NCBI GenBank assembly: GCA_026417035.1
Contig: JAOAEA010000002.1
Span: forward strand, 62,001 to 126,000
Length of the DNA: 64,000 nt
Direction of reading: 5' to 3'
Source of the DNA: Burkholderiales bacterium
GTDB taxonomy: Bacteria > Pseudomonadota > Gammaproteobacteria > Burkholderiales > SG8-39
Shown here one piece after another: positions 1 through 64,000 of the stretch. The position numbers and the translations under genes are program-made. The notes under the pieces are model-generated. The model ran no database searches. It was not told the origin of the DNA and worked only from the letters and a program-made list of their open reading frames with translations. Every line of letters begins with the position of its first letter. The first letter of the stretch is position 1.

Positions 1-235
1 GGTCGCGCTCACCCTCGAGCAGCGCTACCAGAACGTGAAGGGCAGCGTGCGGCTCGGCGAGATCAACGCGGGCATCCGCGAGCCGGCCCTGCGCGGCGAC
101 GTCATCCGGTTCGCGTTCGTCGACGCCGCGGGCGTGCGCAGGGAGTTCACCGGCAAGGTGTCGGGCAACACCATGGAAGGCACCGTGCGCACCGACGGCG
201 GCGCGGAAGGGCGCTGGTCCGCGACGCGGAGCTAG
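1..235 (+). CDS. C-terminal fragment of an unidentified protein, possibly a methyltransferase-type enzyme
   Basis: The gene runs in from the left edge and reads from base 2 to a TAG stop at 233-235, giving about 77 residues. The visible part is rich in short beta-type segments (QRYQNVKGSVRLGE, then GNTMEGTVRTDGGAEGRW). It resembles the small beta-sandwich tail seen after some class I SAM-dependent methyltransferases of Betaproteobacteria. No catalytic motif is inside the window, so the product cannot be named with certainty. The next gene follows 7 bases later on the same strand, so the two may be cotranscribed. Confidence 0.5.
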   Translation, partial: VALTLEQRYQNVKGSVRLGEINAGIREPALRGDVIRFAFVDAAGVRREFTGKVSGNTMEGTVRTDGGAEGRWSATRS

Positions 236-242
236 ATCGCCC

Positions 243-1151
243 GTGACCGCGCGAGCGCTCGCGGCATCCGCACTCGCCGCGCTCCTCACCCTCGGCGGCG
301 CCGGCGGCTGCGCGTACATCGAGACCAAGCAGCGGGAGCTCATCTTCCGGCCGGTCCGCGAGATCCACGCGACGCCCGCCGACCGCGGCATGGCGTACGA
401 GGACGTGTGGATCCGCGTCGCCGGCGGCGACGCCGGCGAGGCGAAGATCCACGGCTGGTTCGTCCCCGCCGCGCGCAAGGCGCCCGCCGGCGGCGGGCCG
501 CCGCCCGCGGTGCTCTACCTCCACGGCGTGCGCTGGAGCCTATCCGGCCACCTCTTCCGCATCGCGCGCTGGCGCGAGATGGGCTTCGACGTGCTCGCGA
601 TCGACTATCGCGGTTTCGGCAGGAGCGACGGCGACCTGCCGTCGGAGGCGCAGACCTACGCCGATGCGCAGGCGGCGTGGGAGTGGCTGAAGGCGCGCGT
701 GCCCGACGCGTCGCGCCGGGTGGTCTATGGCCACTCGCTCGGCGGCGCGGTGGCGATCGAGCTCGCCTCGCGCAACGCGGATGTGGCTGCGCTCGTCGTC
801 GAGTCCTCGTTCACGTCGATGCAGGCGATGGCGGCGCGACAGGGCTACGGGTTCCTGCCGGTGTCCCTGGTGCTCACCGAACGCTACGACTCGCTCGCCA
901 GGATCGCTGCCGTGCGCGCGCCGGTGCTCTTCGTCCACGGCACCGGCGACGGGTTCGTCCCGCCCGAGATGAGCGAGGCGCTCTACGCCGCCGCCAACGA
1001 GCCCAAGCGCCTGCTGCTCGTCGAGGGCGCGAGCCACAGCAACGCGTCCGGGTACGCGTTCGAGCGCTACGCCGCGGCGGTGCGCGAAATCGTCGCCGTG
1101 GGGAGCGGCACGCACAGGGCCTGCCGCGAGGCCGCGCCGGCGTCCTGCTGA
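243..1151 (+). CDS. Alpha/beta hydrolase with lipoprotein-like leader
   Basis: 302 residues from a GTG start. A hydrophobic N-terminus ends in GGAGGC, a weak lipobox, so the protein is probably exported and may be lipid-anchored. The hydrolase core is complete: an oxyanion-loop HG in YLHGVRW, the nucleophile elbow GHSLGG, a late Asp in GTGDGFVPP and a His in GASHSN. It belongs to the BEM46/ABHD13-like group of serine hydrolases; the substrate is unknown. A similar protein is encoded at 55286-56119. It ends tail to tail with the next minus-strand gene, 10 bases away. Confidence 0.8.
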   Translation: MTARALAASALAALLTLGGAGGCAYIETKQRELIFRPVREIHATPADRGMAYEDVWIRVAGGDAGEAKIHGWFVPAARKAPAGGGPPPAVLYLHGVRWSLSGHLFRIARWREMGFDVLAIDYRGFGRSDGDLPSEAQTYADAQAAWEWLKARVPDASRRVVYGHSLGGAVAIELASRNADVAALVVESSFTSMQAMAARQGYGFLPVSLVLTERYDSLARIAAVRAPVLFVHGTGDGFVPPEMSEALYAAANEPKRLLLVEGASHSNASGYAFERYAAAVREIVAVGSGTHRACREAAPASC

Positions 1152-1161
1152 GCGTGCGCCG

Positions 1162-2331
1162 TCACACGACGGCGAGCTCGGTGAGCGGCCGGCCCGCGGC
1201 GATGCGCCCGAACCCGAGCGGCGAGAGGTCGAGCGTGCGGTAGCCGCCGTGCACGACGAGCTCGGCGATCCCCCGGCCGACCGCGGGGGACTGCTGGATG
1301 CCGTGCCCCGAGAAGCCGTTGGCGAGCGCGAAGTTGCCCCACTCCGGGTGGAAACCGACGATGCCGTTCTGGTCGAACGTGTTGAACTCGTAATAGCCCG
1401 CCCACGCGCTCGTCTGCCGCAACGCCTCGAACGCCGGCACGCGCGCGGCGAGCGCCGGCCAGATCACCTCGTCGAACAGCGTGTGGTCCACGTCGAGCGG
1501 CGCGTCGTCCGGGTCGCTGCCCGGATCGGGCGAGACGCCGCAGATGTAGCCGCGGCCTTCCGGGCGGAACCAGACGCCCGACGGGTCCACCACCAGGGGG
1601 CAGGGCACGACCGGCGTCGGGCAGTTGAAGACGAAGACGCAGCGCCGGCGCGCGCGCACCGGGAGGTCGATGCCGAGCCAGCGCGCCACGGCTGCGGCCC
1701 AGGGGCCCGCGGCGTTGACCGCGACGTCGCAATCGAGCGTGGCACCGTCGGCGAGGACGACGCCCGTCACCCGGTGCCGCGACGTCGTGAAGCCCGCCGC
1801 CGAGGCGTCGAGATACCGCGCGCCGAGGGACCGCGCCTTGCGGCGGAAGGCCTGCAGCAGGCCATAGCCGTCGAACCAACCCTCGCCCGAGAGGCCCAGG
1901 GATCCCAGCGCGATGCCGTCGGTGGCGAGCCAGTGGAAGCGGCTGCGCAGCTCGCGCGGCTCGAGCAGCGCCACGTCCACGCCGAGGGCGCGCTGCAGCC
2001 CGTGGCTGCGCTCGAGCACGGAGGCGCCCGCGTGCGAAGCGAGGAAGAGATACCCGGGCTCCGTGAGTCCGATGTCGGGCGCGTCGCCGTCCACCGTCAG
2101 GCGCTCGCCGGCCTCGCGCAGGAACCCGATGCCGAAGCGGCCGATCTCGATGTTGATCGCGGTCGAGAACTGTTGCCGTATCGAGCTCGCCGAGAGCGCC
2201 GAGGAGGCGCGCGCATAGCTCGGGTCGCGCTCGATCACCGTCACCTCGCCGCGGAATGCGCGGTCGGCGAGGATGAAGTAGGCGATCGCGCTGCCGATCG
2301 CGCCGCCGCCGATGATCACCACCCGTTGCAT
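1162..2331 (-). CDS. FAD-dependent oxidoreductase, DAO family (candidate L-pipecolate/amino acid oxidase)
   Basis: 389 residues. The ATG at 2331 was chosen over a longer reading because GAGGAG lies just upstream and the protein then begins directly with the dinucleotide-binding fold MQRVVIIGGGAIGSA (GxGxxG). The C-terminal part carries NGFSGHGIQQSPAVGRGIAE, typical of the DAO/glycine oxidase/sarcosine oxidase family, which oxidises secondary or primary amines of amino acids with FAD. It is divergent, across 62 bases, from an ornithine cyclodeaminase-family gene and an ALDH7-type gene. That context fits oxidation of L-pipecolate (AmaA-like role), but other amino acids remain possible. Confidence 0.8.
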   Translation of the reverse strand: MQRVVIIGGGAIGSAIAYFILADRAFRGEVTVIERDPSYARASSALSASSIRQQFSTAINIEIGRFGIGFLREAGERLTVDGDAPDIGLTEPGYLFLASHAGASVLERSHGLQRALGVDVALLEPRELRSRFHWLATDGIALGSLGLSGEGWFDGYGLLQAFRRKARSLGARYLDASAAGFTTSRHRVTGVVLADGATLDCDVAVNAAGPWAAAVARWLGIDLPVRARRRCVFVFNCPTPVVPCPLVVDPSGVWFRPEGRGYICGVSPDPGSDPDDAPLDVDHTLFDEVIWPALAARVPAFEALRQTSAWAGYYEFNTFDQNGIVGFHPEWGNFALANGFSGHGIQQSPAVGRGIAELVVHGGYRTLDLSPLGFGRIAAGRPLTELAVV

Positions 2332-2393
2332 CCGTCGCTCCTCGCCCTTGCGCCCTGTAACATACCGGGCGACCGCGCGCGCGGCAAACGACG

Positions 2394-3341
2394 ATGACCG
2401 CCACGCTTCCCTATCTCCCGGCCGCCGACATCGAGGCCGCCCTCGATTACCCCTCGCTCGTCGCGGCGCTCGGCGCCGCCTTCGCCACGGGCGCGCAGGC
2501 GCCGCTGCGCCACGTGCACGTGGTCGCGCCACGGATCGAGGGGCGGTTGCTGCTGATGCCGGCCTGGCGCCAGGAGGAGGCCCTCGGCGTGAAGCTCGTG
2601 ACGGTGTTCCCCGCCAACCGCTCGCGGGGCCTCGCCACCGTCGCGGCGCTCTTCGTCCTTCTCGACGGTGCGACCGGCCACCCGCGCGCGCTCCTCGACG
2701 GCGAGGCGCTCACGTTGCGGCGCACCGCTGCCGCATCGGCGCTCGCGTCGAAGCACCTTTCACGGTCCGACAGCGCTACGCTCGTCGTCGTCGGCACCGG
2801 CAAGCTCGCCCCGTGCATGGCCGCGGCGCATTGCGCCGTGCGGCCGATCCGGCGCGTCCTGGTGTGGGGCCGACGGCGCGAGCGTGCCGAGGCGCTCGCC
2901 GCCGATCTCGCGCGGTCGGGCCTGCCGGCGTCGCCTGCCGCAGGGCTCGATGCCGCGCTCGCGGAGGCCGACATCGTCACGTGTGCGACCACCGCCACCG
3001 AGCCCGTCGTGCGCGGGGCCGCGGTGCGGCCGGGCACCCATGTCGATCTCGTGGGCGGCTTCACGCCGGGCATGCGCGAGGCCGATGACGCCCTCGTCGC
3101 GAAGGCCGAGGTCTTCGTCGACACTTACGCGGGCGCGCTCGCCGAGGCGGGCGACCTCGTGCAGCCGATCGCCAACGGCGTGATCACGCGCGACGCGGTG
3201 CGCGCCGAGCTCGCCGAGCTCGTCGTCGGCGCGCGCAGCGGGCGCTCGGGCGAGGACGCCATCACGCTGTTCAAGTCGGTGGGCACCGCGCTCGAGGACC
3301 TCGCGGCCGCGGAGCTCGCCGTCTCGCGGCTCGCGCCCTGA
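2394..3341 (+). CDS. Ornithine cyclodeaminase/mu-crystallin family protein (possible ketimine reductase)
   Basis: 315 residues, a normal length for the family. The N-terminal half has the family signature around LLLMPAWR and GVKLVTVFPANRSRGL. The centre has the Rossmann segment LVVVGTGKLAPCMA followed by VLVWGRRRERAEALA, and the later stretch HVDLVGGFTPGMREAD is also typical. Members either cyclise ornithine to proline or reduce cyclic ketimines such as piperideine-2-carboxylate with NAD(P)H. The gene is followed 31 bases later by an AmaB-like dehydrogenase and faces an FAD amino acid oxidase, so a ketimine reductase role is favoured. This is an inference from context. Confidence 0.85.
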   Translation: MTATLPYLPAADIEAALDYPSLVAALGAAFATGAQAPLRHVHVVAPRIEGRLLLMPAWRQEEALGVKLVTVFPANRSRGLATVAALFVLLDGATGHPRALLDGEALTLRRTAAASALASKHLSRSDSATLVVVGTGKLAPCMAAAHCAVRPIRRVLVWGRRRERAEALAADLARSGLPASPAAGLDAALAEADIVTCATTATEPVVRGAAVRPGTHVDLVGGFTPGMREADDALVAKAEVFVDTYAGALAEAGDLVQPIANGVITRDAVRAELAELVVGARSGRSGEDAITLFKSVGTALEDLAAAELAVSRLAP

Positions 3342-3372
3342 GCGGGCGCGACGATCCACCGGAAGGAAACCC

Positions 3373-4875
3373 ATGCAAGCAGCCGAACTACTCAACAGGC
3401 TCGGCGTCACGCGCGAGCGCTTCGCGCGCGGCGCGTTCGAAGTGCGCTCGCCGATCGACGGCGCAGTGCTCGGGTTCGTGGACCACGCGGATGCCGCCGC
3501 CGCGAGCGCGGCCGTCGCGGCGGCCCACGGCGCGTTCCGCGACTGGCGGGTCGTCCCGGCGCCGAAGCGTGGCGAGCTGGTGCGGCTCTTCGGCGAGGAG
3601 CTGCGCGCGGCGAAGGAGCCGCTCGGGCGGCTCGTCACCCTGGAGAACGGCAAGATCCTGCAGGAAGGCCTGGGCGAAGTGCAGGAGATGATCGACATCT
3701 GCGACTTCGCCGTGGGGCTCTCCCGACAGCTCCACGGACTCACCATCGCGAGCGAGCGCCCGGGCCACCGGATGATGGAGACCTGGCATCCGGCCGGCGT
3801 GTGCGGCGTGATCAGCGCGTTCAACTTCCCCGTGGCCGTGTGGGCCTGGAACGCCGCGATCGCGCTCGTCTGCGGCGACCCGGTGGTCTGGAAGCCCTCG
3901 GAGAAGACGCCGCTCACGGCGCTCGCCGCGCACGCGCTCCTCGAGCGCGCGATGGCGCGCTTCGGCGCCGCGCCGCCCGGGCTCTCGCAGGTCGTGATCG
4001 GCGGCCGCGTGGTGGGCGAGCTCCTCGCCGACGATCCGCGCGTCGCCGTGCTCTCCGCCACCGGGTCGACGCGCATGGGCCGCGAGGTCGCGCCGCGCGT
4101 CGCCGCGCGCTTCGGCCGCGCGATCCTCGAGCTCGGCGGCAACAACGCGGCGATCGTCGGCCCTTCCGCCGACCTCGATCTGGTCGAGCGCGCGGTGCTC
4201 TTCGCGGCCGCGGGCACGGCCGGGCAGCGCTGCACGACGCTGCGGCGCCTGCTCGTGCACGAGTCCATCTACGAGCCGGTCGTCGCGCGCCTCGTCGCCG
4301 CCTACGGCCGCATCCGGGTCGGCAACCCGCTCGAGGCGGCGACGCTCGTCGGCCCGCTCATCGACGGGCGCGCCTTCGAGGCGATGCAGGCGGCGCTCGC
4401 GGAAGCGCGCGCAGAGGGCGGCAGGGTCCATCACGGCGAGCGCGTCACGGTGCCGGGCGCGGAATCGGGGTTCTACGTGCGCCCGGCCCTCGTCGAGATG
4501 CCCACTCAGACCGCGCTGGTGTGGCGCGAGACCTTCGCGCCGGTCCTCTACGCGCTGCGTTACCGGACGCTCGACGCGGCGATCGAGCTCCACAACGCCG
4601 TGCCGCAGGGCCTGGCGTCGTCCATCTTCACGAACGACCTGCGCGAGGCGGAGATCTTCCTCTCGGCGGCCGGCAGCGACTGCGGCATCGTGAACGTCAA
4701 CATCGGGCCGAGCGGCGCCGAGATCGGCGGCGCCTTCGGCGGCGAGAAGGAAACCGGCGGCGGCCGCGAGTCCGGGTCGGATGCCTGGAAGGGCTACATG
4801 CGGCGCGCGACCAACACCATCAACTACTCCCGGGATCTCCCGCTCGCGCAGGGGATACGGTTCGGCGCGGACTAG
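3373..4875 (+). CDS. amaB: Aldehyde dehydrogenase, ALDH7 type (piperideine-6-carboxylate/aminoadipate semialdehyde dehydrogenase)
   Basis: 500 residues, matching the ALDH7 family length. The catalytic Glu253 lies in LELGGNNAAIVGP and the catalytic Cys287 in GTAGQRCTTLRRL. The C-terminal signature GAEIGGAFGGEKETGGGRES is diagnostic for the ALDH7A1/AmaB group. Characterised members oxidise alpha-aminoadipate semialdehyde, the open form of piperideine-6-carboxylate, to alpha-aminoadipate with NAD(P)+ in lysine and pipecolate breakdown. It is cytoplasmic, follows the ornithine cyclodeaminase-family gene by 31 bases and has GGAAGG before the ATG. The subfamily call is strong; the exact physiological substrate is inferred. 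Confidence 0.85.
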   Translation: MQAAELLNRLGVTRERFARGAFEVRSPIDGAVLGFVDHADAAAASAAVAAAHGAFRDWRVVPAPKRGELVRLFGEELRAAKEPLGRLVTLENGKILQEGLGEVQEMIDICDFAVGLSRQLHGLTIASERPGHRMMETWHPAGVCGVISAFNFPVAVWAWNAAIALVCGDPVVWKPSEKTPLTALAAHALLERAMARFGAAPPGLSQVVIGGRVVGELLADDPRVAVLSATGSTRMGREVAPRVAARFGRAILELGGNNAAIVGPSADLDLVERAVLFAAAGTAGQRCTTLRRLLVHESIYEPVVARLVAAYGRIRVGNPLEAATLVGPLIDGRAFEAMQAALAEARAEGGRVHHGERVTVPGAESGFYVRPALVEMPTQTALVWRETFAPVLYALRYRTLDAAIELHNAVPQGLASSIFTNDLREAEIFLSAAGSDCGIVNVNIGPSGAEIGGAFGGEKETGGGRESGSDAWKGYMRRATNTINYSRDLPLAQGIRFGAD

Positions 4876-4938
4876 GCGCGGCGGGGCGCGTCGCGGGACT
4901 GCCGCGACGCTCGGTGCAATGCCGGCCCGAGTCGCGCC

Positions 4939-5982
4939 TCACGGCGCCCGGCTTCTACCTTTACCCGATGCGCCCGGGCGCGGCGAGGACGAGCGGCGCC
5001 GCGCGGGAACGAACTCCTCCTCCTCGCCGCCTGCCGAAAAGGCTGCGATCCGGCCGTTTTCCCACATGAGCAGCGCCCAGGGAGGGTTCGGGCGGTCCGG
5101 CGAGCGCCAGAACCACGGGCTCATGCCGACGTCGAGGTCGAAGATGCGCCCGCCATAGCAGGTGATCCGCGGCGGGCGCGCGGTGTGCCCGGTCACGATC
5201 ATGTCCACGCCGGCCTGCTCGCAGATCCGCGCGGCCTCTTCCGGCGACGCGTCCTCCAGCCGCCAGAAGGAGTGGTTCCAGAAGAAGCTCGCAGGGCTCA
5301 TGAGCCGGGGATGGCGGTACTTTCTTACTGAACCACCGCGTTCGGCCGTGGTCGGCTTCAAGGCGTTTTCGACCTCCTCCCGGGCGCGTTGCAGCGCACG
5401 CTCATCGCGGAGCGGCTCGGCGAGGTCGGCGTGCAGGAAGAGGACTTTCCGCCCCGCGATCCGCGCATCGTAAATGGGCAGAAGCGTGCGGATCCAGTCG
5501 CCGACGTCGCCACCGCGGGCCATGCGCCTCGCGTAGCTCTCGAGCGCCGCCTCTTCGGTCGGCCCGAATTCGCGCAGAAACCGCTGGCCACCGTTCTGCG
5601 GGTCGCCGTGGATCGTGAGCTCACCATAGCGCTCGAGCGCACCAGGCCGTCCCTCGCGGGCGAGCGCGCGGGCAGTGTCGAAGGCTTCGAGGGCGAGGAG
5701 CTCGTGGTTGCCGAGGAGGGTCACCACCTGCCCGGGTGCGCTCCTTTCCTCGAGCTGCCGCAGCCGCTCGATGATCGCGAGCGCGCTCGAGCCGCGGTCG
5801 ATGTAGTCCCCGGTCAGCACGAGCCGCACCCCCGCGGCGAGCGCATCGGGTGTCCCCGGATCGAAGATGCGGTAGCGCCCGTCGATCGCCTCGAGGAGCG
5901 CCTTGAGCGCCGGGTAATAGCCGTGCAGGTCGCCGATCGCGACTACCGCCGGCCGTGCGGGGGATCTGCCGGATGCACCCAT
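4939..5982 (-). CDS. Calcineurin-like/PPP-type metallophosphatase
   Basis: 347 residues with the three metal-binding signatures of the serine/threonine phosphatase PPP fold: GDLHGYY near residue 17, GDYIDRG near residue 58 and LLGNHE near residue 92. A later His motif occurs in VTGHTARP. These sites hold a binuclear metal centre that hydrolyses phosphoesters; possible substrates include phosphoproteins and dinucleoside polyphosphates. The last 40 residues are basic and low complexity. The start is supported by GGGAGG six bases upstream. It lies downstream of the membrane protein gene at 6083-6703 on the same strand and ends convergently with the ALDH gene. Confidence 0.8.
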   Translation of the reverse strand: MGASGRSPARPAVVAIGDLHGYYPALKALLEAIDGRYRIFDPGTPDALAAGVRLVLTGDYIDRGSSALAIIERLRQLEERSAPGQVVTLLGNHELLALEAFDTARALAREGRPGALERYGELTIHGDPQNGGQRFLREFGPTEEAALESYARRMARGGDVGDWIRTLLPIYDARIAGRKVLFLHADLAEPLRDERALQRAREEVENALKPTTAERGGSVRKYRHPRLMSPASFFWNHSFWRLEDASPEEAARICEQAGVDMIVTGHTARPPRITCYGGRIFDLDVGMSPWFWRSPDRPNPPWALLMWENGRIAAFSAGGEEEEFVPARRRSSSPRPGASGKGRSRAP

Positions 5983-6082
5983 TTCTCGCCTCCCTGCGTC
6001 ACGGGGGAACGAGTCTAGCGGGTTCGCCGATCGCGGCGGGAGGACACGCCGCCCGGGCGGGCCCGCTGCCCGCCGAGGCCAC

Positions 6083-6703
6083 TTACAGCAGGAACGGCAC
6101 GATCTGGGCGCCGGCGAGCAGCATCAGAACCGCCGCGACCGGCGCGAGCTTGCGGAAGGGCACCGGCGGAGCGGGCCTGGGCCAATCCGGCTCGGAGAAG
6201 GCGAAGTGCATCCCCCGCTCGGGGCGCCACGCGAGGCTCCACAGCATCCCGGCCGGCAGGTAGAGGCAGGACGAAGCGATGATGTTCGCCGCCCAGGTGG
6301 GCGGATATTCCCCGTCGCGCGCCAGCAACCAGAGGTCGTAAGACCAACTCGCCGAGAACATCCAGACGCAGGCCGCGACGTAGGCGTTCGCGAGCGAAGT
6401 CTGCCGCCGCAAGGCGCGGTAGAGGGTGCCGACTGCCCACGGGGCGGTCGCGAACGTGAGCACGGACATGAAGGTGGCGTCCACGTAATCCCACGTGTAA
6501 TCGTTCCGGCTCGCCCAAGGCACGATCGCCACGAGCCCGCCGCCGGCGACGAGGAACGTCACCACCTTCCACGGCTGCAGGAGGAGCACCCAATACTCAC
6601 GCCGGAAGAGCTCGATCGAATCGCGCCGCCCGATGATCAGCACCAACGCGACGAGGCACGCGGTGGCGTAGGCGCTGATGTAGGCGGTCGGGAAGGCGGG
6701 CAT
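6083..6703 (-). CDS. Predicted multi-pass membrane protein of unknown function
   Basis: 206 residues if translation begins at the ATG at 6703. A reading extended to 6787 would add 28 polar residues and is less likely. The sequence is dominated by hydrophobic stretches, for example AYATACLVALVLIIG at the start, VVTFLVAGGGLVAIVPW, a central VLTFATAPWAVGTLY and a C-terminal LAPVAAVLMLLAGAQIVPFLL. About five or six membrane passes are expected. No family signature was recognised. The phosphatase gene follows 100 bases downstream on the same strand, so the two may share transcription. Confidence 0.65.
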   Translation of the reverse strand: MPAFPTAYISAYATACLVALVLIIGRRDSIELFRREYWVLLLQPWKVVTFLVAGGGLVAIVPWASRNDYTWDYVDATFMSVLTFATAPWAVGTLYRALRRQTSLANAYVAACVWMFSASWSYDLWLLARDGEYPPTWAANIIASSCLYLPAGMLWSLAWRPERGMHFAFSEPDWPRPAPPVPFRKLAPVAAVLMLLAGAQIVPFLL

Positions 6704-7230
6704 GGGGTGGTGGGCGGGCGAACGACAAAGAGGAGTAAACACTGCGGCGCGGCGAGGGCCGACACTCGGGGCGCTCGTCGTGAGCAATCCTTCACGAGCG
6801 CGCGGCCGCCGGGTGGCGCATGAGGCGATTCACCCGGGAAGTAAGCCAACAGGCAACGCGGTGGCCCCGTCGGTTGGCGGAACCTGGCTGATGCCCGCCC
6901 GCATGCCGCCTGCTCCAACCCAAGAAGCACCCGCTTCGGCCGCGGATCTTCGGCGGCGGCTCGCGCGTAGCCGCTCGAGCTGTCGCTGCGTTTCGGCGGG
7001 ACCCTGAAATCCGCCCCGCGGATCCCCCTGAGACGGAACGCTTCCAGGCGGGGCGGGCTGGTACCATTTCCGCGCCCGTATCTTCGGCGCGGGTCCCACA
7101 ACGACAAGGAGACCTGCCCGTCTTCCTGCAGCACCACCTGCCGGCATCGGACATCGAGGTCCGGGCGCCATGGTTGAATCGAGGGACGTCCGCGTCGGCG
7201 CGATACCGAGGGGGCCGGGTCGGGAGGTAA
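6704..7230. other. 527-base stretch without a convincing gene; left edge of the accessory island
   Basis: No reading frame here has a recognisable protein, a good start or codon use like its neighbours. Frames on both strands are short and Arg/Ser rich. One plus-strand frame (about 7104-7230) reads DLPVFLQHHLPASDIEVRAPW and then stops in a TAA at 7228-7230; it could be another gene remnant but nothing identifies it. Base composition falls somewhat relative to the flanking core genes. This is the most likely zone for the left boundary of the island that follows. No tRNA or integrase was seen at the edge. Confidence 0.4.
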
Positions 7231-7353
7231 GTGAGCGTGACGATCGAGATCGACGCGAGCGCGCCGGCTGGCGTACCCGAGAACGTCATGCGGACGGTCA
7301 GCCAGAACTACCGGAGCCTGAGGTTCAAGGGCTTCGGGTTCGAGGCGAAGTAG
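7231..7353 (+). pseudogene. Remnant of the C-terminus of a DUF499-like P-loop ATPase
   Basis: A 40-codon frame, GTG to TAG, begins VSVTIEIDASAPAGVPENV and ends SLRFKGFGFEAK. It resembles the extreme C-terminus of large DUF499 ATPases, where a short acidic strand is followed by RTV...LRFKxxGFE. The in-frame codon just before it is TAA, so the remaining roughly thousand residues expected for such a protein are missing. DUF499 proteins are known from phage-defence-associated gene sets with methylases and PLD-like proteins. The PLD-like gene starts 93 bases downstream on the same strand, consistent with a decayed operon. The assignment rests on a short match. Confidence 0.4.
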
Positions 7354-7445
7354 GGGTCGCGATGCTCCAACCGTAGTCCTTGCGGCGCTCAGTGCGAGTA
7401 CCGCGTGGTGCCGGAGCTATCGAATTCACCAAGGGGATCCGAAGG

Positions 7446-8489
7446 ATGGCGGACGGGGTGAGCGTGCTGAGGAACTCCAAGCAAATCCGCGAGGCAGTCC
7501 GGTACGTGCTCAGCGACCCGAACCGTCGGCGGGTCGTAATGGTCGCTTTCGTCGGCAAGGGGGCGATCGGCTATCTGCCGAATCCCGCGGGGATCGAGCT
7601 CGTCTGCTGGGACAAGGAAGGGGGCACCAATCCCGACGCAATCCGGGAGTTGCAGGGCCACAAAGTGAAAGTGTTGTTCGCCCGAAGCCTTCACACGAAG
7701 CTGTACTGGGCGCAGGGCCGTGGCGCGGTGATCGGTTCAGCCAACCTCAGCGACAACGGACTCGGGGACGGAAGGCTGGTCGAAACGGCGGTCCGCCTTC
7801 CGGCGGAGGCCGTTGACATCGACGCACTGTTGGCAGCCGTTGAGACCGAGCCGGCATCCAGGGAAAGGCTTCTCGACCTGGACCGACGAACGAATCGGTT
7901 TCGAGCGAGGAACGGGCGAAACGACTTCCTGGAACGGAAGCAGCCCCGGACACGACGCCGCAGCTTCGGCGATTGGTGCCGGGAACACAACCGCAAGGCG
8001 TGGCGGCTGTTCGCGTTCGCGGAGGGTTTTGACGCCGAGCAGGAAGAAGAACTCGAACGACTGGCGGATGAGAACGGGTGGGGAAGGCCGGAGTGGTTCT
8101 GGGCCGCCAAGGACGCCCACACCAGACCCAACGAGTGGCTCTTGATGGTCGACCTGGCCAAGCCCGCGGAATCGTCGAAGGCCGACAGCATCACCTGGGC
8201 GATTGCAGAGGAGCGGGTCTCGACAAGGGGCTCCAAAGTGCTGCGTCGCCGCGATACCCCCTATGTGGCCGTGCAGAAAAGGACGATTGCCGAATTGGGT
8301 CCGCCGCCATTCGACGCCCGCGAGAGCGCCTTCCAGAAAGCTGTTCGCCAGCTGCTGAGGCGGCATGGCGTGGACGGCTACCGGGCCAGCCTCCGATTCG
8401 CTCCCAGGGGCGAGTTGAACGAAGAGCAGCTAAAAGAACTGCAAGACTTGTACGCGAGCTTCAAGCCGCGCTCGGGGGCCAAGGCTTAG
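7446..8489 (+). CDS. Phospholipase D-like domain protein, single HKD motif
   Basis: 347 residues. The start at 7446 (MADGVSVLRNSK) is preceded by AAGGGG at good spacing. The single PLD motif is H83-x-K85 in LHTKLYW followed by GSAN (residues 97-100) and LSDNGLG. One motif per chain means it would act as a dimer, as in Nuc-type or restriction-associated PLD nucleases. The remaining C-terminal 200 residues are charged and unassigned. Codons include ATC/GAA/AAA and other less GC-rich choices that are rare in neighbouring core genes. Lying behind a DUF499-like remnant suggests a former defence operon; nuclease activity is inferred. Confidence 0.7.
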   Translation: MADGVSVLRNSKQIREAVRYVLSDPNRRRVVMVAFVGKGAIGYLPNPAGIELVCWDKEGGTNPDAIRELQGHKVKVLFARSLHTKLYWAQGRGAVIGSANLSDNGLGDGRLVETAVRLPAEAVDIDALLAAVETEPASRERLLDLDRRTNRFRARNGRNDFLERKQPRTRRRSFGDWCREHNRKAWRLFAFAEGFDAEQEEELERLADENGWGRPEWFWAAKDAHTRPNEWLLMVDLAKPAESSKADSITWAIAEERVSTRGSKVLRRRDTPYVAVQKRTIAELGPPPFDARESAFQKAVRQLLRRHGVDGYRASLRFAPRGELNEEQLKELQDLYASFKPRSGAKA

Positions 8490-8594
8490 TGCTTAGAACT
8501 TAGAACAGAGGGAGCGCGCACACGCCGCCGCGTTGCCTTGAACCGCAGGCATCAGCCCCGCGGAGGGCATCACGCAGCGTGACGTACTCCGGTG

Positions 8595-8641
8595 CCGCAC
8601 GGACTGACCGATCGCTCTAGAGCGACGTACTCTCCGTGCGG
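8595..8641. repeat. Nested dyad symmetry between convergent PLD-like and WYL genes
   Basis: A perfect 9-bp inverted repeat (CCGCACGGA at 8595-8603, TCCGTGCGG at 8633-8641) encloses a perfect 14-bp palindrome TCGCTCTAGAGCGA at 8612-8625. In addition GACGTACTC occurs as a direct repeat at 8581-8589 and 8624-8632. The element lies in the 205-base gap between two convergent genes. It could be a bidirectional terminator without a T-run, a protein-binding site or a recombination site. Nothing else in the gap was recognised. Confidence 0.55.
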
Positions 8642-8694
8642 GTATCGTGGCCTGCTTGGTTTGGCGGGGTCTCCATCGGCTGAGGCCGGGACGA

Positions 8695-9705
8695 TTACGG
8701 CAACCGGCCCGCTTGGCCGCTTCGGACATAGCGTGTTCCCGCGATGGTCGACCGGTGGCGCATCGCGGTGCGGCAAGCCTTCGGCGCAACGATCTCAACG
8801 CTGTCGCCGAACCCGCGAAGCCACCACTCCAACTGCCGCGTCCACAGCACGTCCGCGACCAGCCGGTGGGTCGTGTCGTCGATCCGCGTGAGCTCCTGGT
8901 CCGCGGTGAGCGGCGTTTCCTCGAGGTGCTCGCCGGCGCCGTCGTGGAAGATCGCCTCGAGGCGGATCTTCTGCTTGCCGCCGAAGCCGAACTCGCCGGA
9001 CTCGATGAAACGGTCGATGTCGAAATCCCTGGGCACCGCCGCCCGGTCGGGCAGTTTCTTCGCCCGCTGGACGCGGTGTAGCGCGAGCGTGCGCGCGTCC
9101 GGGAAGGCGTAGAACCCGGCGACCAGGTAGATGACGCTCCCGCGCTGGACGAGCGCCAGCGGATGGATGCGCCAGGTCTGATCGCCGAGCCCGCCACGTT
9201 TCCGGTAAACGATCTCGAGCTGGCATTCCTCGAGGAGCGCGTCGCAGACGGCTTCGTGCACCTCGCGGCGGATGTTCGGCGGAAGGAGTGGCTGGCTCGT
9301 CGGCACCTGGCGGATCTTGTCTGGCCAGCGGGCGACGCGCGAATGCTCGGCGCTGCGAAGCCGGCGACGCGCTTGCTCGAAGAATGGCTCGAGCTCGCGG
9401 ATCGCGGACGGCGGCATGAGCGGGCGCAAGTGCTGCTCGACGAGCTGGAAGACCACGGCCTGAGGCGTCGTAAGGCCAGGAAGCGAGACCGCGGACCCCT
9501 GTCGGAACGACCAGCCGTAGGGACGGTTACGGTCGCTCCGGACGAGGGGCAGGGCCCGCGAGAGCTCGTTCAGGTCGCGCTCGACGGACCGCTTGTTGAC
9601 CCTAAACCCCGCACGGTCGAGCCCGTCGGCGATCTCAGCGGCAGTCGCCTTCCGCGGCGCCGGCGGGATCAGTTCCAGCATCTTGAGGATTCGGCGGGTC
9701 TCCAA
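8695..9705 (-). CDS. WYL-domain transcriptional regulator
   Basis: 336 residues from a TTG at 9705, chosen because AAGGAG sits eight bases upstream; an ATG at 9681 is the alternative. The N-terminus is a winged helix (ATAAEIADGLDRAGFRVNKR, then SVERDLNEL). The middle holds the WYL sensor domain (QTWRIHPLALVQRGSVIYLV), and the C-terminus is the WCX-type domain ending LEWWLRGFGDSVEIVAP. WYL proteins sense nucleic acid-type ligands and often repress phage-defence genes. It is divergent from the DUF2779 nuclease gene, and a TGCGACA-N5-TGTCGCA palindrome lies 48 bases upstream of its start. Likely self-regulating repressor of the island. Confidence 0.85.
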   Translation of the reverse strand: METRRILKMLELIPPAPRKATAAEIADGLDRAGFRVNKRSVERDLNELSRALPLVRSDRNRPYGWSFRQGSAVSLPGLTTPQAVVFQLVEQHLRPLMPPSAIRELEPFFEQARRRLRSAEHSRVARWPDKIRQVPTSQPLLPPNIRREVHEAVCDALLEECQLEIVYRKRGGLGDQTWRIHPLALVQRGSVIYLVAGFYAFPDARTLALHRVQRAKKLPDRAAVPRDFDIDRFIESGEFGFGGKQKIRLEAIFHDGAGEHLEETPLTADQELTRIDDTTHRLVADVLWTRQLEWWLRGFGDSVEIVAPKACRTAMRHRSTIAGTRYVRSGQAGRLP

Positions 9706-9753
9706 GAGAGCGACTCCTTGCCCTGTCCGATGCTTGCAAGTTTCGCACCCGGC

Positions 9754-9772
9754 TGCGACAGTTCGTGTCGCA
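9754..9772. promoter_or_regulatory. Palindromic operator candidate, copy 1
   Basis: TGCGACA-GTTCG-TGTCGCA, a perfect 7-bp inverted repeat with a 5-base centre. It lies between the WYL regulator (start 9705, minus strand) and the DUF2779 nuclease (start 10046, plus strand). A second copy with one mismatch sits at 11562-11580 before the AAA+ gene. Length and spacing suit a dimeric regulator; the WYL protein is the obvious candidate. The rest of the 340-base gap (9706-10045) shows no gene. Confidence 0.6.
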
Positions 9773-10045
9773 TGAAGCGGGACAATGTCTCGGGAGGCGC
9801 CAGGCGGACGGTCCGGCGCAATATGCATGGGAGTACGGTCGCCACACCCGGCCCCGGTGCGCATGGTGAACGGGCCAGCGCGCGCGGAAGAGGGCCGCCT
9901 CGGAACCCGTCGTGGAAGGACGGATACGTTCGGGCAAGGAGCCGCCGGGGGCCGGGTGCCCAACTGGTTCCGCAGCCGAGAGGACTACGATCTTCCGCTG
10001 CGCGGTGGGTTGGGACAGACTGCGGCGATGCCGGGGAGAAGATCA

Positions 10046-11515
10046 GTGGCGGCCATTCGGCTCTCGAAGAGCAAGCTCATCGCCTTTCGCCAGTGTCCCA
10101 AGCGGCTCTGGCTGGAGGTCCATCGCCCCGAGCTCAAGGACGAGTCCGGCGCCGAGCGCCGCCTCCAGGCCGGGCACAGCGTCGGCGACGTGGCGCGGCG
10201 CCTCGTGCCTGACGGGCTCCTGGTCGCGCACGAGGGCGACCCCGGCGCGGCTCTGGCCGAGACCCGGAAGGCTGTCGCCTCGGGCGCCAACCGGCCGCTC
10301 TTCGAGCCGGCGTTCCGCCACGGCGACCTGTTCGTCCGGGCGGACGTTCTGTTCGACCCGAAGGGGGCCGCGACGCTCGTGGAAGTGAAGTCGAGCGGGA
10401 GCGTCAAGGATCATCACTTCGAGGACGCCGCGATCCAGACGCACGTCCTGAGAGGCGCGGGGATCGACGTCGCGCGGACCCACGTCGCCCACGTCAACAC
10501 GAAATGGATCTATCCGGGCGGCGGCGCTTACGCGGGGCTGCTCACCGAGGTCGACGTCTCCAGGGCGATCGCGCCTGTCGTGAAGGAAGTCCCCACTTGG
10601 CTTCGCGACGCGCAGGGTGTGGCGTCGGGGCGCGAGCCCGAAGTCGAGATGGGCGCTCACTGCCACGACCCGTTCGAATGTCCGTTCGCGGACTACTGCA
10701 CCGCGATTGCGGGACCCGGTCCGGCGTTTCCGGTCGAGATCCTGCCGGGGAACGGCGGCAAGGCCCTCGCGCGCAGGCTGCGGGAGGCGGGCTACGAAGA
10801 CCTCGCCAAAGTGCCGGCGACGAAGGTGCCGGAGGGGCTCTTTCGCCGAATCCACCAGGCCACCAGGAGCGGCCGCGTCCACCTCGACCGGGGCGCCCGG
10901 CGCGCGATCGGCGAATGGGCCTTCCCGCGCTATTGGCTCGATTTCGAAACCGTCGCCTTCGCGGTGCCGATCTGGGCGGGAACGCGGCCGTACCAGCAGA
11001 TTCCGTTCCAGTGGTCCTGCCACGTCGAACGCAGGAGCGGGGAGGTCGAGCACTTCGCATTCCTCGACTTGTCAGGGCGCGCCCCCGCCCGCCAATGCGC
11101 CGAAAAGCTCGTCGCGACGCTCGGCAAGCGCGGCGCGATCGTCGCCTACCACGCCCAGTTCGAGCGGCGCGTGATCCGCGAGCTGGCGGAGCGGTTCAGG
11201 GGGTTCGCGCCCGCGCTCCACGCGATTCACGACCGCATCGTCGATCTCGAGCCGGTGGTGAAAGCGCACTACTACCACCGCGACATGATGGGCTCGTTCT
11301 CGATCAAGGCCGTGCTGCCGACGATCGCTCCGGCGCTCGACTATGCGAACTTGGGCGAGGTGCAGGACGGCGACGGTGCCCAAGGCGCCTACCTGGAGGC
11401 GATCCACCCCGACACGCCGCGGGAGCGGAGGGCGGCACTGAAGCGGGACCTCGAGGCCTATTGCGCGCAGGACACCCGGGCGATGATCGTGATCGCGGAG
11501 CGGCTCGTCGCGTAG
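10046..11515 (+). CDS. DUF2779 protein: Cas4/RecB-like nuclease fused to a DEDD-type exonuclease domain
   Basis: 489 residues from a GTG at 10046, selected because GGAG lies eight bases upstream and the protein then begins with the family-typical RLSKSKLIAFRQCPKRLWLE. The N-terminal half has Asp100 in RADVLF and E113-V-K115, matching PD-(D/E)XK nucleases, plus C17 and a C206/C212/C218 cluster suited to an iron-sulfur cluster as in Cas4 and AddB. The C-terminal half has D299-x-E301 (WLDFET) and Y472-x3-D476 (YCAQD), fitting a DEDDy exonuclease fold. It lies between the WYL regulator and the AAA+ gene. A role in DNA processing or defence is inferred. Confidence 0.75.
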   Translation: MAAIRLSKSKLIAFRQCPKRLWLEVHRPELKDESGAERRLQAGHSVGDVARRLVPDGLLVAHEGDPGAALAETRKAVASGANRPLFEPAFRHGDLFVRADVLFDPKGAATLVEVKSSGSVKDHHFEDAAIQTHVLRGAGIDVARTHVAHVNTKWIYPGGGAYAGLLTEVDVSRAIAPVVKEVPTWLRDAQGVASGREPEVEMGAHCHDPFECPFADYCTAIAGPGPAFPVEILPGNGGKALARRLREAGYEDLAKVPATKVPEGLFRRIHQATRSGRVHLDRGARRAIGEWAFPRYWLDFETVAFAVPIWAGTRPYQQIPFQWSCHVERRSGEVEHFAFLDLSGRAPARQCAEKLVATLGKRGAIVAYHAQFERRVIRELAERFRGFAPALHAIHDRIVDLEPVVKAHYYHRDMMGSFSIKAVLPTIAPALDYANLGEVQDGDGAQGAYLEAIHPDTPRERRAALKRDLEAYCAQDTRAMIVIAERLVA

Positions 11516-11561
11516 AGCAGGGGGCTGGCGCAGTCGGCGCGCTGCGCCGGGCGCGTTCGCG

Positions 11562-11580
11562 TGCGACATCCGCTGTCGCG
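11562..11580. promoter_or_regulatory. Palindromic operator candidate, copy 2
   Basis: TGCGACA-TCCGC-TGTCGCG: the same arms and the same 5-base spacing as the site at 9754-9772, with one end base changed. It starts 47 bases after the DUF2779 stop codon and ends 42 bases before the AAA+ start, directly upstream of the Shine-Dalgarno hairpin. Its presence implies a separate, co-regulated promoter for the AAA+ gene. Confidence 0.6.
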
Positions 11581-11594
11581 TCGCGGGCGGAGAC

Positions 11595-11616
11595 TCTCCT
11601 TCACAGACGAAGGAGA
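11595..11616 (+). promoter_or_regulatory. Hairpin that buries the Shine-Dalgarno sequence of the AAA+ gene
   Basis: TCTCCTTC (11595-11602), a six-base loop ACAGAC, then GAAGGAGA (11609-11616) form a perfect 8-bp stem. The 3' arm contains the AAGGAG that would serve the ATG at 11623. Translation of the AAA+ protein would therefore be low unless the stem is opened by a protein, an RNA or an incoming ribosome. Confidence 0.5.
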
Positions 11617-11622
11617 TGCCGC

Positions 11623-13914
11623 ATGACCCGACCGACCCGCAAGACGACTCCGCAACCCCTCCCGAACCTGCGTCCCGCCGAAATCCGCGCGGCGTGGGCG
11701 ATGGCCGCGCTGGCCCATGCGCATCCCGACCGCGTCCTCACGCAGTCCGACGGCGAGAACACCTGGCTCACGCTGCTCCCCGCGCTTTCCTGGACCGAGC
11801 ACGAGGCCGCGGCCCTCGCGAGAGTCGTCCGGCGCAATCCGTCGCGATTCCTGGACGGCGGGCCGATGCGCTCGCTTCCGTGGGATGACCCCGCGGCGCT
11901 CGCGCGGGCGCTGTCCAACGTGCCCGTGCGCCGCCGGAAAGGACTGCTGCGTCTGCCGAAGGCGGACCTCGGCCTCGCCTACCGCCAGCTCTACGAGCAG
12001 GATGCGCGCACGGTCCTCGCGCAGCTCGAACGCGCCCGGGGTGAGCTCGAGGTCGCCCGCGCGATGATCGACGATCCGGTGCGCCGCAACCTCGGACACC
12101 TGCGCACGCTGCTCTCGTGGGACGAAACGATCCTGACGCTCCTCGAGGTCTCCGCCACCGCGCAGCAGAACGAGCCCTTCAGCTCGGCGCTCGCCAACGT
12201 GAGCACCTGGGGTGCGCCGCTCGCGGTGGAGCTCGCGGCGTCCGCATTCCACCTCGACAACGCCGCGTTGCAGTCAGCGCTGGAGCTGGACGGTTTCCTG
12301 CACCGCTGCGGGATCATCGACCCGCCGCTGCAGGTGATGGACCTCGGCTCGCTGTTCTGCCTGGGCGACACCGGGCGGCGGCTGCTCTGGGCCCGAGCCG
12401 AAACGCCGGCCGAGCTGATGCGCTGCGTAATGACCGAGGTAGCGCCCGGCGAGCTCACGCCGGCCGACTTCGCGCACCTGCGCGACGACTTCGACCTCAT
12501 CGTTCGCGCCCTGCGCAGGGCGCTCGACGGCCGCCAGCGCGGCGTCAACGTCCTGCTCTACGGGCCGGCGGGCACGGGCAAGAGCGAGCTCGCGCGGCTC
12601 GCCGCGAGCATGGTGGAAAGCGCCGCCTTCGAGGTGCGCATCGAGAGCGAGCGTGGCGACGAGCCCCGCCGCGCGGAGCGGCTCCAGGCGCTGCTGGTCG
12701 CGCAGCGGATCCTCTCGCCACAAACGCGCGCGGTGCTCGTGATGGAGGAGGCCGAGGACGTCTTCCCGCACAGCGAGGCCTCGGTTCTCGCGCAGCTCTT
12801 CGGGATGCCGGCGAGGTCGCACGCGGGGAGCAAGGCCTGGATCAACCGGCAGCTCGAGACGAACCCGTTTCCGATCATCTGGATCTCGAACGCGGTGGAG
12901 CAGATCGATCCGGCCTTCCTGCGCCGCTTCACGTACCACCTCGCGATGGACCGGCTGCCGTACGCGGCGCGCACGCGGATCGCCGAGAAGCACCTCGGTG
13001 CGCTGGGCGTATCGCAGCGGCTCGCCGAGGACGTCGCCGCCGACCCGAGCCTCGCGCCGGCGAGCATCGCCGCGGCGGCGCGGTTCGCCGAGTTGGTCGG
13101 CGAGCGCGACGCGGCCGCGCGGGAAAACCACGTCCGCAGGCAGCTCGACGGCTACCGCAGGGCGGTGGGCGATGCGCCGGTGGGCCGTCGCAAGGCAAGG
13201 GAACTGCCCTACAGCATGGAGCTCGTCAACACGCGGGCGGCGTACGGCCTCGACCGGATCGTCCAAGCTCTGGCCCGTAACGAGCAGGGCACGCTGCTCT
13301 TCCATGGCGCCCCGGGAACCGGCAAGACCGCGCTCGCGGCGCACATCGCCGAGCGCACCGGGCGACGCCTCGTGAAGCGCACGGCGAGCGAGCTGCTTAG
13401 CAAGTGGGTAGGCGAGAGCGAGAAGAACATCGCGCGGCTCTTCCGCGAGCATGCGGACGGCGAGACAGTGCTCCTCATCGACGAGGCAGAGGGGTTGCTC
13501 CACGGTCGGGAGACGGCCGAGCGGGGGTGGGAACTCACTCAGACGAACGAGTTCCTCCGCCGCATCGAGGAATTCGAGGGCATTCTGATCGTCGCGACGA
13601 ATCTGCTCGGCCGGATCGACGACGCCTTCCTGCGGCGTTTCCAGTTCAAGGTGGAGTTCCTGCCCATGCGCCTCGAACAACGGGCTGCGCTCTTCGCGAC
13701 GGCGCTCGACCTGGCCGAGATTCCCGAGAAGGCCAAGCAGCGGCTCGCGCGGCTCGACCGGATCACCCTCGGCGACTTCGCGAACGTCCACCGTCAATAC
13801 GTGCTGCTCGGCGATACCCCGACCGTCCCGGGCTTCCTCGCCGGGCTCGAGGCCGAGCACGCGGCCAAGCCGGCGAAAGAGGGTGGCCCGATCGGGTTCC
13901 TGACCTCGAGGTGA
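11623..13914 (+). CDS. Tandem AAA+ ATPase of unknown function
   Basis: 763 residues. An N-terminal helical region of about 290 residues, with no recognised family, precedes two AAA+ modules. Module 1 has Walker A GPAGTGKS (313-320), a Walker B-like VLVMEEAED (about 371-379) with Glu in place of the usual Asp, and an arginine pair in FLRRF. Module 2 has GAPGTGKT (562-569), LLIDEAEG (about 617-624) and IDDAFLRRF. Architecture is FtsH/Cdc48-like but without a protease. It follows the nuclease by 107 bases and has its own palindrome and SD hairpin. Probably a remodelling ATPase acting with the nuclease; this is inference. Confidence 0.8.
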   Translation: MTRPTRKTTPQPLPNLRPAEIRAAWAMAALAHAHPDRVLTQSDGENTWLTLLPALSWTEHEAAALARVVRRNPSRFLDGGPMRSLPWDDPAALARALSNVPVRRRKGLLRLPKADLGLAYRQLYEQDARTVLAQLERARGELEVARAMIDDPVRRNLGHLRTLLSWDETILTLLEVSATAQQNEPFSSALANVSTWGAPLAVELAASAFHLDNAALQSALELDGFLHRCGIIDPPLQVMDLGSLFCLGDTGRRLLWARAETPAELMRCVMTEVAPGELTPADFAHLRDDFDLIVRALRRALDGRQRGVNVLLYGPAGTGKSELARLAASMVESAAFEVRIESERGDEPRRAERLQALLVAQRILSPQTRAVLVMEEAEDVFPHSEASVLAQLFGMPARSHAGSKAWINRQLETNPFPIIWISNAVEQIDPAFLRRFTYHLAMDRLPYAARTRIAEKHLGALGVSQRLAEDVAADPSLAPASIAAAARFAELVGERDAAARENHVRRQLDGYRRAVGDAPVGRRKARELPYSMELVNTRAAYGLDRIVQALARNEQGTLLFHGAPGTGKTALAAHIAERTGRRLVKRTASELLSKWVGESEKNIARLFREHADGETVLLIDEAEGLLHGRETAERGWELTQTNEFLRRIEEFEGILIVATNLLGRIDDAFLRRFQFKVEFLPMRLEQRAALFATALDLAEIPEKAKQRLARLDRITLGDFANVHRQYVLLGDTPTVPGFLAGLEAEHAAKPAKEGGPIGFLTSR

Positions 13915-14126
13915 ACCGATCGGATTGCAGGGAGCCCGGATTGGGGAAACTTGCGCGCCTTCGCTGCGGGGAGTGCAGCGGTCGCGACGCGGAGGCAGGG
14001 GGTTCGGGACTCCCGCGGCGGCGCCCCTCGGCTCAGCGGGTCAACGCGTTGCGGTCTGGGCCTCCGCGGCGGCAGGGCTCACTTCGCCGTTTGACCGTAA
14101 TACAGCAATACAGTTGGCGTGTTGCC

Positions 14127-14393
14127 ATGAAAGCCACGATCGAGATTCCGGACGAGCTTTACCGGAAAGTCGAAGCCAAGAGCGCTCTGCTGGGCAAGCC
14201 GGTGCGCGAGGTGACGGTCGAGCTCTTCGAGCGCTGGCTCGCGGAGGAGCGGGCGCCGGGCGGTCGCGAAGCGCCCGAAGCGTGGCTCGCGGCCCTGCTT
14301 GCCCGTGCTGACGAGGCGATCGGGAGCGCTCAACCCGGGCCCCCGGCGCGTGAGGAGCTTGAGGCGGGGCGGAACCGGCTGGATCGCAGGTGA
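14127..14393 (+). CDS. VapB-like antitoxin
   Basis: 88 residues beginning MKATIEIPDELYRKVEAKSA, a ribbon-helix-helix/AbrB-like antitoxin N-terminus of the kind paired with PIN toxins. The C-terminal part (EAWLAALLARADEA) is the expected toxin-neutralising tail. Its stop overlaps the GTG of the following PIN-domain gene by four bases, the usual arrangement of vapBC. The upstream 209-base gap includes AATACAG repeated at 14099-14105 and 14107-14113, a possible autoregulatory site. Because the toxin reading frame is broken, the antitoxin may now be an orphan. Confidence 0.7.
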   Translation: MKATIEIPDELYRKVEAKSALLGKPVREVTVELFERWLAEERAPGGREAPEAWLAALLARADEAIGSAQPGPPAREELEAGRNRLDRR

Positions 14394-14813
14394 CCGCCAT
14401 CGTCATCGATGCAAGCGTTTGGGTTGCGGACGCGGACACGCGACCGATCCCTTCAGCGCGGCGAGCCGCGGCTTCCTCGCGGTGCTGACAGCACGGCGGC
14501 TCGCCGTCGAGCTGCCGGCACCGGCGCGAATCGAAGGGGCGTGCGCGCTCGCCCGGCGGCTGCGCAATGCCGATCTCGCCGTTGGGGTCACCCCGGGCAT
14601 GCTGCGCTCACCGCTCGTTCGCGTCCGTCCACTCGATGCGGCGACGGTGGACGCCGCCGTGAGCGAAGGGGCGCGAGCATTCCTCGCGGAGCTGACGCGG
14701 TCTACGCGGCGCTCGCCCGACGCCTCGGCGCGGAGCTCGTCTCGTGGGACGAGGAGCTCCCGCGACGCGCGGGCGCGGTGACCCCGGAAGCCTCGGTCGC
14801 AAAGCAGCGGTAA
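14390..14813 (+). pseudogene. VapC-like PIN-domain toxin, disrupted by two frameshifts
   Basis: The gene starts with GTG inside the antitoxin stop and reads TAIVIDASVWVAD, the first PIN-domain Asp motif. The next part continues in another frame (DPFSAASRGFLAVLTARRLA to DAAVSEGARAF). The last part is in the third frame (GADAVYAALARRLGAELVSW then DEEL), containing the conserved ADAVY and SWD acidic motifs, and stops at 14813. Joined together the pieces give a normal roughly 140-residue VapC RNase. Shifts lie near 14432-14445 and 14680-14700. Either the toxin is inactivated or the assembly has two indel errors. Confidence 0.75.
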
Positions 14814-14997
14814 TCGGGCCATGGCCCGCCGCGGCCGGGAGCCGCGAACGGCGCGCGAGGCGCCCCGATGTATTGCGGGCCACCGTTGGCGCAGGACGTT
14901 CCCCGCGCTCGACCGGTCGTTAACAACAAGTGCAGTGCGCGGCGCGACCAGGCTCGCGCCATGAGCTACCGGCCTGCTAAGGTTCGCCTGAGATCGG

Positions 14998-15018
14998 CCG
15001 GATCCCCTAGGGGTCCGG
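14998..15018. repeat. Palindrome upstream of the metK riboswitch
   Basis: CCGGA(T)CCCC-TA-GGGGTCCGG forms nine base pairs with one extra T. The loop would be very small, so it is more likely a protein-binding palindrome or part of a longer stem. It lies 38 bases before the SAM-II element in the 362-base gap between vapC and metK. A second short palindrome, CGGGCCATGGCCCG, lies at 14816-14829. No gene was found in this gap. Confidence 0.35.
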
Positions 15019-15055
15019 CGGGCTCCCGGAGATGCAGCACCGGGTGCCTCCCGAT

Positions 15056-15108
15056 CCGTCGCCGATTTAAGACAACTTGCGGGGCGACGCTAAAGAAGAC
15101 CGCTAAAG
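15056..15108 (+). promoter_or_regulatory. SAM-II riboswitch (metA-type H pseudoknot) in the metK leader
   Basis: P1 pairs CGTCGCC (15057-15063) with GGCGACG (15083-15089). Loop 1 begins GATTTAA, as in known SAM-II aptamers. P2 pairs CTTGCGG (15076-15082) with CCGC plus AAG (15100-15103 and 15106-15108), the order P1-P2-P1'-P2' making an H-type pseudoknot. The 3' segment CTAAAGAAGACCGCTAAAG matches the conserved loop 3 and GCTAAA of the class. SAM-II binds S-adenosylmethionine and lowers expression of downstream methionine-cycle genes; metK, which makes SAM, follows 67 bases later. Confidence 0.85.
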
Positions 15109-15120
15109 CGTCACGCGGAC

Positions 15121-15169
15121 TCTCCGCCCCCGGAGCCCGGCGACGCCGGCGTGATGGGGGCGACGGAGA
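15121..15169 (+). promoter_or_regulatory. Predicted ribosome-site-masking stem between the SAM-II aptamer and metK
   Basis: TCTCCG-CCCCC (15121-15131) can pair with GGGGG (15156-15160) and CGGAGA (15164-15169), with a three-base bulge. The second arm contains the GGAG Shine-Dalgarno sequence of metK. A smaller CCGGC-GAC-GCCGG stem lies inside. Within the aptamer GACGCT (15086-15091) can alternatively pair with AGCGTC (15107-15112), which would destroy P1. These are candidate switching elements; no T-run for a transcription terminator is present. Confidence 0.5.
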
Positions 15170-15175
15170 ACCGCC

Positions 15176-16393
15176 GTGTCCCACACTTCTCCTCCCGCAT
15201 CGCGGGAGCATCTCTTCACCTCGGAATCGGTTTCCGAGGGGCACCCCGACAAGGTCGCCGACCGGATCTCGGACGCCGTCCTCGACTGGCTGCTCGCGCA
15301 CGACTCCGCGGCGCGCGTCGCGTGCGAGACGCTCGTCGCCAAGAACTTGGTCGTCGTCGCCGGCGAGTTCGGCTCGGCGCGGATTCCGGATCTCCTCGCC
15401 GTGCTCGAGGGCGCGATCCCCGGCATCGTGCGCGAAACGGTGCGCGGGATCGGCTACGACGCGGCGAGCGGCTTCGACGCCGGGGCGTGCGAGGTGAAGC
15501 TCTCCATCTCGGCGCAGTCGGCGCACATCGACCAGGGCGTGAGCCTCGGTGGCGGCGAGCTCGGCGCGGGCGACCAGGGGCTCATGTTCGGCTACGCCTG
15601 CGACGAGACGCCCGAGCGGATGCCGCTCGCGATCTCGCTCGCGCACGCGCTCGTCCGCCGTCAGGCCGAGCTGCGCCGCTCGGGCGAGCTCCCCTGGCTG
15701 CGCCCCGATGCGAAGAGCCAGGTGACGGTGCGCTACCGGGGCTCGACGCCGGTGGCGGTCGAGAAGGTCGTGCTCTCGACGCAGCACGCGCCGGAAGTCG
15801 ACAACCGCACGATCGAGACGGAGGTGAAGCGCAGGATCATCGAGCCGGTGATCCCCGAGGCGTTGCGCTCGGCTGGGATCGAGCTCCTCGTAAACCCCAC
15901 CGGGCGCTTCGAGATCGGCGGCCCGCTCGCCGACACCGGCCTCACCGGCCGCAAGATCATCGTCGACACCTACGGCGGGAGCTGCCCGCACGGCGGCGGG
16001 GCGTTCTCGGGAAAGGATCCGACCAAGGTCGATCGCGCCGGCGCCTATGCCGCGCGCGAAATCGCGAAGACCGTCGTCGCCGCCGGCCTCGCGCGCCGTT
16101 GCACGGTCCAGGTCGCCTACGCGATCGGCCGCGCGCAGCCGGTTTCGGTTTACGTGGACACCCAGGGGACGGGTGCCGCGGACGACGCGGTGATCGAGCG
16201 TGCGGTGACCGGTCTCTTCGACCTGCGTCCGGCCGCGGTGATCGAGCGGCTTGCGCTGCGCCGGCCGATCTATCGGGCGACTTCGGCCTACGGGCACTTC
16301 GGAAGGCCCGAGTTTCCGTGGGAGCGGACGCCGCTCGCCGGGGCGCTACGGGCCGCGGTGCACGCCGCGAGCGGCGTCCCGCAGCCCCTCTGA
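15176..16393 (+). CDS. metK: S-adenosylmethionine synthetase
   Basis: 405 residues from a GTG start with GGAG nearby; typical bacterial MetK length. Signatures include [20 protein letters not shown] at the N-terminus, [15 protein letters not shown] and the P-loop-like [20 protein letters not shown] in the C-terminal half. The enzyme joins methionine and ATP to make SAM, releasing phosphate and pyrophosphate, as a cytoplasmic tetramer. Its leader carries a SAM-II riboswitch, so it should be repressed by its own product. The next gene starts 22 bases downstream. The sequence is moderately divergent from the common betaproteobacterial type but all key motifs are present. Confidence 0.95.
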
Positions 16394-16415
16394 TACCGCG
16401 AGACGGAGGTTGGCG

Positions 16416-17057
16416 ATGCTCGATTCCCGCGTCGTCAGTGGCGGATGGCCGGAACCGGACGAGTGGCCGAAGGACGACGCGCCGCTGTGCGCGTCCTACC
16501 TGCGCGGCGTGCCTGAAGAATGGGCGCGCTGGCCGGTCGCGATCGACGTCGGCTTCACGCTCACGCCGGTCACCTGCGTCCATCAGGCGCTCTTCGACGA
16601 GTACGAGGTGCGGTGCATGCAGGACGCGGTGCGCACCGTCCTCGACCGGCGCAACGACGAGATCTTCGTGACGTACAGCTTTCGGCTGCGCGACATGGCG
16701 CTTCCCTACCGCTGGTTCGCGATCTGGCCGATCGCCCGGCGCGGCGCTCCCGAGCCGCGGGTCGGCTCGAACGGGAACTGGATCTTCGCTCGCTTCGTCC
16801 CGCGCGGGGTCTTCGCTTACCGGCCCGGACGCGGGGAGCCGAGCTGTCCGGACCTCGAGGAGGGCACGGTGCTCAGGATCGCCAACGACCCGGTCGACCT
16901 CTACGGACGACGCACGGTTCGCACCTTGGGGGTCGGGGGTCGGACCCGCAGGGAGGCAGTGCAGAACTGGGTCCGCACGGTGCGCGCGATCCGCGCCTAT
17001 CGGGCGACGCTCGCGAACGCGCGGCCGGTGAGCGGCGAGGGAAGTCCGACGGCATGA
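16416..17057 (+). CDS. Hypothetical protein downstream of metK
   Basis: 213 residues, start chosen at the ATG at 16416, which has GGAGG at good spacing. No known family was recognised. It is soluble, Trp/Arg-rich, and contains YRWFAIWPIARRG and NGNWIFARFVPRGVFAYRPG in the centre, suggesting a beta-rich fold; there is no signal peptide or membrane segment. The 22-base gap to metK suggests cotranscription, so it may also be under the SAM riboswitch. It ends convergently 45 bases from the cardiolipin-synthase-like gene. Confidence 0.65.
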   Translation: MLDSRVVSGGWPEPDEWPKDDAPLCASYLRGVPEEWARWPVAIDVGFTLTPVTCVHQALFDEYEVRCMQDAVRTVLDRRNDEIFVTYSFRLRDMALPYRWFAIWPIARRGAPEPRVGSNGNWIFARFVPRGVFAYRPGRGEPSCPDLEEGTVLRIANDPVDLYGRRTVRTLGVGGRTRREAVQNWVRTVRAIRAYRATLANARPVSGEGSPTA

Positions 17058-17102
17058 CGACCCGCCGCGCGGATCACGGCCGCCGGGCGGGGGCGCCGCG
17101 CG

Positions 17103-18638
17103 TCACTCGCGCTCCGGTGGCCCCAGCTCGGGTGGCGGCCGGTTGCGCCGCGGCGGCCGCTTGCGCCGCGACCGGGCGCGGCCGTCGCCGTGCAGCCGGC
17201 GCGCCTGGATGACGAGCGTCACGGCGACCCACGCGGCGACGACCGCGAGCGGATAGGCGATCACGCGCGGATAGAAGAAGAGCAGCAGCGCGACGGCGAA
17301 GGCGAGGACCGCCGCGGCGAGCATGAGCCGCGACTCGGCGGGGCCGAGCACGCGGCGCGCGCCGAGGGCGGCGCCCACGACGTTGCCGAGGCGCAGCGCC
17401 CCGGCGGCGGCCCGGCCCGCGCTGCCGCGCGGACCGCGGTGCGGGAGCGCGGCGCGGCGGGGTGAGCGCAGGCGCACGTGCGAGCGCTCGCGCAGCACGA
17501 TCTCGGTGGCGTTGGCGAGGTCGCCCTCGTAGGCCGCCTCCATCTCGGCGCCGAAGCGCTCGTCGTCGATGGCGACGTCGAGCTCCCAGTTGCCGAGCCA
17601 GCTCGCGATGTTCAGGTTGGTCGAGCCCACGCGCGCCCAGCGGCCGTCGGCGACCGCGGTCTTGGCGTGCATCATCGAGCCGTTCCACTCGAACACGCGC
17701 ACGCCCGCCTCGAGCAGCGGCCGGTAGCCGGCGCGCGACAGCGGCGAGATCACCGGCACGTCGCTCGCGCCCGGGACCAGCAGGCGCACGTCCACGCCGT
17801 CGGCCGCGGCCGCGCGCAGCGTCTGCACGTAGGCCGGTGTGCCGACGAAGTAGGCGTCCGCGAGCCACAGTCGTTCGCGCGCGAGCGACGCGACCAGCTG
17901 GTCGAGCCGGTAGATCGCGGCGGTGTTCGGCACCGTCGCGATGACGCGCAGCGCCGCGTCGCCCGCGGCCGCGATCGCGCGGCGCGGCGTGAGGTCCTCC
18001 CGCGGGAGCGGCGCACCGCACGCAGCCCACGCCTCGGCGAACGCGCGCTCCAGGTCGGCCACCGCCGGCCCCTCGATCATCACGCCCGTGTCGCGCCAGG
18101 GCGGCACGCCCCGCCCGGGATCGCCGAGCCAGCGTGCGGACAGGCAGATGCCGGTGACCGAAGCCAGGGCGCCGTCCACGACGAGCGACTTGCGGTGATC
18201 GCGCGCGAGCCAGCCGAACGGGCTCGCGAACCGGAACGGGTTGAAGGCGCGCACCTCGATGCCCGCGGCGGTCATCGCGCGCACGAGCCGCGACGAGGTC
18301 GTGCCGAGGCCACCGAGCCAGTCGTACACGACCCGCACGCGCACGCCCTCGCGCGCCTTGGCGGCGAGCGCTTCGGCGAACTCGCGGCCGACGGCGTCGT
18401 CGGCGAAGATGTAGCTCTCGAGATGGATCTTGCGGCGCGCGCCGCGGATCGCCTCGAGCCACGCGTCGAAGTGCGCGCGCACGTCGGTGAGCAGCCGCAG
18501 CCGGTTGCCGGCGACGAGCGGAGCGCCCGCCATGCGGGAGAACGCCTGCTCGGCCGCCTCGCGCAGGTCGGTGGCCGCCGCGGCGAGCGCGGCGATGTCG
18601 CTGTCGGCGTCGGGATCCGGAGTGCCCAGCGCGCGCAC
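17103..18638 (-). CDS. Cardiolipin synthase-like phospholipase D family protein
   Basis: 511 residues from a GTG start. Two HKD motifs are present: HRKSLVVDG (first, about residue 152) and HAKTAVADGRWARVGSTNLN (second, about residue 324), as in ClsB-type synthases that transfer phosphatidyl groups. The N-terminal part HLESYIFADDAVGREFAEAL is typical. The C-terminal 120 residues include two hydrophobic segments (MLAAAVLAFAVALLLFFYP and AYPLAVVAAWVAVTLVIQA) and a basic tail, giving membrane anchoring. It is the last gene of a long minus-strand row beginning at coxS, 18 bases after coxG, so it may be cotranscribed with the accessory cox genes. Confidence 0.8.
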   Translation of the reverse strand: MRALGTPDPDADSDIAALAAAATDLREAAEQAFSRMAGAPLVAGNRLRLLTDVRAHFDAWLEAIRGARRKIHLESYIFADDAVGREFAEALAAKAREGVRVRVVYDWLGGLGTTSSRLVRAMTAAGIEVRAFNPFRFASPFGWLARDHRKSLVVDGALASVTGICLSARWLGDPGRGVPPWRDTGVMIEGPAVADLERAFAEAWAACGAPLPREDLTPRRAIAAAGDAALRVIATVPNTAAIYRLDQLVASLARERLWLADAYFVGTPAYVQTLRAAAADGVDVRLLVPGASDVPVISPLSRAGYRPLLEAGVRVFEWNGSMMHAKTAVADGRWARVGSTNLNIASWLGNWELDVAIDDERFGAEMEAAYEGDLANATEIVLRERSHVRLRSPRRAALPHRGPRGSAGRAAAGALRLGNVVGAALGARRVLGPAESRLMLAAAVLAFAVALLLFFYPRVIAYPLAVVAAWVAVTLVIQARRLHGDGRARSRRKRPPRRNRPPPELGPPERE

Positions 18639-18656
18639 GTCGCTTCGCCGCGGGCG

Positions 18657-19214
18657 CTAGCGGGCCGCGAGCCAGAAGAAGAGGGCGAGCTCCGCGAGCA
18701 GGATCGCGGCCACGATCCACATCGGGTTGAAGGCCGCCTCGCGCGGCGCCGGCGCGGCGGGCGCGGCCGCCTCGGGCGGCGCGACGCGCGCGACGAATGT
18801 CCGGAAGAAATCGTCGGCCATCTTCTTCGCCACGCCGTCGATGAGCCGCGAGCCCACCTGCGCGAGCTTGCCGCCCACCTGGGCGTTCGCGGTGTACGCG
18901 AGCCTCGTCCCGGCGCCCTCCGGCGCGAGCGACACCCGCGCGCCGCCCTTGCCGAACCCCGCCGCGCCGCCGGAGCCCTCGAACGCGATCGAGTACGACT
19001 GCGGCGGGTCGAGGTCCGAGAGCAGCAGCTTACCGGCGAATCTCGCCTTCACCGGCCCGACGGCGGCGGTGAGCGCGACCTTGTATTCGTTCTCCGCGAC
19101 CTTCTCGATCGCGTCGCAGCCGGCGATGCTCGCCTTGAGGATCTCCGGGTCGTTGAGCGCCGCCCACACCCGCTCGCGCGGGAGCGGGATGAACTGCTCG
19201 CCTTGCATCTGCAT
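18657..19214 (-). CDS. coxG: CoxG-like SRPBCC protein
   Basis: 185 residues; the first of two adjacent ATGs (19214) has AAGGAGG upstream. The N-terminus MQGEQFIPLPRERVWAALND and DPEILKASIAGC are typical of the CO dehydrogenase subunit G family, an SRPBCC lipid-binding fold. The chain ends in an Ala/Pro linker and one hydrophobic segment (NPMWIVAAILLAELALFFWL), so it is membrane-anchored. In characterised cox clusters CoxG helps attach the molybdenum hydroxylase to the membrane and pass electrons to quinone. It follows coxE by 26 bases. Confidence 0.85.
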   Translation of the reverse strand: MQMQGEQFIPLPRERVWAALNDPEILKASIAGCDAIEKVAENEYKVALTAAVGPVKARFAGKLLLSDLDPPQSYSIAFEGSGGAAGFGKGGARVSLAPEGAGTRLAYTANAQVGGKLAQVGSRLIDGVAKKMADDFFRTFVARVAPPEAAAPAAPAPREAAFNPMWIVAAILLAELALFFWLAAR

Positions 19215-19240
19215 GGCCGTCCTCCTTGCGCGCGGCGCGC

Positions 19241-20467
19241 TCAGGCCGCGCGCCGCGCGCGCTCCGCCTCGCCGCGCCGCCGCGCCGGCGCGCGCGCGAG
19301 CGTGCGCCCGAGCTCCACGAGGCTCGCGATGTTGTGCGCCGGGAGAAACTCGTCCACGTGCGGCAGCATGATGCGCACCCCGGCGGGCCGCGGCTCGAAG
19401 CCCTCGTAGCGCAGGAGCGGGTTCAGCCAGATGAGCCGGCGGCAGGACTTGTGCAGCCGCTCCATCTCCGCGCCGAGCGCCGTGCCGGGGTCGCGGTCGA
19501 GGCCGTCGGTGATCATCAGCACCACCGCGTTCTGGCCGAGCACGCGCCGCGACCAGCGCAGGTTGAACTCGTGCAGGCACGCCCCGATGCGCGTGCCGCC
19601 CGACCAGTCGGCCACGGCGTCGGCCACCGACTTCAGCGCCACGTCGACGTCGCGGTGGCGAAGGTTGCGGGTGACGTTGGTGAGCCGCGTGCCGAAGACG
19701 AAGGTGTGCACGCGGTCGCGGTCGTTGGTGATCGCGTGCATGAAGTGCAGGAACATGCGCGAGTAGCGGCTCATCGAGCCGGAGATGTCGCACAGGATCA
19801 CGAGCGGCGGGTGGCGCTCGGCGAGCGAACGGCGCTCGAGCGGGATCAGCGCGCCGCCGGAGCGCAGCGACGCGCGCAGGCTGCGGCGCAGGTCGACGAG
19901 CCGGCCGTGCGGGTCGGGCGCGAGCCGCCGCGTCGGCACCTCGGGGATCGGCAGCCGCATCTCGGCGATCAGGCGCTTCGCCTGCGCGAGCTCGGCGTTC
20001 GACATCGTCTCGAAATCGGCGTGCTGCAGCACCTCGCGCTCGGAGAAGCTGAACGCGGCGTCGATCTCGAGCTTCTCCTCGGCCTCGCCGCGCGGGCGCT
20101 CGGCGTGCTTCGCCTGCGGCAGGAGCGCCTCGGCGAGCCGCGCGGGCGGCGGGGGCGGCTCCTGCCCGGTGCGGCCCTGCACCCTGGGCAGGAAGAGCGC
20201 CATCACGCGCTCGAGCATGCGCGGGTCGCGCCAGAAGATGTGGAACGCCTGGTCGAAGATCTCGAACTGCTCACGCCGGTCGAGGAAGACGGAGGCGAGC
20301 GTCCAGTAGAAGTCCTCGCGCCGCGCGACGCCGGAGATCTCGAGCGCCTTGAGCGCGTCGATCACCTTGTCCGGCCCGACCGGCAGGCCCGCGCCGCGCA
20401 GCACGCGCGCGAAGTGCATCACGTTCTCGGCGATGCGGCCGGCGGGCAGGGGCTTCGCCTCGGGCAT
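19241..20467 (-). CDS. coxE: CoxE-like von Willebrand factor A domain protein
   Basis: 408 residues. The C-terminal half is a VWA domain with the MIDAS motif DISGSMS in PPLVILCDISGSMSRYSRMF and the later MITDGLDRD. The N-terminal half is helical with a Pro-rich stretch (EPPPPPARL). CoxE and the MoxR-type CoxD ATPase work as a pair in assembling the [CuSMoO2] or related molybdenum active site. It starts two bases after the Bug gene's stop, implying translational coupling, and precedes coxG. Confidence 0.85.
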   Translation of the reverse strand: MPEAKPLPAGRIAENVMHFARVLRGAGLPVGPDKVIDALKALEISGVARREDFYWTLASVFLDRREQFEIFDQAFHIFWRDPRMLERVMALFLPRVQGRTGQEPPPPPARLAEALLPQAKHAERPRGEAEEKLEIDAAFSFSEREVLQHADFETMSNAELAQAKRLIAEMRLPIPEVPTRRLAPDPHGRLVDLRRSLRASLRSGGALIPLERRSLAERHPPLVILCDISGSMSRYSRMFLHFMHAITNDRDRVHTFVFGTRLTNVTRNLRHRDVDVALKSVADAVADWSGGTRIGACLHEFNLRWSRRVLGQNAVVLMITDGLDRDPGTALGAEMERLHKSCRRLIWLNPLLRYEGFEPRPAGVRIMLPHVDEFLPAHNIASLVELGRTLARAPARRRGEAERARRAA

Positions 20468-20469
20468 GG

Positions 20470-21420
20470 CTACTTCGTCTGCGCCTTGAGGCGGTCCATC
20501 GTCGCTTTCTCGGCGTTGAAGGTGTCGCGCGCGAACTTCGCGTAGTCCTCGCTCGACATGTACACGAGCTCCTGGTCGAGCTTCTCGAGGGCCTGGAGGT
20601 GGATCGGGTCCTCCATGCCCTTCTTGAAGGCGTCGTGCAGGATCCTCACCACCTGCGGGTCCATCCCCTTCGGCCCGGCGATGCCGTACGGCGAGTTCGA
20701 GACGATCCCGAAGCCGAGCTCCTTGAGCGTCGGCACGTTGGGCCAGCGCTTGGTGCGGTTCGCGCCCCAGGTGACGAGCAGCCGCATCTTGCCCGCATCC
20801 ACCTGCGGGCCCCAGCCGGTGGAGTCGGCGGCGACGTCGATGTGGCCGCCGAGCAGCGCCGTCATGTTCTCGGCGTTGCCCTTGTAGGGCACGTGCGTCC
20901 AGCGGATCCCCTGCGTGAACGCGATGTCCTCCATCGTGATGTGGAGGCTCGTGTTGGCGCCCGGCGTGCCGTAGCTCACCTTGTCGGGATTCGCCTTGGC
21001 CCAGGCGACGAGCTCGCCCCAGGTCTTCCAGGGGGCGTCCGCGCGCACGACGACGCCGAACGTGTAGCCGGAGATGCCGATGACGTAGGTGAAGTCGGTG
21101 AGCGGGTTGTAGGGCGTGGGCTGCAGGTGCGGCACCCGGAAGACGCCGAGCGGGATCTGCGTGAGTGTGTAGCCGTCGGGCGGGGCTTTCAGCAGCGCCA
21201 CCGCGCCCAGCGTGCCGCCCGCGCCGGGGCGGTTCTCGACCACGATCGGCTGGCCGAGATGCTTCTGCGTCGCTTCCGCGAGCGCGCGCATCGCGATGTC
21301 GGTCGAGCCGCCGGGCGGCCAGGGCACGATCAGCGTCACCGGCCGGGTGGGGAAGCCCTGCGCCGCCGCGCCGGTGGCGGCGAGCGCGAGCGCAGTCGCT
21401 GCGAGCAGTCGCTTGAGCAT
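20470..21420 (-). CDS. Tripartite tricarboxylate transporter-type (Bug) substrate-binding protein
   Basis: 316 residues with a clear signal peptide (MLKRLLAATALALAATGAAA, cleavage before QGFPTRP). Family signatures are VTLIVPWPPGGSTDIAMRAL, GQPIVVENRPGAGG and the later VSYGTPGANTSLHITME. Bug proteins are periplasmic binders of carboxylates and related small molecules, feeding TctAB permeases or acting as sensors. No TctA or TctB gene lies nearby. It sits inside the accessory cox gene row between coxD and coxE, so its ligand may be linked to the substrate of the molybdenum hydroxylase. RBS GAGGAGGAGG is excellent. Confidence 0.9.
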   Translation of the reverse strand: MLKRLLAATALALAATGAAAQGFPTRPVTLIVPWPPGGSTDIAMRALAEATQKHLGQPIVVENRPGAGGTLGAVALLKAPPDGYTLTQIPLGVFRVPHLQPTPYNPLTDFTYVIGISGYTFGVVVRADAPWKTWGELVAWAKANPDKVSYGTPGANTSLHITMEDIAFTQGIRWTHVPYKGNAENMTALLGGHIDVAADSTGWGPQVDAGKMRLLVTWGANRTKRWPNVPTLKELGFGIVSNSPYGIAGPKGMDPQVVRILHDAFKKGMEDPIHLQALEKLDQELVYMSSEDYAKFARDTFNAEKATMDRLKAQTK

Positions 21421-21547
21421 CGTCCTCCTCCTCGTCTCCGACTTCGTCGTCACGGACCGTCGGCCCGGCGGTGCCGTTCCTCGGGCGGTTCCCTGAGAGC
21501 TCTGCGCCGCGGCCCTCTGCGTCCCGTGCACCCTCTGCGTCGAAACC

Positions 21548-22468
<921 letters not shown>

Positions 22469-22560
22469 CGGGGAGGATCGGGGAGGGGGCGTGGTCGGGG
22501 CCGAGATTAGCAGGTTGCGCGCGCCCGGGCAGCGCGTGACCGCCGGGCGAGAAAAGAGAC

Positions 22561-22587
22561 CCGGCCCCCGCGGTGCGCGGGGGCCGG
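22561..22587 (-). terminator. Rho-independent terminator after coxM
   Basis: CCGGCCCCCGCG-GTG-CGCGGGGGCCGG is a perfect 12-bp stem with a three-base loop. Read on the minus strand it is followed by GTCTCTTTTCTC, a T-rich tail. It lies about 180 bases beyond the end of coxM and 93 bases before the coxD start, so it separates the coxSLM structural genes from the accessory genes. The rest of the 300-base gap shows no gene. Confidence 0.75.
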
Positions 22588-22768
22588 CGGCGCGGGGGTG
22601 GAGTCGCCCCGCCCTGGCCACGCGCCCCGAGGCGGTGCGGCCGCGAGCCCGAGCGGCCCGACGCTGCCGAAACCGCGCGGGAGGCCCGAACTGGCCGAGG
22701 AACGTCGCGAACGACCCTTCGTGCTCGCCCCCGGAACCCGCGAAGGGGGCGAGCGAGAGCGGCCTCGT

Positions 22769-23563
22769 TTACCCGGCCGCCGCGACGGCCCTCTTCGCCA
22801 TGACGGTGACGAGGTGGGCGCGGTACTCGGCGCTCGCGTGAAGATCCGAGTTGAGGCCGTCGGCCTTCACCTTCACGCCGGCCACCGATTCGGGGGAGAA
22901 CTTCGCGGCGAGCGCCTTCTCCATCTCCGGCACGCGGAACACGCCCGGGCCCGCGCCGGTGACCGCGACGCGCGGGCCACCGGCGGTGTCGGCGACGAAC
23001 ACGCCCACGAGCGCGTAGCGCGACGCCGGGTTCCTGAACTTCACGTAGGCGGCCTTCTTCGGCGCCGGGAACGTCACCGACGTGATGATCTCGCCGGCCT
23101 CGAGCGCGGTCTCGTACATGCCTTTGAAGAACTGGTCGGCCGGGATCTTCCGCTTGTTGGTGTTGACCGTCGCGCCGAGGCCCAGCACCGCCGCCGGGTA
23201 GTCGGCCGCCGGGTCGTTGTTGGCGAGCGAGCCGCCGAGCGTGCCCATGTTGCGCACCATCCGGTCGCCGATGCCGGCGGCGAGCGCGGCGAGCGCCGGG
23301 ATCGCCTTCTTCACCTCGGCGGAGGCCGCGACCTCGGCGTGGCGCGTCATCGCGCCGATCGTCACGCCGCCGCCGTCGGCCTTGATGCCGCGCAGCTCCG
23401 CGATGCCGGAGAGGTCGACGAGGTCGGAGGGCTGCGACAGCCTGAGCTTCATCGAGGCGATGAGCGACTGCCCGCCACCGAGCGCCTTCGCGTCCGGGTT
23501 CTTCGCGAGCGCGGCCGCCGCGTCGGCGAGGCTCGCAGGCTTGTGGTAGTTGAACTGGTACAT
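22769..23563 (-). CDS. coxM: FAD-binding medium subunit of a xanthine dehydrogenase-family molybdenum hydroxylase
   Basis: 264 residues. The N-terminus MYQFNYHKPASLADAAAAL and the FAD-binding KALGGGQSLIASMKLRLSQP and GTLGGSLANNDPAADYP motifs are typical of CoxM-type subunits. It passes electrons from the iron-sulfur subunit to FAD. It is the last of three structural genes; the order S-L-M is the form II order, unlike the M-S-L order of true CO dehydrogenases. Thirteen bases separate it from coxL. The length is slightly short for the family (about 280). Confidence 0.9.
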   Translation of the reverse strand: MYQFNYHKPASLADAAAALAKNPDAKALGGGQSLIASMKLRLSQPSDLVDLSGIAELRGIKADGGGVTIGAMTRHAEVAASAEVKKAIPALAALAAGIGDRMVRNMGTLGGSLANNDPAADYPAAVLGLGATVNTNKRKIPADQFFKGMYETALEAGEIITSVTFPAPKKAAYVKFRNPASRYALVGVFVADTAGGPRVAVTGAGPGVFRVPEMEKALAAKFSPESVAGVKVKADGLNSDLHASAEYRAHLVTVMAKRAVAAAG

Positions 23564-23576
23564 GTGTCCCCCTTCG

Positions 23577-25925
<2,349 letters not shown>

Positions 25926-25935
25926 GGTTCTCTCC

Positions 25936-26406
25936 CTAGCGCATCGCGGCCGAGGCGGCCTGGATGGCTTTCACGATGTTGTGGTAGCCGGTGCAGCGGC
26001 AGAGGTTCCCGTCGAGGCCCTCGCGGATCTGCTGCTCGGTCGGGTTCGGCGTCGTCTTCACGAGGTCGATGGCGCTCATCACCATGCCCGGCGTGCAGAA
26101 GCCGCACTGGAGGCCGTGGTGCTGGCGGAACGCCTCCTGCATCGGGTGCAGCGTGCCGTCGGCCCTGGCGATGCCCTCGATCGTCACGACGTCGGCGCCG
26201 TCCGCCTGGCTCGCCAGGATGTTGCAGCTCTTCACGGCGCGGCCGTTCAGGTGCACCGTGCAGGCGCCACATTGCGCGGTGTCGCAGCCGACGTGCGTGC
26301 CGGTGAGGCGCAGGGTCTCGCGGATGAACGTCGCGAGCAGCGTGCGCGGTTCGACTTCCGCCGTGACGGGCTTCCCGTTCACGGTCATGGACACTTTGAC
26401 TGGCAT
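25936..26406 (-). CDS. coxS: [2Fe-2S] small subunit of molybdenum hydroxylase
   Basis: 156 residues. The first cluster motif is [16 protein letters not shown] (plant ferredoxin-like) and the second is CGFCTPGM with the downstream CRCTGY. Both [2Fe-2S] clusters carry electrons from molybdenum to FAD. It heads the minus-strand operon coxS-coxL-coxM. AAGGAGG precedes the ATG. The gene is divergent from xdhC with a 364-base gap. Confidence 0.95.
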
Positions 26407-26770
26407 GAGACCTCCTTAGTGGTGCGGCTTCGGTTGCGTTCTTCTTGGGGGCGGCGCGGTCCGGGCGCCGCGGCGATGGACGATCGGGATGCGGACGTCG
26501 AGGAATGCCCTCCTCAATGGTGCCTGCGGGTCGGGATGCGGGCGGCGGGCGCCACCGCGATCGGGATGGGCATCCTAGTCCATGCCCATGGGCGAATCAA
26601 CCTTCCCGCCGGCCCGGCTTGACCCGTTGTGCGGTGCGGGCATAGGCTAGCCACGGCTCGATAGGAAGGGAAGAGGATCCTCCTTCAACCCCGGGTCGAT
26701 GTCGGCTCGCCTTCGCAGCGTGCAGCCGCTTCCCGGGGCCCCTTCGATTGACCGCGATGGGGGAAGTTCC
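26407..26770. promoter_or_regulatory. Divergent control region between coxS and xdhC with direct repeats and a dyad
   Basis: No gene is seen. Three direct repeats of TCGGGATG(C/G)GG occur at 26484-26494, 26531-26541 and 26561-26570. Overlapping the last is a dyad ATGGGCAT-N8-ATGCCCAT (26566-26589). A possible sigma-70 promoter for xdhC is TTGACC (26619-26624) with TAGGCT (26643-26648). These are candidate sites for a regulator of both directions; none is encoded next door. Confidence 0.45.
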
Positions 26771-27778
26771 ATGGACAGCGTCGATCTGGAAGTGTTGAAG
26801 AGCGCCCACGCGTGGCGCGAGGCGGGGCACGGCGCGACGCTCGCGACGGTGGTGAAGACCTGGGGCTCGGCCCCGCGGCCGATCGGTGCGATGCTGGTGA
26901 TCCGTGATGACGGCCACGTGATGGGATCGGTGTCGGGCGGCTGCATCGAGGACGACATGATCGACAAGGTCCGCCACCACCGCCTGGCCGCGTCCACCCC
27001 CGAGGTGGTGACCTACGGCGTGACCAAGGAGCAGGCCGACCGCTTCCGCCTGCCCTGCGGTGGGACCCTGCAGATCGTGCTGGAGCCGGTCGGCAAGCAG
27101 TCGCGGCTGAAGGAGCTCCTCGACATCATCTCCCGCCACGAGCTCGTCGCGCGCACGCTCGACATGCGCACCGGCGAGGTGAAGCTCGAGCCGGGCCGGT
27201 GGTCGGACACGCTCGAATTCGACGGCCAGACGCTGCGGACGGTGCACGGCCCGCGCTGGCGGCTGCTCATCATCGGCGCGGGCCAGCTCTCGCGCTACCT
27301 CGCACAGATGGCGCAGGCGCTCGACTACCAGGTGATCGTCTGCGACCCGCGGCCCGAGTACGGCGGCGAGTGGGACCTGCCGGGCGCGACGCTCGACCCG
27401 GGCTACCCGGACGACGTGGTGCTCAAGATCAAGCCGGACGGCCATACCGCCGTCGTCGCGGTCACGCACGACCCGAAGCTCGACGACGCGGCGCTCATGG
27501 AGGCCCTCAAGTCGCCCGCCTTCTACGTCGGTGCGCTCGGCTCGACCCGCAACAACGAGGCGCGCCGCAAGCGGCTGGCGGGCTTCGACCTCTCCCCCGA
27601 GGAGATCGCTCGCCTGCACGGCCCCGTCGGGCTCACGATCGGCGCGAAGACGCCGCCCGAGATCGCGCTCGCGATCCTCGCCCAGATGACGGCGATCCGG
27701 CGCGGCGTGAAGGCGCCGGACTTCGAAAAGCCCGCGGATCCCGCCACGGCTGCCGGGTGCGCGGTCCCGCAGACCTGA
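26771..27778 (+). CDS. xdhC: XdhC/CoxF-family molybdenum cofactor maturation protein
   Basis: 335 residues; the ATG at 26771 gives the family-typical start, while upstream in-frame codons are poor. The N-terminal domain has GSVSGGCIEDDM with the Cys that holds cofactor. The C-terminal Rossmann domain begins RLLIIGAGQLSRYLAQMA. XdhC-type proteins receive molybdenum cofactor, protect it during sulfuration and insert it into xanthine dehydrogenase-family enzymes. Position, divergent from coxSLM and followed by a MocA-like transferase, supports a dedicated cofactor supply for that enzyme. Confidence 0.9.
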   Translation: MDSVDLEVLKSAHAWREAGHGATLATVVKTWGSAPRPIGAMLVIRDDGHVMGSVSGGCIEDDMIDKVRHHRLAASTPEVVTYGVTKEQADRFRLPCGGTLQIVLEPVGKQSRLKELLDIISRHELVARTLDMRTGEVKLEPGRWSDTLEFDGQTLRTVHGPRWRLLIIGAGQLSRYLAQMAQALDYQVIVCDPRPEYGGEWDLPGATLDPGYPDDVVLKIKPDGHTAVVAVTHDPKLDDAALMEALKSPAFYVGALGSTRNNEARRKRLAGFDLSPEEIARLHGPVGLTIGAKTPPEIALAILAQMTAIRRGVKAPDFEKPADPATAAGCAVPQT

Positions 27779-27809
27779 GCGCCGCGGCGCGCGCCGCGGC
27801 GCCCTCGCC

Positions 27810-28382
27810 GTGAGCGGGCGCGGCATCGTCGGCATCCTGCTCGCCGCGGGGGCAGGCACGCGCTTCGGCTCGAACAAGCTCCTCCACCCGCTCGCCGACG
27901 GCACGCCGATCGCCGTCGCGGCGGCGCGTCACCTCGCCGCCGCGCTTCCCGACTCCGTCGCGGTGGTCCGCCCTGGGGTGCCCGAGCTCGAGGCGGCGCT
28001 CCGTGCCGCCGGCCTGCGCGTCACCGCCTGCCCGCGGGCGACGGAGGGAATGGGCGCGAGCCTCGCCCACGCAGTGCGCGCCGCGCGCGATGCCGCCGGG
28101 TGGGTCGTCGCGCTCGCCGACATGCCCTTCGTCCTGCCCGAGACGATCCGCCGGGTCGCGGCACGGCTCGCCGAAGGGGCGGCGATCGCCGCGCCGCGCT
28201 TTCGCGGCGAGCGGGGACACCCGGTCGGCTTCGACGCGGGCTACCGCGATGCGCTCGAGGCGCTCGCGGGCGACGAGGGCGCACGCGCGATCCTCCGGCG
28301 CGACGCCGGCCGGGTCGCGCTCGTGGACTGCGAGGATCCGGGTGTGCTGCGCGACATCGACCGGCCTGCCGATCTCGCTTGA
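27810..28382 (+). CDS. mocA: Molybdenum cofactor nucleotidyltransferase, MocA/MobA-like
   Basis: 190 residues from a GTG start. The nucleotide-binding motif is ILLAAGAGTRFGSNKLLHPL, the metal-binding motif is ALADMPFV, and RGERGHPVGFDA is the MocA signature. MocA adds CMP to molybdopterin to form the MCD cofactor used by the xanthine dehydrogenase family, while MobA adds GMP; a CTP preference is expected from the neighbours but not proven. It begins 31 bases after xdhC and ends at a heptamer tandem array. Confidence 0.85.
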   Translation: MSGRGIVGILLAAGAGTRFGSNKLLHPLADGTPIAVAAARHLAAALPDSVAVVRPGVPELEAALRAAGLRVTACPRATEGMGASLAHAVRAARDAAGWVVALADMPFVLPETIRRVAARLAEGAAIAAPRFRGERGHPVGFDAGYRDALEALAGDEGARAILRRDAGRVALVDCEDPGVLRDIDRPADLA

Positions 28383-28384
28383 TC

Positions 28385-28426
28385 AGAGGACAGAGGACAG
28401 AGGACAGAGGACGGGGGACGGAAGAC
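28385..28426 (+). repeat. Heptanucleotide tandem repeat after mocA
   Basis: Six consecutive 7-base units: AGAGGAC four times exactly (28385-28412), then GGGGGAC and GGAAGAC. It begins two bases after the mocA stop codon. The remaining bases to 28525 hold no gene. Such a perfect array can slip during replication; here it would change only the mocA 3' untranslated end. Confidence 0.8.
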
Positions 28427-28525
28427 GGGGCGGGGCGATGCGTCCATCCCGCCTTCGGGCGCGTAGCGGCGCGACGAAAGCGGAGCCCGATGCCGGCTCC
28501 GCGCCGTCGCCCCCGGGCCGGCCGC

Positions 28526-28831
28526 TCAGATCGCGCGCAGCGCCGCGAACCGCGCGGACCAGGAGTTGCCGTGCCGGCCGCGACGCCTTGGCTCCGCCGC
28601 GGGCTCGAGGAGCGCGAACCGGGCATCGACCTGCGCTTCGATCACCACCGCGCCGTCGGTCGTGATCTCGAGGTCCTCGCCGGCGGCGAGCATGTAGTCG
28701 CGGGGGTCGCCGTCCTGCGTGATCCAGAAAAGGCCCGAGACCGCGACGATCCGCGCGCCGCGGGCGTCGGCGAGCGTCGTCACGCCCTGGCGGGCGAGGG
28801 CGAGGGTGGCTGCGTGCAGGTTGATGTCCAT
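28526..28831 (-). CDS. DUF2917 domain protein
   Basis: 101 residues from the ATG at 28831 with AGAGGAA upstream. The core VSGLFWITQDGDPRDYMLAAGE and DLEITTDGAVVIEA is the DUF2917 signature, a small cupin-like domain found mainly in Betaproteobacteria. Function is unknown. It is divergent from a LysR-type regulator (141-base gap), an arrangement often seen for this domain, so it may be the regulator's target. Confidence 0.8.
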   Translation of the reverse strand: MDINLHAATLALARQGVTTLADARGARIVAVSGLFWITQDGDPRDYMLAAGEDLEITTDGAVVIEAQVDARFALLEPAAEPRRRGRHGNSWSARFAALRAI

Positions 28832-28971
28832 GGCGCTTCCTCTCACAATGCGGTGCATGCGGTATCGGAATGTTCTCCGCGTCCGGCCGCGTGCTGCCGT
28901 GCGAGGGACTATTACAGGCAGGAGGCGCGCGAGCAAACGGCGATTCGGAATGATTGGCATGCACTTCGGGA

Positions 28972-29919
28972 ATGCAAATGGCACGTGAGCTCCCGGCGCT
29001 CGACCTGCTGCCCGGGTTCGAGGCCGCGGCGCGCCACCTCTCGATCACGCGCGCGGCCGGCGAGCTGCACCTCACGCAGTCGGCCCTCTCGCGGCAGATC
29101 CAGGCGCTCGAGGAGCAGGTGGGCGTGGCGCTCTTCGAGCGTCACCACCGCCGCATCGCCCTCACGGAGCACGGCCGCGCGCTCTACCGCGTCGCCGCCG
29201 AAGTCCTGCGCCGCGTGCGCGAGGCGGTCGCCGACGCGCGCGGCGGGGCCGCCGGGGAGGCGGTCGCAGTGACGACGACGCTCTCGTTCGCCTCGCTCTG
29301 GCTCGTGCCGCGGCTCGCGTCGTTCCGTGCCGCGCACCCGGCCGTGGACGTGAGGATCTCCGCGAACAATGCGCTCATCGACCTCGCGCGCGAGCGGGTG
29401 GATGTCGCGATCCGGCTGACCACCCGCGCGAGGGCGGGCAAGGGGGCGGTGCGGCTCTTCGGCGACCGGGTGTTCCCGGTCTGCTCGCCGCGCGTCCTGG
29501 CGACGCCGCTCGCGCGTCCCGCCGACCTCGCGCGGCACGTGCTGCTGCACTACGAGGATCCCGACGGCTCGGCGCCCTGGTTGAGCTGGCGCGCCTGGCT
29601 CGAGCTCGCCGGGGCGGAAGCGGTGAAGGGCACCGGGGCGCTGCGCTTCAGCCATTACGACCAGCTCATCCAGGCGGCGATCGACGGCCAGGGCGTCGCC
29701 CTCGGCCGCAGCCCGCTGGTGGACAAACACCTGCGCGAAGGGCGCCTCGTCGCCCCTCTGGGACGCCGTTTCGCGACGAAGGACGATGCGGAGCGCGCGT
29801 ACTTCGTCGTCGTCGGGCCGCACGCGGAGGCCCGGCCGGCGGTGGGGGCGTTCGTCGCCTGGCTGCGGCACGAGGCGCGCGCGAGCGTCCGGGGGAAGGC
29901 CGCGGGCGCGGCCGCGTAG
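28972..29919 (+). CDS. LysR-family transcriptional regulator, GcvA-like
   Basis: 315 residues from the ATG at 28972; a second ATG six bases later is equally possible. The N-terminal winged helix is FEAAARHLSITRAAGELHLT followed by QSALSRQIQALEEQVGVALF. The remainder is the periplasmic-binding-protein-like effector domain (ALRFSHYDQLIQAAIDGQGV then ALGRSPL), the latter typical of GcvA-like members. It lies between DUF2917 (divergent) and the DegP-like protease (39 bases downstream). The 141-base divergent gap probably contains its binding site. Confidence 0.9.
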   Translation: MQMARELPALDLLPGFEAAARHLSITRAAGELHLTQSALSRQIQALEEQVGVALFERHHRRIALTEHGRALYRVAAEVLRRVREAVADARGGAAGEAVAVTTTLSFASLWLVPRLASFRAAHPAVDVRISANNALIDLARERVDVAIRLTTRARAGKGAVRLFGDRVFPVCSPRVLATPLARPADLARHVLLHYEDPDGSAPWLSWRAWLELAGAEAVKGTGALRFSHYDQLIQAAIDGQGVALGRSPLVDKHLREGRLVAPLGRRFATKDDAERAYFVVVGPHAEARPAVGAFVAWLRHEARASVRGKAAGAAA

Positions 29920-29958
29920 AATCACGTCACGAGAGTCCCACGCCTGCCGCCTCCATTG

Positions 29959-31311
29959 ATGAACCGCGCGCTTGCCTTTCTCGCCCTCGCGGCGCTCGCC
30001 GCCCTCGCGCACGCGTCGCTGCCGCTGCCGACCGATGCGCGGGGCCAGCCCACCCTCGCGCCGATGCTCGCGCAGGTGACGCCCGCGGTGGTGAACATCG
30101 CCGTGCTGGTGCGCCAGCCCGAGCAGAACCCGCTGCTGCGCGACCCATTCTTCCGGCGGTTCTTCGAGCTGCCCGACCGGCCGGCGCGGCCGCAGGTGAG
30201 CGCGGGCTCGGGCGTGATCATCGACGCCGCGCGCGGCCTCGTGATCACCAACCATCACGTCGTGAAGGACGCGCAGGAGGTCGTGGTCACGCTCAAGGAC
30301 CGGCGCCAGTTCCCGGCGAAGATCGTCGGCTCCGACCCGGGCACCGACATCGCGCTGCTGCGCATCCCCGCCGAGCGCCTCACGGCGATCCCGATCGGCG
30401 ACTCCGACGCGCTCCAGGTCGGCGACTTCGTGGTCGCGATCGGCAATCCCTTTGGCATCGGCCAGACGGTCACCTCCGGCATCGTGAGCGCGCTCGGGCG
30501 CTCGGGGCTCTCGATGGAGGGCTACGAGGATTTCGTGCAGACCGACGCGCCGATCAACCCCGGGAACTCCGGCGGCGCGCTCGTCAACCTCGCGGGCGAG
30601 CTCGTCGGCATCAACTCCGCGATCATCGGTCCGGCCGGGGGCAACGTCGGCATCGGGTTCGCGGTGCCGTCGAACATGGCGCGCGTGATCGTGGACCAGA
30701 TCCTGCGCTACGGCGAGGTGAAGCGCGGCCGCGTCGGCCTCGCGACCCAGGACCTGACCCCCGATCTCGCCAAGTCGTTCAACGTTCCGGTGACCGAGGG
30801 CGCGCTCGTCGCTTCCGTCGAGCCGGGCTCGCCAGCCGACCGCGCGGGGCTCAAGCCCCGGGACGTCGTCGTCGCGGTGAACGGCCGGCCGGTCCGCAGC
30901 TCGGCCGACATGAGGAACCGCATCGGCCTCATCCCGATCGGCGAGGAGTTCGAGGTCAGGGGCTTCCGCGAGGGCCGGCCGTTCACGGCCCGCGGCCGCG
31001 TGGGCGAGCCCTTCACCGTGAGCACGAGCGCCGCGGGCGCCGCGGTGCCGCAGCTCGCCGGGGCGAAGGTCGGCAACATCGAGGCCGGCATGCCGATGCA
31101 CGGCAAGATCGAGGGGGCGCTCGTCACCGAGGTCGAGCCGGGCAGCGCGGCATACCGCAACGGCCTGCGCGCGGGCGACATCGTCGTCGGCGTCGGTCGC
31201 GCGCGCGTGCGCAGCGCACAGGAGTTCCTCGCGGCGCTGCGCGCTCCGGAGAGCCCGCTCCGCATCACCCTGATCCGCGGGGACTTCCAGGTCACGCTGA
31301 TCATCCGGTAG
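29959..31311 (+). CDS. Periplasmic Do-like serine protease with two PDZ domains
   Basis: 450 residues. A signal peptide (MNRALAFLALAALAALAHAS) is followed by the trypsin-like domain with His100 (NHHV), Asp130 (GTDIAL) and Ser204 (GNSGG). Two PDZ domains occupy about residues 250-350 (EPGSPADRAGLKPRDVVVAV) and 360-445 (EPGSAAYRNGLRAGDIVVGV). This is the DegP/DegQ/MucD family, degrading misfolded envelope proteins. It is followed by an M61 peptidase 93 bases downstream. Confidence 0.92.
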   Translation: MNRALAFLALAALAALAHASLPLPTDARGQPTLAPMLAQVTPAVVNIAVLVRQPEQNPLLRDPFFRRFFELPDRPARPQVSAGSGVIIDAARGLVITNHHVVKDAQEVVVTLKDRRQFPAKIVGSDPGTDIALLRIPAERLTAIPIGDSDALQVGDFVVAIGNPFGIGQTVTSGIVSALGRSGLSMEGYEDFVQTDAPINPGNSGGALVNLAGELVGINSAIIGPAGGNVGIGFAVPSNMARVIVDQILRYGEVKRGRVGLATQDLTPDLAKSFNVPVTEGALVASVEPGSPADRAGLKPRDVVVAVNGRPVRSSADMRNRIGLIPIGEEFEVRGFREGRPFTARGRVGEPFTVSTSAAGAAVPQLAGAKVGNIEAGMPMHGKIEGALVTEVEPGSAAYRNGLRAGDIVVGVGRARVRSAQEFLAALRAPESPLRITLIRGDFQVTLIIR

Positions 31312-31404
31312 CCAAGCGTGGCCGCGGCCAGGGCCGGGAGCCAGGGCGAGCGCCGGCGGATCGCCGCGATCCGGCGAGCCCATAGCCTGCGAGAGCGACG
31401 CGAG

Positions 31405-33234
31405 ATGACCCTCCGCTACACGATCTGCCCGAAGCATCCCGAGGCCCACCTCTTCGAGGTCACCTGCACCGTCGTGGACCCGGATCCGGCGGGGCAACGC
31501 TTCGCGCTTCCCGCATGGATCCCGGGCAGCTACCTCATCCGCGACTTCGCGCGCCACGTCGTCGCGATCCGGGCCGAGAGCGCCGGGCGCAGGGTCGCGC
31601 TCGCGAAGGTGGACAAGCACACTTGGCGCGCCGCGCCGGTTTCGCGCGCGCTCACGGTCACCGCGACGGTGTACGCGTGGGACCTCTCGGTGCGCGGCGC
31701 GCACCTCGACGCGACGCACGGCTTCTTCAACGGGACGTCGGTGTTCCTGCGCGTGCTCGGGCGCGAGCACGAGCGCTGCGAAGTGGAGATCCGGCCGCCC
31801 GCCGGCGGACGGCATGGCGGCTGGCGCGTCGCGACCGCCCTGCCACGGGACGGCGCGCCGCCGCACGGCTTCGGACGCTACGCCGCCGCCGACTACGACG
31901 AGCTGATCGACCATCCGGTCGAGATGGGCAGGTTCGATCTCGTCGCCTTCGAGGCCTGCGGCGTTCCGCACGAGGTGGCGATCACCGGCCGTCACCAGGC
32001 GGACCTCGGGCGGCTGCGGCACGACCTCGCGCGGCTCTGCGCGACGCAGATCCGCTTCTGGCACGGGCCGCGGGCCGGGCGCGCTGGCGGGCCGAAGCCG
32101 CCGTTCGGCCGCTACGTATTCCTCGTGACGGCGGTCGGCGAGGGCTACGGCGGGCTCGAGCACCGCGCCTCGACCGCGCTCCTCTGTTCCCGGGACGACC
32201 TTCCGGAGGCCGGCGCGGCCGAGCCGGGCGAGGCCTACCGCACCTTCCTCGGCCTGGCGAGCCACGAGTACTTCCACACCTGGAACGTCAAGCGGCTGAA
32301 GCCCGCGGCGTTCGTGCCCTACGACCTCGGGCGCGAGAACTACACGACGCTCCTCTGGGCGTTCGAGGGCGTCACCTCCTACTACGACGACCTCTTCCTC
32401 GTGCGGAGCGGCCTCGTGGCGAGCGAGGACTATCTCGCGATCCTCGGCCGGAGCGTTACGAACCTCCTGCGCACGCCCGGACGCCGGGTGCAGAGCGTCG
32501 CCGAGGCGAGCTTCGACGCCTGGATCAAGTACTACCGCCAGGACGAGAACGCGCCGAACGCGCAGGTGAGCTACTACCTCAAGGGCAGCCTCGTGGCCCT
32601 CGCGCTCGACCTCGCGATCCGCAGCCGGACACGCGGCGCCCGATCACTCGACGACGTGATGCGCAGGCTCTGGCGCGAATACGGAGCCACCGGGCGGGGC
32701 GTGCCCGAGGGCGCGGTCGAGGCGGTCGCCGAACAGGTCGCCGGGTTTCCGCTCTCGCGGTTCTTCGCGCGCGCGCTGCGCTCGACCGCCGAGCTGCCGC
32801 TCGCCCGCGCGCTCGCCGGCGCGGGGCTCCGCCTGCGGTTGCGCGAGGCCGAGTCGGCAGCGGACAAGGGCGGGACGCCGGCGGCGAACGGTCGGCGCCA
32901 GCGCGTCTCCCTCGGCTTGCGCACCGCGTCCGATCCCGCGGGCGTGAAGGTCACCCACGTCGTCGCGGGTGGCGCGGGCGAGCGCGCGGGCGTCGCCGCG
33001 GGCGATGTCATCGTCGCGGTGGACGGCCTGCGCGCGAGCGGTGCGACCCTCGAGCCGCGTCTAGCGCGCCGCCGGCCCGGCGATCGCATCGGGCTGCACC
33101 TCTTTCGCCGCGACGAGCTCATCGAGCTCACGGCGGTCGCCGCGCCGCCCGCGCGCGACACGGCGTTCGTCGCGGTGGCCGAGCGCAGCGGGCCGCGCGC
33201 GCGGCTGCGGGAAGCCTGGCTGAAGGGCCGGTGA
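31405..33234 (+). CDS. M61-family (glycyl aminopeptidase-like) metallopeptidase with PDZ domain
   Basis: 609 residues. The N-terminal beta domain starts MTLRYTICPKHPEAHLFEVT. The zinc site is HEYFH (287-291) in ASHEYFHTWNVKRLKPAAF, with the third ligand probably in LWAFEGVTSYYDDLFL. A PDZ domain lies at about 510-590 (HVVAGGAGERAGVAAGDVIV). No signal peptide is visible, so a cytoplasmic location is expected. It follows the Do-like protease and ends 83 bases before the convergent PP2C phosphatase. Confidence 0.88.
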   Translation: MTLRYTICPKHPEAHLFEVTCTVVDPDPAGQRFALPAWIPGSYLIRDFARHVVAIRAESAGRRVALAKVDKHTWRAAPVSRALTVTATVYAWDLSVRGAHLDATHGFFNGTSVFLRVLGREHERCEVEIRPPAGGRHGGWRVATALPRDGAPPHGFGRYAAADYDELIDHPVEMGRFDLVAFEACGVPHEVAITGRHQADLGRLRHDLARLCATQIRFWHGPRAGRAGGPKPPFGRYVFLVTAVGEGYGGLEHRASTALLCSRDDLPEAGAAEPGEAYRTFLGLASHEYFHTWNVKRLKPAAFVPYDLGRENYTTLLWAFEGVTSYYDDLFLVRSGLVASEDYLAILGRSVTNLLRTPGRRVQSVAEASFDAWIKYYRQDENAPNAQVSYYLKGSLVALALDLAIRSRTRGARSLDDVMRRLWREYGATGRGVPEGAVEAVAEQVAGFPLSRFFARALRSTAELPLARALAGAGLRLRLREAESAADKGGTPAANGRRQRVSLGLRTASDPAGVKVTHVVAGGAGERAGVAAGDVIVAVDGLRASGATLEPRLARRRPGDRIGLHLFRRDELIELTAVAAPPARDTAFVAVAERSGPRARLREAWLKGR

Positions 33235-33317
33235 CGGGGCGGCGGGCCGCGCGATGCGCGAATCGCCGGCGGGCCTGGCGTGGGAGGGGTAGCCGGAGGC
33301 GCGGGCCGCGTCCGCGC

Positions 33318-34076
33318 TCAGGCCTTCGCGGCCGCGTCGGCGAGCTTGATGATCGCCAGCGTGCAGTTGTCGCCGCGGCCGTTCGCGCGCACGCGCGCGG
33401 CGGCGATCAGCATCTCGGCCGCCTTGCGCGGCGGCAGGGTGGAGAGCACCTTGCCGAGCTCGGCGTTGTCGAAGTAGTCCCACAGGCCGTCGCTGCAGAG
33501 CATGAACGTGTCGCCGGGCGCGAGCGGGCTCGTGCCGCCGAAGGTCGGCACCGGCGTCTCCGGCCCGCCCAGGGCCTGCAGGAGCATGTTCTTCTGCGGA
33601 AAGGACTTGCGCTCGCTCTCCTTGAGCGAGCCCTCGCGGATCATCTGCTCGACGAGCGAGTGGTCGGGCGTGCGCGAGACGAGCGTGGCGCTGCGGAAGT
33701 GGTAGAGGCGGCTGTCACCGACGTGCGCCCAGTCGGCGCGCTCGGGCTGCAGGACCATCGCGACGAAGGTGCTGTGCGGCTCCTCCTCGGTGAGCGTCCG
33801 GTTGAGCTTGATGACCGTGTGCGCCTCGTGGACGATCTCGCCGAGGAGCGTCGTCGCGGAGTCGGTCTTCGGCGAGAAGCCCTCGAAGCAGTGCGCCGCC
33901 GTGGCGATCACCTGCTCGGCGGCCGCCGCGCCTCCGGTGTAGCCGCCCGCGCCGTCGGCGAGCACGACGAGCGCGGTGCCGCGCACGCGCTTGCTCGGGA
34001 TGATGGCGACCCGGTCCTGCTGCTCTTCGCGGTCGCCGATGTGGGCCGCGGTGGTTGCGTCGAGGGCGAGGGGCAC
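33318..34076 (-). CDS. PP2C-family protein phosphatase
   Basis: 252 residues with the metal-binding signatures of PPM phosphatases: IGDREEQQDRVAI, LVVLADGAGGYTGG, ADWAHVGDSRLYHF, MLCSDGLWDYFDN and GRGDNCTLAIIKL. These Asp residues hold two metals that hydrolyse phospho-Ser/Thr. It is similar to the Stp/PppA group that reverses Hanks-type kinases or acts in type VI secretion, but no kinase gene is beside it. It is transcribed divergently from the histidine phosphatase gene. Confidence 0.88.
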   Translation of the reverse strand: MPLALDATTAAHIGDREEQQDRVAIIPSKRVRGTALVVLADGAGGYTGGAAAAEQVIATAAHCFEGFSPKTDSATTLLGEIVHEAHTVIKLNRTLTEEEPHSTFVAMVLQPERADWAHVGDSRLYHFRSATLVSRTPDHSLVEQMIREGSLKESERKSFPQKNMLLQALGGPETPVPTFGGTSPLAPGDTFMLCSDGLWDYFDNAELGKVLSTLPPRKAAEMLIAAARVRANGRGDNCTLAIIKLADAAAKA

Positions 34077-34193
34077 GGATGCAGGCGGGGCGCTTCGTTG
34101 TCCGCCGATAACTTAAACTAAGGGTCCGCCGCAGGCCCGCGAAGATTTCGCCGCCGCGGGCAATATTGCGCGCTCCCCGCGGGCGCGCGAACG

Positions 34194-34826
34194 ATGCGCT
34201 CGGAAATCCTCCTCATCCGTCATGGCGAGACGCTCTGGAACGGCGAAGGCCGCATCCAGGGGCATCGCGACAGCCCGCTCTCGGCGCTTGGCCGCGCGCA
34301 GGCGGCCGCCGTAGGTGCGCGGCTCGCGCGCGAGGGCATCGACCACCTTGCCTCGAGCGACCTCGGGCGGGCGCTCGCGACCGCGGCGGCGGTCGCCGAC
34401 GCGACCGACCTCGAGATCTTCGTCGACGCGCGACTGCGCGAGCGCGCTTACGGCGAGCTCGAGGGCATGACGTGGGCCGAGATCGAGCGCGAGCGGCCGG
34501 CCGACTTCGCGCGCCTCAAGGCGCACGACCCGGACTTCCGGCCGGCGCGCGGCGAGAGCCTCATGGACTTCCGCGAACGCGTGCTCGCGACGCTCGGCGA
34601 GCTCGCGCGCGCGGCGGCCGGCGCGCGCGCGGCGATCGTGACGCACGGCGGCGTGCTCGGCGTGCTCTACCGCGAGGTGAAGGGCATTCCCTGGAACGCG
34701 CCGCGCGACTACCCGCTCGCCAACGCGAGCATCAATCGCTTCGTGCTCGAGGCGGGCGCGTGGCGGCTCGAGCACTGGGGCGACGTCGACCACCTCGACA
34801 CCACGCTCGACGACTGGGAGCGGTGA
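34194..34826 (+). CDS. Histidine phosphatase family protein
   Basis: 210 residues. The catalytic motif is LLIRHGETLWNGEGRIQGH, the proton donor is in LRERAYGELEG, and the second His is in AIVTHGGVLGVLYRE. This is the phosphoglycerate mutase-like GpmB/CobC group. Substrate cannot be told from sequence. It lies 19 bases before a threonine dehydratase-like gene with the same orientation; its upstream region (34077-34193) has AACTTAAACTAAGG, a relatively AT-rich promoter zone. Confidence 0.88.
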   Translation: MRSEILLIRHGETLWNGEGRIQGHRDSPLSALGRAQAAAVGARLAREGIDHLASSDLGRALATAAAVADATDLEIFVDARLRERAYGELEGMTWAEIERERPADFARLKAHDPDFRPARGESLMDFRERVLATLGELARAAAGARAAIVTHGGVLGVLYREVKGIPWNAPRDYPLANASINRFVLEAGAWRLEHWGDVDHLDTTLDDWER

Positions 34827-34845
34827 TGCGCATCGAGGGCGGACG

Positions 34846-35835
34846 ATGACACTCGACGCGGCGGACCTGCCCGTCACTTATGCCGACGTCGCGGCGGCGG
34901 CCGAGCGCATCGCGGGCCACGCGCACCGCACGCCGGTGATGACCTCGCGCTTCGTCGATGCCGCGACCGGCGCGCGGGTCTTCTTCAAGTGCGAGAACTT
35001 CCAGCGCATCGGCGCCTTCAAGTTCCGCGGCGCCTACAACGCGCTCGCGCAGCTCGATGCGGGGGCGCGCGCGCGCGGCGTCGTCGCCTACTCTTCGGGC
35101 AACCACGCCCAGGCGGTCGCCGCGGCCGGCCAGGCCCTCGGGATCCCCGCGGTGATCGTGATGCCCGCCGACGCGCCCGCGGTGAAGATTGCGGCGACGC
35201 GCGGCTACGGCGCCGAGGTCGTGCTCTACGACCGCCGGGAGACGAGCCGCGAGGCGCTCGCCGCCGGGATCGCGCGGGAACGCGGGCTCACCGTCATCCC
35301 GCCGTTCGACCATCCGCACGTCGTCGCGGGTCAGGGCACGGCGGCAAAAGAGCTCGTCGAGGACGCCGGCCCGCTCGACTTCCTCTTCGTGTGCGTCGGC
35401 GGCGGTGGCCTCATCTCCGGCTGCGCCATCGCGGCGGCGCATCTCTCTCCGGGCTGCAAGGTGATCGGCGTCGAGCCGGCGGCGGGCGACGACGCGACGC
35501 GCTCGTTCCGCACGCGCACGTTGCAGACCTGCGAGAACCCCGACACGATCGCCGACGGGGCGCGCACCCATTCGCTGGGGCGCATCACGTTCCCGCTGGT
35601 GCTCGCCCACGTGCACGACATGGTGACGGTGGACGACGCCGCGCTGCTCAGGTGGATGCTCTACCTCTGGGAGCGGATGAAGATCGTGGTGGAGCCCACT
35701 GGCGCGCTCGGCGCCGCCGGCCTCCTCGAAGGGCTGGTGGACGTCCGCGGCGCGCGGGTCGGCGTGATCGTCTCCGGCGGGAACGTCGATCTCGCGGCGG
35801 TGTGCCGCGCGCTCGGCGGCCGACGGCCGCAGTGA
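34846..35835 (+). CDS. PLP-dependent threonine/serine dehydratase-like enzyme
   Basis: 329 residues. The PLP lysine lies in RIGAFKFRGAYNAL, the phosphate-binding loop is VGGGGLISG and the substrate loop is SSGNHAQAVA. There is no C-terminal ACT regulatory domain, so it is the short catabolic or 3-hydroxyaspartate dehydratase/serine racemase type rather than biosynthetic IlvA. It deaminates hydroxy-amino acids to oxoacids in the cytoplasm. It is probably cotranscribed with the phosphatase gene 19 bases upstream. Confidence 0.88.
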   Translation: MTLDAADLPVTYADVAAAAERIAGHAHRTPVMTSRFVDAATGARVFFKCENFQRIGAFKFRGAYNALAQLDAGARARGVVAYSSGNHAQAVAAAGQALGIPAVIVMPADAPAVKIAATRGYGAEVVLYDRRETSREALAAGIARERGLTVIPPFDHPHVVAGQGTAAKELVEDAGPLDFLFVCVGGGGLISGCAIAAAHLSPGCKVIGVEPAAGDDATRSFRTRTLQTCENPDTIADGARTHSLGRITFPLVLAHVHDMVTVDDAALLRWMLYLWERMKIVVEPTGALGAAGLLEGLVDVRGARVGVIVSGGNVDLAAVCRALGGRRPQ

Positions 35836-35862
35836 GGGCCCCGCGGCGGTGAGCGGAAAGAA

Positions 35863-35891
35863 GGGGCCGCGCGTCGCGACCGCGCGGCCCC
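35863..35891 (-). terminator. Terminator hairpin, minus strand
   Basis: GGGGCCGCGCG (35863-35873), a seven-base loop and CGCGCGGCCCC (35881-35891) form a perfect 11-bp stem. On the minus strand it is followed by TTCTTTCC. It would end the crp-TPMT-YgaP-like operon and, in the other direction, the dehydratase transcript. Confidence 0.65.
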
Positions 35892-35914
35892 GCCCGTGCG
35901 CCGCAGGCAGCCGG

Positions 35915-36121
35915 TCAGGCGTGCTTGCGCTCGGCCGGGCAGGTGTTGATGCCGAAGATGCCGTAGGCCGGGCAGTAGCCGAAGATCCCGGTCGCGAGCG
36001 GCACCAGCCCGACGAGGCCCCACCAGCGCGCACTGCCCTCGAGGACGAAGAAGAGCGAGAGGATCACGAGCCCCGCCACGATTCGCACCACCTTGTCGAT
36101 GCCGCCAACGTTCGCTTTCAT
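35915..36121 (-). CDS. YgaP-like DUF2892 small membrane protein
   Basis: 68 residues. The N-terminal MKANVGGIDKVVRIVAGLVI, two hydrophobic segments and the C-terminal FGYCPAYGIFGINTCPAER match the DUF2892 domain that forms the membrane part of the YgaP rhodanese. Two cysteines are conserved. AAGGAG precedes the ATG. It is separated by 76 bases from the end of the TPMT-like gene on the same strand and belongs to a group with a Crp-family regulator, consistent with a sulfur or thiol-stress role. Confidence 0.85.
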   Translation of the reverse strand: MKANVGGIDKVVRIVAGLVILSLFFVLEGSARWWGLVGLVPLATGIFGYCPAYGIFGINTCPAERKHA

Positions 36122-36197
36122 CGCTGTCTCCTTGGAAAGTGGATCGGTTGACGGCGGGAAGCATAGCGGGCGGCCCCCGGCCGATATGTAACCGCAG

Positions 36198-36788
36198 TCA
36201 CACAGCGCGCCGCCACACCTGCCAGCGCTCTCGGCCGGCGAACACCGGGATCGAGTCCGCGACCGGCTTGTCCTCGATCCGTTCGAACCAGGGCATGAGC
36301 AGCCGCTCGAGCTCGCCCGGGGCGAGGCCGAACGGCGGCCCGCGCACCTCGTCGCTCCAGAAGAAGAAGCCCGCGAGGCGGCCCCCCGGCACGACGAGCT
36401 TCGCGAGGCGGGGCGCGTAGCGCGGCCATACGGAGCGGGGCAGGGCGCAGAGGAACGCGCGTTCGTAGACGAGATCGAACGGCGCCCCCGGGTCGAAGGC
36501 GAAGAAGTCCGCGAGGCGCAGGACGCCGGCGTGAGGGCCGAGCACTTCGCGGGCGAGGTCGATCGCCTGCGCGCTGAAGTCGATGGCGAGGACATCGTGC
36601 CCCGCGGCGGCGAAGGCGCGCGCCTCGTAGGCGCTCCCGCACCCGGGGACGAGCACGCGCAGCGGGCGGCGCTCTTGTGCGAGGAAGGCCGCGAGCGCGG
36701 CCGGCACCCCGCCCGCGTCCCAGGGCATGAAGCGCTCGCCGTAGCGCTTATCCCAGAACTCCGGCGCGGACGCGTCCTGCTTCGCCAC
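36198..36788 (-). CDS. TPMT-family class I methyltransferase (thiol methyltransferase-like)
   Basis: 196 residues from a GTG located eight bases after the stop of the crp-like gene. The N-terminus PEFWDKRYGERFMPWDAGGV is the TPMT hallmark. The SAM-binding motif is LRVLVPGCGSAYEARAFAAA with the acidic residue in VLAIDFSAQAI. Family members methylate thiols, halides, selenium or tellurium compounds using SAM. The neighbouring YgaP-like protein and Crp-type regulator suggest a function in thiol or sulfide handling; substrate unproven. Confidence 0.85.
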   Translation of the reverse strand: MAKQDASAPEFWDKRYGERFMPWDAGGVPAALAAFLAQERRPLRVLVPGCGSAYEARAFAAAGHDVLAIDFSAQAIDLAREVLGPHAGVLRLADFFAFDPGAPFDLVYERAFLCALPRSVWPRYAPRLAKLVVPGGRLAGFFFWSDEVRGPPFGLAPGELERLLMPWFERIEDKPVADSIPVFAGRERWQVWRRAV

Positions 36789-36796
36789 GGCGCGCC

Positions 36797-37465
36797 TCAG
36801 GCCCAGCCGGCGACGCGCCGCAGGCCCGCCGGGTCGAGGATCTCGATGCGCTCGCGGCCGAGCGCCACGAGACCCTGCTCGGCGAAGCTCTTGAGCAGGC
36901 GCGACACGATCTCGCGCACGCTGCCGAGCTCGTCCGCGAGCGCCTGGTGCGTGGTCGCGAGCACCCTGCCCTTGCCGAGCAGCAGCGCGGCGAGCCGCTG
37001 GTCGAGGCGCTGGAACGCCACGGCCTCGACGAGCTGCATCAGGTCCGCGAGGCGCTCGGCGAAGAGGGCGAAGACGTATGCGCGGAAGGGCTCGTGGGTG
37101 GCGACGAGGCGCGCGAACGCCGGCGCCGGGAGCACGACGAGCGTCGCATCGGTCTCGGCGACGCCGCGGGCGTTGTAGGGCTGGTGGCCAAGGAGGCAGC
37201 TCGAGGTGATGACGCAGCTCTCGCCCGGCAGCACGCGGTAGAGCTGCAGCTCGCGCCCGGTCGCCGAGACCTTCGAGACGCGGATCGAGCCCTCGAGCAG
37301 CATGGGGAACGCTTCGCACGGACGGTGCTCGTCGAACATCACCGCGCCCGCGGGCACCCGGTGCACGACCGCGTCGGCGAGCGCCCGGTCCAACAGGTCG
37401 GGCGGCGCGCTGGCAAGGCTCGGGTAGAGCGCCAGGAGCCGCTGGAAAGGGGCCGTGGAGGTCAC
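36797..37465 (-). CDS. Crp/Fnr-family transcriptional regulator
   Basis: 222 residues. An N-terminal cyclic nucleotide-binding-like domain (LLEGSIRVSKVSATGRELQL) is followed by a dimer helix and a winged helix with the recognition region TTHQALADELGSVREIVSRL. No four-Cys iron-sulfur motif of Fnr is present; cysteines occur at RPCEAF and ESCVITSSC. The last two could sense thiols, oxidants or sulfide. It heads the operon with the TPMT-like and YgaP-like genes and has a 215-base divergent gap to the GGDEF-like gene. Confidence 0.85.
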   Translation of the reverse strand: MTSTAPFQRLLALYPSLASAPPDLLDRALADAVVHRVPAGAVMFDEHRPCEAFPMLLEGSIRVSKVSATGRELQLYRVLPGESCVITSSCLLGHQPYNARGVAETDATLVVLPAPAFARLVATHEPFRAYVFALFAERLADLMQLVEAVAFQRLDQRLAALLLGKGRVLATTHQALADELGSVREIVSRLLKSFAEQGLVALGRERIEILDPAGLRRVAGWA

Positions 37466-37680
37466 GTCAGGCGTTCTCCGGTGCCGAGGTTACCCGCCTC
37501 GCGCCGCCCCGAGGCGCCTTCGGCAGCGAGCCCGGGCGTATTCCCGGGTTGGCGTGGGCGGCGGACGTGACGCGCGCACGGATTTTGCTGTAACTTTCCG
37601 CTGCAACCGCATTGAGCGCACGGGATGTTTCGCCCTCGGGCGTCTGGGGTGACGACACGATTCTAAGGTGCCAGGATCCT

Positions 37681-38742
37681 ATGCAAGACGATAAGCGGCT
37701 GTTCCCCACGATGCCCGCGGCCGGCTCCGAGCCGGTGGAGGCCCAATCCGCGGACCCTGTCTCCGAGGCGGCCCTCCTCGAGCGCCTCGAGCGGGTCACG
37801 CGCTTCGCGCGGCGTCTCTTCCAGGTGCCGGTCGTCGCGATCTCGCTCGCCGGGCCCGATGGGTTGCGCGTCAAGGTCTGCCAGGGCATGCCCGCCTCTT
37901 TCCTGGGGCAGGCGCTCGGGCTCGAGGAAACGCTCGGCGCGACCCGGCGGGTCGTCATGATCCAGGACGCCGCGGCGGACATGCGGATCCTGGCGCATCC
38001 CCTCGTCCAGGGAAGACCGCAGATCCGCGGTCTCGCGGTTGCGCCGCTGCGGGGACTCGACCGCGAGGTCAAGGGCGTGATCTTGCTCGCCGACCGCCAG
38101 CCGCGCACGTTCGGCGCGAGCGATCTCGTGCTCCTGAAGGACCTCGTCGCGCTGGCCGAGACGGATCTCGTCATCGCTTCCCTCGGGGAGGCCCGGCTCA
38201 AGCTCATTGCCCACGCCCACGCGCTGCAGCGCAGTGCGCTCATCGATCCCCTGACTCAGCTCTGGAACCGCACGGCGATGGTTTCGGCGCTCGAGCGGGA
38301 GATCCACAGCGCCAAACGGCGCGGAGAGCACGTGTCGGTCATCCTGGCCGGGATCGACGACTTCGACTCAATCGCCGCCGTCGAGGGATCCTCGGCTTCG
38401 GACCTGGCCGTGGTCGAAGTGGCTGGCCGGTTGGCCCATTCGGTGCGGCGCTCCGATCTGATCGGCCGGTACGATGACGATGCGTTCCTGGTCGTGCTTC
38501 CGCGATGCGACCTCGCGCATGCCGGCCGGCTCGCGGACCGGATGCGCCAACAGTTCGCGCGCCGCCCGGTGCGCGCGGGTGCGGTGGAGCTTCCCCTGAC
38601 GCTGTCGTACGGGATCGTCACCGGCCCGCCCGATGGGAAATGGGTCGCCGAGGAGCTTCTGCAGCTCGTGTTGCTCGCCCTCGCCGAAGCCCGCGAGGCG
38701 GGCGTCAGCGCAAGCGTCGCCCGGGAGATCACCTCGCCCTAG
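37681..38742 (+). CDS. GAF domain protein with degenerate GGDEF domain
   Basis: 353 residues. A GAF-type domain spans about residues 30-180 (LFQVPVVAISLAGPDGLRVK to FGASDLVLLKDLVALAETDL). The GGDEF domain (about 190-350) begins ALIDPLTQLWNRTAM, as in active cyclases, but the signature is DDDAF (265-269, in IGRYDDDAFLVVLP) instead of GGDEF. Loss of both glycines and the catalytic acidic residue makes cyclase activity very unlikely; it may bind GTP or c-di-GMP or act through protein contacts. No membrane segment. Followed by 175 bases before glyA that contain no gene. Confidence 0.8.
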   Translation: MQDDKRLFPTMPAAGSEPVEAQSADPVSEAALLERLERVTRFARRLFQVPVVAISLAGPDGLRVKVCQGMPASFLGQALGLEETLGATRRVVMIQDAAADMRILAHPLVQGRPQIRGLAVAPLRGLDREVKGVILLADRQPRTFGASDLVLLKDLVALAETDLVIASLGEARLKLIAHAHALQRSALIDPLTQLWNRTAMVSALEREIHSAKRRGEHVSVILAGIDDFDSIAAVEGSSASDLAVVEVAGRLAHSVRRSDLIGRYDDDAFLVVLPRCDLAHAGRLADRMRQQFARRPVRAGAVELPLTLSYGIVTGPPDGKWVAEELLQLVLLALAEAREAGVSASVAREITSP

Positions 38743-38917
38743 GGAATGTCTGAACGAGGGGAGACACATCCCTCTTCGACCCCGATGTCAGGGGAAGTCC
38801 TGATCCATTCGGCGAATCGATCAGAGCTTCGCTAACAGGCGGCGATCGGGCCCGCGCGGCGCCGGCGGATGCTGCGCTGCGGCATGCTAGCATTGCGGCT
38901 TTGCACGCGCTTCCGCC

Positions 38918-40162
38918 ATGTTCCCCAAGAAGGACGACGTTTCCCACACCGATCCCGAGCTGTGGCGCGCGATCTCCGGCGAGCGCCGCCGTCAGGAGGA
39001 GCACATCGAGCTGATCGCGTCGGAGAACTACGCGAGCCCGGCCGTGCTCGAGGCGCAGGGGTCGGTGCTCACGAACAAGTACGCCGAGGGCTATCCGGGC
39101 AAGCGCTACTACGGCGGCTGCGAGTTCGTCGACGAGGCCGAGAACCTCGCGATCGAGCGCGCGAAGAAGCTCTTCCACGCCGAATACGTCAACGTCCAGC
39201 CGCACTCGGGGTCGCAGGCGAACCAGGCGGTGTTCCTGTCGGTGATGGAGCCCGGCGACACGCTGCTCGGCATGTCGCTCGCCCACGGCGGCCACCTCAC
39301 GCACGGCTCGCCGGTGAACATCTCGGGGCGCCTCTTCCAGGCGGTCGGGTACGGCCTGAACGAGCGCGAGGAGATCGACTACGACGCGCTCGAGCACCTC
39401 GCGCTCGGCCACAAGCCCAAGCTGATCGTCGCCGGTGCGTCGGCCTATTCGCTGCACATCGACTGGAAGCGCATCCGCGAGATCGCGGACAAGGCGGGCG
39501 CGCTCTTCATGGCCGACATCGCCCACTACGCCGGGCTGATCGCGGCGGGCTACTACCCGAGCCCGGTCGGCATCGCCGACTTCGTGACCTCGACGACGCA
39601 CAAGACGCTGCGCGGCCCGCGCGGCGGCATGATCATGGCGCGCGCCGGCCACGAGAAGCTCCTCAACGCGGCGATCTTCCCGCTGCTGCAGGGCGGGCCG
39701 CTCATGCACGTGATCGCCGCAAAGGCCGTCGCGTTCCGGGAAGCGATGGGCAAGGACTTCCGCCGCTACCAGGAAGAGGTCATCAACAACGCGCGCGTGA
39801 TGGCGAAAGTCCTCGCCGAGCGCGGCTACCGGATCGTGTCCGGGCGCACCGACTGCCATCTGTTCCTCGTCGACCTGCGGGGCAGGGGCGTCACCGGCAA
39901 GGAGGCCGAGGAAGCGCTCGGCCGCGCCAACATCACGGTCAACAAGAACTCGGTGCCGAACGATCCCGAGAAGCCCTTCGTCACCAGCGGCATCCGCATC
40001 GGCACACCGGCGATCACGACGCGCGGCTTCACGGAGATCGAGGCCGAGGCGGTGGCGAACCTGATCGCGGAGGTGCTCGACGCCCCGCGCGACGAGGCGA
40101 CCATCGCGCGCGTCGGCGCCGCGGCGACCGCGCTCTGCCGGCGCTTCCCCGTCTACGAGTGA
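38918..40162 (+). CDS. glyA: Serine hydroxymethyltransferase
   Basis: 414 residues. Key motifs are [38 protein letters not shown], and the PLP lysine K229 in [16 protein letters not shown]. The enzyme interconverts serine and glycine with tetrahydrofolate, supplying one-carbon units in the cytoplasm. It heads the conserved glyA-nrdR-ribD-ribE series, with nrdR 13 bases downstream. The glycine it makes and the methylene-THF feed the purN step encoded at 61961. Confidence 0.97.
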
Positions 40163-40175
40163 GCGTGGCGCGGCG

Positions 40176-40664
40176 ATGAAGTGCCCTTACTGCAAGGCCG
40201 AGGACACCGCGGTCGTCGACACGCGCATCTCCGAGGACGGGGACACCATCCGCCGGCGGCGCGAGTGCGAGTCCTGCGGCAAGCGCTTCACCACCTACGA
40301 GCGCGTCGAGCTCTCGATGCCGACGGTGGTGAAGGCGAACGGCCAGCGCGTCCCCTACAGCCAGGAGAAGATCCGCACCGGGTTCATGCGCGCGCTGCAC
40401 AAGCGGCCGGTGCCGACCGAATACGTGGACGCCGCGATCAACCGCATCGAGCAGCGCATCCTCGCGATGGGCGAACGCGAGATTGCCTCGCGCACGATCG
40501 GCGAGATGGTGATGCGCGAGCTGAAGAAAATGGACGACGTCGCCTACATCCGCTTCGCTTCGGTCTACGAGGACTTCCAGCGCGTCGACGAGTTCCGCGA
40601 GAAGGTCCTCGAGCTCAAGCGCCCGGGCCGCAAGCGCAGCCGCGTCCGGCCCGAGGCGAAGTAG
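40176..40664 (+). CDS. nrdR: Transcriptional repressor NrdR
   Basis: 162 residues. The N-terminal zinc ribbon is MKCPYC...CESCGKRF, followed by an ATP-cone domain ([20 protein letters not shown]). NrdR senses ATP/dATP and represses ribonucleotide reductase genes through NrdR boxes. Length is usual for the family, with a slightly long basic tail. It lies between glyA and ribD, its standard position in Betaproteobacteria. Confidence 0.97.
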
Positions 40665-40693
40665 GCCCGTCCGCGCCGCTTCCCCGCCGGCCG

Positions 40694-41785
40694 ATGTTCT
40701 CCACCGCCGACCGCGCGCACATGGCGGAAGCGCTGGCGCTCGCCGAACGCGGGCTCTTCACGACCACGCCCAACCCGCGGGTCGGCGCGCTCATCGTGCG
40801 CGACGGCGCCGTCGTGGGGCGCGGGTTCCACGAGCGCGCCGGCGGCCCGCACGCCGAGATCGCCGCGCTCGCCGAGGCCGGCGAGCGCGCGCGGGGTGCC
40901 ACCGCCTACGTCACGCTCGAACCCTGCAGCCACCACGGGCGCACGCCACCCTGCGCCGACGCGCTCGTCGCCGCGGGCGTCGCACGTGTGGTCGCAGCGA
41001 TGGCCGATCCCAACCCGGTGGCGGGCCGCGGCGCCGACCGCCTGCGCGCCGCGGGCGTCGCGGTCGACATCGGCCTCATGGAAGCGGAGGCCCGCGAGCT
41101 CAACATCGGCTTCCTCGCGCGGCTCGCGCGCGGGCGGCCGTGGATCCGGCTCAAGGTCGCCGCGTCGCTCGACGGCCGGACCGCGCTGGCGGGTGGCGAG
41201 AGCCAGTGGATCACCGGTCCGGAGGCGCGCCGCGACGGCCACCGCTGGCGCGCGCGCGCCTGCGCGATCCTCACCGGCATCGGGACGGTGAAGGAGGACG
41301 ATCCGCAACTCACGGTGCGCGAGGTCGCGACGCCGCGCCAGCCGCTCAGGGTGCTCGTCGACTCGCGGCTCGAGGCTTCTCCCGGCGCGCGGCTCTTCGG
41401 CGCGGGCCCGGTGCTCGTCGCCACGGCGTCCGCGGACCGCGAGCGCGCAGCGCGGCTCGAGGCGCGCGGCGCCGAGGTCGTCGTGCTTCCGGACGCCTCG
41501 GGCAAGGTCGACCTCGGCGCGCTCGCGGCCGAGCTCGCGCGCCGGGAATTGAACGAGATCCACGTCGAGGCGGGTCCGAGGCTGAACGGCTCCCTCGTCG
41601 CCGCGGGCATCGTGGACGAGTTGCTCGTCTATCTCGCGCCGAGCCTCGTCGGCGAAACCGGGCGCGGGATGTTCGCCCTGCCGGCGCCGGCCTCGCTCGC
41701 CGCCTGCCCGCGCCTCGCGCTGCGCGATGTCGCGCGCGTGGGCGACGACGTGCGCATCGTCGCGCGTTTCCAGCACCAGCACTGA
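40694..41785 (+). CDS. ribD: Bifunctional riboflavin deaminase/reductase
   Basis: 363 residues. The N-terminal deaminase has the zinc motif HAE in GGPHAEIAAL and PCSHHGRTPPC. The C-terminal reductase begins about residue 150 (IRLKVAASLDGRTALAGGES then QWITG). It converts diaminohydroxyphosphoribosylaminopyrimidine through two steps to the ribityl product of the riboflavin pathway. It follows nrdR by 29 bases and precedes ribE by 13. Confidence 0.96.
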   Translation: MFSTADRAHMAEALALAERGLFTTTPNPRVGALIVRDGAVVGRGFHERAGGPHAEIAALAEAGERARGATAYVTLEPCSHHGRTPPCADALVAAGVARVVAAMADPNPVAGRGADRLRAAGVAVDIGLMEAEARELNIGFLARLARGRPWIRLKVAASLDGRTALAGGESQWITGPEARRDGHRWRARACAILTGIGTVKEDDPQLTVREVATPRQPLRVLVDSRLEASPGARLFGAGPVLVATASADRERAARLEARGAEVVVLPDASGKVDLGALAAELARRELNEIHVEAGPRLNGSLVAAGIVDELLVYLAPSLVGETGRGMFALPAPASLAACPRLALRDVARVGDDVRIVARFQHQH

Positions 41786-41798
41786 AGGAGGGGGAGCG

Positions 41799-42389
41799 GT
41801 GTTCACCGGAATCGTCGCCGGCATCGGCCGGATCACGAACGTCGCGCCGCGCGACCGGGGCGCGCGCCTCACCATCGACGCGGGCGGGCTCGACCTCGCC
41901 GACGTCGGCCTCGGCGACTCGATCGCCGTGAACGGCGTGTGCCTCACGGTGATCGCCAAGTCGGGAAGCGCCTTCGACGTCGACGTCTCCCAGGAGACCA
42001 TCGACTGCACCGTGGGCCTCGGCGCGCCGGGGGAAGTGAACCTGGAGAAGGCGCTGACGCTCGCCGACCGCCTCGGCGGCCATCTCGTCACGGGACACGT
42101 CGACGGCGTCGGGACGGTGGTCCGCTTCGAGCCCGCGGGCGAGAGCTACCTGCTGAGGATCCGCGCGCCGGCGGAATTGGCGAAGTACATCGCCCGCAAG
42201 GGCTCGATCACCGTGCAGGGCACGAGCCTCACGGTGAACCGGGTGGAAGGCGCCGAGTTCGAGATCAACCTGATCCCGCATACCCTCGATGTGACGACGC
42301 TCAAGCGCCTCGCGCCCGGCGCGCGCGTGAACCTCGAGGTGGACCTCGTCGCGCGCTACGTCGAGCGGCTGCTCGCGACGCGCGACTGA
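41799..42389 (+). CDS. ribE: Riboflavin synthase alpha chain
   Basis: 196 residues from a GTG start preceded by GAAGGAGG. Two lumazine-binding repeats are visible, starting FTGIVAGIGRITNV and HLVTGHVDGVGTVV; the motifs NGVCLTV and GTSLTVN are present once each. It dismutates two lumazine molecules into riboflavin. In many relatives ribBA, ribH and nusB follow directly; here they are absent and small unrelated genes follow. Confidence 0.96.
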   Translation: MFTGIVAGIGRITNVAPRDRGARLTIDAGGLDLADVGLGDSIAVNGVCLTVIAKSGSAFDVDVSQETIDCTVGLGAPGEVNLEKALTLADRLGGHLVTGHVDGVGTVVRFEPAGESYLLRIRAPAELAKYIARKGSITVQGTSLTVNRVEGAEFEINLIPHTLDVTTLKRLAPGARVNLEVDLVARYVERLLATRD

Positions 42390-42402
42390 CCGGCCGCCGG
42401 CC

Positions 42403-42600
42403 TCAATCGTCCCAATCGCCCGCGTCGTCGGCCGCGGCCGCAGGCGCCGGCGCGGGCTCTTCGCGGGGCACCGCCGCGGCGCCCGCGGCGAGCAGCTGCT
42501 CGACGAGGCTCGGGCAGGCGGGCACGCGCTCGCCCGGGGCGAGGCGGCGCTGGAGGTGGACGAAACCCTGTGACGGCGGATACGTCTCGCGCTGTTGCAT
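42403..42600 (-). CDS. Small hypothetical protein, acidic C-terminus
   Basis: 65 residues, MQQRETYPPSQGFVHLQRRL to an Ala/Pro-rich, acidic end (DDAGDWDD). It is supported mainly by a good GGGAGG Shine-Dalgarno sequence at correct spacing and by filling an otherwise empty gap. It has no recognised domain, no signal peptide and no membrane segment. It converges with ribE (13-base gap) and is divergent from the small plus-strand gene at 42878. May be lineage-specific. Confidence 0.45.
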   Translation of the reverse strand: MQQRETYPPSQGFVHLQRRLAPGERVPACPSLVEQLLAAGAAAVPREEPAPAPAAAADDAGDWDD

Positions 42601-42877
42601 GGGGCGACCTCCCGGTGGATGGCGTTCCTCCCGGGCACCGAGCGAAGGCCGTGCCAGCCCGCGCGCTCGCCGCGGCGCCGCTGCGGCGTATCCCGCACTC
42701 GCGCCGGCGTGGCGATCGTAAAACTGTGTGAAAGGTCGCGGCAGCGCGGAACTATTCCACGGCGCACCCCGCGCGCCGCGCGTGAAGATGTGCTCGCGGA
42801 TGCGGGCCTCGCGTGCCGGAATTCCGGCAGCGGTGTCGCAGGGCTCGCGCCCGGGCAGCCCGCAACGCGAGGAGACC

Positions 42878-43135
42878 ATGAGCGAACCCGTCTTCACCGT
42901 CAGCCCCGCCGTGGGCACCGGCTGGCTCGTCCGGCAGGGCGTGGCCGGCGAGGCCGACTTCTTCGCCGACCGCCGGCTCGCGATCGAGCACGCGCAGGCG
43001 CTCGCGCTCGCCGCGCGGCCCGCGCTGGTGCGGGTGCTCCGCGCGAGCGGACGCGTCGAGGACGAGTGGTTCTTCGGGCCGGCGAAGGGCGTGCGCCGCG
43101 TCGGGCCGCTCGCGCCGCGCAGCGCGCTCGGCTGA
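42878..43135 (+). CDS. Small hypothetical protein, DUF2188-like
   Basis: 85 residues; the ATG at 42878 has CGAGGAG before it. The pattern GWLVRQGVAGEADFFADRRL followed by AIEHAQALA and a final WFFGPAKG resembles DUF2188-type small proteins, which have a beta-strand, a helix with an AxxxA repeat and another strand. The match is loose. Function unknown; cytoplasmic. The gene converges on the secreted protein gene 14 bases downstream. Confidence 0.55.
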   Translation: MSEPVFTVSPAVGTGWLVRQGVAGEADFFADRRLAIEHAQALALAARPALVRVLRASGRVEDEWFFGPAKGVRRVGPLAPRSALG

Positions 43136-43149
43136 GCGCGCGGACCCCG

Positions 43150-44394
43150 CTACCAGCGGAACAGCCCGCGCACCTTGTCGACGGCGTCCTTTACCTGGTC
43201 CACGGGGCTGTCGGACGTCTGGCCCGCCGGCGCGCCGCCCGGAGCGGGCGGGGTGCCCGGGGACGCGGCCCGCGACGACGAGCCGCGGGCCGCGCTCGCC
43301 TCGGCGCCCATGCCGAGCATCGTCATCCCGGTCGACTTCACGCGGACGCGCGCGAACCAGACGGGCTCCCACGGCGCCTTCGGGTCGGCCGGACGCGGCG
43401 GATGCGCGAGGTTCAACTCCTCGCCGTAGGCGATCGATTGCAGCATCGCGCCCTCGGTCCCCTCGAAGATGCCCTTCGGGATGGCGCAACGCGTCGCGGT
43501 GGGCGGCAGGACCACCTTCTCCTGGATCATCCGGCGCACGAAGTCGTTCGGCAGGTAGCCGAGCAGCCCGAAGCCGCTGTCGGGCACCTCGCTCGAGGAC
43601 CAGAGGATCATCTCGCCGGTCGACTGCCGGTTCGCCATCGCGAAGTGGAAGTAGCCGAGCGCGTTCGGCACCTCGCGCCAGTCGAGCTGGACCGGCTGCG
43701 AGAGCTCGCCGGCGGCGCTCACCGCCATCGGCGCGAGGAAGTCCTGGCGCTCGCCGATCCGGAACCGGATGTCGGGCGTGTAGTTGCCTTTCACGAGGTG
43801 GTCGCCGAGGAGCGACCCGCGCTCCGGCACCGCCCGCGAATCCTTTTCGTTCGGCCAGACGGCCCGGTCCGGTCCCCACGGCGAGCCGCGGTCCGGCGGC
43901 GTGCGCCCGGCGAACACCTTGGCGAATTCCACCATCGACATCTTCTCGGTGTCGGCGACGCGCGGCTGCCCGGGACGCACCGCCTCGCCGCACCCCCAGT
44001 AGAAGAGGATGCGCGCGCGCGGCTTCTCGAGCTTCTCCGGCGTGTCGCGCTCCTCGGGGCGCGAGGCCCGCTCGACCCGCGGGAGCACGAGCGGCAGGGT
44101 CGGCCCCATGTCGAGCCCGGCCGGGATGTCGTGCGTCGCTTCCGGCGACGCGGGCTTCGGCTGGCGCGAATGGAGATAGAGATTGAGCGACTTCTGCGGG
44201 CCGCCACCCATCCCGGGGACCATCGCGCCCAAGATCGCGCCGCCGAGTCCGCCGCCGCCCATGCCCGGGATGTTCATCGAGTTCGTGCCGACGTCCATCC
44301 AGTACTGCGCGACCGGCGGCTTCGACTGCGCCGCGGCGAGGGCCGGCAGGACGGCGAGGACGGCGAGGGCGACGAGGCGCGGGTTCGGCTGCAT
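43150..44394 (-). CDS. Secreted hypothetical protein
   Basis: 414 residues from the ATG at 44394, which has GGAGGG upstream and begins a signal peptide (MQPNPRLVALAVLAVLPALAA, cleavage near AAQS). A Gly/Met-rich region follows (IPGMGGGGLGGAILGAMVPG). The centre contains RARILFYWGCGEAVRPGQPR and two strand-rich segments. The C-terminus is Ser/Pro/Gly-rich and ends VDQVKDAVDKVRGLFRW. No family was recognised; it resembles unannotated periplasmic proteins of related genomes. Transcribed divergently from hrpA across 101 bases. Confidence 0.7.
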   Translation of the reverse strand: MQPNPRLVALAVLAVLPALAAAQSKPPVAQYWMDVGTNSMNIPGMGGGGLGGAILGAMVPGMGGGPQKSLNLYLHSRQPKPASPEATHDIPAGLDMGPTLPLVLPRVERASRPEERDTPEKLEKPRARILFYWGCGEAVRPGQPRVADTEKMSMVEFAKVFAGRTPPDRGSPWGPDRAVWPNEKDSRAVPERGSLLGDHLVKGNYTPDIRFRIGERQDFLAPMAVSAAGELSQPVQLDWREVPNALGYFHFAMANRQSTGEMILWSSSEVPDSGFGLLGYLPNDFVRRMIQEKVVLPPTATRCAIPKGIFEGTEGAMLQSIAYGEELNLAHPPRPADPKAPWEPVWFARVRVKSTGMTMLGMGAEASAARGSSSRAASPGTPPAPGGAPAGQTSDSPVDQVKDAVDKVRGLFRW

Positions 44395-44495
44395 GGTTCT
44401 TCCCTCCGTTGCGCGGATTCCGGATGGTGCCGATTCTACTCCCGGTGTTTCGCGCCCCGCCGGGAGCGGCGGCAAGATGTGATAACGTCGGTGCG

Positions 44496-47400
44496 GTGAC
44501 GCAAGCCGTCGATCCGCGCGCCGCCGAGCGCCCGCGCCGCGCCCGTTCCGAGTCCACCCGCAGCCGCTTCTCGCCCGAGGAAATCGAGCGGCGGCGGGCG
44601 CTCGCGCCGCGCCCTTCGTTCCCCGAGGAGCTTCCCGTCAGCGCGCGGCGCGACGAGATCGCGCGCGCCATCGAGCGCCACCCGGTGGTGATCGTCGCCG
44701 GCGAGACCGGGTCGGGCAAGACGACGCAGCTCCCGAAGATCGCCCTCGCGGCGGGGCGCGGCATCGGCGGCCTGATCGGCCACACGCAGCCGCGGCGCAT
44801 CGCCGCGCGCACGGTCGCGGCGCGGATCGCGGCCGAGCTAGGCACGGAGCTCGGCCGCGCCGTGGGCTACAAGGTGCGCTTCACCGACCGCACCAGCCCG
44901 TCGGCCTACGTGAAACTGATGACCGACGGCATCCTGCTCGCGGAGACGCAGGCCGACCCCGAGCTGCGCCAGTACGACACCATCATCGTCGACGAGGCGC
45001 ACGAGCGCAGCCTCAACATCGACTTCCTGCTCGGCTACCTGCGCGAGCTCCTGCCACGGCGCCCCGACCTCAAGGTGATCGTGACCTCCGCGACCATCGA
45101 CGCCGAGCGCTTCGCGCGCCACTTCGCCGGACGCGACGGGGCGGGCGCCCCGGTGATCGAGGTCTCCGGAAGGCTCTATCCGGTCGAGGTGCGCTACCGC
45201 CCGCCGCAGGCGAACGAGGACGGCGAGATCGACGTGAACGAGGCGATCGCGGACGCGATCGGCGAACTGCACCGGCACGGGCCGGGCGACGTGCTCGTGT
45301 TCCTGCCCGGCGAGCGCGAGATCCGCGAGGCGGCCGAGGCGCTGCGCAAGCACCATCCCCCCGGCGTCGAGATCCTGCCGCTCTACGCGCGGCTCTCCGC
45401 GGAGGAGCAGGAGCGGGTGTTCAAGCCGCACGCGGGGCGGCGCGTCGTGCTCGCGACCAACGTGGCGGAGACCTCGCTCACCGTGCCCGGCATCCGCTAC
45501 GTGGTGGACACGGGGCTCGCGCGGGTGAAGCGCTACAGCTACCGCAACAAGGTCGAGCAGCTGCGCGTCGAACCGATCTCGCAGGCTGCGGCGAAGCAGC
45601 GCGCCGGGCGCTGCGGGCGGGTCGCCGCGGGGGTGTGCATCCGGCTCTACGACGAAGCCGATCTCGCGAAGCGCCCCGCCTACACCGACCCGGAGATCCT
45701 GCGCGCCTCGCTCGCCGCGGTGATCCTGCGGATGAAGGCGCTCGGCCTGCCGGCGGTCGAGGCCTTCCCCTTCATCGACCCGCCCGCGCCGAAGGCGATC
45801 GCCGACGGCTATGCCCTGCTCGCGGAGCTCGGCGCGGTGGATGAGGCGCGCGCGCTGACCGGCGTGGGCCGCATGCTCGCGAAGCTCCCCATCGACCCGC
45901 GCATCGGGCGCATGGTGCTCGCGGCGCGGGACGAGGGTGCGCTTCCCGAGGTCCTGGTCATCGCCGCGGCGCTCTCGGTGCAGGATCCGCGCGAGCGCCC
46001 GCTCGAGCGCTCGCAGGCCGCCGACGAGGCGCAGAAGCGGTTCGCCGACGAGAAGTCCGACTTCCTCGGGTTCCTCAAGCTCTGGCGCTTCTACGAGGAC
46101 GCGGCCGCGCACAACTCGAACCGCAAGCTCCATCGCCTCGCGCGCGAGCGCTTCCTGTCGTTCACGCGATTGCGCGAATGGCGCGACACCCACTCGCAGC
46201 TGAAGGAGCTCGCCGGCGAGCTCGGCTGGAAGGTGGGCGAGCTCGCGCCTCCGCCCCGCGAGGGCGCGCCGCCGGCCGACGCGCCTCGCACCGCGAGCTA
46301 CGCCGCGGTGCATCGCGCGCTGCTCGCGGGGCTCCTCGGCAACGTCGGGCTGCGCACGGAGGAAGCGAACTACCTCGGCGCGCGCGGCATCCGGTTCTGG
46401 GTGCATCCCGGCTCCGCACTCGCGCGGAAGGCGCCGCGCTGGATCGTCGCCGCGGAGCTCACCGAGACCACGCGGCTGTACGCCCGCGCGGTGGCGGGCA
46501 TCGAGCCCGAGTGGCTCGAGTCGGTCGGGGCGCACCTCATCCGGCGCAGCCAGGCCGATCCGCATTGGGAGAAGCGCGCGGCGCAGGTGGTCGCGCTCGA
46601 GCGCGGCACGCTCTACGGCCTGCCCGTGTACGTGAACCGCCGCGTCCACTACGGGCCGATCGACCCGGTCGAGGCGCGGAAGATCTTCATCCGGCAGGCC
46701 TTGGTGGCGGGCGAGTACGAGACACGCGCGCCGTTCTTCGCCCACAACCGGCGCCTCGTGCGCGACATCGAGGCGCTCGAGCACAAGTCGCGCCGCCCGG
46801 ACGTGCTGGTGGACGAGGAGCTGATCTACGCGTTCTACGACTCGCGCGTCCCCGCGGGCGTCACGAACGGTGCGGCGTTCGAGGCGTGGCGCGAGGAAGC
46901 CGAGCGCAAGGACCCGAAGCTGTTGTTCCTCGAGCGCGACGACCTCATGCGCCACGAGGCGGCCGGCATCACGACGGCGCAGTTCCCGCCGTGCCTCGAG
47001 ATGGCGGGGCGGAGCTTCGCCCTCGAGTACCTGCACGACCCCGGCGGTCCGCGCGACGGCGTCACCCTGACCGTCCCGCTCGTCGCGCTCAACCAGGTGA
47101 GCGCGGCGCGCTGCGAGTGGCTGGTGCCGGGGCTCCTGAAGGAGAAGGTGCAGCTCCTCGCGAAGTCGCTCCCGCAGAAAGTGCGCCATCGCCTCGGTCC
47201 GCTCGCCGAGTTCGCGGCCGCGTTCGTCGCCGCGGTCCCGCCCTCGGATACGCCGCTCGCCGAGGCGATCGCCCGGTACGCGCGCGCCGAGAGGAACGTG
47301 GAGCTGCCGCGCGACGGCTTCCGCCCCGAGACGCTGCCCGCGCACCTGGCGATGAACTTCCGCGTCCTCGACGAGCACGGCCGCCAGCTCGCGATGGGAC

Positions 47401-48338
47401 GCAACCTGGCGCAGATCCGCGCCGAGCTCGGCGGCGAGGCGCTCGAGCGGTTCAGCGCGCTCGCCCGGGCCGAGGCGGCGCGCGCGGGCCTCACCTCGTG
47501 GAGCTTCGGCGACCTCGAGGAGATCATGGAGATCCGCAGCGGCGCGCAGACGCTCGTCGGCTATCCGGCGCTCGTGGACCGAGGGACGAGCGTCGCGCTC
47601 GAGGTGTTCGACTCGCCCGAGGCCGCGCGCGCGAAGCACCGCGGCGGGTTGCGGCGGCTCTTCATGCTCGAGCTCAAGGACCAGGTGAAGTACCTCGAGA
47701 AGAACCTGCCGGGGCTCGCGCAGATGGCGCTCGCCTTCGCGGCGAGCGGTGACGGCGGCACGCTCAAGGACCAGCTCGTCGCGGCGGCCTTCGACCGGGT
47801 TTTCCTCGCCGAGCCGCTGCCGCGGACCAAGGCCGAGTTCGAGGCACGCCGCGACGCAGGCCGGCCGCGCCTCGCGCTGATCGCGCAGGAGATCGCGAGG
47901 CTCGTCGCGACGATCCTCGCAGAGCGCGATGCCGTCGCGAAGAAGCTCCAGGCGACCAAGGCCTTCCCGGAGGTCGTGCGTGACGTGGAGGCGCAGCTCG
48001 CGCGGCTCATGCCGAGGGACTTCGTGGTGGCGACGCCGTACGAGCGCCTCGCCCACTTCCCGCGTTACCTCAGGGCCGCCGCCGCGCGGCTCGAGAAGCT
48101 GCGCGGCGATCCGGCGCGCGACGCGCGGCTCGCGGCCGAGCTCGCGCCGCTCGAAACGCAGTGGCTGCGCGAGGTGGCGCGCACCCGCAAGCTCGGCGCC
48201 ACGCCCGACGCGCAGCTCGAGCAGTTCGGCTGGCTGCTCGAGGAGCTGCGGGTGCAGCTCTTCGCACAGGAGCTGAAGACACCGGTGCCGGTGTCGTCGA
48301 AGCGGCTGGCGAAGCTTTGGGCGAGCCTGCAGCGATGA
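44496..48338 (+). CDS. hrpA: ATP-dependent RNA helicase HrpA
   Basis: 1280 residues from a GTG at 44496; E. coli HrpA is of similar size. Walker A GETGSGKT is at residues 69-76 and the DEAH box at 166-169, followed by VTSATIDAERFARHF (motif III) and the RecA2 motif QRAGRCGRVAAGVCIRLY. The long C-terminal region with the OB-fold and DUF3418 domains is present. HrpA unwinds RNA and rescues stalled ribosomes. The final codons (PVPVSSKRLAKLWASLQR) are duplicated downstream. The start lies 101 bases from the divergent secreted protein gene. Confidence 0.95.
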   Translation: MTQAVDPRAAERPRRARSESTRSRFSPEEIERRRALAPRPSFPEELPVSARRDEIARAIERHPVVIVAGETGSGKTTQLPKIALAAGRGIGGLIGHTQPRRIAARTVAARIAAELGTELGRAVGYKVRFTDRTSPSAYVKLMTDGILLAETQADPELRQYDTIIVDEAHERSLNIDFLLGYLRELLPRRPDLKVIVTSATIDAERFARHFAGRDGAGAPVIEVSGRLYPVEVRYRPPQANEDGEIDVNEAIADAIGELHRHGPGDVLVFLPGEREIREAAEALRKHHPPGVEILPLYARLSAEEQERVFKPHAGRRVVLATNVAETSLTVPGIRYVVDTGLARVKRYSYRNKVEQLRVEPISQAAAKQRAGRCGRVAAGVCIRLYDEADLAKRPAYTDPEILRASLAAVILRMKALGLPAVEAFPFIDPPAPKAIADGYALLAELGAVDEARALTGVGRMLAKLPIDPRIGRMVLAARDEGALPEVLVIAAALSVQDPRERPLERSQAADEAQKRFADEKSDFLGFLKLWRFYEDAAAHNSNRKLHRLARERFLSFTRLREWRDTHSQLKELAGELGWKVGELAPPPREGAPPADAPRTASYAAVHRALLAGLLGNVGLRTEEANYLGARGIRFWVHPGSALARKAPRWIVAAELTETTRLYARAVAGIEPEWLESVGAHLIRRSQADPHWEKRAAQVVALERGTLYGLPVYVNRRVHYGPIDPVEARKIFIRQALVAGEYETRAPFFAHNRRLVRDIEALEHKSRRPDVLVDEELIYAFYDSRVPAGVTNGAAFEAWREEAERKDPKLLFLERDDLMRHEAAGITTAQFPPCLEMAGRSFALEYLHDPGGPRDGVTLTVPLVALNQVSAARCEWLVPGLLKEKVQLLAKSLPQKVRHRLGPLAEFAAAFVAAVPPSDTPLAEAIARYARAERNVELPRDGFRPETLPAHLAMNFRVLDEHGRQLAMGRNLAQIRAELGGEALERFSALARAEAARAGLTSWSFGDLEEIMEIRSGAQTLVGYPALVDRGTSVALEVFDSPEAARAKHRGGLRRLFMLELKDQVKYLEKNLPGLAQMALAFAASGDGGTLKDQLVAAAFDRVFLAEPLPRTKAEFEARRDAGRPRLALIAQEIARLVATILAERDAVAKKLQATKAFPEVVRDVEAQLARLMPRDFVVATPYERLAHFPRYLRAAAARLEKLRGDPARDARLAAELAPLETQWLREVARTRKLGATPDAQLEQFGWLLEELRVQLFAQELKTPVPVSSKRLAKLWASLQR

Positions 48339-48451
48339 CGACGCCTTCGCGGCTGGGGGAGTTGCGAGGGGGCCTGCCCCCTTGCTCGCGCGGGCCGGTG
48401 CCGGTGTCGTCGAAGCGGCTGGCGAAGCTTGGGGCGAGGCTGCAGCGGTAG
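48282..48451 (+). repeat. Duplicated hrpA 3' end
   Basis: The last 57 bases of hrpA (48282-48338) recur at 48395-48451 with about 52 identical positions. Both copies encode SSKRLAKL and end in a stop codon in the matching frame. The 56-base spacer between them holds GGGGG-CCTG-CCCCC, a GC hairpin. The second copy reads on from no start codon of its own; it separates hrpA from the EI24 gene, which starts nine bases later. Confidence 0.85.
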
Positions 48452-48459
48452 CGGCGCCG

Positions 48460-49179
48460 ATGAACGAAGTGCCGAAAGCGCTCGCCCGCGCGGTTGCGAG
48501 CCTCGCTGCCCCGCGCATCCTCTGGCTGATGGTCTGGCCGCTCCTCGTGTCGGCGGCCCTGTGGACGCTCGTCGCCGTGTTCGCCGGGCCGGCGCTCGTC
48601 GCGCGGCTCGCCCAATGGGCTGGCTCCGGGAGCCTCCCCGCGTGGATCCCGGCCGCGGCGGTCACCGGCGTCGTCGGCTGGGTGCTCATCGCGGTCGCCT
48701 GGTTCGCGCTGGTGATCGCGACGACGGGGGTGATCCTCGGCGCTCTCTCGATGCCCTTCGTGGTGAGCCATGTCGCGGAGCACGATTTCCCCGGCCTCGC
48801 GCGCCGGCGCGGAGGCTCGTTCGCTGGCAGCCTCTGGAACGGCGTGGCCGCGTTCCTGCTCTTCGCCACGGCGGCGGTCTTTTCGCTGCCGCTCTGGGTC
48901 TTCCCGCCGCTGTGGCCGTTCCTCTTCGTCGCGCTCTTCACGCTGCTCAACACCCGCGTGTTCCGCTACGACGCGCTGGCGGAGCACGCGAGCGCGGCCG
49001 AGATGCGGGCGATCTTCGCGCGCGACCGCGGCGCACTCTACGCGCTCGGCGCGCTCACCGCGGCGCTGGGCCTGGTGCCGGTCGCCGGGCTCTTCGCGCC
49101 GGTCCTCGGGGGGCTCGCGTTCGCGCAGTTCGGGCTGGCGCGGCTCGCGGCCCTGCGCGCGAAGGGAGGGGCGGCGTGA
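48460..49179 (+). CDS. EI24 (CysZ-like) membrane protein
   Basis: 239 residues. The start MNEVPKALARAVASLAAPRI and the long hydrophobic stretches (VWPLLVSAALWTLVAVFAGP, WFALVIATTGVILGALSMPF, a pair in the middle and GLVPVAGLFAPVLGGLAFAQ near the end) match the EI24/CysZ family. CysZ is a sulfate channel; most other members have unknown roles. The ATG is at 48460. Its stop overlaps the GTG of the next gene by four bases, so the two are translationally coupled. Confidence 0.85.
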   Translation: MNEVPKALARAVASLAAPRILWLMVWPLLVSAALWTLVAVFAGPALVARLAQWAGSGSLPAWIPAAAVTGVVGWVLIAVAWFALVIATTGVILGALSMPFVVSHVAEHDFPGLARRRGGSFAGSLWNGVAAFLLFATAAVFSLPLWVFPPLWPFLFVALFTLLNTRVFRYDALAEHASAAEMRAIFARDRGALYALGALTAALGLVPVAGLFAPVLGGLAFAQFGLARLAALRAKGGAA

Positions 49180-49940
49180 CGACCGGCTTCGGGGCGATCG
49201 TGATCGGCGACGAGATCCTGCGCGGCAAGCGGCAGGACAAGCATTTTCCGAAGCTCATCGGGCTCCTCGCGGCGCGCGGGCTGCGGCTCGACTGGTGCGA
49301 GTACCTCGGCGACGACCCGGCGCGGCTCACGGCGACGCTCGCACGGACCTTCGCCTGCGGCGACATCGTGTTCAGCTTCGGCGGCATCGGCGCGACGCCC
49401 GACGATCACACGCGCCAATGCGCCGCGGCGGCGCTCGGCGTCCCACTCGAGCTGCACCCCGGGGCCGAAGCCGAGATCCGCGCGCGCTTCGGCGACGAGA
49501 CGACCCCCCTGCGCCTCAGGATGGGCGAGTTCCCGCGCGGCGCCGCGATCATCCCCAATGCCTACAACCGCATCCCGGGCTTCTCCGTCGCGGACCATCA
49601 CTTCGTCCCCGGCTTTCCGATCATGGCCTGGCCGATGGTGGAGTGGGTGCTCGACCACCGCTATGCGCACCTCTTCCACACGCGGCCCGAGGCGGAGGCG
49701 TCCGTGCTCGTCTACGGCGCGCCGGAGAGCACGCTGACGCCGCTCATGGAAGCGACCGAGGCGAAGCACCGCGGCATCAAGGTCTTCAGCCTGCCGTCGA
49801 TCGGCGAGGACGGCCGGCGGCGGCACATCGAGCTCGGCGTGCGCGGCGAGCCGGCGGCCGTGCCGGACGCGATGGCTGACCTCGTGGCCGGGCTCGACGC
49901 GATGCGGATCGAATGGGCGCGGCGAGAGGCGGGCGCATGA
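49176..49940 (+). CDS. MoaB/CinA-type molybdopterin-binding domain protein
   Basis: 254 residues. The N-terminus GAIVIGDEILRGKRQDKHFP and the central FSFGGIGATPDDHTRQCAAA are the MoCF-binding (MoaB/Mog) domain found at the start of CinA. The C-terminal deamidase domain of CinA is missing; instead a short beta-rich tail is present. The role is uncertain, possibly nucleotide repair or pterin binding. It overlaps the EI24 gene by four bases and ends before a shared bidirectional terminator. Confidence 0.85.
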   Translation: MTTGFGAIVIGDEILRGKRQDKHFPKLIGLLAARGLRLDWCEYLGDDPARLTATLARTFACGDIVFSFGGIGATPDDHTRQCAAAALGVPLELHPGAEAEIRARFGDETTPLRLRMGEFPRGAAIIPNAYNRIPGFSVADHHFVPGFPIMAWPMVEWVLDHRYAHLFHTRPEAEASVLVYGAPESTLTPLMEATEAKHRGIKVFSLPSIGEDGRRRHIELGVRGEPAAVPDAMADLVAGLDAMRIEWARREAGA

Positions 49941-49962
49941 CCCGGCCCGCGCGCAGAAAGAA

Positions 49963-49990
49963 GAAAGGCCCCGCCGAAGCGGGGCCTTTC
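49963..49990 (-). terminator. Bidirectional terminator between the MoaB-like gene and phasin
   Basis: GAAAGGCCCCGC-CGAA-GCGGGGCCTTTC is a perfect 12-bp stem with a tetraloop. On the minus strand the loop is TTCG, an exceptionally stable UUCG type, followed by TTCTTTCTG. It should terminate phasin transcripts, with partial function for the plus-strand operon (CCTTTC end). Confidence 0.85.
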
Positions 49991-50062
49991 ACTGCCTGGA
50001 GGAGGAGGGATCAGGCAGGTCCGGAACGGGGGGCGAGGCCCCCCGGCGAACGCTTTGCGGAC

Positions 50063-50608
50063 TCAGGCCGCCTTCTTGCTGGCCTTGAGGTCCTTGGTCA
50101 CGGCCGTGGTCGCGGCGCTGAAGTTCGCCTCGGCGATCTCGGTGGCCTGCTTCGCGGCCTTCGAGAGGCTGTCGTAGGCCGAGTTGGCGGCGGCGAGCGC
50201 CGACTTCACGGCGGCGACGGCGACGTCGGAGCCGGCCGGCGCGTTCTTCGCGAATTTGTCGAGCATGCCGACGACGTTCTTGTTCACCTCGGAGGCCTGC
50301 GCCTCGGCGAACCGGGTCATCTCGGCCTGGCTCTGGGTCGCGAGCTCGTACACCGAGCGCGAGTAGGCGATCGCCTTCTCGAGGGAGGGTTGCGCCAGCG
50401 CGACGTTGAGGTTGACGAGCTCCTGGATGTCCTTCACCTGGGTGAGGGCCTTCGCGTGGTTGAGCGCGTCCTCGAACGCGGCTTTGGTCGCGTTGAAGTT
50501 GAGCGCCGAGAGTTTCTCGAACGCGGCGAAGTTCGACTGGGCGAGGTTGATGATCGCGTCGACGTTGGCCTTGTTGGCCGCGGCGATTTGCTCGGGGGTC
50601 ACGTACAT
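50063..50608 (-). CDS. phaP: Phasin (PHA granule-associated protein)
   Basis: 181 residues from the ATG at 50608, with AAGGAG upstream. It is almost entirely amphipathic helix with the phasin segments TPEQIAAANKANVDAIINLA and FEKLSALNFNATKAAFEDAL, and an Ala/Lys-rich C-terminus (TKDLKASKKAA). Phasins coat polyhydroxyalkanoate granules. This implies the organism stores PHA although no synthase gene is in the window. Its promoter region carries three TGC-rich dyads and an unusually AT-rich stretch for this genome. Confidence 0.92.
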   Translation of the reverse strand: MYVTPEQIAAANKANVDAIINLAQSNFAAFEKLSALNFNATKAAFEDALNHAKALTQVKDIQELVNLNVALAQPSLEKAIAYSRSVYELATQSQAEMTRFAEAQASEVNKNVVGMLDKFAKNAPAGSDVAVAAVKSALAAANSAYDSLSKAAKQATEIAEANFSAATTAVTKDLKASKKAA

Positions 50609-50642
50609 GTCGGTCTCCTTGCGGAAGTTCGGGTCGGGAATG

Positions 50643-50746
50643 GTGCAACGCACAATGCAAATTTAATCAGCCGTGCCCCCGCTGTCAAGCGCTTTTTGTG
50701 CGATGCAATATCCGTGCGCGAAGAGGATGACTTTGCGGAGTGCAAA
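50643..50746. promoter_or_regulatory. Phasin promoter region with three TGC/GCA dyads (PhaR-like sites)
   Basis: GTGCAACGCACAATGCAA (50643-50660), TTGTGCGATGCAATA (50696-50710) and TTTGCGGAGTGCAAA (50732-50746) share TGC/GCA half-sites; the third contains inverted arms TTTGC and GCAAA. PhaR-type repressors of phasin genes recognise TGC-rich dyads and release DNA when PHA granules form. TTTAAT and TTTTTG tracts between them fit a promoter. The assignment is by pattern only. Confidence 0.45.
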
Positions 50747-50874
50747 CAACAACTTATTGCCATAGACCCCAAGCTGTTCGGGACGCCGAAGGGCAGGCGC
50801 GGGAACCGTGCTTGCGTCGGCACCCCAGGGCGCACGGGCCCGGATTTGCTGTCACGCACCATGGGGTTTGCCGG

Positions 50875-51750
50875 GTGAGCGGCGGCGGGGCGGGCCGCGA
50901 CTGGACGAGGGCCGCGCCGGGGCTCTTCGTGGTCCTTTGGGCCACGGGGTTCATCGGCGCGAAGTACGGGCTGCCCTACGCCGGGCCGGCGACCTTCCTC
51001 GCGGTGCGCTTCGTGCTGGTGATCGCCCTCATGCTCGCGATCGCGGTCGCGGGGCGGGCCCCGTGGCCAGTACCGCGCCAGGCCGCGCACATCGCGGTGG
51101 TCGGCGTGCTGCTGCAGGCCGGCTACCTCGGCGGCGTGTTCGCAGCGATCCACCTCGGCATGTCCGCCGGCGTCTCGTCGCTCATCGTCGGGCTGCAACC
51201 GGTGCTCACCGCCGTGCTCGCCGCGCCGATGGTCGGCGAGCGCCTCGGCATCCGCCAATGGGCCGGCCTCGTGCTGGGGCTCGCCGGCGTGGCGCTGGTC
51301 GTGAGCGCCAAGACGTCGCTCGCGGGGCTCTCGTGGGCGAGCGTCGGGATGTCGGTGCTCGCGCTCGCGTCGATCACACTCGGGACGCTCTACCAGAAGC
51401 GCTTCTGCGGCCCCTTCGACCTGCGCACGGGCAGCGTGATCCAGTTCGTCGCCGCGCTCGCCGTCATGGCACCGTTCGCCGTATTCCTCGAGGGCGCCGA
51501 GGTCCGCTGGACCGGGGAGTTCCTCTTCGCGCTCGCGTGGCTGGTGGTGGTGCTCTCCATCGGCGCCATTTCGCTCCTCATGCTCCTCATCCGCCGCGGT
51601 GCGGCCACCAAGGTGGCGAGCCTCTTCTACCTCGTGCCGCCGGTGACCGCGCTGATCGCGTATCTCGTCTTCGGCGAGACGCTCTCGGCGGCGGCGCTCG
51701 CCGGCATGGCCATCGCGGTGATCGGCGTCGCGATGGTGGTGCGGGGGTAA
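50875..51750 (+). CDS. EamA/DMT-family transporter
   Basis: 291 residues from a GTG at 50875; the longer reading would add residues from the phasin promoter. Ten hydrophobic segments with the two EamA repeats are seen, beginning GLFVVLWATGFIGAKYGLPY and LGMSAGVSSLIVGLQPVLTA; the second repeat contains LFYLVPPVTALIAYLVFGE. The family exports metabolites such as amino acids and nucleotides. Substrate unknown. It is 90 bases upstream of the thioesterase gene and could share transcription. Confidence 0.85.
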   Translation: MSGGGAGRDWTRAAPGLFVVLWATGFIGAKYGLPYAGPATFLAVRFVLVIALMLAIAVAGRAPWPVPRQAAHIAVVGVLLQAGYLGGVFAAIHLGMSAGVSSLIVGLQPVLTAVLAAPMVGERLGIRQWAGLVLGLAGVALVVSAKTSLAGLSWASVGMSVLALASITLGTLYQKRFCGPFDLRTGSVIQFVAALAVMAPFAVFLEGAEVRWTGEFLFALAWLVVVLSIGAISLLMLLIRRGAATKVASLFYLVPPVTALIAYLVFGETLSAAALAGMAIAVIGVAMVVRG

Positions 51751-51840
51751 GCGAACGCGGCGACGGCCCCGGTCGGCCGTCCGGCGGACCAGCCGCGGGC
51801 AACGGCTAGAATCGCGGCTCGACCGCACCGCTCGAGCGCC

Positions 51841-52275
51841 ATGACCAAGCCCGTCCCCGACACCCGCGACCGCTACCGCCACTTCCGGCTCATCACGACG
51901 CGCTGGATGGACAACGATGCCTACCAGCACGTGAACAACGTCGTCTACTACTCGTACTTCGACACCGTGGTGAACCAGTACCTCATCGAGCAGGGCGCGC
52001 TCGACATCGTCGCGAGCCCCGTCATCGGCCTCGTCGTCGAGACGAAGTGCAACTACTTCAGCCCGATCACCTTCCCCGAGACGGTCCACGCCGGGCTGCG
52101 CGTGGCGAAGCTCGGCACGTCGAGCGTGCGCTACGAAGTCGGCCTCTTCCGCGAGGACGACCCGCAGGCGGCGGCCCAGGGGCACTTCGTGCACGTCTAC
52201 GTCGATCGCGCGACGAGCCGGCCCGCGCCGCTGCCCGCGCCGCTGCGCGCGGCGCTCGAGCCGCTCGTGGTCTGA
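51841..52275 (+). CDS. Hotdog-fold acyl-CoA thioesterase
   Basis: 144 residues. The active-site region is RWMDNDAYQHVNNVVYYSYF, matching the 4-hydroxybenzoyl-CoA thioesterase/YbgC group, and the later VVETKCNYFSPITFPETV forms the hotdog strands. It hydrolyses acyl-CoA thioesters; the acyl group is unknown. The next gene begins 14 bases downstream. Confidence 0.88.
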   Translation: MTKPVPDTRDRYRHFRLITTRWMDNDAYQHVNNVVYYSYFDTVVNQYLIEQGALDIVASPVIGLVVETKCNYFSPITFPETVHAGLRVAKLGTSSVRYEVGLFREDDPQAAAQGHFVHVYVDRATSRPAPLPAPLRAALEPLVV

Positions 52276-52289
52276 CGCCGCGGTCGCAC

Positions 52290-53336
52290 ATGATCCAGTT
52301 CAGGGTCGAGAAGAAGTCCGCGCGCCTCCACGACCCGCGCAAGGGGTTCGAGCTCGTCGAGATCGAGAGCGAGGTCCGCTACGATCCGCTCACCGGCGAG
52401 TCGGCGCGCATCTGCCATTTCTCGCTCAGCGCGCCGCCGCCGACGGAGATCGCGGACATCGTCGCGGCCTCGCGCGGCCACTGCCCGTTCTGCCCGGAGC
52501 GCATCGCGACGGTCACGCCGCGCTTTCCCGAGGCGCTCCTGCCCGGCGGCCGGCTCGCGCGCGGCGACGCGCTCGTGGTGCCCAACCTCTTCCCCTACGA
52601 CGACATCTCCGCGATCGCGGTGCTCGGGCGCGAGCACTTCGTGCCGATGGACGCGGTGCCCCCGCAGCTCGTCATCGACGGGCTCGCTGCGGCGCGCGAC
52701 TTCATCGGCGTCGCGCGTCGCGAGCTCGCCGACGGCGAGGGCTTCGGCATCGTGACCTGGAACTACATGCCGCCGGCGGGCGCGAGCCAGGTGCACCCGC
52801 ACCTGCAGGTCGTGGTGACGCGCAACCCCGGCAACGCGCTCGCGCGCTCGCTCGAGGCCGCGGCGCGCTTCGGCAGCCGCACCGGGCGTGCCTTCCCGGC
52901 CGAGCTGCTCGCCGCGGAGCGCGCGCGCGGCGAGCGCTGGATCGGCGAGCGCGGCGCGATCGCATGGCTCGCGCCGTTCACGCCGACCGGGCTCCTCGGC
53001 GACCTCGCCGCGGTGTTCCGCGAGCGGGCCACCGTGCTCGACCTCTCCGATGACGACGTCGCCGACTTCGCGCACTCGCTCGCGGAGGTCCTCGCCGCCC
53101 TGGCCGCGCGCGGGCTGTGGAGCTTCAACCTCTGCCTGATGCCCGCGCCCTTCGGCGACACCAGCGGGCGGCACTGGCTCACCGCGAGACTCCTGCCGCG
53201 CTTCTATCTCAACCCGCGGCTGCACGTCTCCGACGTCGCGTATCTGCACCTGCTCCTCGAGGAGCGCTTCGCGATGCTCTATCCGGAGGAGGTCGCGGCG
53301 GCGCTGCGTGGCGCGCTCCCCGGGCTCGCCCGGTGA
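52290..53336 (+). CDS. GalT/HIT-superfamily protein of unknown substrate
   Basis: 348 residues. The zinc-binding pair is in HCPFCPERIATVTPRF, and the nucleotidyl-transfer motif is QVHPHLQVVVTRNP (HxHxQ), as in galactose-1-phosphate uridylyltransferase. A C-terminal SFNLCLMPAPFG and LLPRFYLNPRLHVSD resemble the second GalT repeat. The UDP-hexose partner genes are not nearby, so it may transfer another nucleotide. Its stop overlaps the GTG of the next EamA gene by four bases. Confidence 0.75.
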   Translation: MIQFRVEKKSARLHDPRKGFELVEIESEVRYDPLTGESARICHFSLSAPPPTEIADIVAASRGHCPFCPERIATVTPRFPEALLPGGRLARGDALVVPNLFPYDDISAIAVLGREHFVPMDAVPPQLVIDGLAAARDFIGVARRELADGEGFGIVTWNYMPPAGASQVHPHLQVVVTRNPGNALARSLEAAARFGSRTGRAFPAELLAAERARGERWIGERGAIAWLAPFTPTGLLGDLAAVFRERATVLDLSDDDVADFAHSLAEVLAALAARGLWSFNLCLMPAPFGDTSGRHWLTARLLPRFYLNPRLHVSDVAYLHLLLEERFAMLYPEEVAAALRGALPGLAR

Positions 53337-54253
53337 GCGATAGCGGCGCCGCGCACACCTTCCCGCGCGAGGCGGTCTGGCTGCTCGTCGCGCTCACGCT
53401 CGCGTGGGGCGTGAACTGGCCGGTGATGAAGGTGGTGCTGACGGCGATGGCGCCGCTCCACTTCCGCACGCTGTGCCTCTTCGTCGGCGCCGCGGGCGTC
53501 TTCCTGATCGCGCGTGCCCATCGCCTGCCGATCGCGGTGCCCCCGGGCGCGTGGGGCCGGCTCGTCGTGCTCGCCCTTTTCAACATGACCGGCTGGAACG
53601 TGCTCGCGATCTACGGCATCCCGCTGCTCGAGTCGGGCCGCGCCGCGATCCTCGGCTACACGATGCCCGTGTGGGGCGTGGTGCTCGGAACGGCGTTCCT
53701 CGGCGAGCCGTTCACCGCGCGCCGCGCGCTCGGCGTGGCCCTCGGCATGGCGGGCATGGCGCTGCTCTTCGCCGGCGAGATCGGCGCGCTCGGACGCTCG
53801 CCCCTCGGCGCGGCGCTGATGGTGGGCGCGGCGATTTCCTGGGCGATCGGCACCGCGCTCATGAAACGCTGGCAGCTCGCGCTGCCGGCCTCCTCGCTGA
53901 CGGCGTGGCAGATGCTGATCGGCGGCGTGCCGATCCTCGCGGGGGCGCTCTTCCTCGAGCAGGGCACGTTCCGTTTCTGGGAGCTCGCGTTCTGGCCCGC
54001 GCTCGGCGTCGTCTACAACCTCGCGGTCGCGTTCGTGTTCGCGCAGTGGGCGTGGATCAGGATCGCGCTCGCCGCGCCGATGGGCGTCGCGACGCTCTCC
54101 ACGCTGATGATTCCCGTCGTGGGCGTGTTCAGCGGCATGCTCCTCCTGGGCGAGCGTCCGCACTGGACGGACTTCGCGGCGCTCGCGATGGTGGTGGCGT
54201 CGCTCGCGACCGTGATGCCGTTGCCGGCGTTCCTGCGCCGCTCGGGCGCCTAG
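53333..54253 (+). CDS. EamA/DMT-family transporter
   Basis: 306 residues from a GTG overlapping the GalT-like stop. Ten hydrophobic segments occur, from [20 protein letters not shown] to [20 protein letters not shown], with the second EamA repeat around LVIGAAISW-type and [20 protein letters not shown] regions. Likely exports a small metabolite. The overlap indicates coupling with the GalT-like and thioesterase genes. It ends convergently with gluQ, sharing four bases. Confidence 0.85.
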
Positions 54254-55164
54254 AGTTCCGGCGCGGCGAGCGCGCGCGCGTGCGGGATCGCGGCGCGGGA
54301 CCAGTGCGCGACCGCCCAGTCGAGCACCGTCCGCGGCTCGGCGCGCGCGAGCCCGGCCGGCGGCCCTTGCCCGAGAAAGGCGAGCGCGGCGACGAGCGCA
54401 GTCGCCGGGCGGGTGAGGTCCACCGGCGCGGCGAGCGTCTGCTTCGAGAGCTTCTCGCCCCGCGCGTTCAGCGCCACGGGCACGTGGGCGTAGCGCGGCG
54501 TGGGAAGGCCGAGCAGCCGTTGCAGGAAGATCTGCCGCGGCGTCGAGTCGAGGAGATCCGCGCCGCGGACGACGTCGGTGATGCCCTGCTCGGCGTCGTC
54601 CACCACGACCGCGAGCTGGTAGGCGAAGAGCCCGTCGGCGCGCAGGACCACGAAATCGCCGACGTCGCGCGCGAGGTCGGAGACGATGCGGCCCTGCACG
54701 GCGTCGTCGAAGGCCACGACCGCGTCGCCGACGCGCACGCGCACCGCGCGCGCGAGCTTGCCCGGTGCGAGCCCGTCGCGACAGGTGCCGGGATACACGA
54801 GGCTGCCATCGGGCGCGGCGAGCGCGGAGTCGGCGAGCTCCTTGCGGGTGCAGCCGCAGGGGTAGGTCGCGCCGGCGGCCGCGAGCCGCGCCAGCGCCTG
54901 ACGATACGCGCCCTCGCGGCGGCTCTGGAAGAGAACCTCGCCGTCCGGCTCGAGGCCGAGCGCGGCGAGGGCCGCGAGGATCGACCGCGCCGCGCCCGGC
55001 TGCTCGCGCGGGCGGTCGAGGTCCTCCATCCGCACGAGCCACTCGCCGCCGGCCGCGCGCGCGTCCACGTAGCTCGCCGCCGCGGCCACGAGCGAGCCGA
55101 AGTGGAGCGGACCGGTGGGCGAGGGGGCGAAGCGTCCCCGGTAGCGGGCGGGCGGTTGCGGCAC
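54250..55164 (-). CDS. gluQ: Glutamyl-Q tRNA(Asp) synthetase
   Basis: 304 residues from a GTG at 55164; E. coli GluQ has about 300. The HIGH-like motif is [18 protein letters not shown], the zinc site is YPCGCTRKE with a later TCRDG, and the KMSKS-like motif is [10 protein letters not shown]. It attaches glutamate to queuosine at position 34 of tRNA(Asp). The anticodon-binding domain of glutamyl-tRNA synthetase is absent, as expected. It overlaps the EamA gene end by four bases. Confidence 0.93.
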
Positions 55165-55285
55165 GGTCGGTTCGTATAATGCCCGCGCGACGCCGCGGTC
55201 GCCACGGCGGCCGGACGCTCGTCGCGCCGCGCGCCGGCGCGCGGCCGCGTGGTGCCCCGGGCTCCGCCGGGAGCGAGCCGCGAGG

Positions 55286-56119
55286 ATGCAGCAAACGAAC
55301 CCGATCCCACCCGCCCACGGACGCCCCGTCATGGAATGGCTCGCCGTCGTCCTCGCGCTCGTGGTGGGTGTGCCCGCCGCGGCGTATTTCTTCCAGGAGC
55401 GGCTCATCTTCTTCCCGCAACCCGTCGCGGGCGTGCCGCGCCTGCCGCCGCGCACCGAGCCGCTCGAGCTCACCGCCGCCGACGGCACGCGGCTCGCCGG
55501 ATGGGTGCGTCACGCCGAGCGCACGCCGGCGCCCGCGCTCATCTACTTCGGCGGCAACGCGGAGGAGGTCTCCTGGACGCTCGCCGACGCCCGCTGGCCG
55601 CGCGACTGGACCGTGGTCGCCGTCAACTACCGGGGCTACGGCAAGAGCGAGGGAGCGCCCGGGGAAGGGGCGCTGTCGGCCGACGCGCTCGAGATCTACG
55701 ACGCGGTCGCCAAGCTTCCCGGCGTGGATCCGCGGCGCATCGTCGCGTTCGGGCGCAGCCTCGGGAGCGGCATCGCCGTGCATCTCGCCGCCCACCGGCC
55801 GGTCGCCGGCGTGATCCTCGTTTCGCCCTACGACAGCCTGGTCGCGATGGGCCGGACCCACTATCCGTGGCTGCCGGTGGGACTGCTGCTCCGCCACCGC
55901 TTCGACTCGGCCGCGCGCGCGCCTTCGCTCGCGATGCCGCTCCTCGTGGTCGTCGCCGAGCACGACGCGATCGTTCCCGAGGCGCGCTCCCGGGCGCTCT
56001 ACGACGCGTGGGGCGGGCCCAAGACGTGGGTCGTGGTGCCGCGCACCGACCACAACACGCTCTCGGGGCCCGACGGCCTGTGGGACGCGACGACCGCGTT
56101 CCTCGAGCGCCTGCGCTGA
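55286..56119 (+). CDS. Alpha/beta hydrolase with N-terminal membrane anchor
   Basis: 277 residues if starting at 55286; the ATG at 55331 ([20 protein letters not shown]) gives a cleaner N-terminal membrane segment and may be the true start. Core motifs are [10 protein letters not shown] (oxyanion region), [11 protein letters not shown] (nucleophile), an Asp in [11 protein letters not shown] and His in RTDHNTLSG. It belongs to the BEM46/ABHD13-like group, as does the first complete gene of the window. Substrate unknown. Confidence 0.8.
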
Positions 56120-56269
56120 CAGGGTCTTGGACCAGGGGGCCCGCCTCGCTTGCCGCCGATTCGGGGGCTGCTGGAAAGCTCCCCCCGCGCTGGCCGCAGT
56201 CGCGCCGCGGCGGGGAGATCTATCAGAAAAGGCTTATACTTGGGGGATTCAACCCGAGGAGGCAGCGCC

Positions 56270-56653
56270 GTGGCGACCGTCGAGCTCAACAAGGACAACT
56301 TCGAATCCGTGGTCACCGGCAACGCCATGGTGATCGTCGACTTCTGGGCGCCGTGGTGCGCGCCATGCCGCGCCTTCGCGCCGACCTTCGAGGCGGCTTC
56401 CGACAAGCATGCCGACGTCGTGTTCGCCAAGGTGAACACGGAGGAGGAGCAGGAGCTCGCGGCCGCGTTCGGCATACGGTCCATCCCGACGCTGATGGTC
56501 TTCCGCGAGCAGGTGGTCCTCTACGCCGAGGCGGGCGCGCTGCCGCCGGCCATGCTCGAGGAAGTGGTGACCAAGGCGAAGGCGATCGACATGGCCGAAG
56601 TGCACCGGGAGATCGCCGCGCAGCGGGCCGAAAGCGCGCGCGCAGCGGGTTAG
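56270..56653 (+). CDS. Thioredoxin-like protein with WCAPC active site
   Basis: 127 residues from a GTG with GAGGAGG upstream. The active site is FWAPWCAPCRAFAP with cysteines 30 and 33; the cis-Pro is in SIPTLMVF. Usual thioredoxins have WCGPC, so the Gly-to-Ala change may alter redox potential, although it is known in some bacterial members. The C-terminal 20 residues are a charged helical extension. No signal peptide, so cytoplasmic. A TTATACT -10-like box lies near 56234-56240. Confidence 0.88.
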   Translation: MATVELNKDNFESVVTGNAMVIVDFWAPWCAPCRAFAPTFEAASDKHADVVFAKVNTEEEQELAAAFGIRSIPTLMVFREQVVLYAEAGALPPAMLEEVVTKAKAIDMAEVHREIAAQRAESARAAG

Positions 56654-56829
56654 CCGCGCGGCCGGGCGCGCGGCGGCCGTCGTGGGGCCGTCATCGCGAC
56701 GGGCGACTCGCGATCGCGGCGAGCGGCAAGCGTCCCTCGGCGCATCGGCCGAGGGCGGCATCGACGACCCCGGCGCCGGATGCCAACCGGCGCGGGCCTA
56801 GGTAGGATCGCGGGAGCGAGCGAACCCCG

Positions 56830-59481
56830 GTGATCCTCTCCAACGTCCTGCGCAGCGCCCTCGACCCGGCCGGCGGTCCCGGCGACGACGGAGTCGATCG
56901 CGAGCGGCTCGCACTCCTCTTTGGGACGGTTCCCACCGGCATCGTCGCTTCGGTGGCCGTGGCCACCGTGACCGTCGTCGGCCTCTGGCCTTTCGCCGGC
57001 GGCGCTGCGCTGCTCGCGTGGTACCTCGCGAGCCTCCTCCTGACGGCGAGCGCGCTCGTCCTCAGCCGGCGCTACGCGCGCAAGGTCGCGACGGCCGTCG
57101 CGCCGCGGCGCTACGAGCGCGCATTCGCTGCCGGAGCGCTCGCGCGCGGCGCGCTCTGGGGCGTCGTGGCGCTGCTTCCAAGCGGCTCGTCCTTGCTTCC
57201 GCACCTCGTCGAGGTGTTCGTCGTCGGCGGCATGGCGATCGGCGCGGTCGGCGTGTTCGGGGCCTCGCCCCTCGCTTTCGGGGCGTTCGTCGCGCCGCTC
57301 CTCCTGATCCCGGCCGCGCACTTCCTTTCGGTGCGGGCGCCGCTCTTCCCGGTGATGGGGGTGCTCACCCTGGTGCTCGGCGCGACCCTCGTGTTCGTGT
57401 ACGTCGGCTACCACCGCACGCTGCTCGCCAGCCTGCGGCAGCGGGCGCTCGCGGCACGGCTCGCCGCCGAGCAGCGCGCGCTCCTCGACGCCGCGGGCGC
57501 GGGCATCGCGCTCGTGAAGGACGGCCGCATCGTGCAGTCGAACCGGCGGCTCGCCGCCATGCTCGGCCGGGAGCCCGATGATCTCGCGGGTTCGCCGCTC
57601 GCCTCGCTCGCTGCCGACCCGCCGGCCTGGCGCGCGCTCTGGGCGGGGCTCGCCGCCAGCGGGAGCGTGCGCGCGGAGGTCGCGTTGCGCCGCGCCGACG
57701 GCGACGGCCTCTGGTGCGATCTCTCGGCGGGCGCGATCGACCCTGCGCGTCCGGACGCGGGCGTCGTGTGCGTCCTCGCTGACGTCACCGCGCGCCGGCG
57801 CGCGGAGCGCGCGGTCCGCGACAGCGAAGAGCGGCTCGAGCTCGCGATCGCCGCATCGCAGAGCGGCGTGTGGGACTGGGACATCGTGCGCGGCCGCACG
57901 CACTTCTCACCACGCTTCAAGGAGATTCTCGGCTATCCGGCCGACGCGGACTTCCGGGCGGTCTTCTCCTTCGCCGACCGCTTGCACCCCGAGGACAGGG
58001 AGCGCGTGCTCGCCGCCGAGGCGCGCGCTGTGTCGGCGTTCGCGCCCTTCGACGAGGAGTTCCGCCTGCGGCGCGCGGACGGGGAATACGTGTGGGTGCG
58101 CGGCGTCGGCCGGGCGCAGCCCGGGCCGGGTGGGCGGGCCACGCGCTTCGTCGGCTCGCTCCACGACGTCTCGGAGCGCAAGCGCATGGAGGCGCGGCTG
58201 CGCGCGAGCGAGGCCCACTTCCGGCGGCTGGTCGAGACCTCGAACGAGCTCATCTGGGAGATCGATGCGGACGCGCGCTGGCGCTACGTGTCGCCGCGGG
58301 CGGCGCGCCAGCTCTTCGGGCTCGAGCCCGACGCGCTCCTCGGCCGCGCGGTCACGGGCATGCAGCCCGAGGACGAGCGCGCGCGCACGGAGGCGATGCT
58401 GGGGCGCGTGCTGGGCGGCGAGATGGTGGCGCGGTTCGAGACCGCGTTCCTCGACGGCCTGGGGGCGCGCGTGAGTGTTTCGCTCAACGCGACGCCGGTG
58501 CGCGACGACGCCGGGCGCGTGTGCGGCGCGAGCGGGACGGCGACCGACATCGGCGACCGGCTGCGCCGCGAGGCCGAGCTCGCCGCGGCGCTCGCCGAGC
58601 AGGAGCTCATGTTCGAGGCGGCCTCCGAGGGCATCGTGTTCGAGCAGGACGGCATCGTGCGCAAGTGCAACCGCATGTTCGCGTCGATGCTCGGCTACCG
58701 CCCGGAGGATCTGCCCGGGCAGCTCACGTCGGTGTGGTTCGCCGACCCGGCCGACTTCGAGCGGACGATGATCGCGGCGGCGCGCCGCCTGCGCAGCGGC
58801 CAGGTGTTCGAGCGCGAGCTGCGGGTTGCGCGCAGGGACGGCGAGATCTTCTGGTGCGAGGTTCGCGGGCAGGCGATCCGCCCCGGGAGCCTTGCGGGGG
58901 GCATCATCTGGGTGTACAGCGACATCTCGGAGCGCAAGGCCGCCGAGGAGCGCATCCGTCACCTCGCGAACCACGACGCGCTCACGGGGCTGCCGAACCG
59001 GCGGCTGCTCGAGGACCGGCTGCAGCAGGCGATCGTGCAGGCGCGGCGCAAGCAGGCTGCCGCGGCGGTGATGCTCGTCGACCTCGACGGCTTCAAGAAC
59101 GTGAACGACCGCTTCGGCCACCGCATGGGCGACCGCGTGCTGGTCGCCGTCGCGGCGCGCCTGCGGCGCTGCGTGCGCGAGACGGACACCGTGGCGCGCA
59201 TGGGGGGCGACGAGTTCGTGATCGTGCTCTCCGAGCAGCGCAGCGCCGCCGATGCGGCCACCGTGGCCGAGAAGATCCTCGGCGCGATGGCCGAGCCGGT
59301 GCTCGTCGCCGAGCACCGGTTCGAGCTCGGCGCATCGATCGGGATCAGCCTCTATCCGCGCGACGGGACGACCGCCGAGGAGCTGCTGCGGCAGGCGGAC
59401 GTGGCGATGTACCGCGTGAAGGAAGCGGGCAAGAACCGCTTCCAGTTCTACCGGACCGGCTCCTCCGGTGCCGCTGACTGA
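56830..59481 (+). CDS. Membrane-bound diguanylate cyclase with multiple PAS domains
   Basis: 883 residues from a GTG start. The N-terminal 190 residues hold about five hydrophobic segments (for example IVASVAVATVTVVGLWPFAG). Four PAS/PAC-type domains follow (about 215-330, 335-450, 455-580, 585-705), with typical ends such as RRADGEYVWVRGVGRAQPG. The GGDEF domain begins HDALTGLPNRRLLEDRL and has an intact GGDEF at 792-796. The inhibitory site RETD lies five residues before it, so feedback by c-di-GMP is expected. No EAL domain. Likely turns a membrane or redox signal into c-di-GMP. Confidence 0.93.
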   Translation: MILSNVLRSALDPAGGPGDDGVDRERLALLFGTVPTGIVASVAVATVTVVGLWPFAGGAALLAWYLASLLLTASALVLSRRYARKVATAVAPRRYERAFAAGALARGALWGVVALLPSGSSLLPHLVEVFVVGGMAIGAVGVFGASPLAFGAFVAPLLLIPAAHFLSVRAPLFPVMGVLTLVLGATLVFVYVGYHRTLLASLRQRALAARLAAEQRALLDAAGAGIALVKDGRIVQSNRRLAAMLGREPDDLAGSPLASLAADPPAWRALWAGLAASGSVRAEVALRRADGDGLWCDLSAGAIDPARPDAGVVCVLADVTARRRAERAVRDSEERLELAIAASQSGVWDWDIVRGRTHFSPRFKEILGYPADADFRAVFSFADRLHPEDRERVLAAEARAVSAFAPFDEEFRLRRADGEYVWVRGVGRAQPGPGGRATRFVGSLHDVSERKRMEARLRASEAHFRRLVETSNELIWEIDADARWRYVSPRAARQLFGLEPDALLGRAVTGMQPEDERARTEAMLGRVLGGEMVARFETAFLDGLGARVSVSLNATPVRDDAGRVCGASGTATDIGDRLRREAELAAALAEQELMFEAASEGIVFEQDGIVRKCNRMFASMLGYRPEDLPGQLTSVWFADPADFERTMIAAARRLRSGQVFERELRVARRDGEIFWCEVRGQAIRPGSLAGGIIWVYSDISERKAAEERIRHLANHDALTGLPNRRLLEDRLQQAIVQARRKQAAAAVMLVDLDGFKNVNDRFGHRMGDRVLVAVAARLRRCVRETDTVARMGGDEFVIVLSEQRSAADAATVAEKILGAMAEPVLVAEHRFELGASIGISLYPRDGTTAEELLRQADVAMYRVKEAGKNRFQFYRTGSSGAAD

Positions 59482-59633
59482 GCGCCGGGCTTCGCGCGGG
59501 CCGCCTGCCCTCGGCCGTCTTCGCGCCGGACCCGCGCCGGCCAGCGTGCCCGGCCCGCAAAGGATGCGCGCCGGGCCCGGCCGTGGCACATTCACCCGAT
59601 CGCACGATTACCACCTTCCGGGAGACGCCGCTC

Positions 59634-60332
59634 ATGATCGAGATCCGCAGGTCCGCCGAGCGCGGGTTCGCCGACCACGGCTGGCTCAAGTCCTTCCACA
59701 GCTTTTCCTTCGCCGACTACTACGACCCGCAACACATGGGCTTCGGCGCCCTGCGGGTCATCAACGAGGATCGCGTCGCCCCCGGCACGGGCTTCGGGAC
59801 GCATGGCCACCGGGACATGGAGATCATCAGCTACGTCCTCGAAGGGGCGCTCGAGCACAAGGACTCCATGGGCAACGGTTCGACCATCCGCCCCGGCAAC
59901 GTCCAGCGGATGAGCGCCGGCAGGGGCGTGCAGCACAGCGAGTACAACCCCTCGGCGAGCGAGCCGGTCCATTTCCTGCAGATCTGGATCGAGCCCGACG
60001 TGCGCGGGATCACGCCCTCCTACGAGGAGAAGGTGTTCGACGCCGACGCGAAGCGCGGGGCGCTGCGGCTCATCGCTTCGCCCGACGGCAGCGCCGGGTC
60101 GGTGACGATCCACCAGGACGCGCGGGTCTACGCGACCCTGCTCGACGGCGACGCGCGCGTCTCGCTCGACCTCGCGCCGGGGCGCCGCGCTTACGTGCAC
60201 GTCGCGCGCGGCACGGTCGAGGCGAACGGCACGAAGCTCGCGGCCGGGGACGCCGCGAAGCTCACGGACGTGGCGACGGTCACGCTCGCGAACGGCGCGG
60301 GTGCCGAGGTCCTCGTCTTCGATCTTCCCTGA
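59634..60332 (+). CDS. Pirin-family protein
   Basis: 232 residues from the ATG at 59634; an upstream GTG would add 17 unconvincing residues. The bicupin signature FGTHGHRDMEIISYVLEGAL with metal ligands is followed by QRMSAGRGVQHSEYNPS and VHFLQIWIEPD. YhhW-type pirins can oxidise quercetin, but most are of unknown function. It is in the cytoplasm. An FMN reductase gene follows 77 bases later, a common association linked with redox stress. Confidence 0.92.
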   Translation: MIEIRRSAERGFADHGWLKSFHSFSFADYYDPQHMGFGALRVINEDRVAPGTGFGTHGHRDMEIISYVLEGALEHKDSMGNGSTIRPGNVQRMSAGRGVQHSEYNPSASEPVHFLQIWIEPDVRGITPSYEEKVFDADAKRGALRLIASPDGSAGSVTIHQDARVYATLLDGDARVSLDLAPGRRAYVHVARGTVEANGTKLAAGDAAKLTDVATVTLANGAGAEVLVFDLP

Positions 60333-60409
60333 GCCCGTCCGGACGACACCGCCCGCGGCGTTTCCGCTAGGCTTTCCGGCTCGAAGCCGCGAACACACAC
60401 CCCCGACTC

Positions 60410-60994
60410 ATGGCGCGCGCAACGAAGGTCCTCGTTTTCGCGGGGAGCGCCCGCACCGGTTCGCTCAACAAGAAGCTCGCGCGCGTCGCGGTGGACGCGC
60501 TGCGCGAGGCGGGCGGCGAGCCGACGCTCCTCGACCTCGCCGACTACCCGATGCCGATCTACGAGGGCGACCTCGAGGCGCGCGAGGGCGTGCCGCGCGC
60601 CGCGCGCGAGCTGCGCGAGATCTTCCGCGCGCACCCGGCGCTCCTCGTGGTCTCGCCCGAGAACAACGCGTCGGTGCCGGCGCTCCTGAAGAACACGATC
60701 GACTGGCTCTCGCGGCCGACGGGCGGGGAGAACGGGCTCGTGCCCTACCAGGGCAAGGTCGCCGCCCTGATGGCCGCTTCGCCGGGGGCGCTCGGCGGGA
60801 TGCGCGGCCTCGTTCATCTGCGGCAGATCCTGCAGGCCCTGAACGTGCTCGTCATCCCCGAGCAGTTCGCGCTCCCGCGGGCGCACGAGGCGTTCGATGC
60901 GGCGGGCGCGCTCGCCGATGCGAAGCAGCAGGCCACGGTGAACGGCATCGCGCGGCGGCTCGTCGAGGTCGCGGCCCGGCTGGCCCCGAGCTGA
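60410..60994 (+). CDS. NADPH-dependent FMN reductase (ChrR/azoreductase-like)
   Basis: 194 residues. The flavodoxin-like start KVLVFAGSARTGSLNKKLAR, the phosphate-binding region and the central VVSPENNASVPALLKNTIDW define the family. It reduces FMN or quinones with NADPH in the cytoplasm. Members include ChrR and the arsenic-resistance reductase ArsH-like proteins. No metal resistance gene is beside it. Its position after pirin suggests a shared redox role. Confidence 0.9.
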   Translation: MARATKVLVFAGSARTGSLNKKLARVAVDALREAGGEPTLLDLADYPMPIYEGDLEAREGVPRAARELREIFRAHPALLVVSPENNASVPALLKNTIDWLSRPTGGENGLVPYQGKVAALMAASPGALGGMRGLVHLRQILQALNVLVIPEQFALPRAHEAFDAAGALADAKQQATVNGIARRLVEVAARLAPS

Positions 60995-61014
60995 GCCCGG
61001 GACGGGTCTCGGCC

Positions 61015-61920
61015 ATGCCCAGAGCCGCCGCGTGGAACCCGCCATGTCGGGCGCGCGCCCTTCTCGCGGCGGGGCTTGCGTGCCTGCCGCTCGCGTCGCT
61101 CGCCGCCGAGCCCTTCTCCGCGGGACTGCTCTTTCGCGTGGCGAAGCCCGGCGTGCCGCCGAGCTTCGTGTTCGGGACGGTGCACGTGGCCGACCCGCGC
61201 GTGCTCGAGCTCGCGCCCCCGGTCGCGCAGGCGTTCCGCGCCTCGCGGGCGTTCGCAGCCGAGCTCGCGCTCGACGCGCTCATCGACCCGCGCCTCGCCG
61301 ACGCCGAGGCGCTCCCCGCGGGCGGGAGCCTCGCCACGCTCGTGGGGGAACCGGCGTTCGGGCGGATCGCGGCGCAGCTCGTCGCTCAAGGGGTGCCCGC
61401 TGCCGCGGTGGACCGTATGAAGCCCTGGGCCGCGCTCGTGCGGGTGTCGCGCGTGGACGTGCCGCCGGATGCCGCGACGCTCGACCAGAAGCTCCTCGCG
61501 ATGGCGCGCGCGCGGCGCCTTCCCGTGGTGCCGCTCGAGTGGGCGGACGAGCAGATCGCCGCCTTCGACACGGTGCCGGTAGAGACGCAGGTCGCGCTGC
61601 TGCGACACGCCGTCATCGACCGCGACGCGCTCGGTGCCACCTCCCAAGCCACCGTGGAGGCCTGGCTGCGGCGCGACCTCGCGGCGATCGCGCGGGCGGG
61701 CGAGCGGATCGGCGCGCGATATCCGCACGTCGCGCGGCATTACCGGGTGCTGGAGAAGCACATCGTCGCGAACCGGACGCTGCTCATGCATCATCGCCTC
61801 ATCCTGCCGCTGCGCGAGGGCGGGCTCTTCGTGGCCGTCGGCGCCTCTCACCTGCCCGGCGACAAGGGGCTGCTGCGGCTCCTCGCGAAGGACGGCTACA
61901 CGGTGACGCGCGAGTGGTGA
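61015..61920 (+). CDS. TraB/GumN-family protein, exported
   Basis: 301 residues. An N-terminal signal peptide ends near LAAEPFSAG. Family signatures are FVFGTVHVADPRVLELAPPV and the C-terminal VAVGASHLPGDKGLLRLLAK. TraB/GumN proteins share a metalloprotease-like Tiki fold with GxxH and GAxH motifs; their bacterial function is not established. It lies 20 bases after the FMN reductase and 40 before purN. Confidence 0.85.
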   Translation: MPRAAAWNPPCRARALLAAGLACLPLASLAAEPFSAGLLFRVAKPGVPPSFVFGTVHVADPRVLELAPPVAQAFRASRAFAAELALDALIDPRLADAEALPAGGSLATLVGEPAFGRIAAQLVAQGVPAAAVDRMKPWAALVRVSRVDVPPDAATLDQKLLAMARARRLPVVPLEWADEQIAAFDTVPVETQVALLRHAVIDRDALGATSQATVEAWLRRDLAAIARAGERIGARYPHVARHYRVLEKHIVANRTLLMHHRLILPLREGGLFVAVGASHLPGDKGLLRLLAKDGYTVTREW

Positions 61921-61960
61921 GGGCGGGGCAGCGGGCGGCCCGCCCCGGTAGAATCGCGGC

Positions 61961-62584
61961 GTGAAGAGCGTCGTCATCCTGATCTCGGGCCGCGGCAGCA
62001 ACATGCGCTCGCTCGTCGAGGCCGCGCTCCCCGGGCGGATCGCCGCGGTCGTAGCCAACCGGCCGGACGCGCAGGGGCTCGAGTACGCCCGCGGGCGGGG
62101 CATCGCGACCGAGGTCGTCGACCACAAGGCGTTCGCGACCCGCGACGCGTTCGACGCCGCGCTCGGCGCGGCAATCGACCGGCATTCGGCTCAGCTCGTC
62201 GCGCTCGCCGGCTTCATGCGCGTGCTGGGCGCCGCGTTCGTGCGGCGCTACGAAGGGCGGCTCCTCAACATCCATCCTTCGTTGCTGCCGGCCTTTCCCG
62301 GGCTGCACACGCACGAGCGCGCGCTCGCGGCGGGGGTGAAGATCCACGGCGCGACGGTCCACTTCGTGACGCCCGAGCTCGACCACGGCCCGATCGTCGT
62401 GCAGGCGGCGGTGCCGGTGCTCGCGGGCGACGACGCCGAGACGCTCGCCGCGCGGGTGCTGCGCCAGGAGCACGTGATCTATCCGCGGGCGGTGCGCTGG
62501 TTCCTCGAGGGGCGGCTCGCCATCGAGAACGGCGTCGTGCGCGTGGCCGGCGGCGGCGCGCAACTCGAGTTCGCCGCGGCATGA
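61961..62584 (+). CDS. purN: Phosphoribosylglycinamide formyltransferase
   Basis: 207 residues from a GTG start. The N-terminus VVILISGRGSNMRSLVEA and the active-site region LLNIHPSLLPAFPGLHTHER with the later VHFVTPELDHGP are diagnostic; catalytic Asn, His and Asp are present. It transfers the formyl group from 10-formyl-THF to GAR in purine synthesis. Its stop overlaps the ATG of the next gene in ATGA, so they are coupled. Confidence 0.95.
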   Translation: MKSVVILISGRGSNMRSLVEAALPGRIAAVVANRPDAQGLEYARGRGIATEVVDHKAFATRDAFDAALGAAIDRHSAQLVALAGFMRVLGAAFVRRYEGRLLNIHPSLLPAFPGLHTHERALAAGVKIHGATVHFVTPELDHGPIVVQAAVPVLAGDDAETLAARVLRQEHVIYPRAVRWFLEGRLAIENGVVRVAGGGAQLEFAAA

Positions 62585-64000
62585 GCGCGCCGTCTGCGGG
62601 CCGCACGCGAGGGCGGGCCAGGACGACGCCCGGGGAGGCCGCCCGCGGCCGCCCACGGCCCGCCCGCGCCGGGACCGGCGCCTCGCGCGCGGCCCGGCCC
62701 GCCCGCCCGGCGCCTGCGGCGGAGGGCGTTGCCCCCTGGCGTCCCGGCCGCGCCGTGCTCGACGCGACGGTCGCTGCGGCCACCGAGGTGCTGCGGTTCG
62801 ACCGTCCTGCCGACCGCGTTCTCTCCGCATTCTTCCGCTCGCACCGGGAGCTCGGCCAGCACGACCGGGCGTTCATCGCGGAGACCGTCTACGCCCTCCT
62901 GCGCCGCAAGCGCCTGCTCGCCAGCGTCTGCGGCGTAGAGGATCCGCGCCGGATGGTGCTCGCCGCGCTCCTGCGGCTGCGCGGTTTCAGCGCCCGTGAG
63001 CTCGCGCCGCTCGTCGCGCCGGCCGAGGCCGCGGCGCTCGCCGGGATGAAGGCGGCCGCGCGCGGCGAGCTCGACTTCGCAGTCGCGTGCGATCTTCCCG
63101 ACTGGATCGTCGCGCGCCTCGAGCCGGCGCTCGGCCGGGAGCGCCTGGCGCGGCTCGCCGACGCGCTCAACCGGCCGGCGCCCCTCGACCTGCGCGTCAA
63201 CCTCCAGAAGTCGGACCGCGACACGGTGCTGGCGCGGCTCGCGGCGGAAGGGATCGCGGCCGCTGCGACACCGTATTCCCCCGTCGGCGTGCGGCTCGCG
63301 GCGAAGCCCGCGCTCGCGCGCCACCCGCTCTTCCTCGAGGGCGCGGTGGAAGTCCAGGACGAAGGCAGCCAGCTCCTCGCCTATCTCGTCGCGCCGCGCC
63401 GCGGCGAGATGGTGGTGGACTTCTGCGCCGGCGCGGGCGGCAAGGCGCTCGCCCTCGGGGCGCTGATGCGCTCGACCGGGCGGGTCTACGCGTTCGACGT
63501 GTCCGACCGCCGGCTCGCCGAGTTGAAGCCGCGGCTCGCGCGTTCGGGCCTGTCCAACGTCCACCCGCAGCGGATCGCGAGCGAGCGGGATCCGCGGGTG
63601 AAGCGGCTCGCCGGCAAGATCGACCGGGTACTCGTCGACGCACCCTGCAGCGGGCTCGGGACACTGCGCCGCAACCCCGACCTCAAGTGGCGGCAGAAGC
63701 CGGCGGACGTCGAGCGCATGGCGCGCGAGCAGGCGTCGATCCTCGCCGCCGCAGCGGCGCTGGTGAAGCCCGGCGGCCGGCTCGTCTACGCGACCTGCAG
63801 CCTGCTTCGCGAGGAGAACGAGGACGTCGTCGCCGCGTTCCTCGCCGCGCACCCGGAGTATGCCCTGCGCGACGCCGGCGACGCGTTGCGCGAGGCGCGG
63901 ATCGCGCTGCCGCGGCCCGGGGGGGCCGACCCCTTCCTGCGGCTCGATCCCGAGATCCACGGCACCGACGGCTTCTTCGCCGCGGTGCTCGAGCGGCGCG
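62581..64000 (+). CDS. rsmB: RsmB-type 16S rRNA (cytosine-C5) methyltransferase, cut by the window edge
   Basis: At least 473 residues, no stop before 64000. A 55-residue Arg/Ala/Pro-rich extension precedes a NusB-like helical domain (GQHDRAFIAETVYALLRRKR). The methyltransferase part has the SAM motif VVDFCAGAGGKALALGALMR and the two catalytic cysteines: C356 in DAPCSGLGTLRRNPDLKW and C406 in YATCSLLREENE. It methylates C967 of 16S rRNA in E. coli; relatives of the NOP2/Sun group modify other sites. The basic extension is unusual and may be a misassigned start. Confidence 0.88.
   Translation, partial: MSAPSAGRTRGRARTTPGEAARGRPRPARAGTGASRAARPARPAPAAEGVAPWRPGRAVLDATVAAATEVLRFDRPADRVLSAFFRSHRELGQHDRAFIAETVYALLRRKRLLASVCGVEDPRRMVLAALLRLRGFSARELAPLVAPAEAAALAGMKAAARGELDFAVACDLPDWIVARLEPALGRERLARLADALNRPAPLDLRVNLQKSDRDTVLARLAAEGIAAAATPYSPVGVRLAAKPALARHPLFLEGAVEVQDEGSQLLAYLVAPRRGEMVVDFCAGAGGKALALGALMRSTGRVYAFDVSDRRLAELKPRLARSGLSNVHPQRIASERDPRVKRLAGKIDRVLVDAPCSGLGTLRRNPDLKWRQKPADVERMAREQASILAAAAALVKPGGRLVYATCSLLREENEDVVAAFLAAHPEYALRDAGDALREARIALPRPGGADPFLRLDPEIHGTDGFFAAVLERR

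What the first reader, a model, noticed from the sequence alone, without database searches (positions are those of the whole stretch)
7231..14813. Candidate genome-defence island: PLD-like protein, WYL regulator, Cas4/DEDD nuclease, tandem AAA+ ATPase, VapBC
Seen: six accessory genes or remnants with less extreme codon use than the flanking core genes, between a membrane protein and metK. Known: WYL regulators, Cas4-like nucleases, PLD proteins, DUF499 ATPases and vapBC are all enriched in bacterial defence islands. Inference: the DUF2779 nuclease and the tandem AAA+ ATPase, regulated by the WYL protein, form a functional two-component nuclease/remodeller. I do not recognise this combination as a named system.
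Basis: partly seen in the sequence, partly recalled or inferred. Interest (0 to 1): 0.75.

Follow-up and report, generated by a model that had tools for sequence, protein, structure and literature searches.

The report
Recurrent nuclease–AAA–WYL gene cassette
A bacterial genome carries, side by side, a double-headed DNA-chewing enzyme, a protein-unfolding motor and a stress-sensing switch; the same three genes recur together in related bacteria inside clusters of virus-defence genes, and no catalogue searched here lists them as a system.

Summary
The genes exist. In the window I confirm a WYL regulator (8695-9705, -), a DUF2779 nuclease (10028-11515, +) and a tandem AAA ATPase (11623-13914, +), all with intact motifs, plus a PLD-like gene and a vapBC-like pair whose toxin has two frameshifts.

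Among 349 genomes of the same order, AAA occurs in 33 and DUF2779 in 35. Both occur in 16 (3.3 expected, Fisher p = 1e-9), and in 12 of those 16 they lie within 10 kb. The same WYL subfamily flanks 16 of 29 DUF2779 loci, while 400 kb of control DNA had no hit. Neighbouring genes are rich in defence-library families (98 against 8).

The cassette is modular rather than fixed. Adjacency changed about ten times on the AAA tree. The window's order (WYL divergent, DUF2779 before AAA) was not seen elsewhere. Its two closest DUF2779 relatives lack both partners nearby. The PLD gene is absent from other cassettes. The "core" metK is a second, foreign copy. The ATPase is Cdc48/Rix7-like, not DUF499.

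Best reading: an uncatalogued WYL-controlled candidate defence module, DNA exonuclease plus protein unfoldase. Activity is unproven. The PLD and toxin genes are neighbours, not parts.

The parts
8695..9705 (-). WYL-domain transcriptional regulator, 336 aa (WYL + C-terminal WCX), divergent from the nuclease gene
   Evidence: Pfam WYL and WCX above cut-off; leave-one-out profile of 17 cassette WYLs scores it 336 bits, E 1e-104; distant sequence match to solved WYL regulators, residues 35-319 aligned
9706..10027 (.). Intergenic region between divergent WYL and nuclease genes; probable shared promoter/operator region
   Evidence: From gene starts; only weak imperfect palindromes, e.g. 9720-9753, 74%; operator not shown
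10028..11515 (+). DUF2779 protein, 495 aa: Cas4/RecB-like PD-(D/E)XK nuclease with four Fe-S-type cysteines, fused to a DEDD 3'-5' exonuclease-like domain
   Evidence: PF11074 146 bits, PADLOC Cas4 5e-8; C23, C212, C218, C224, D106, E119, K121 and D305, E307, D406, D482 present, at invariant or nearly invariant positions of 27 homologues
11623..13914 (+). Tandem AAA ATPase, 763 aa; helical N-terminal region then two AAA modules (Walker A 314-321 and 562-569; Walker B near 371 and 616)
   Evidence: Pfam AAA 125 bits; both Walker A/B and arginine motifs intact; best solved-structure relatives Cdc48/VCP by sequence and Rix7/Cdc48 by fold
7446..8489 (+). PLD-like protein, 347 aa; neighbour, not judged part of the cassette
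   Evidence: PLDc_2 21 bits, below cut-off; homologues in only 5 other genomes of 349, none at a cassette
14127..14393 (+). VapB-like (ribbon-helix-helix-like) ORF, by inspection only
   Evidence: Translation MKATIEIPDELYRKVEAKSALLGKPV...; no Pfam hit
14390..14813 (+). PIN/VapC-like remnant split over three reading frames
   Evidence: Frames at 14300, 14302 and 14301 each carry one part of a PIN-like protein; could be decay or assembly error
15176..16393 (+). Second, divergent metK copy; right-hand neighbour, not the core metK
   Evidence: 58% identical to the genome's own metK on contig C182, which is 95% identical to the congener's

Best explanation
WYL, DUF2779 and tandem AAA form a mobile, mix-and-match defence-type cassette. 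Inferred mechanism: the WYL protein senses a nucleic-acid signal of infection or damage (single-stranded DNA is the known ligand of some WYL activators) and sets expression of the divergent DUF2779-AAA pair. The Cdc48/Rix7-type ATPase strips or unfolds proteins bound to invading or replicating DNA, and the DUF2779 protein, a Cas4-like Fe-S nuclease fused to a DEDD 3'-5' exonuclease, degrades the exposed ends. Shown here: gene content, intact catalytic motifs, repeated co-location and defence-gene surroundings. Inferred: physical partnership, target, ligand and anti-phage activity.
For: Genome co-occurrence 16 observed against 3.3 expected, p = 1e-9, and 12 of 16 pairs on one contig within 10 kb. 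Operon-like spacing of AAA and DUF2779 of 50-141 bp in six other loci (L109, L144, L145, L146, L181, L183). Same WYL subfamily within 1.5 kb of 16 of 29 DUF2779 loci, one of them a weak match; no hit to any of the three families in 20 control regions. Annotated plasmids: Rhodoferax AAA-DUF2779-WYL followed by PADLOC candidate genes PDC-M27A/B/C; Diaphorobacter AAA-DUF2779-WYL; Sphaerotilus WYL-AAA beside BREX-2 genes. PADLOC families in 145 neighbour genes 98, in 129 control genes 8, at E 1e-10. Both nuclease sites and both ATPase modules intact in the window. DUF2779 is placed among 3'-5' exonucleases and carries a DUF83 (PD-(D/E)XK-like) domain (PMC3985635). WYL proteins DriD and PafBC bind ssDNA (PMC12340889, PMC11804915); BrxR-type WYL proteins co-locate with defence (PMC9122601).
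Against: The closest DUF2779 relatives (G177 63%, G014 55%) have no AAA or WYL hit in the DNA examined. In a phylum-wide sample DUF2779 is in 22 and AAA in 41 of 398 genomes, only 5 share both, and no new adjacent pair was seen. The AAA gene is often solitary, at repeated chromosomal places in family f38. Adjacency arose repeatedly (about 10 changes, at least 6 forced), which general clustering in defence islands could also produce. No experiment and no physical-interaction evidence; the structure model was poor in the N-terminal region (pLDDT below 50 for residues 1-146).
Confidence: 0.5

Rival explanations
1. DUF2779 plus WYL is the working unit; the AAA gene is an independent defence gene that lands beside it because both sit in defence islands. 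No nuclease-ATPase partnership exists.
For: DUF2779-WYL pairs without AAA in L158, L159, L161, L177, L179 and on an Aliarcobacter plasmid; AAA-WYL without DUF2779 in L173, L188, L192, L241; adjacency scattered over the AAA tree; island-like surroundings.
Against: Close, same-strand AAA-DUF2779 spacing of 50-141 bp in several lineages and the strong genome-level co-occurrence exceed what loose clustering alone would suggest, though no matched control of other defence-gene pairs was run.
Confidence: 0.3
2. The cassette is a DNA-repair or stress module: WYL senses damage-derived ssDNA and induces an end-processing nuclease and a remodeller that clears stalled protein-DNA complexes.
For: WYL regulators DriD and PafBC are ssDNA-activated damage regulators; a Y-family (error-prone) DNA polymerase gene flanks the cassette in L148 and one annotated as such lies in the L191 stretch; Cas4/RecB-like and DEDD enzymes fit end processing.
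Against: Sparse, patchy occurrence (about 10% of genomes in the order), plasmid carriage and defence-gene surroundings fit accessory defence better than housekeeping repair.
Confidence: 0.12
3. A chance or decaying assembly in this genome: an accessory region with a broken toxin, an extra metK and an unrelated PLD gene, in which the three genes no longer work together.
For: Frameshifted VapC-like gene, foreign metK, gene order unlike all other loci.
Against: DUF2779 and AAA ORFs are full length with every catalytic motif kept, and the WYL is intact and of the cassette's own subfamily.
Confidence: 0.08

Closest known systems
DUF2779 / PF11074 proteins (UU173 family) and TM0106-type RecB-like nucleases (COG2251)
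   Same: Cas4/PD-(D/E)XK-like domain plus RNase H-like DEDD exonuclease domain in one chain; prediction published in 2014 (PMC3985635)
   Different: [quoted passage not shown] here the ATPase is a separate Cdc48-type protein. Score to the UU173 subfamily model is far below its cut-off (46 against 225)
BrxR-type WYL regulators of defence systems
   Same: WYL plus C-terminal WCX-type domain, placed next to defence-type genes
   Different: Sequence similarity to solved WYL regulators is distant (E about 1e-5); operator and function untested; not attached to BREX in the window
IetAS / IteA anti-phage ATPase system
   Same: The second AAA module is of the same broad AAA class (PADLOC IetA E 9e-30)
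   Different: 95.7 bits against an equivalog cut-off of 510; tandem AAA modules, with the match confined to the second; no protease partner seen
Cdc48/VCP and Rix7 tandem AAA unfoldases
   Same: D1-D2 tandem arrangement, best matches by sequence and by fold
   Different: About 20% identity; N-terminal region of unknown fold; bacterial accessory gene
PDC-M27 (PADLOC candidate system)
   Same: Directly downstream of AAA-DUF2779-WYL on the Rhodoferax plasmid
   Different: Its three proteins (unknown, PLD-like, SNF2-type helicase) were not seen in the window; the window PLD is a different, shorter protein

Membership tests
DUF2779 (PF11074) | Domain above the Pfam gathering score | tested here: met
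   146.4 bits against 23.3
DUF2779 (PF11074) | Catalytic residues of both nuclease domains and four cysteines conserved | tested here: met
   27-sequence alignment
DUF2779 (PF11074) | Nuclease activity | not testable with these tools
   No solved relative by sequence or profile; needs a biochemical assay
BrxR-type WYL regulator | WYL and WCX domains | tested here: met
   38.9 and 40.9 bits, above cut-offs
BrxR-type WYL regulator | N-terminal winged helix and inverted-repeat operator | tested here: inconclusive
   No Pfam HTH hit, though solved WYL regulators align from residue 35; only weak palindromes
IetAS / IteA | IteA equivalog score | tested here: not met
   95.7 against 510
CRISPR-associated Cas4 | Association with cas1/cas2 adaptation genes | tested here: not met
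   No such gene among the proteins scanned at 7.4-14.8 kb; only a weak Cas4-model match, 5e-8. The rest of the window was not scanned for cas genes
Catalogued PADLOC defence system | Full complement of a named system | tested here: not met
   Only single-protein or single-domain similarities to Cas4, WYL, IetA and TRIP13 models
VapBC toxin-antitoxin | Intact PIN-domain toxin ORF | tested here: not met
   Frame broken twice; no Pfam hit
PLD superfamily | PLDc_2 above gathering score | tested here: not met
   21 against 27 bits; no solved relative by sequence
Conserved WYL-DUF2779-AAA cassette | Co-location beyond chance in other genomes | tested here: met
   strong within the order, not seen in the phylum-wide sample

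The most novel reading that the evidence does not exclude
A previously undescribed anti-phage system in which a Cdc48-type unfoldase removes proteins (replication proteins or a protective coat) from phage DNA so that a dual-active-site Cas4/DEDD exonuclease can destroy it, switched on by a WYL sensor of single-stranded DNA; the module is swapped between defence islands and in some genomes joined by a tubulin/FtsZ-like GTPase.
Probability: 0.25. Interest if true: 0.7.

Novelty: new variant of a known kind. Interest (0 to 1): 0.48.

Why it matters
If the partnership is real it would couple a Cdc48-like protein unfoldase to DNA degradation in bacterial immunity, a pairing not found in the PADLOC library or in the open papers searched. 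It would also give a function to DUF2779, a family predicted to be an exonuclease in 2014 for which no characterisation was found here. The cassette is small (three genes, about 5 kb) and intact copies exist on plasmids of named, cultured bacteria, so it is directly testable.

Tried and rejected
Genome-contig scan with the AAA protein returned mostly generic AAA unfoldases and was not used for context. Viral contigs: no DUF2779 relative, four AAA relatives. No solved structure for DUF2779 even by profile. AlphaFold of the AAA protein with the few permitted relatives was only good for the two ATPase modules. Attempt to find the empty site: the congener G001 is collinear from about 18 kb rightwards, but its contig ends inside the gene at 17.1-18.6 kb, so the left boundary and the insertion site were not resolved. 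Clear operator palindromes were not found. FtsZ-like families of PMC2875224 were checked as a source for the AAA association; no such association turned up in that paper. Literature searches for DUF2779, WYL with AAA and nuclease, FtsZ-like with AAA, and Cdc48-like defence gave no description of this cassette. Rejected: DUF499; one six-gene island; metK as the core flank.

Full report
WHAT IS THERE. The stretch 7.2-14.8 kb holds a PLD-like gene (7446-8489, +), a WYL regulator (8695-9705, -), a DUF2779 gene (10028-11515, +), a tandem AAA gene (11623-13914, +), a VapB-like ORF (14127-14393) and a PIN-like remnant. Start sites were chosen from ribosome-binding sites and the length of relatives: AAGGAG lies before AAA at 11623 and before WYL at 9705. 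The PIN-like sequence starts at 14390 and moves through three reading frames, so it is broken twice; since the genome is a 249-contig draft, assembly error cannot be excluded.

INTEGRITY. In a 27-member alignment the window DUF2779 protein keeps the four cysteines (23, 212, 218, 224), the PD-(D/E)XK residues (D106, E119, K121) and the acidic residues of the DEDD domain (D305, E307, D406, D482) (which residues are catalytic is assigned from knowledge of these folds). The AAA protein keeps both Walker A motifs, both Walker B glutamates and both arginine motifs. Its best solved relatives are VCP/Cdc48 by sequence and Rix7/Cdc48 by fold, so it is a predicted protein unfoldase/remodeller, not a DUF499 ATPase. 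The N-terminal 240 residues are helical, modelled with low confidence, and of unknown role.

DOES THE COMBINATION RECUR? In an even sample of 349 genomes of the same order, AAA relatives (E 1e-30) occur in 33 and DUF2779 relatives (E 1e-10) in 35. Sixteen genomes (the window's own included) have both where 3.3 are expected (odds ratio 14.7, Fisher p = 1.1e-9). In 12 of the 16 the two genes lie within 10 kb; in the other four they are on different contigs of draft genomes. Profiles of AAA, DUF2779 and WYL run over all fetched loci show a WYL gene within 1.5 kb of 16 of 29 DUF2779 loci (one a weak match), most often 8-50 bp downstream, and no hit at all in 20 control regions of 20 kb from ten genomes of the order. 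A profile built without the window scores the window WYL at 336 bits. Annotated plasmids show the trio as AAA-DUF2779-WYL in Rhodoferax antarcticus and Diaphorobacter and in other arrangements in Sphingobium and Azospirillum.

LIMITS OF THAT. The association is not universal. In a phylum-wide sample of 398 genomes DUF2779 is in 22, AAA in 41, both in 5, and no new adjacent pair was seen. The window's closest DUF2779 relatives, in G177 and G014, show no AAA or WYL hit in the DNA held. On the AAA tree the adjacency label needs 10 changes, at least 6 of them forced by well-supported branches, against 15.3 for shuffled labels. The window's order (WYL divergent, DUF2779 before AAA) was not found elsewhere; where all three are packed together the usual order is AAA-DUF2779-WYL. 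So the cassette has been put together several times. That fits either repeated selection for a partnership or general clustering in defence islands.

SURROUNDINGS. Of 145 genes within 8 kb of DUF2779 loci, 98 PADLOC families are matched at E 1e-10, including Dpd, DrmD, AbiEii, PD-T4-3 and several candidate systems; 129 control genes match 8 families. These counts are families, not genes, and several models can match one gene; simple ORF calling was used for both sets. On the Rhodoferax plasmid the cassette is followed directly by PADLOC candidate genes PDC-M27A, B and C; on a Sphaerotilus plasmid WYL-AAA sits beside BREX-2 genes.

WHAT DOES NOT BELONG. The PLD protein has relatives in only 5 other genomes of 349, none at a cassette. 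The metK at 15176 is 58% identical to the genome's own metK on contig C182, which is 95% identical to that of the congener; it is an extra copy from elsewhere. The phosphoesterase at 4939-5982 has no relative (E 1e-30) in the 22 related genomes searched.

MECHANISM. Known: DUF2779 was placed among 3'-5' exonucleases with a PD-(D/E)XK-like second domain (PMC3985635); WYL proteins DriD and PafBC are activated by ssDNA (PMC12340889, PMC11804915); BrxR-type WYL proteins co-locate with defence (PMC9122601). Inferred: WYL senses ssDNA or another nucleic-acid signal, controls the divergent DUF2779-AAA pair, the unfoldase clears proteins from target DNA and the exonuclease degrades it. Nothing here shows interaction or anti-phage activity.

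VERDICT. The broader claim of one six-gene island is not. I rate it an uncatalogued, modular candidate defence cassette: a new variant of a known kind, of moderate interest.

Noticed in passing
L149:9733-10668, L150:10091-11026, L171:546-1805, L181:5613-6800, L231:857-1459: A tubulin/FtsZ-like GTPase gene (Pfam Tubulin E 1e-19 and 1e-23 in the two scanned; profile matches in the rest) lies within about 100-600 bp of the tandem AAA gene in four genomes. A Cdc48-type ATPase beside a bacterial tubulin homologue recalls eukaryotic tubulin-severing AAA proteins.
   Followed up: partly
window 15176-16393: Second, divergent metK (58% to the genome's own copy at G000:C182) inside the accessory region; why an extra SAM synthetase sits there is unexplained.
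   Followed up: yes
window 4939-5982: Calcineurin-like phosphoesterase gene without a relative (E 1e-30) in 22 related genomes; probably also accessory.
   Followed up: partly
L163-L170, L092, L195: Tandem AAA genes of families f38, f31 and f49 stand without DUF2779 or WYL, at repeated chromosomal contexts in f38 (next to a tripartite-tricarboxylate-receptor-like gene), suggesting a solitary role too.
   Followed up: partly
L273:7389-9389 (IMG/VR contig, 75 kb): A tandem AAA relative (38% over the ATPase modules) on a contig classed as viral.
   Followed up: no
L178:13105-14487 and L179:7844-8707: An uncharacterised protein family shared between two DUF2779-WYL loci of different bacterial families, adjacent to the pair.
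   Followed up: no
L148:10218-10985, L179:11174-12028: One protein family sits directly beside the DUF2779-WYL pair in two genomes; the L148 member matches the PADLOC PD-T4-3 defence model (E 1e-23).
   Followed up: partly
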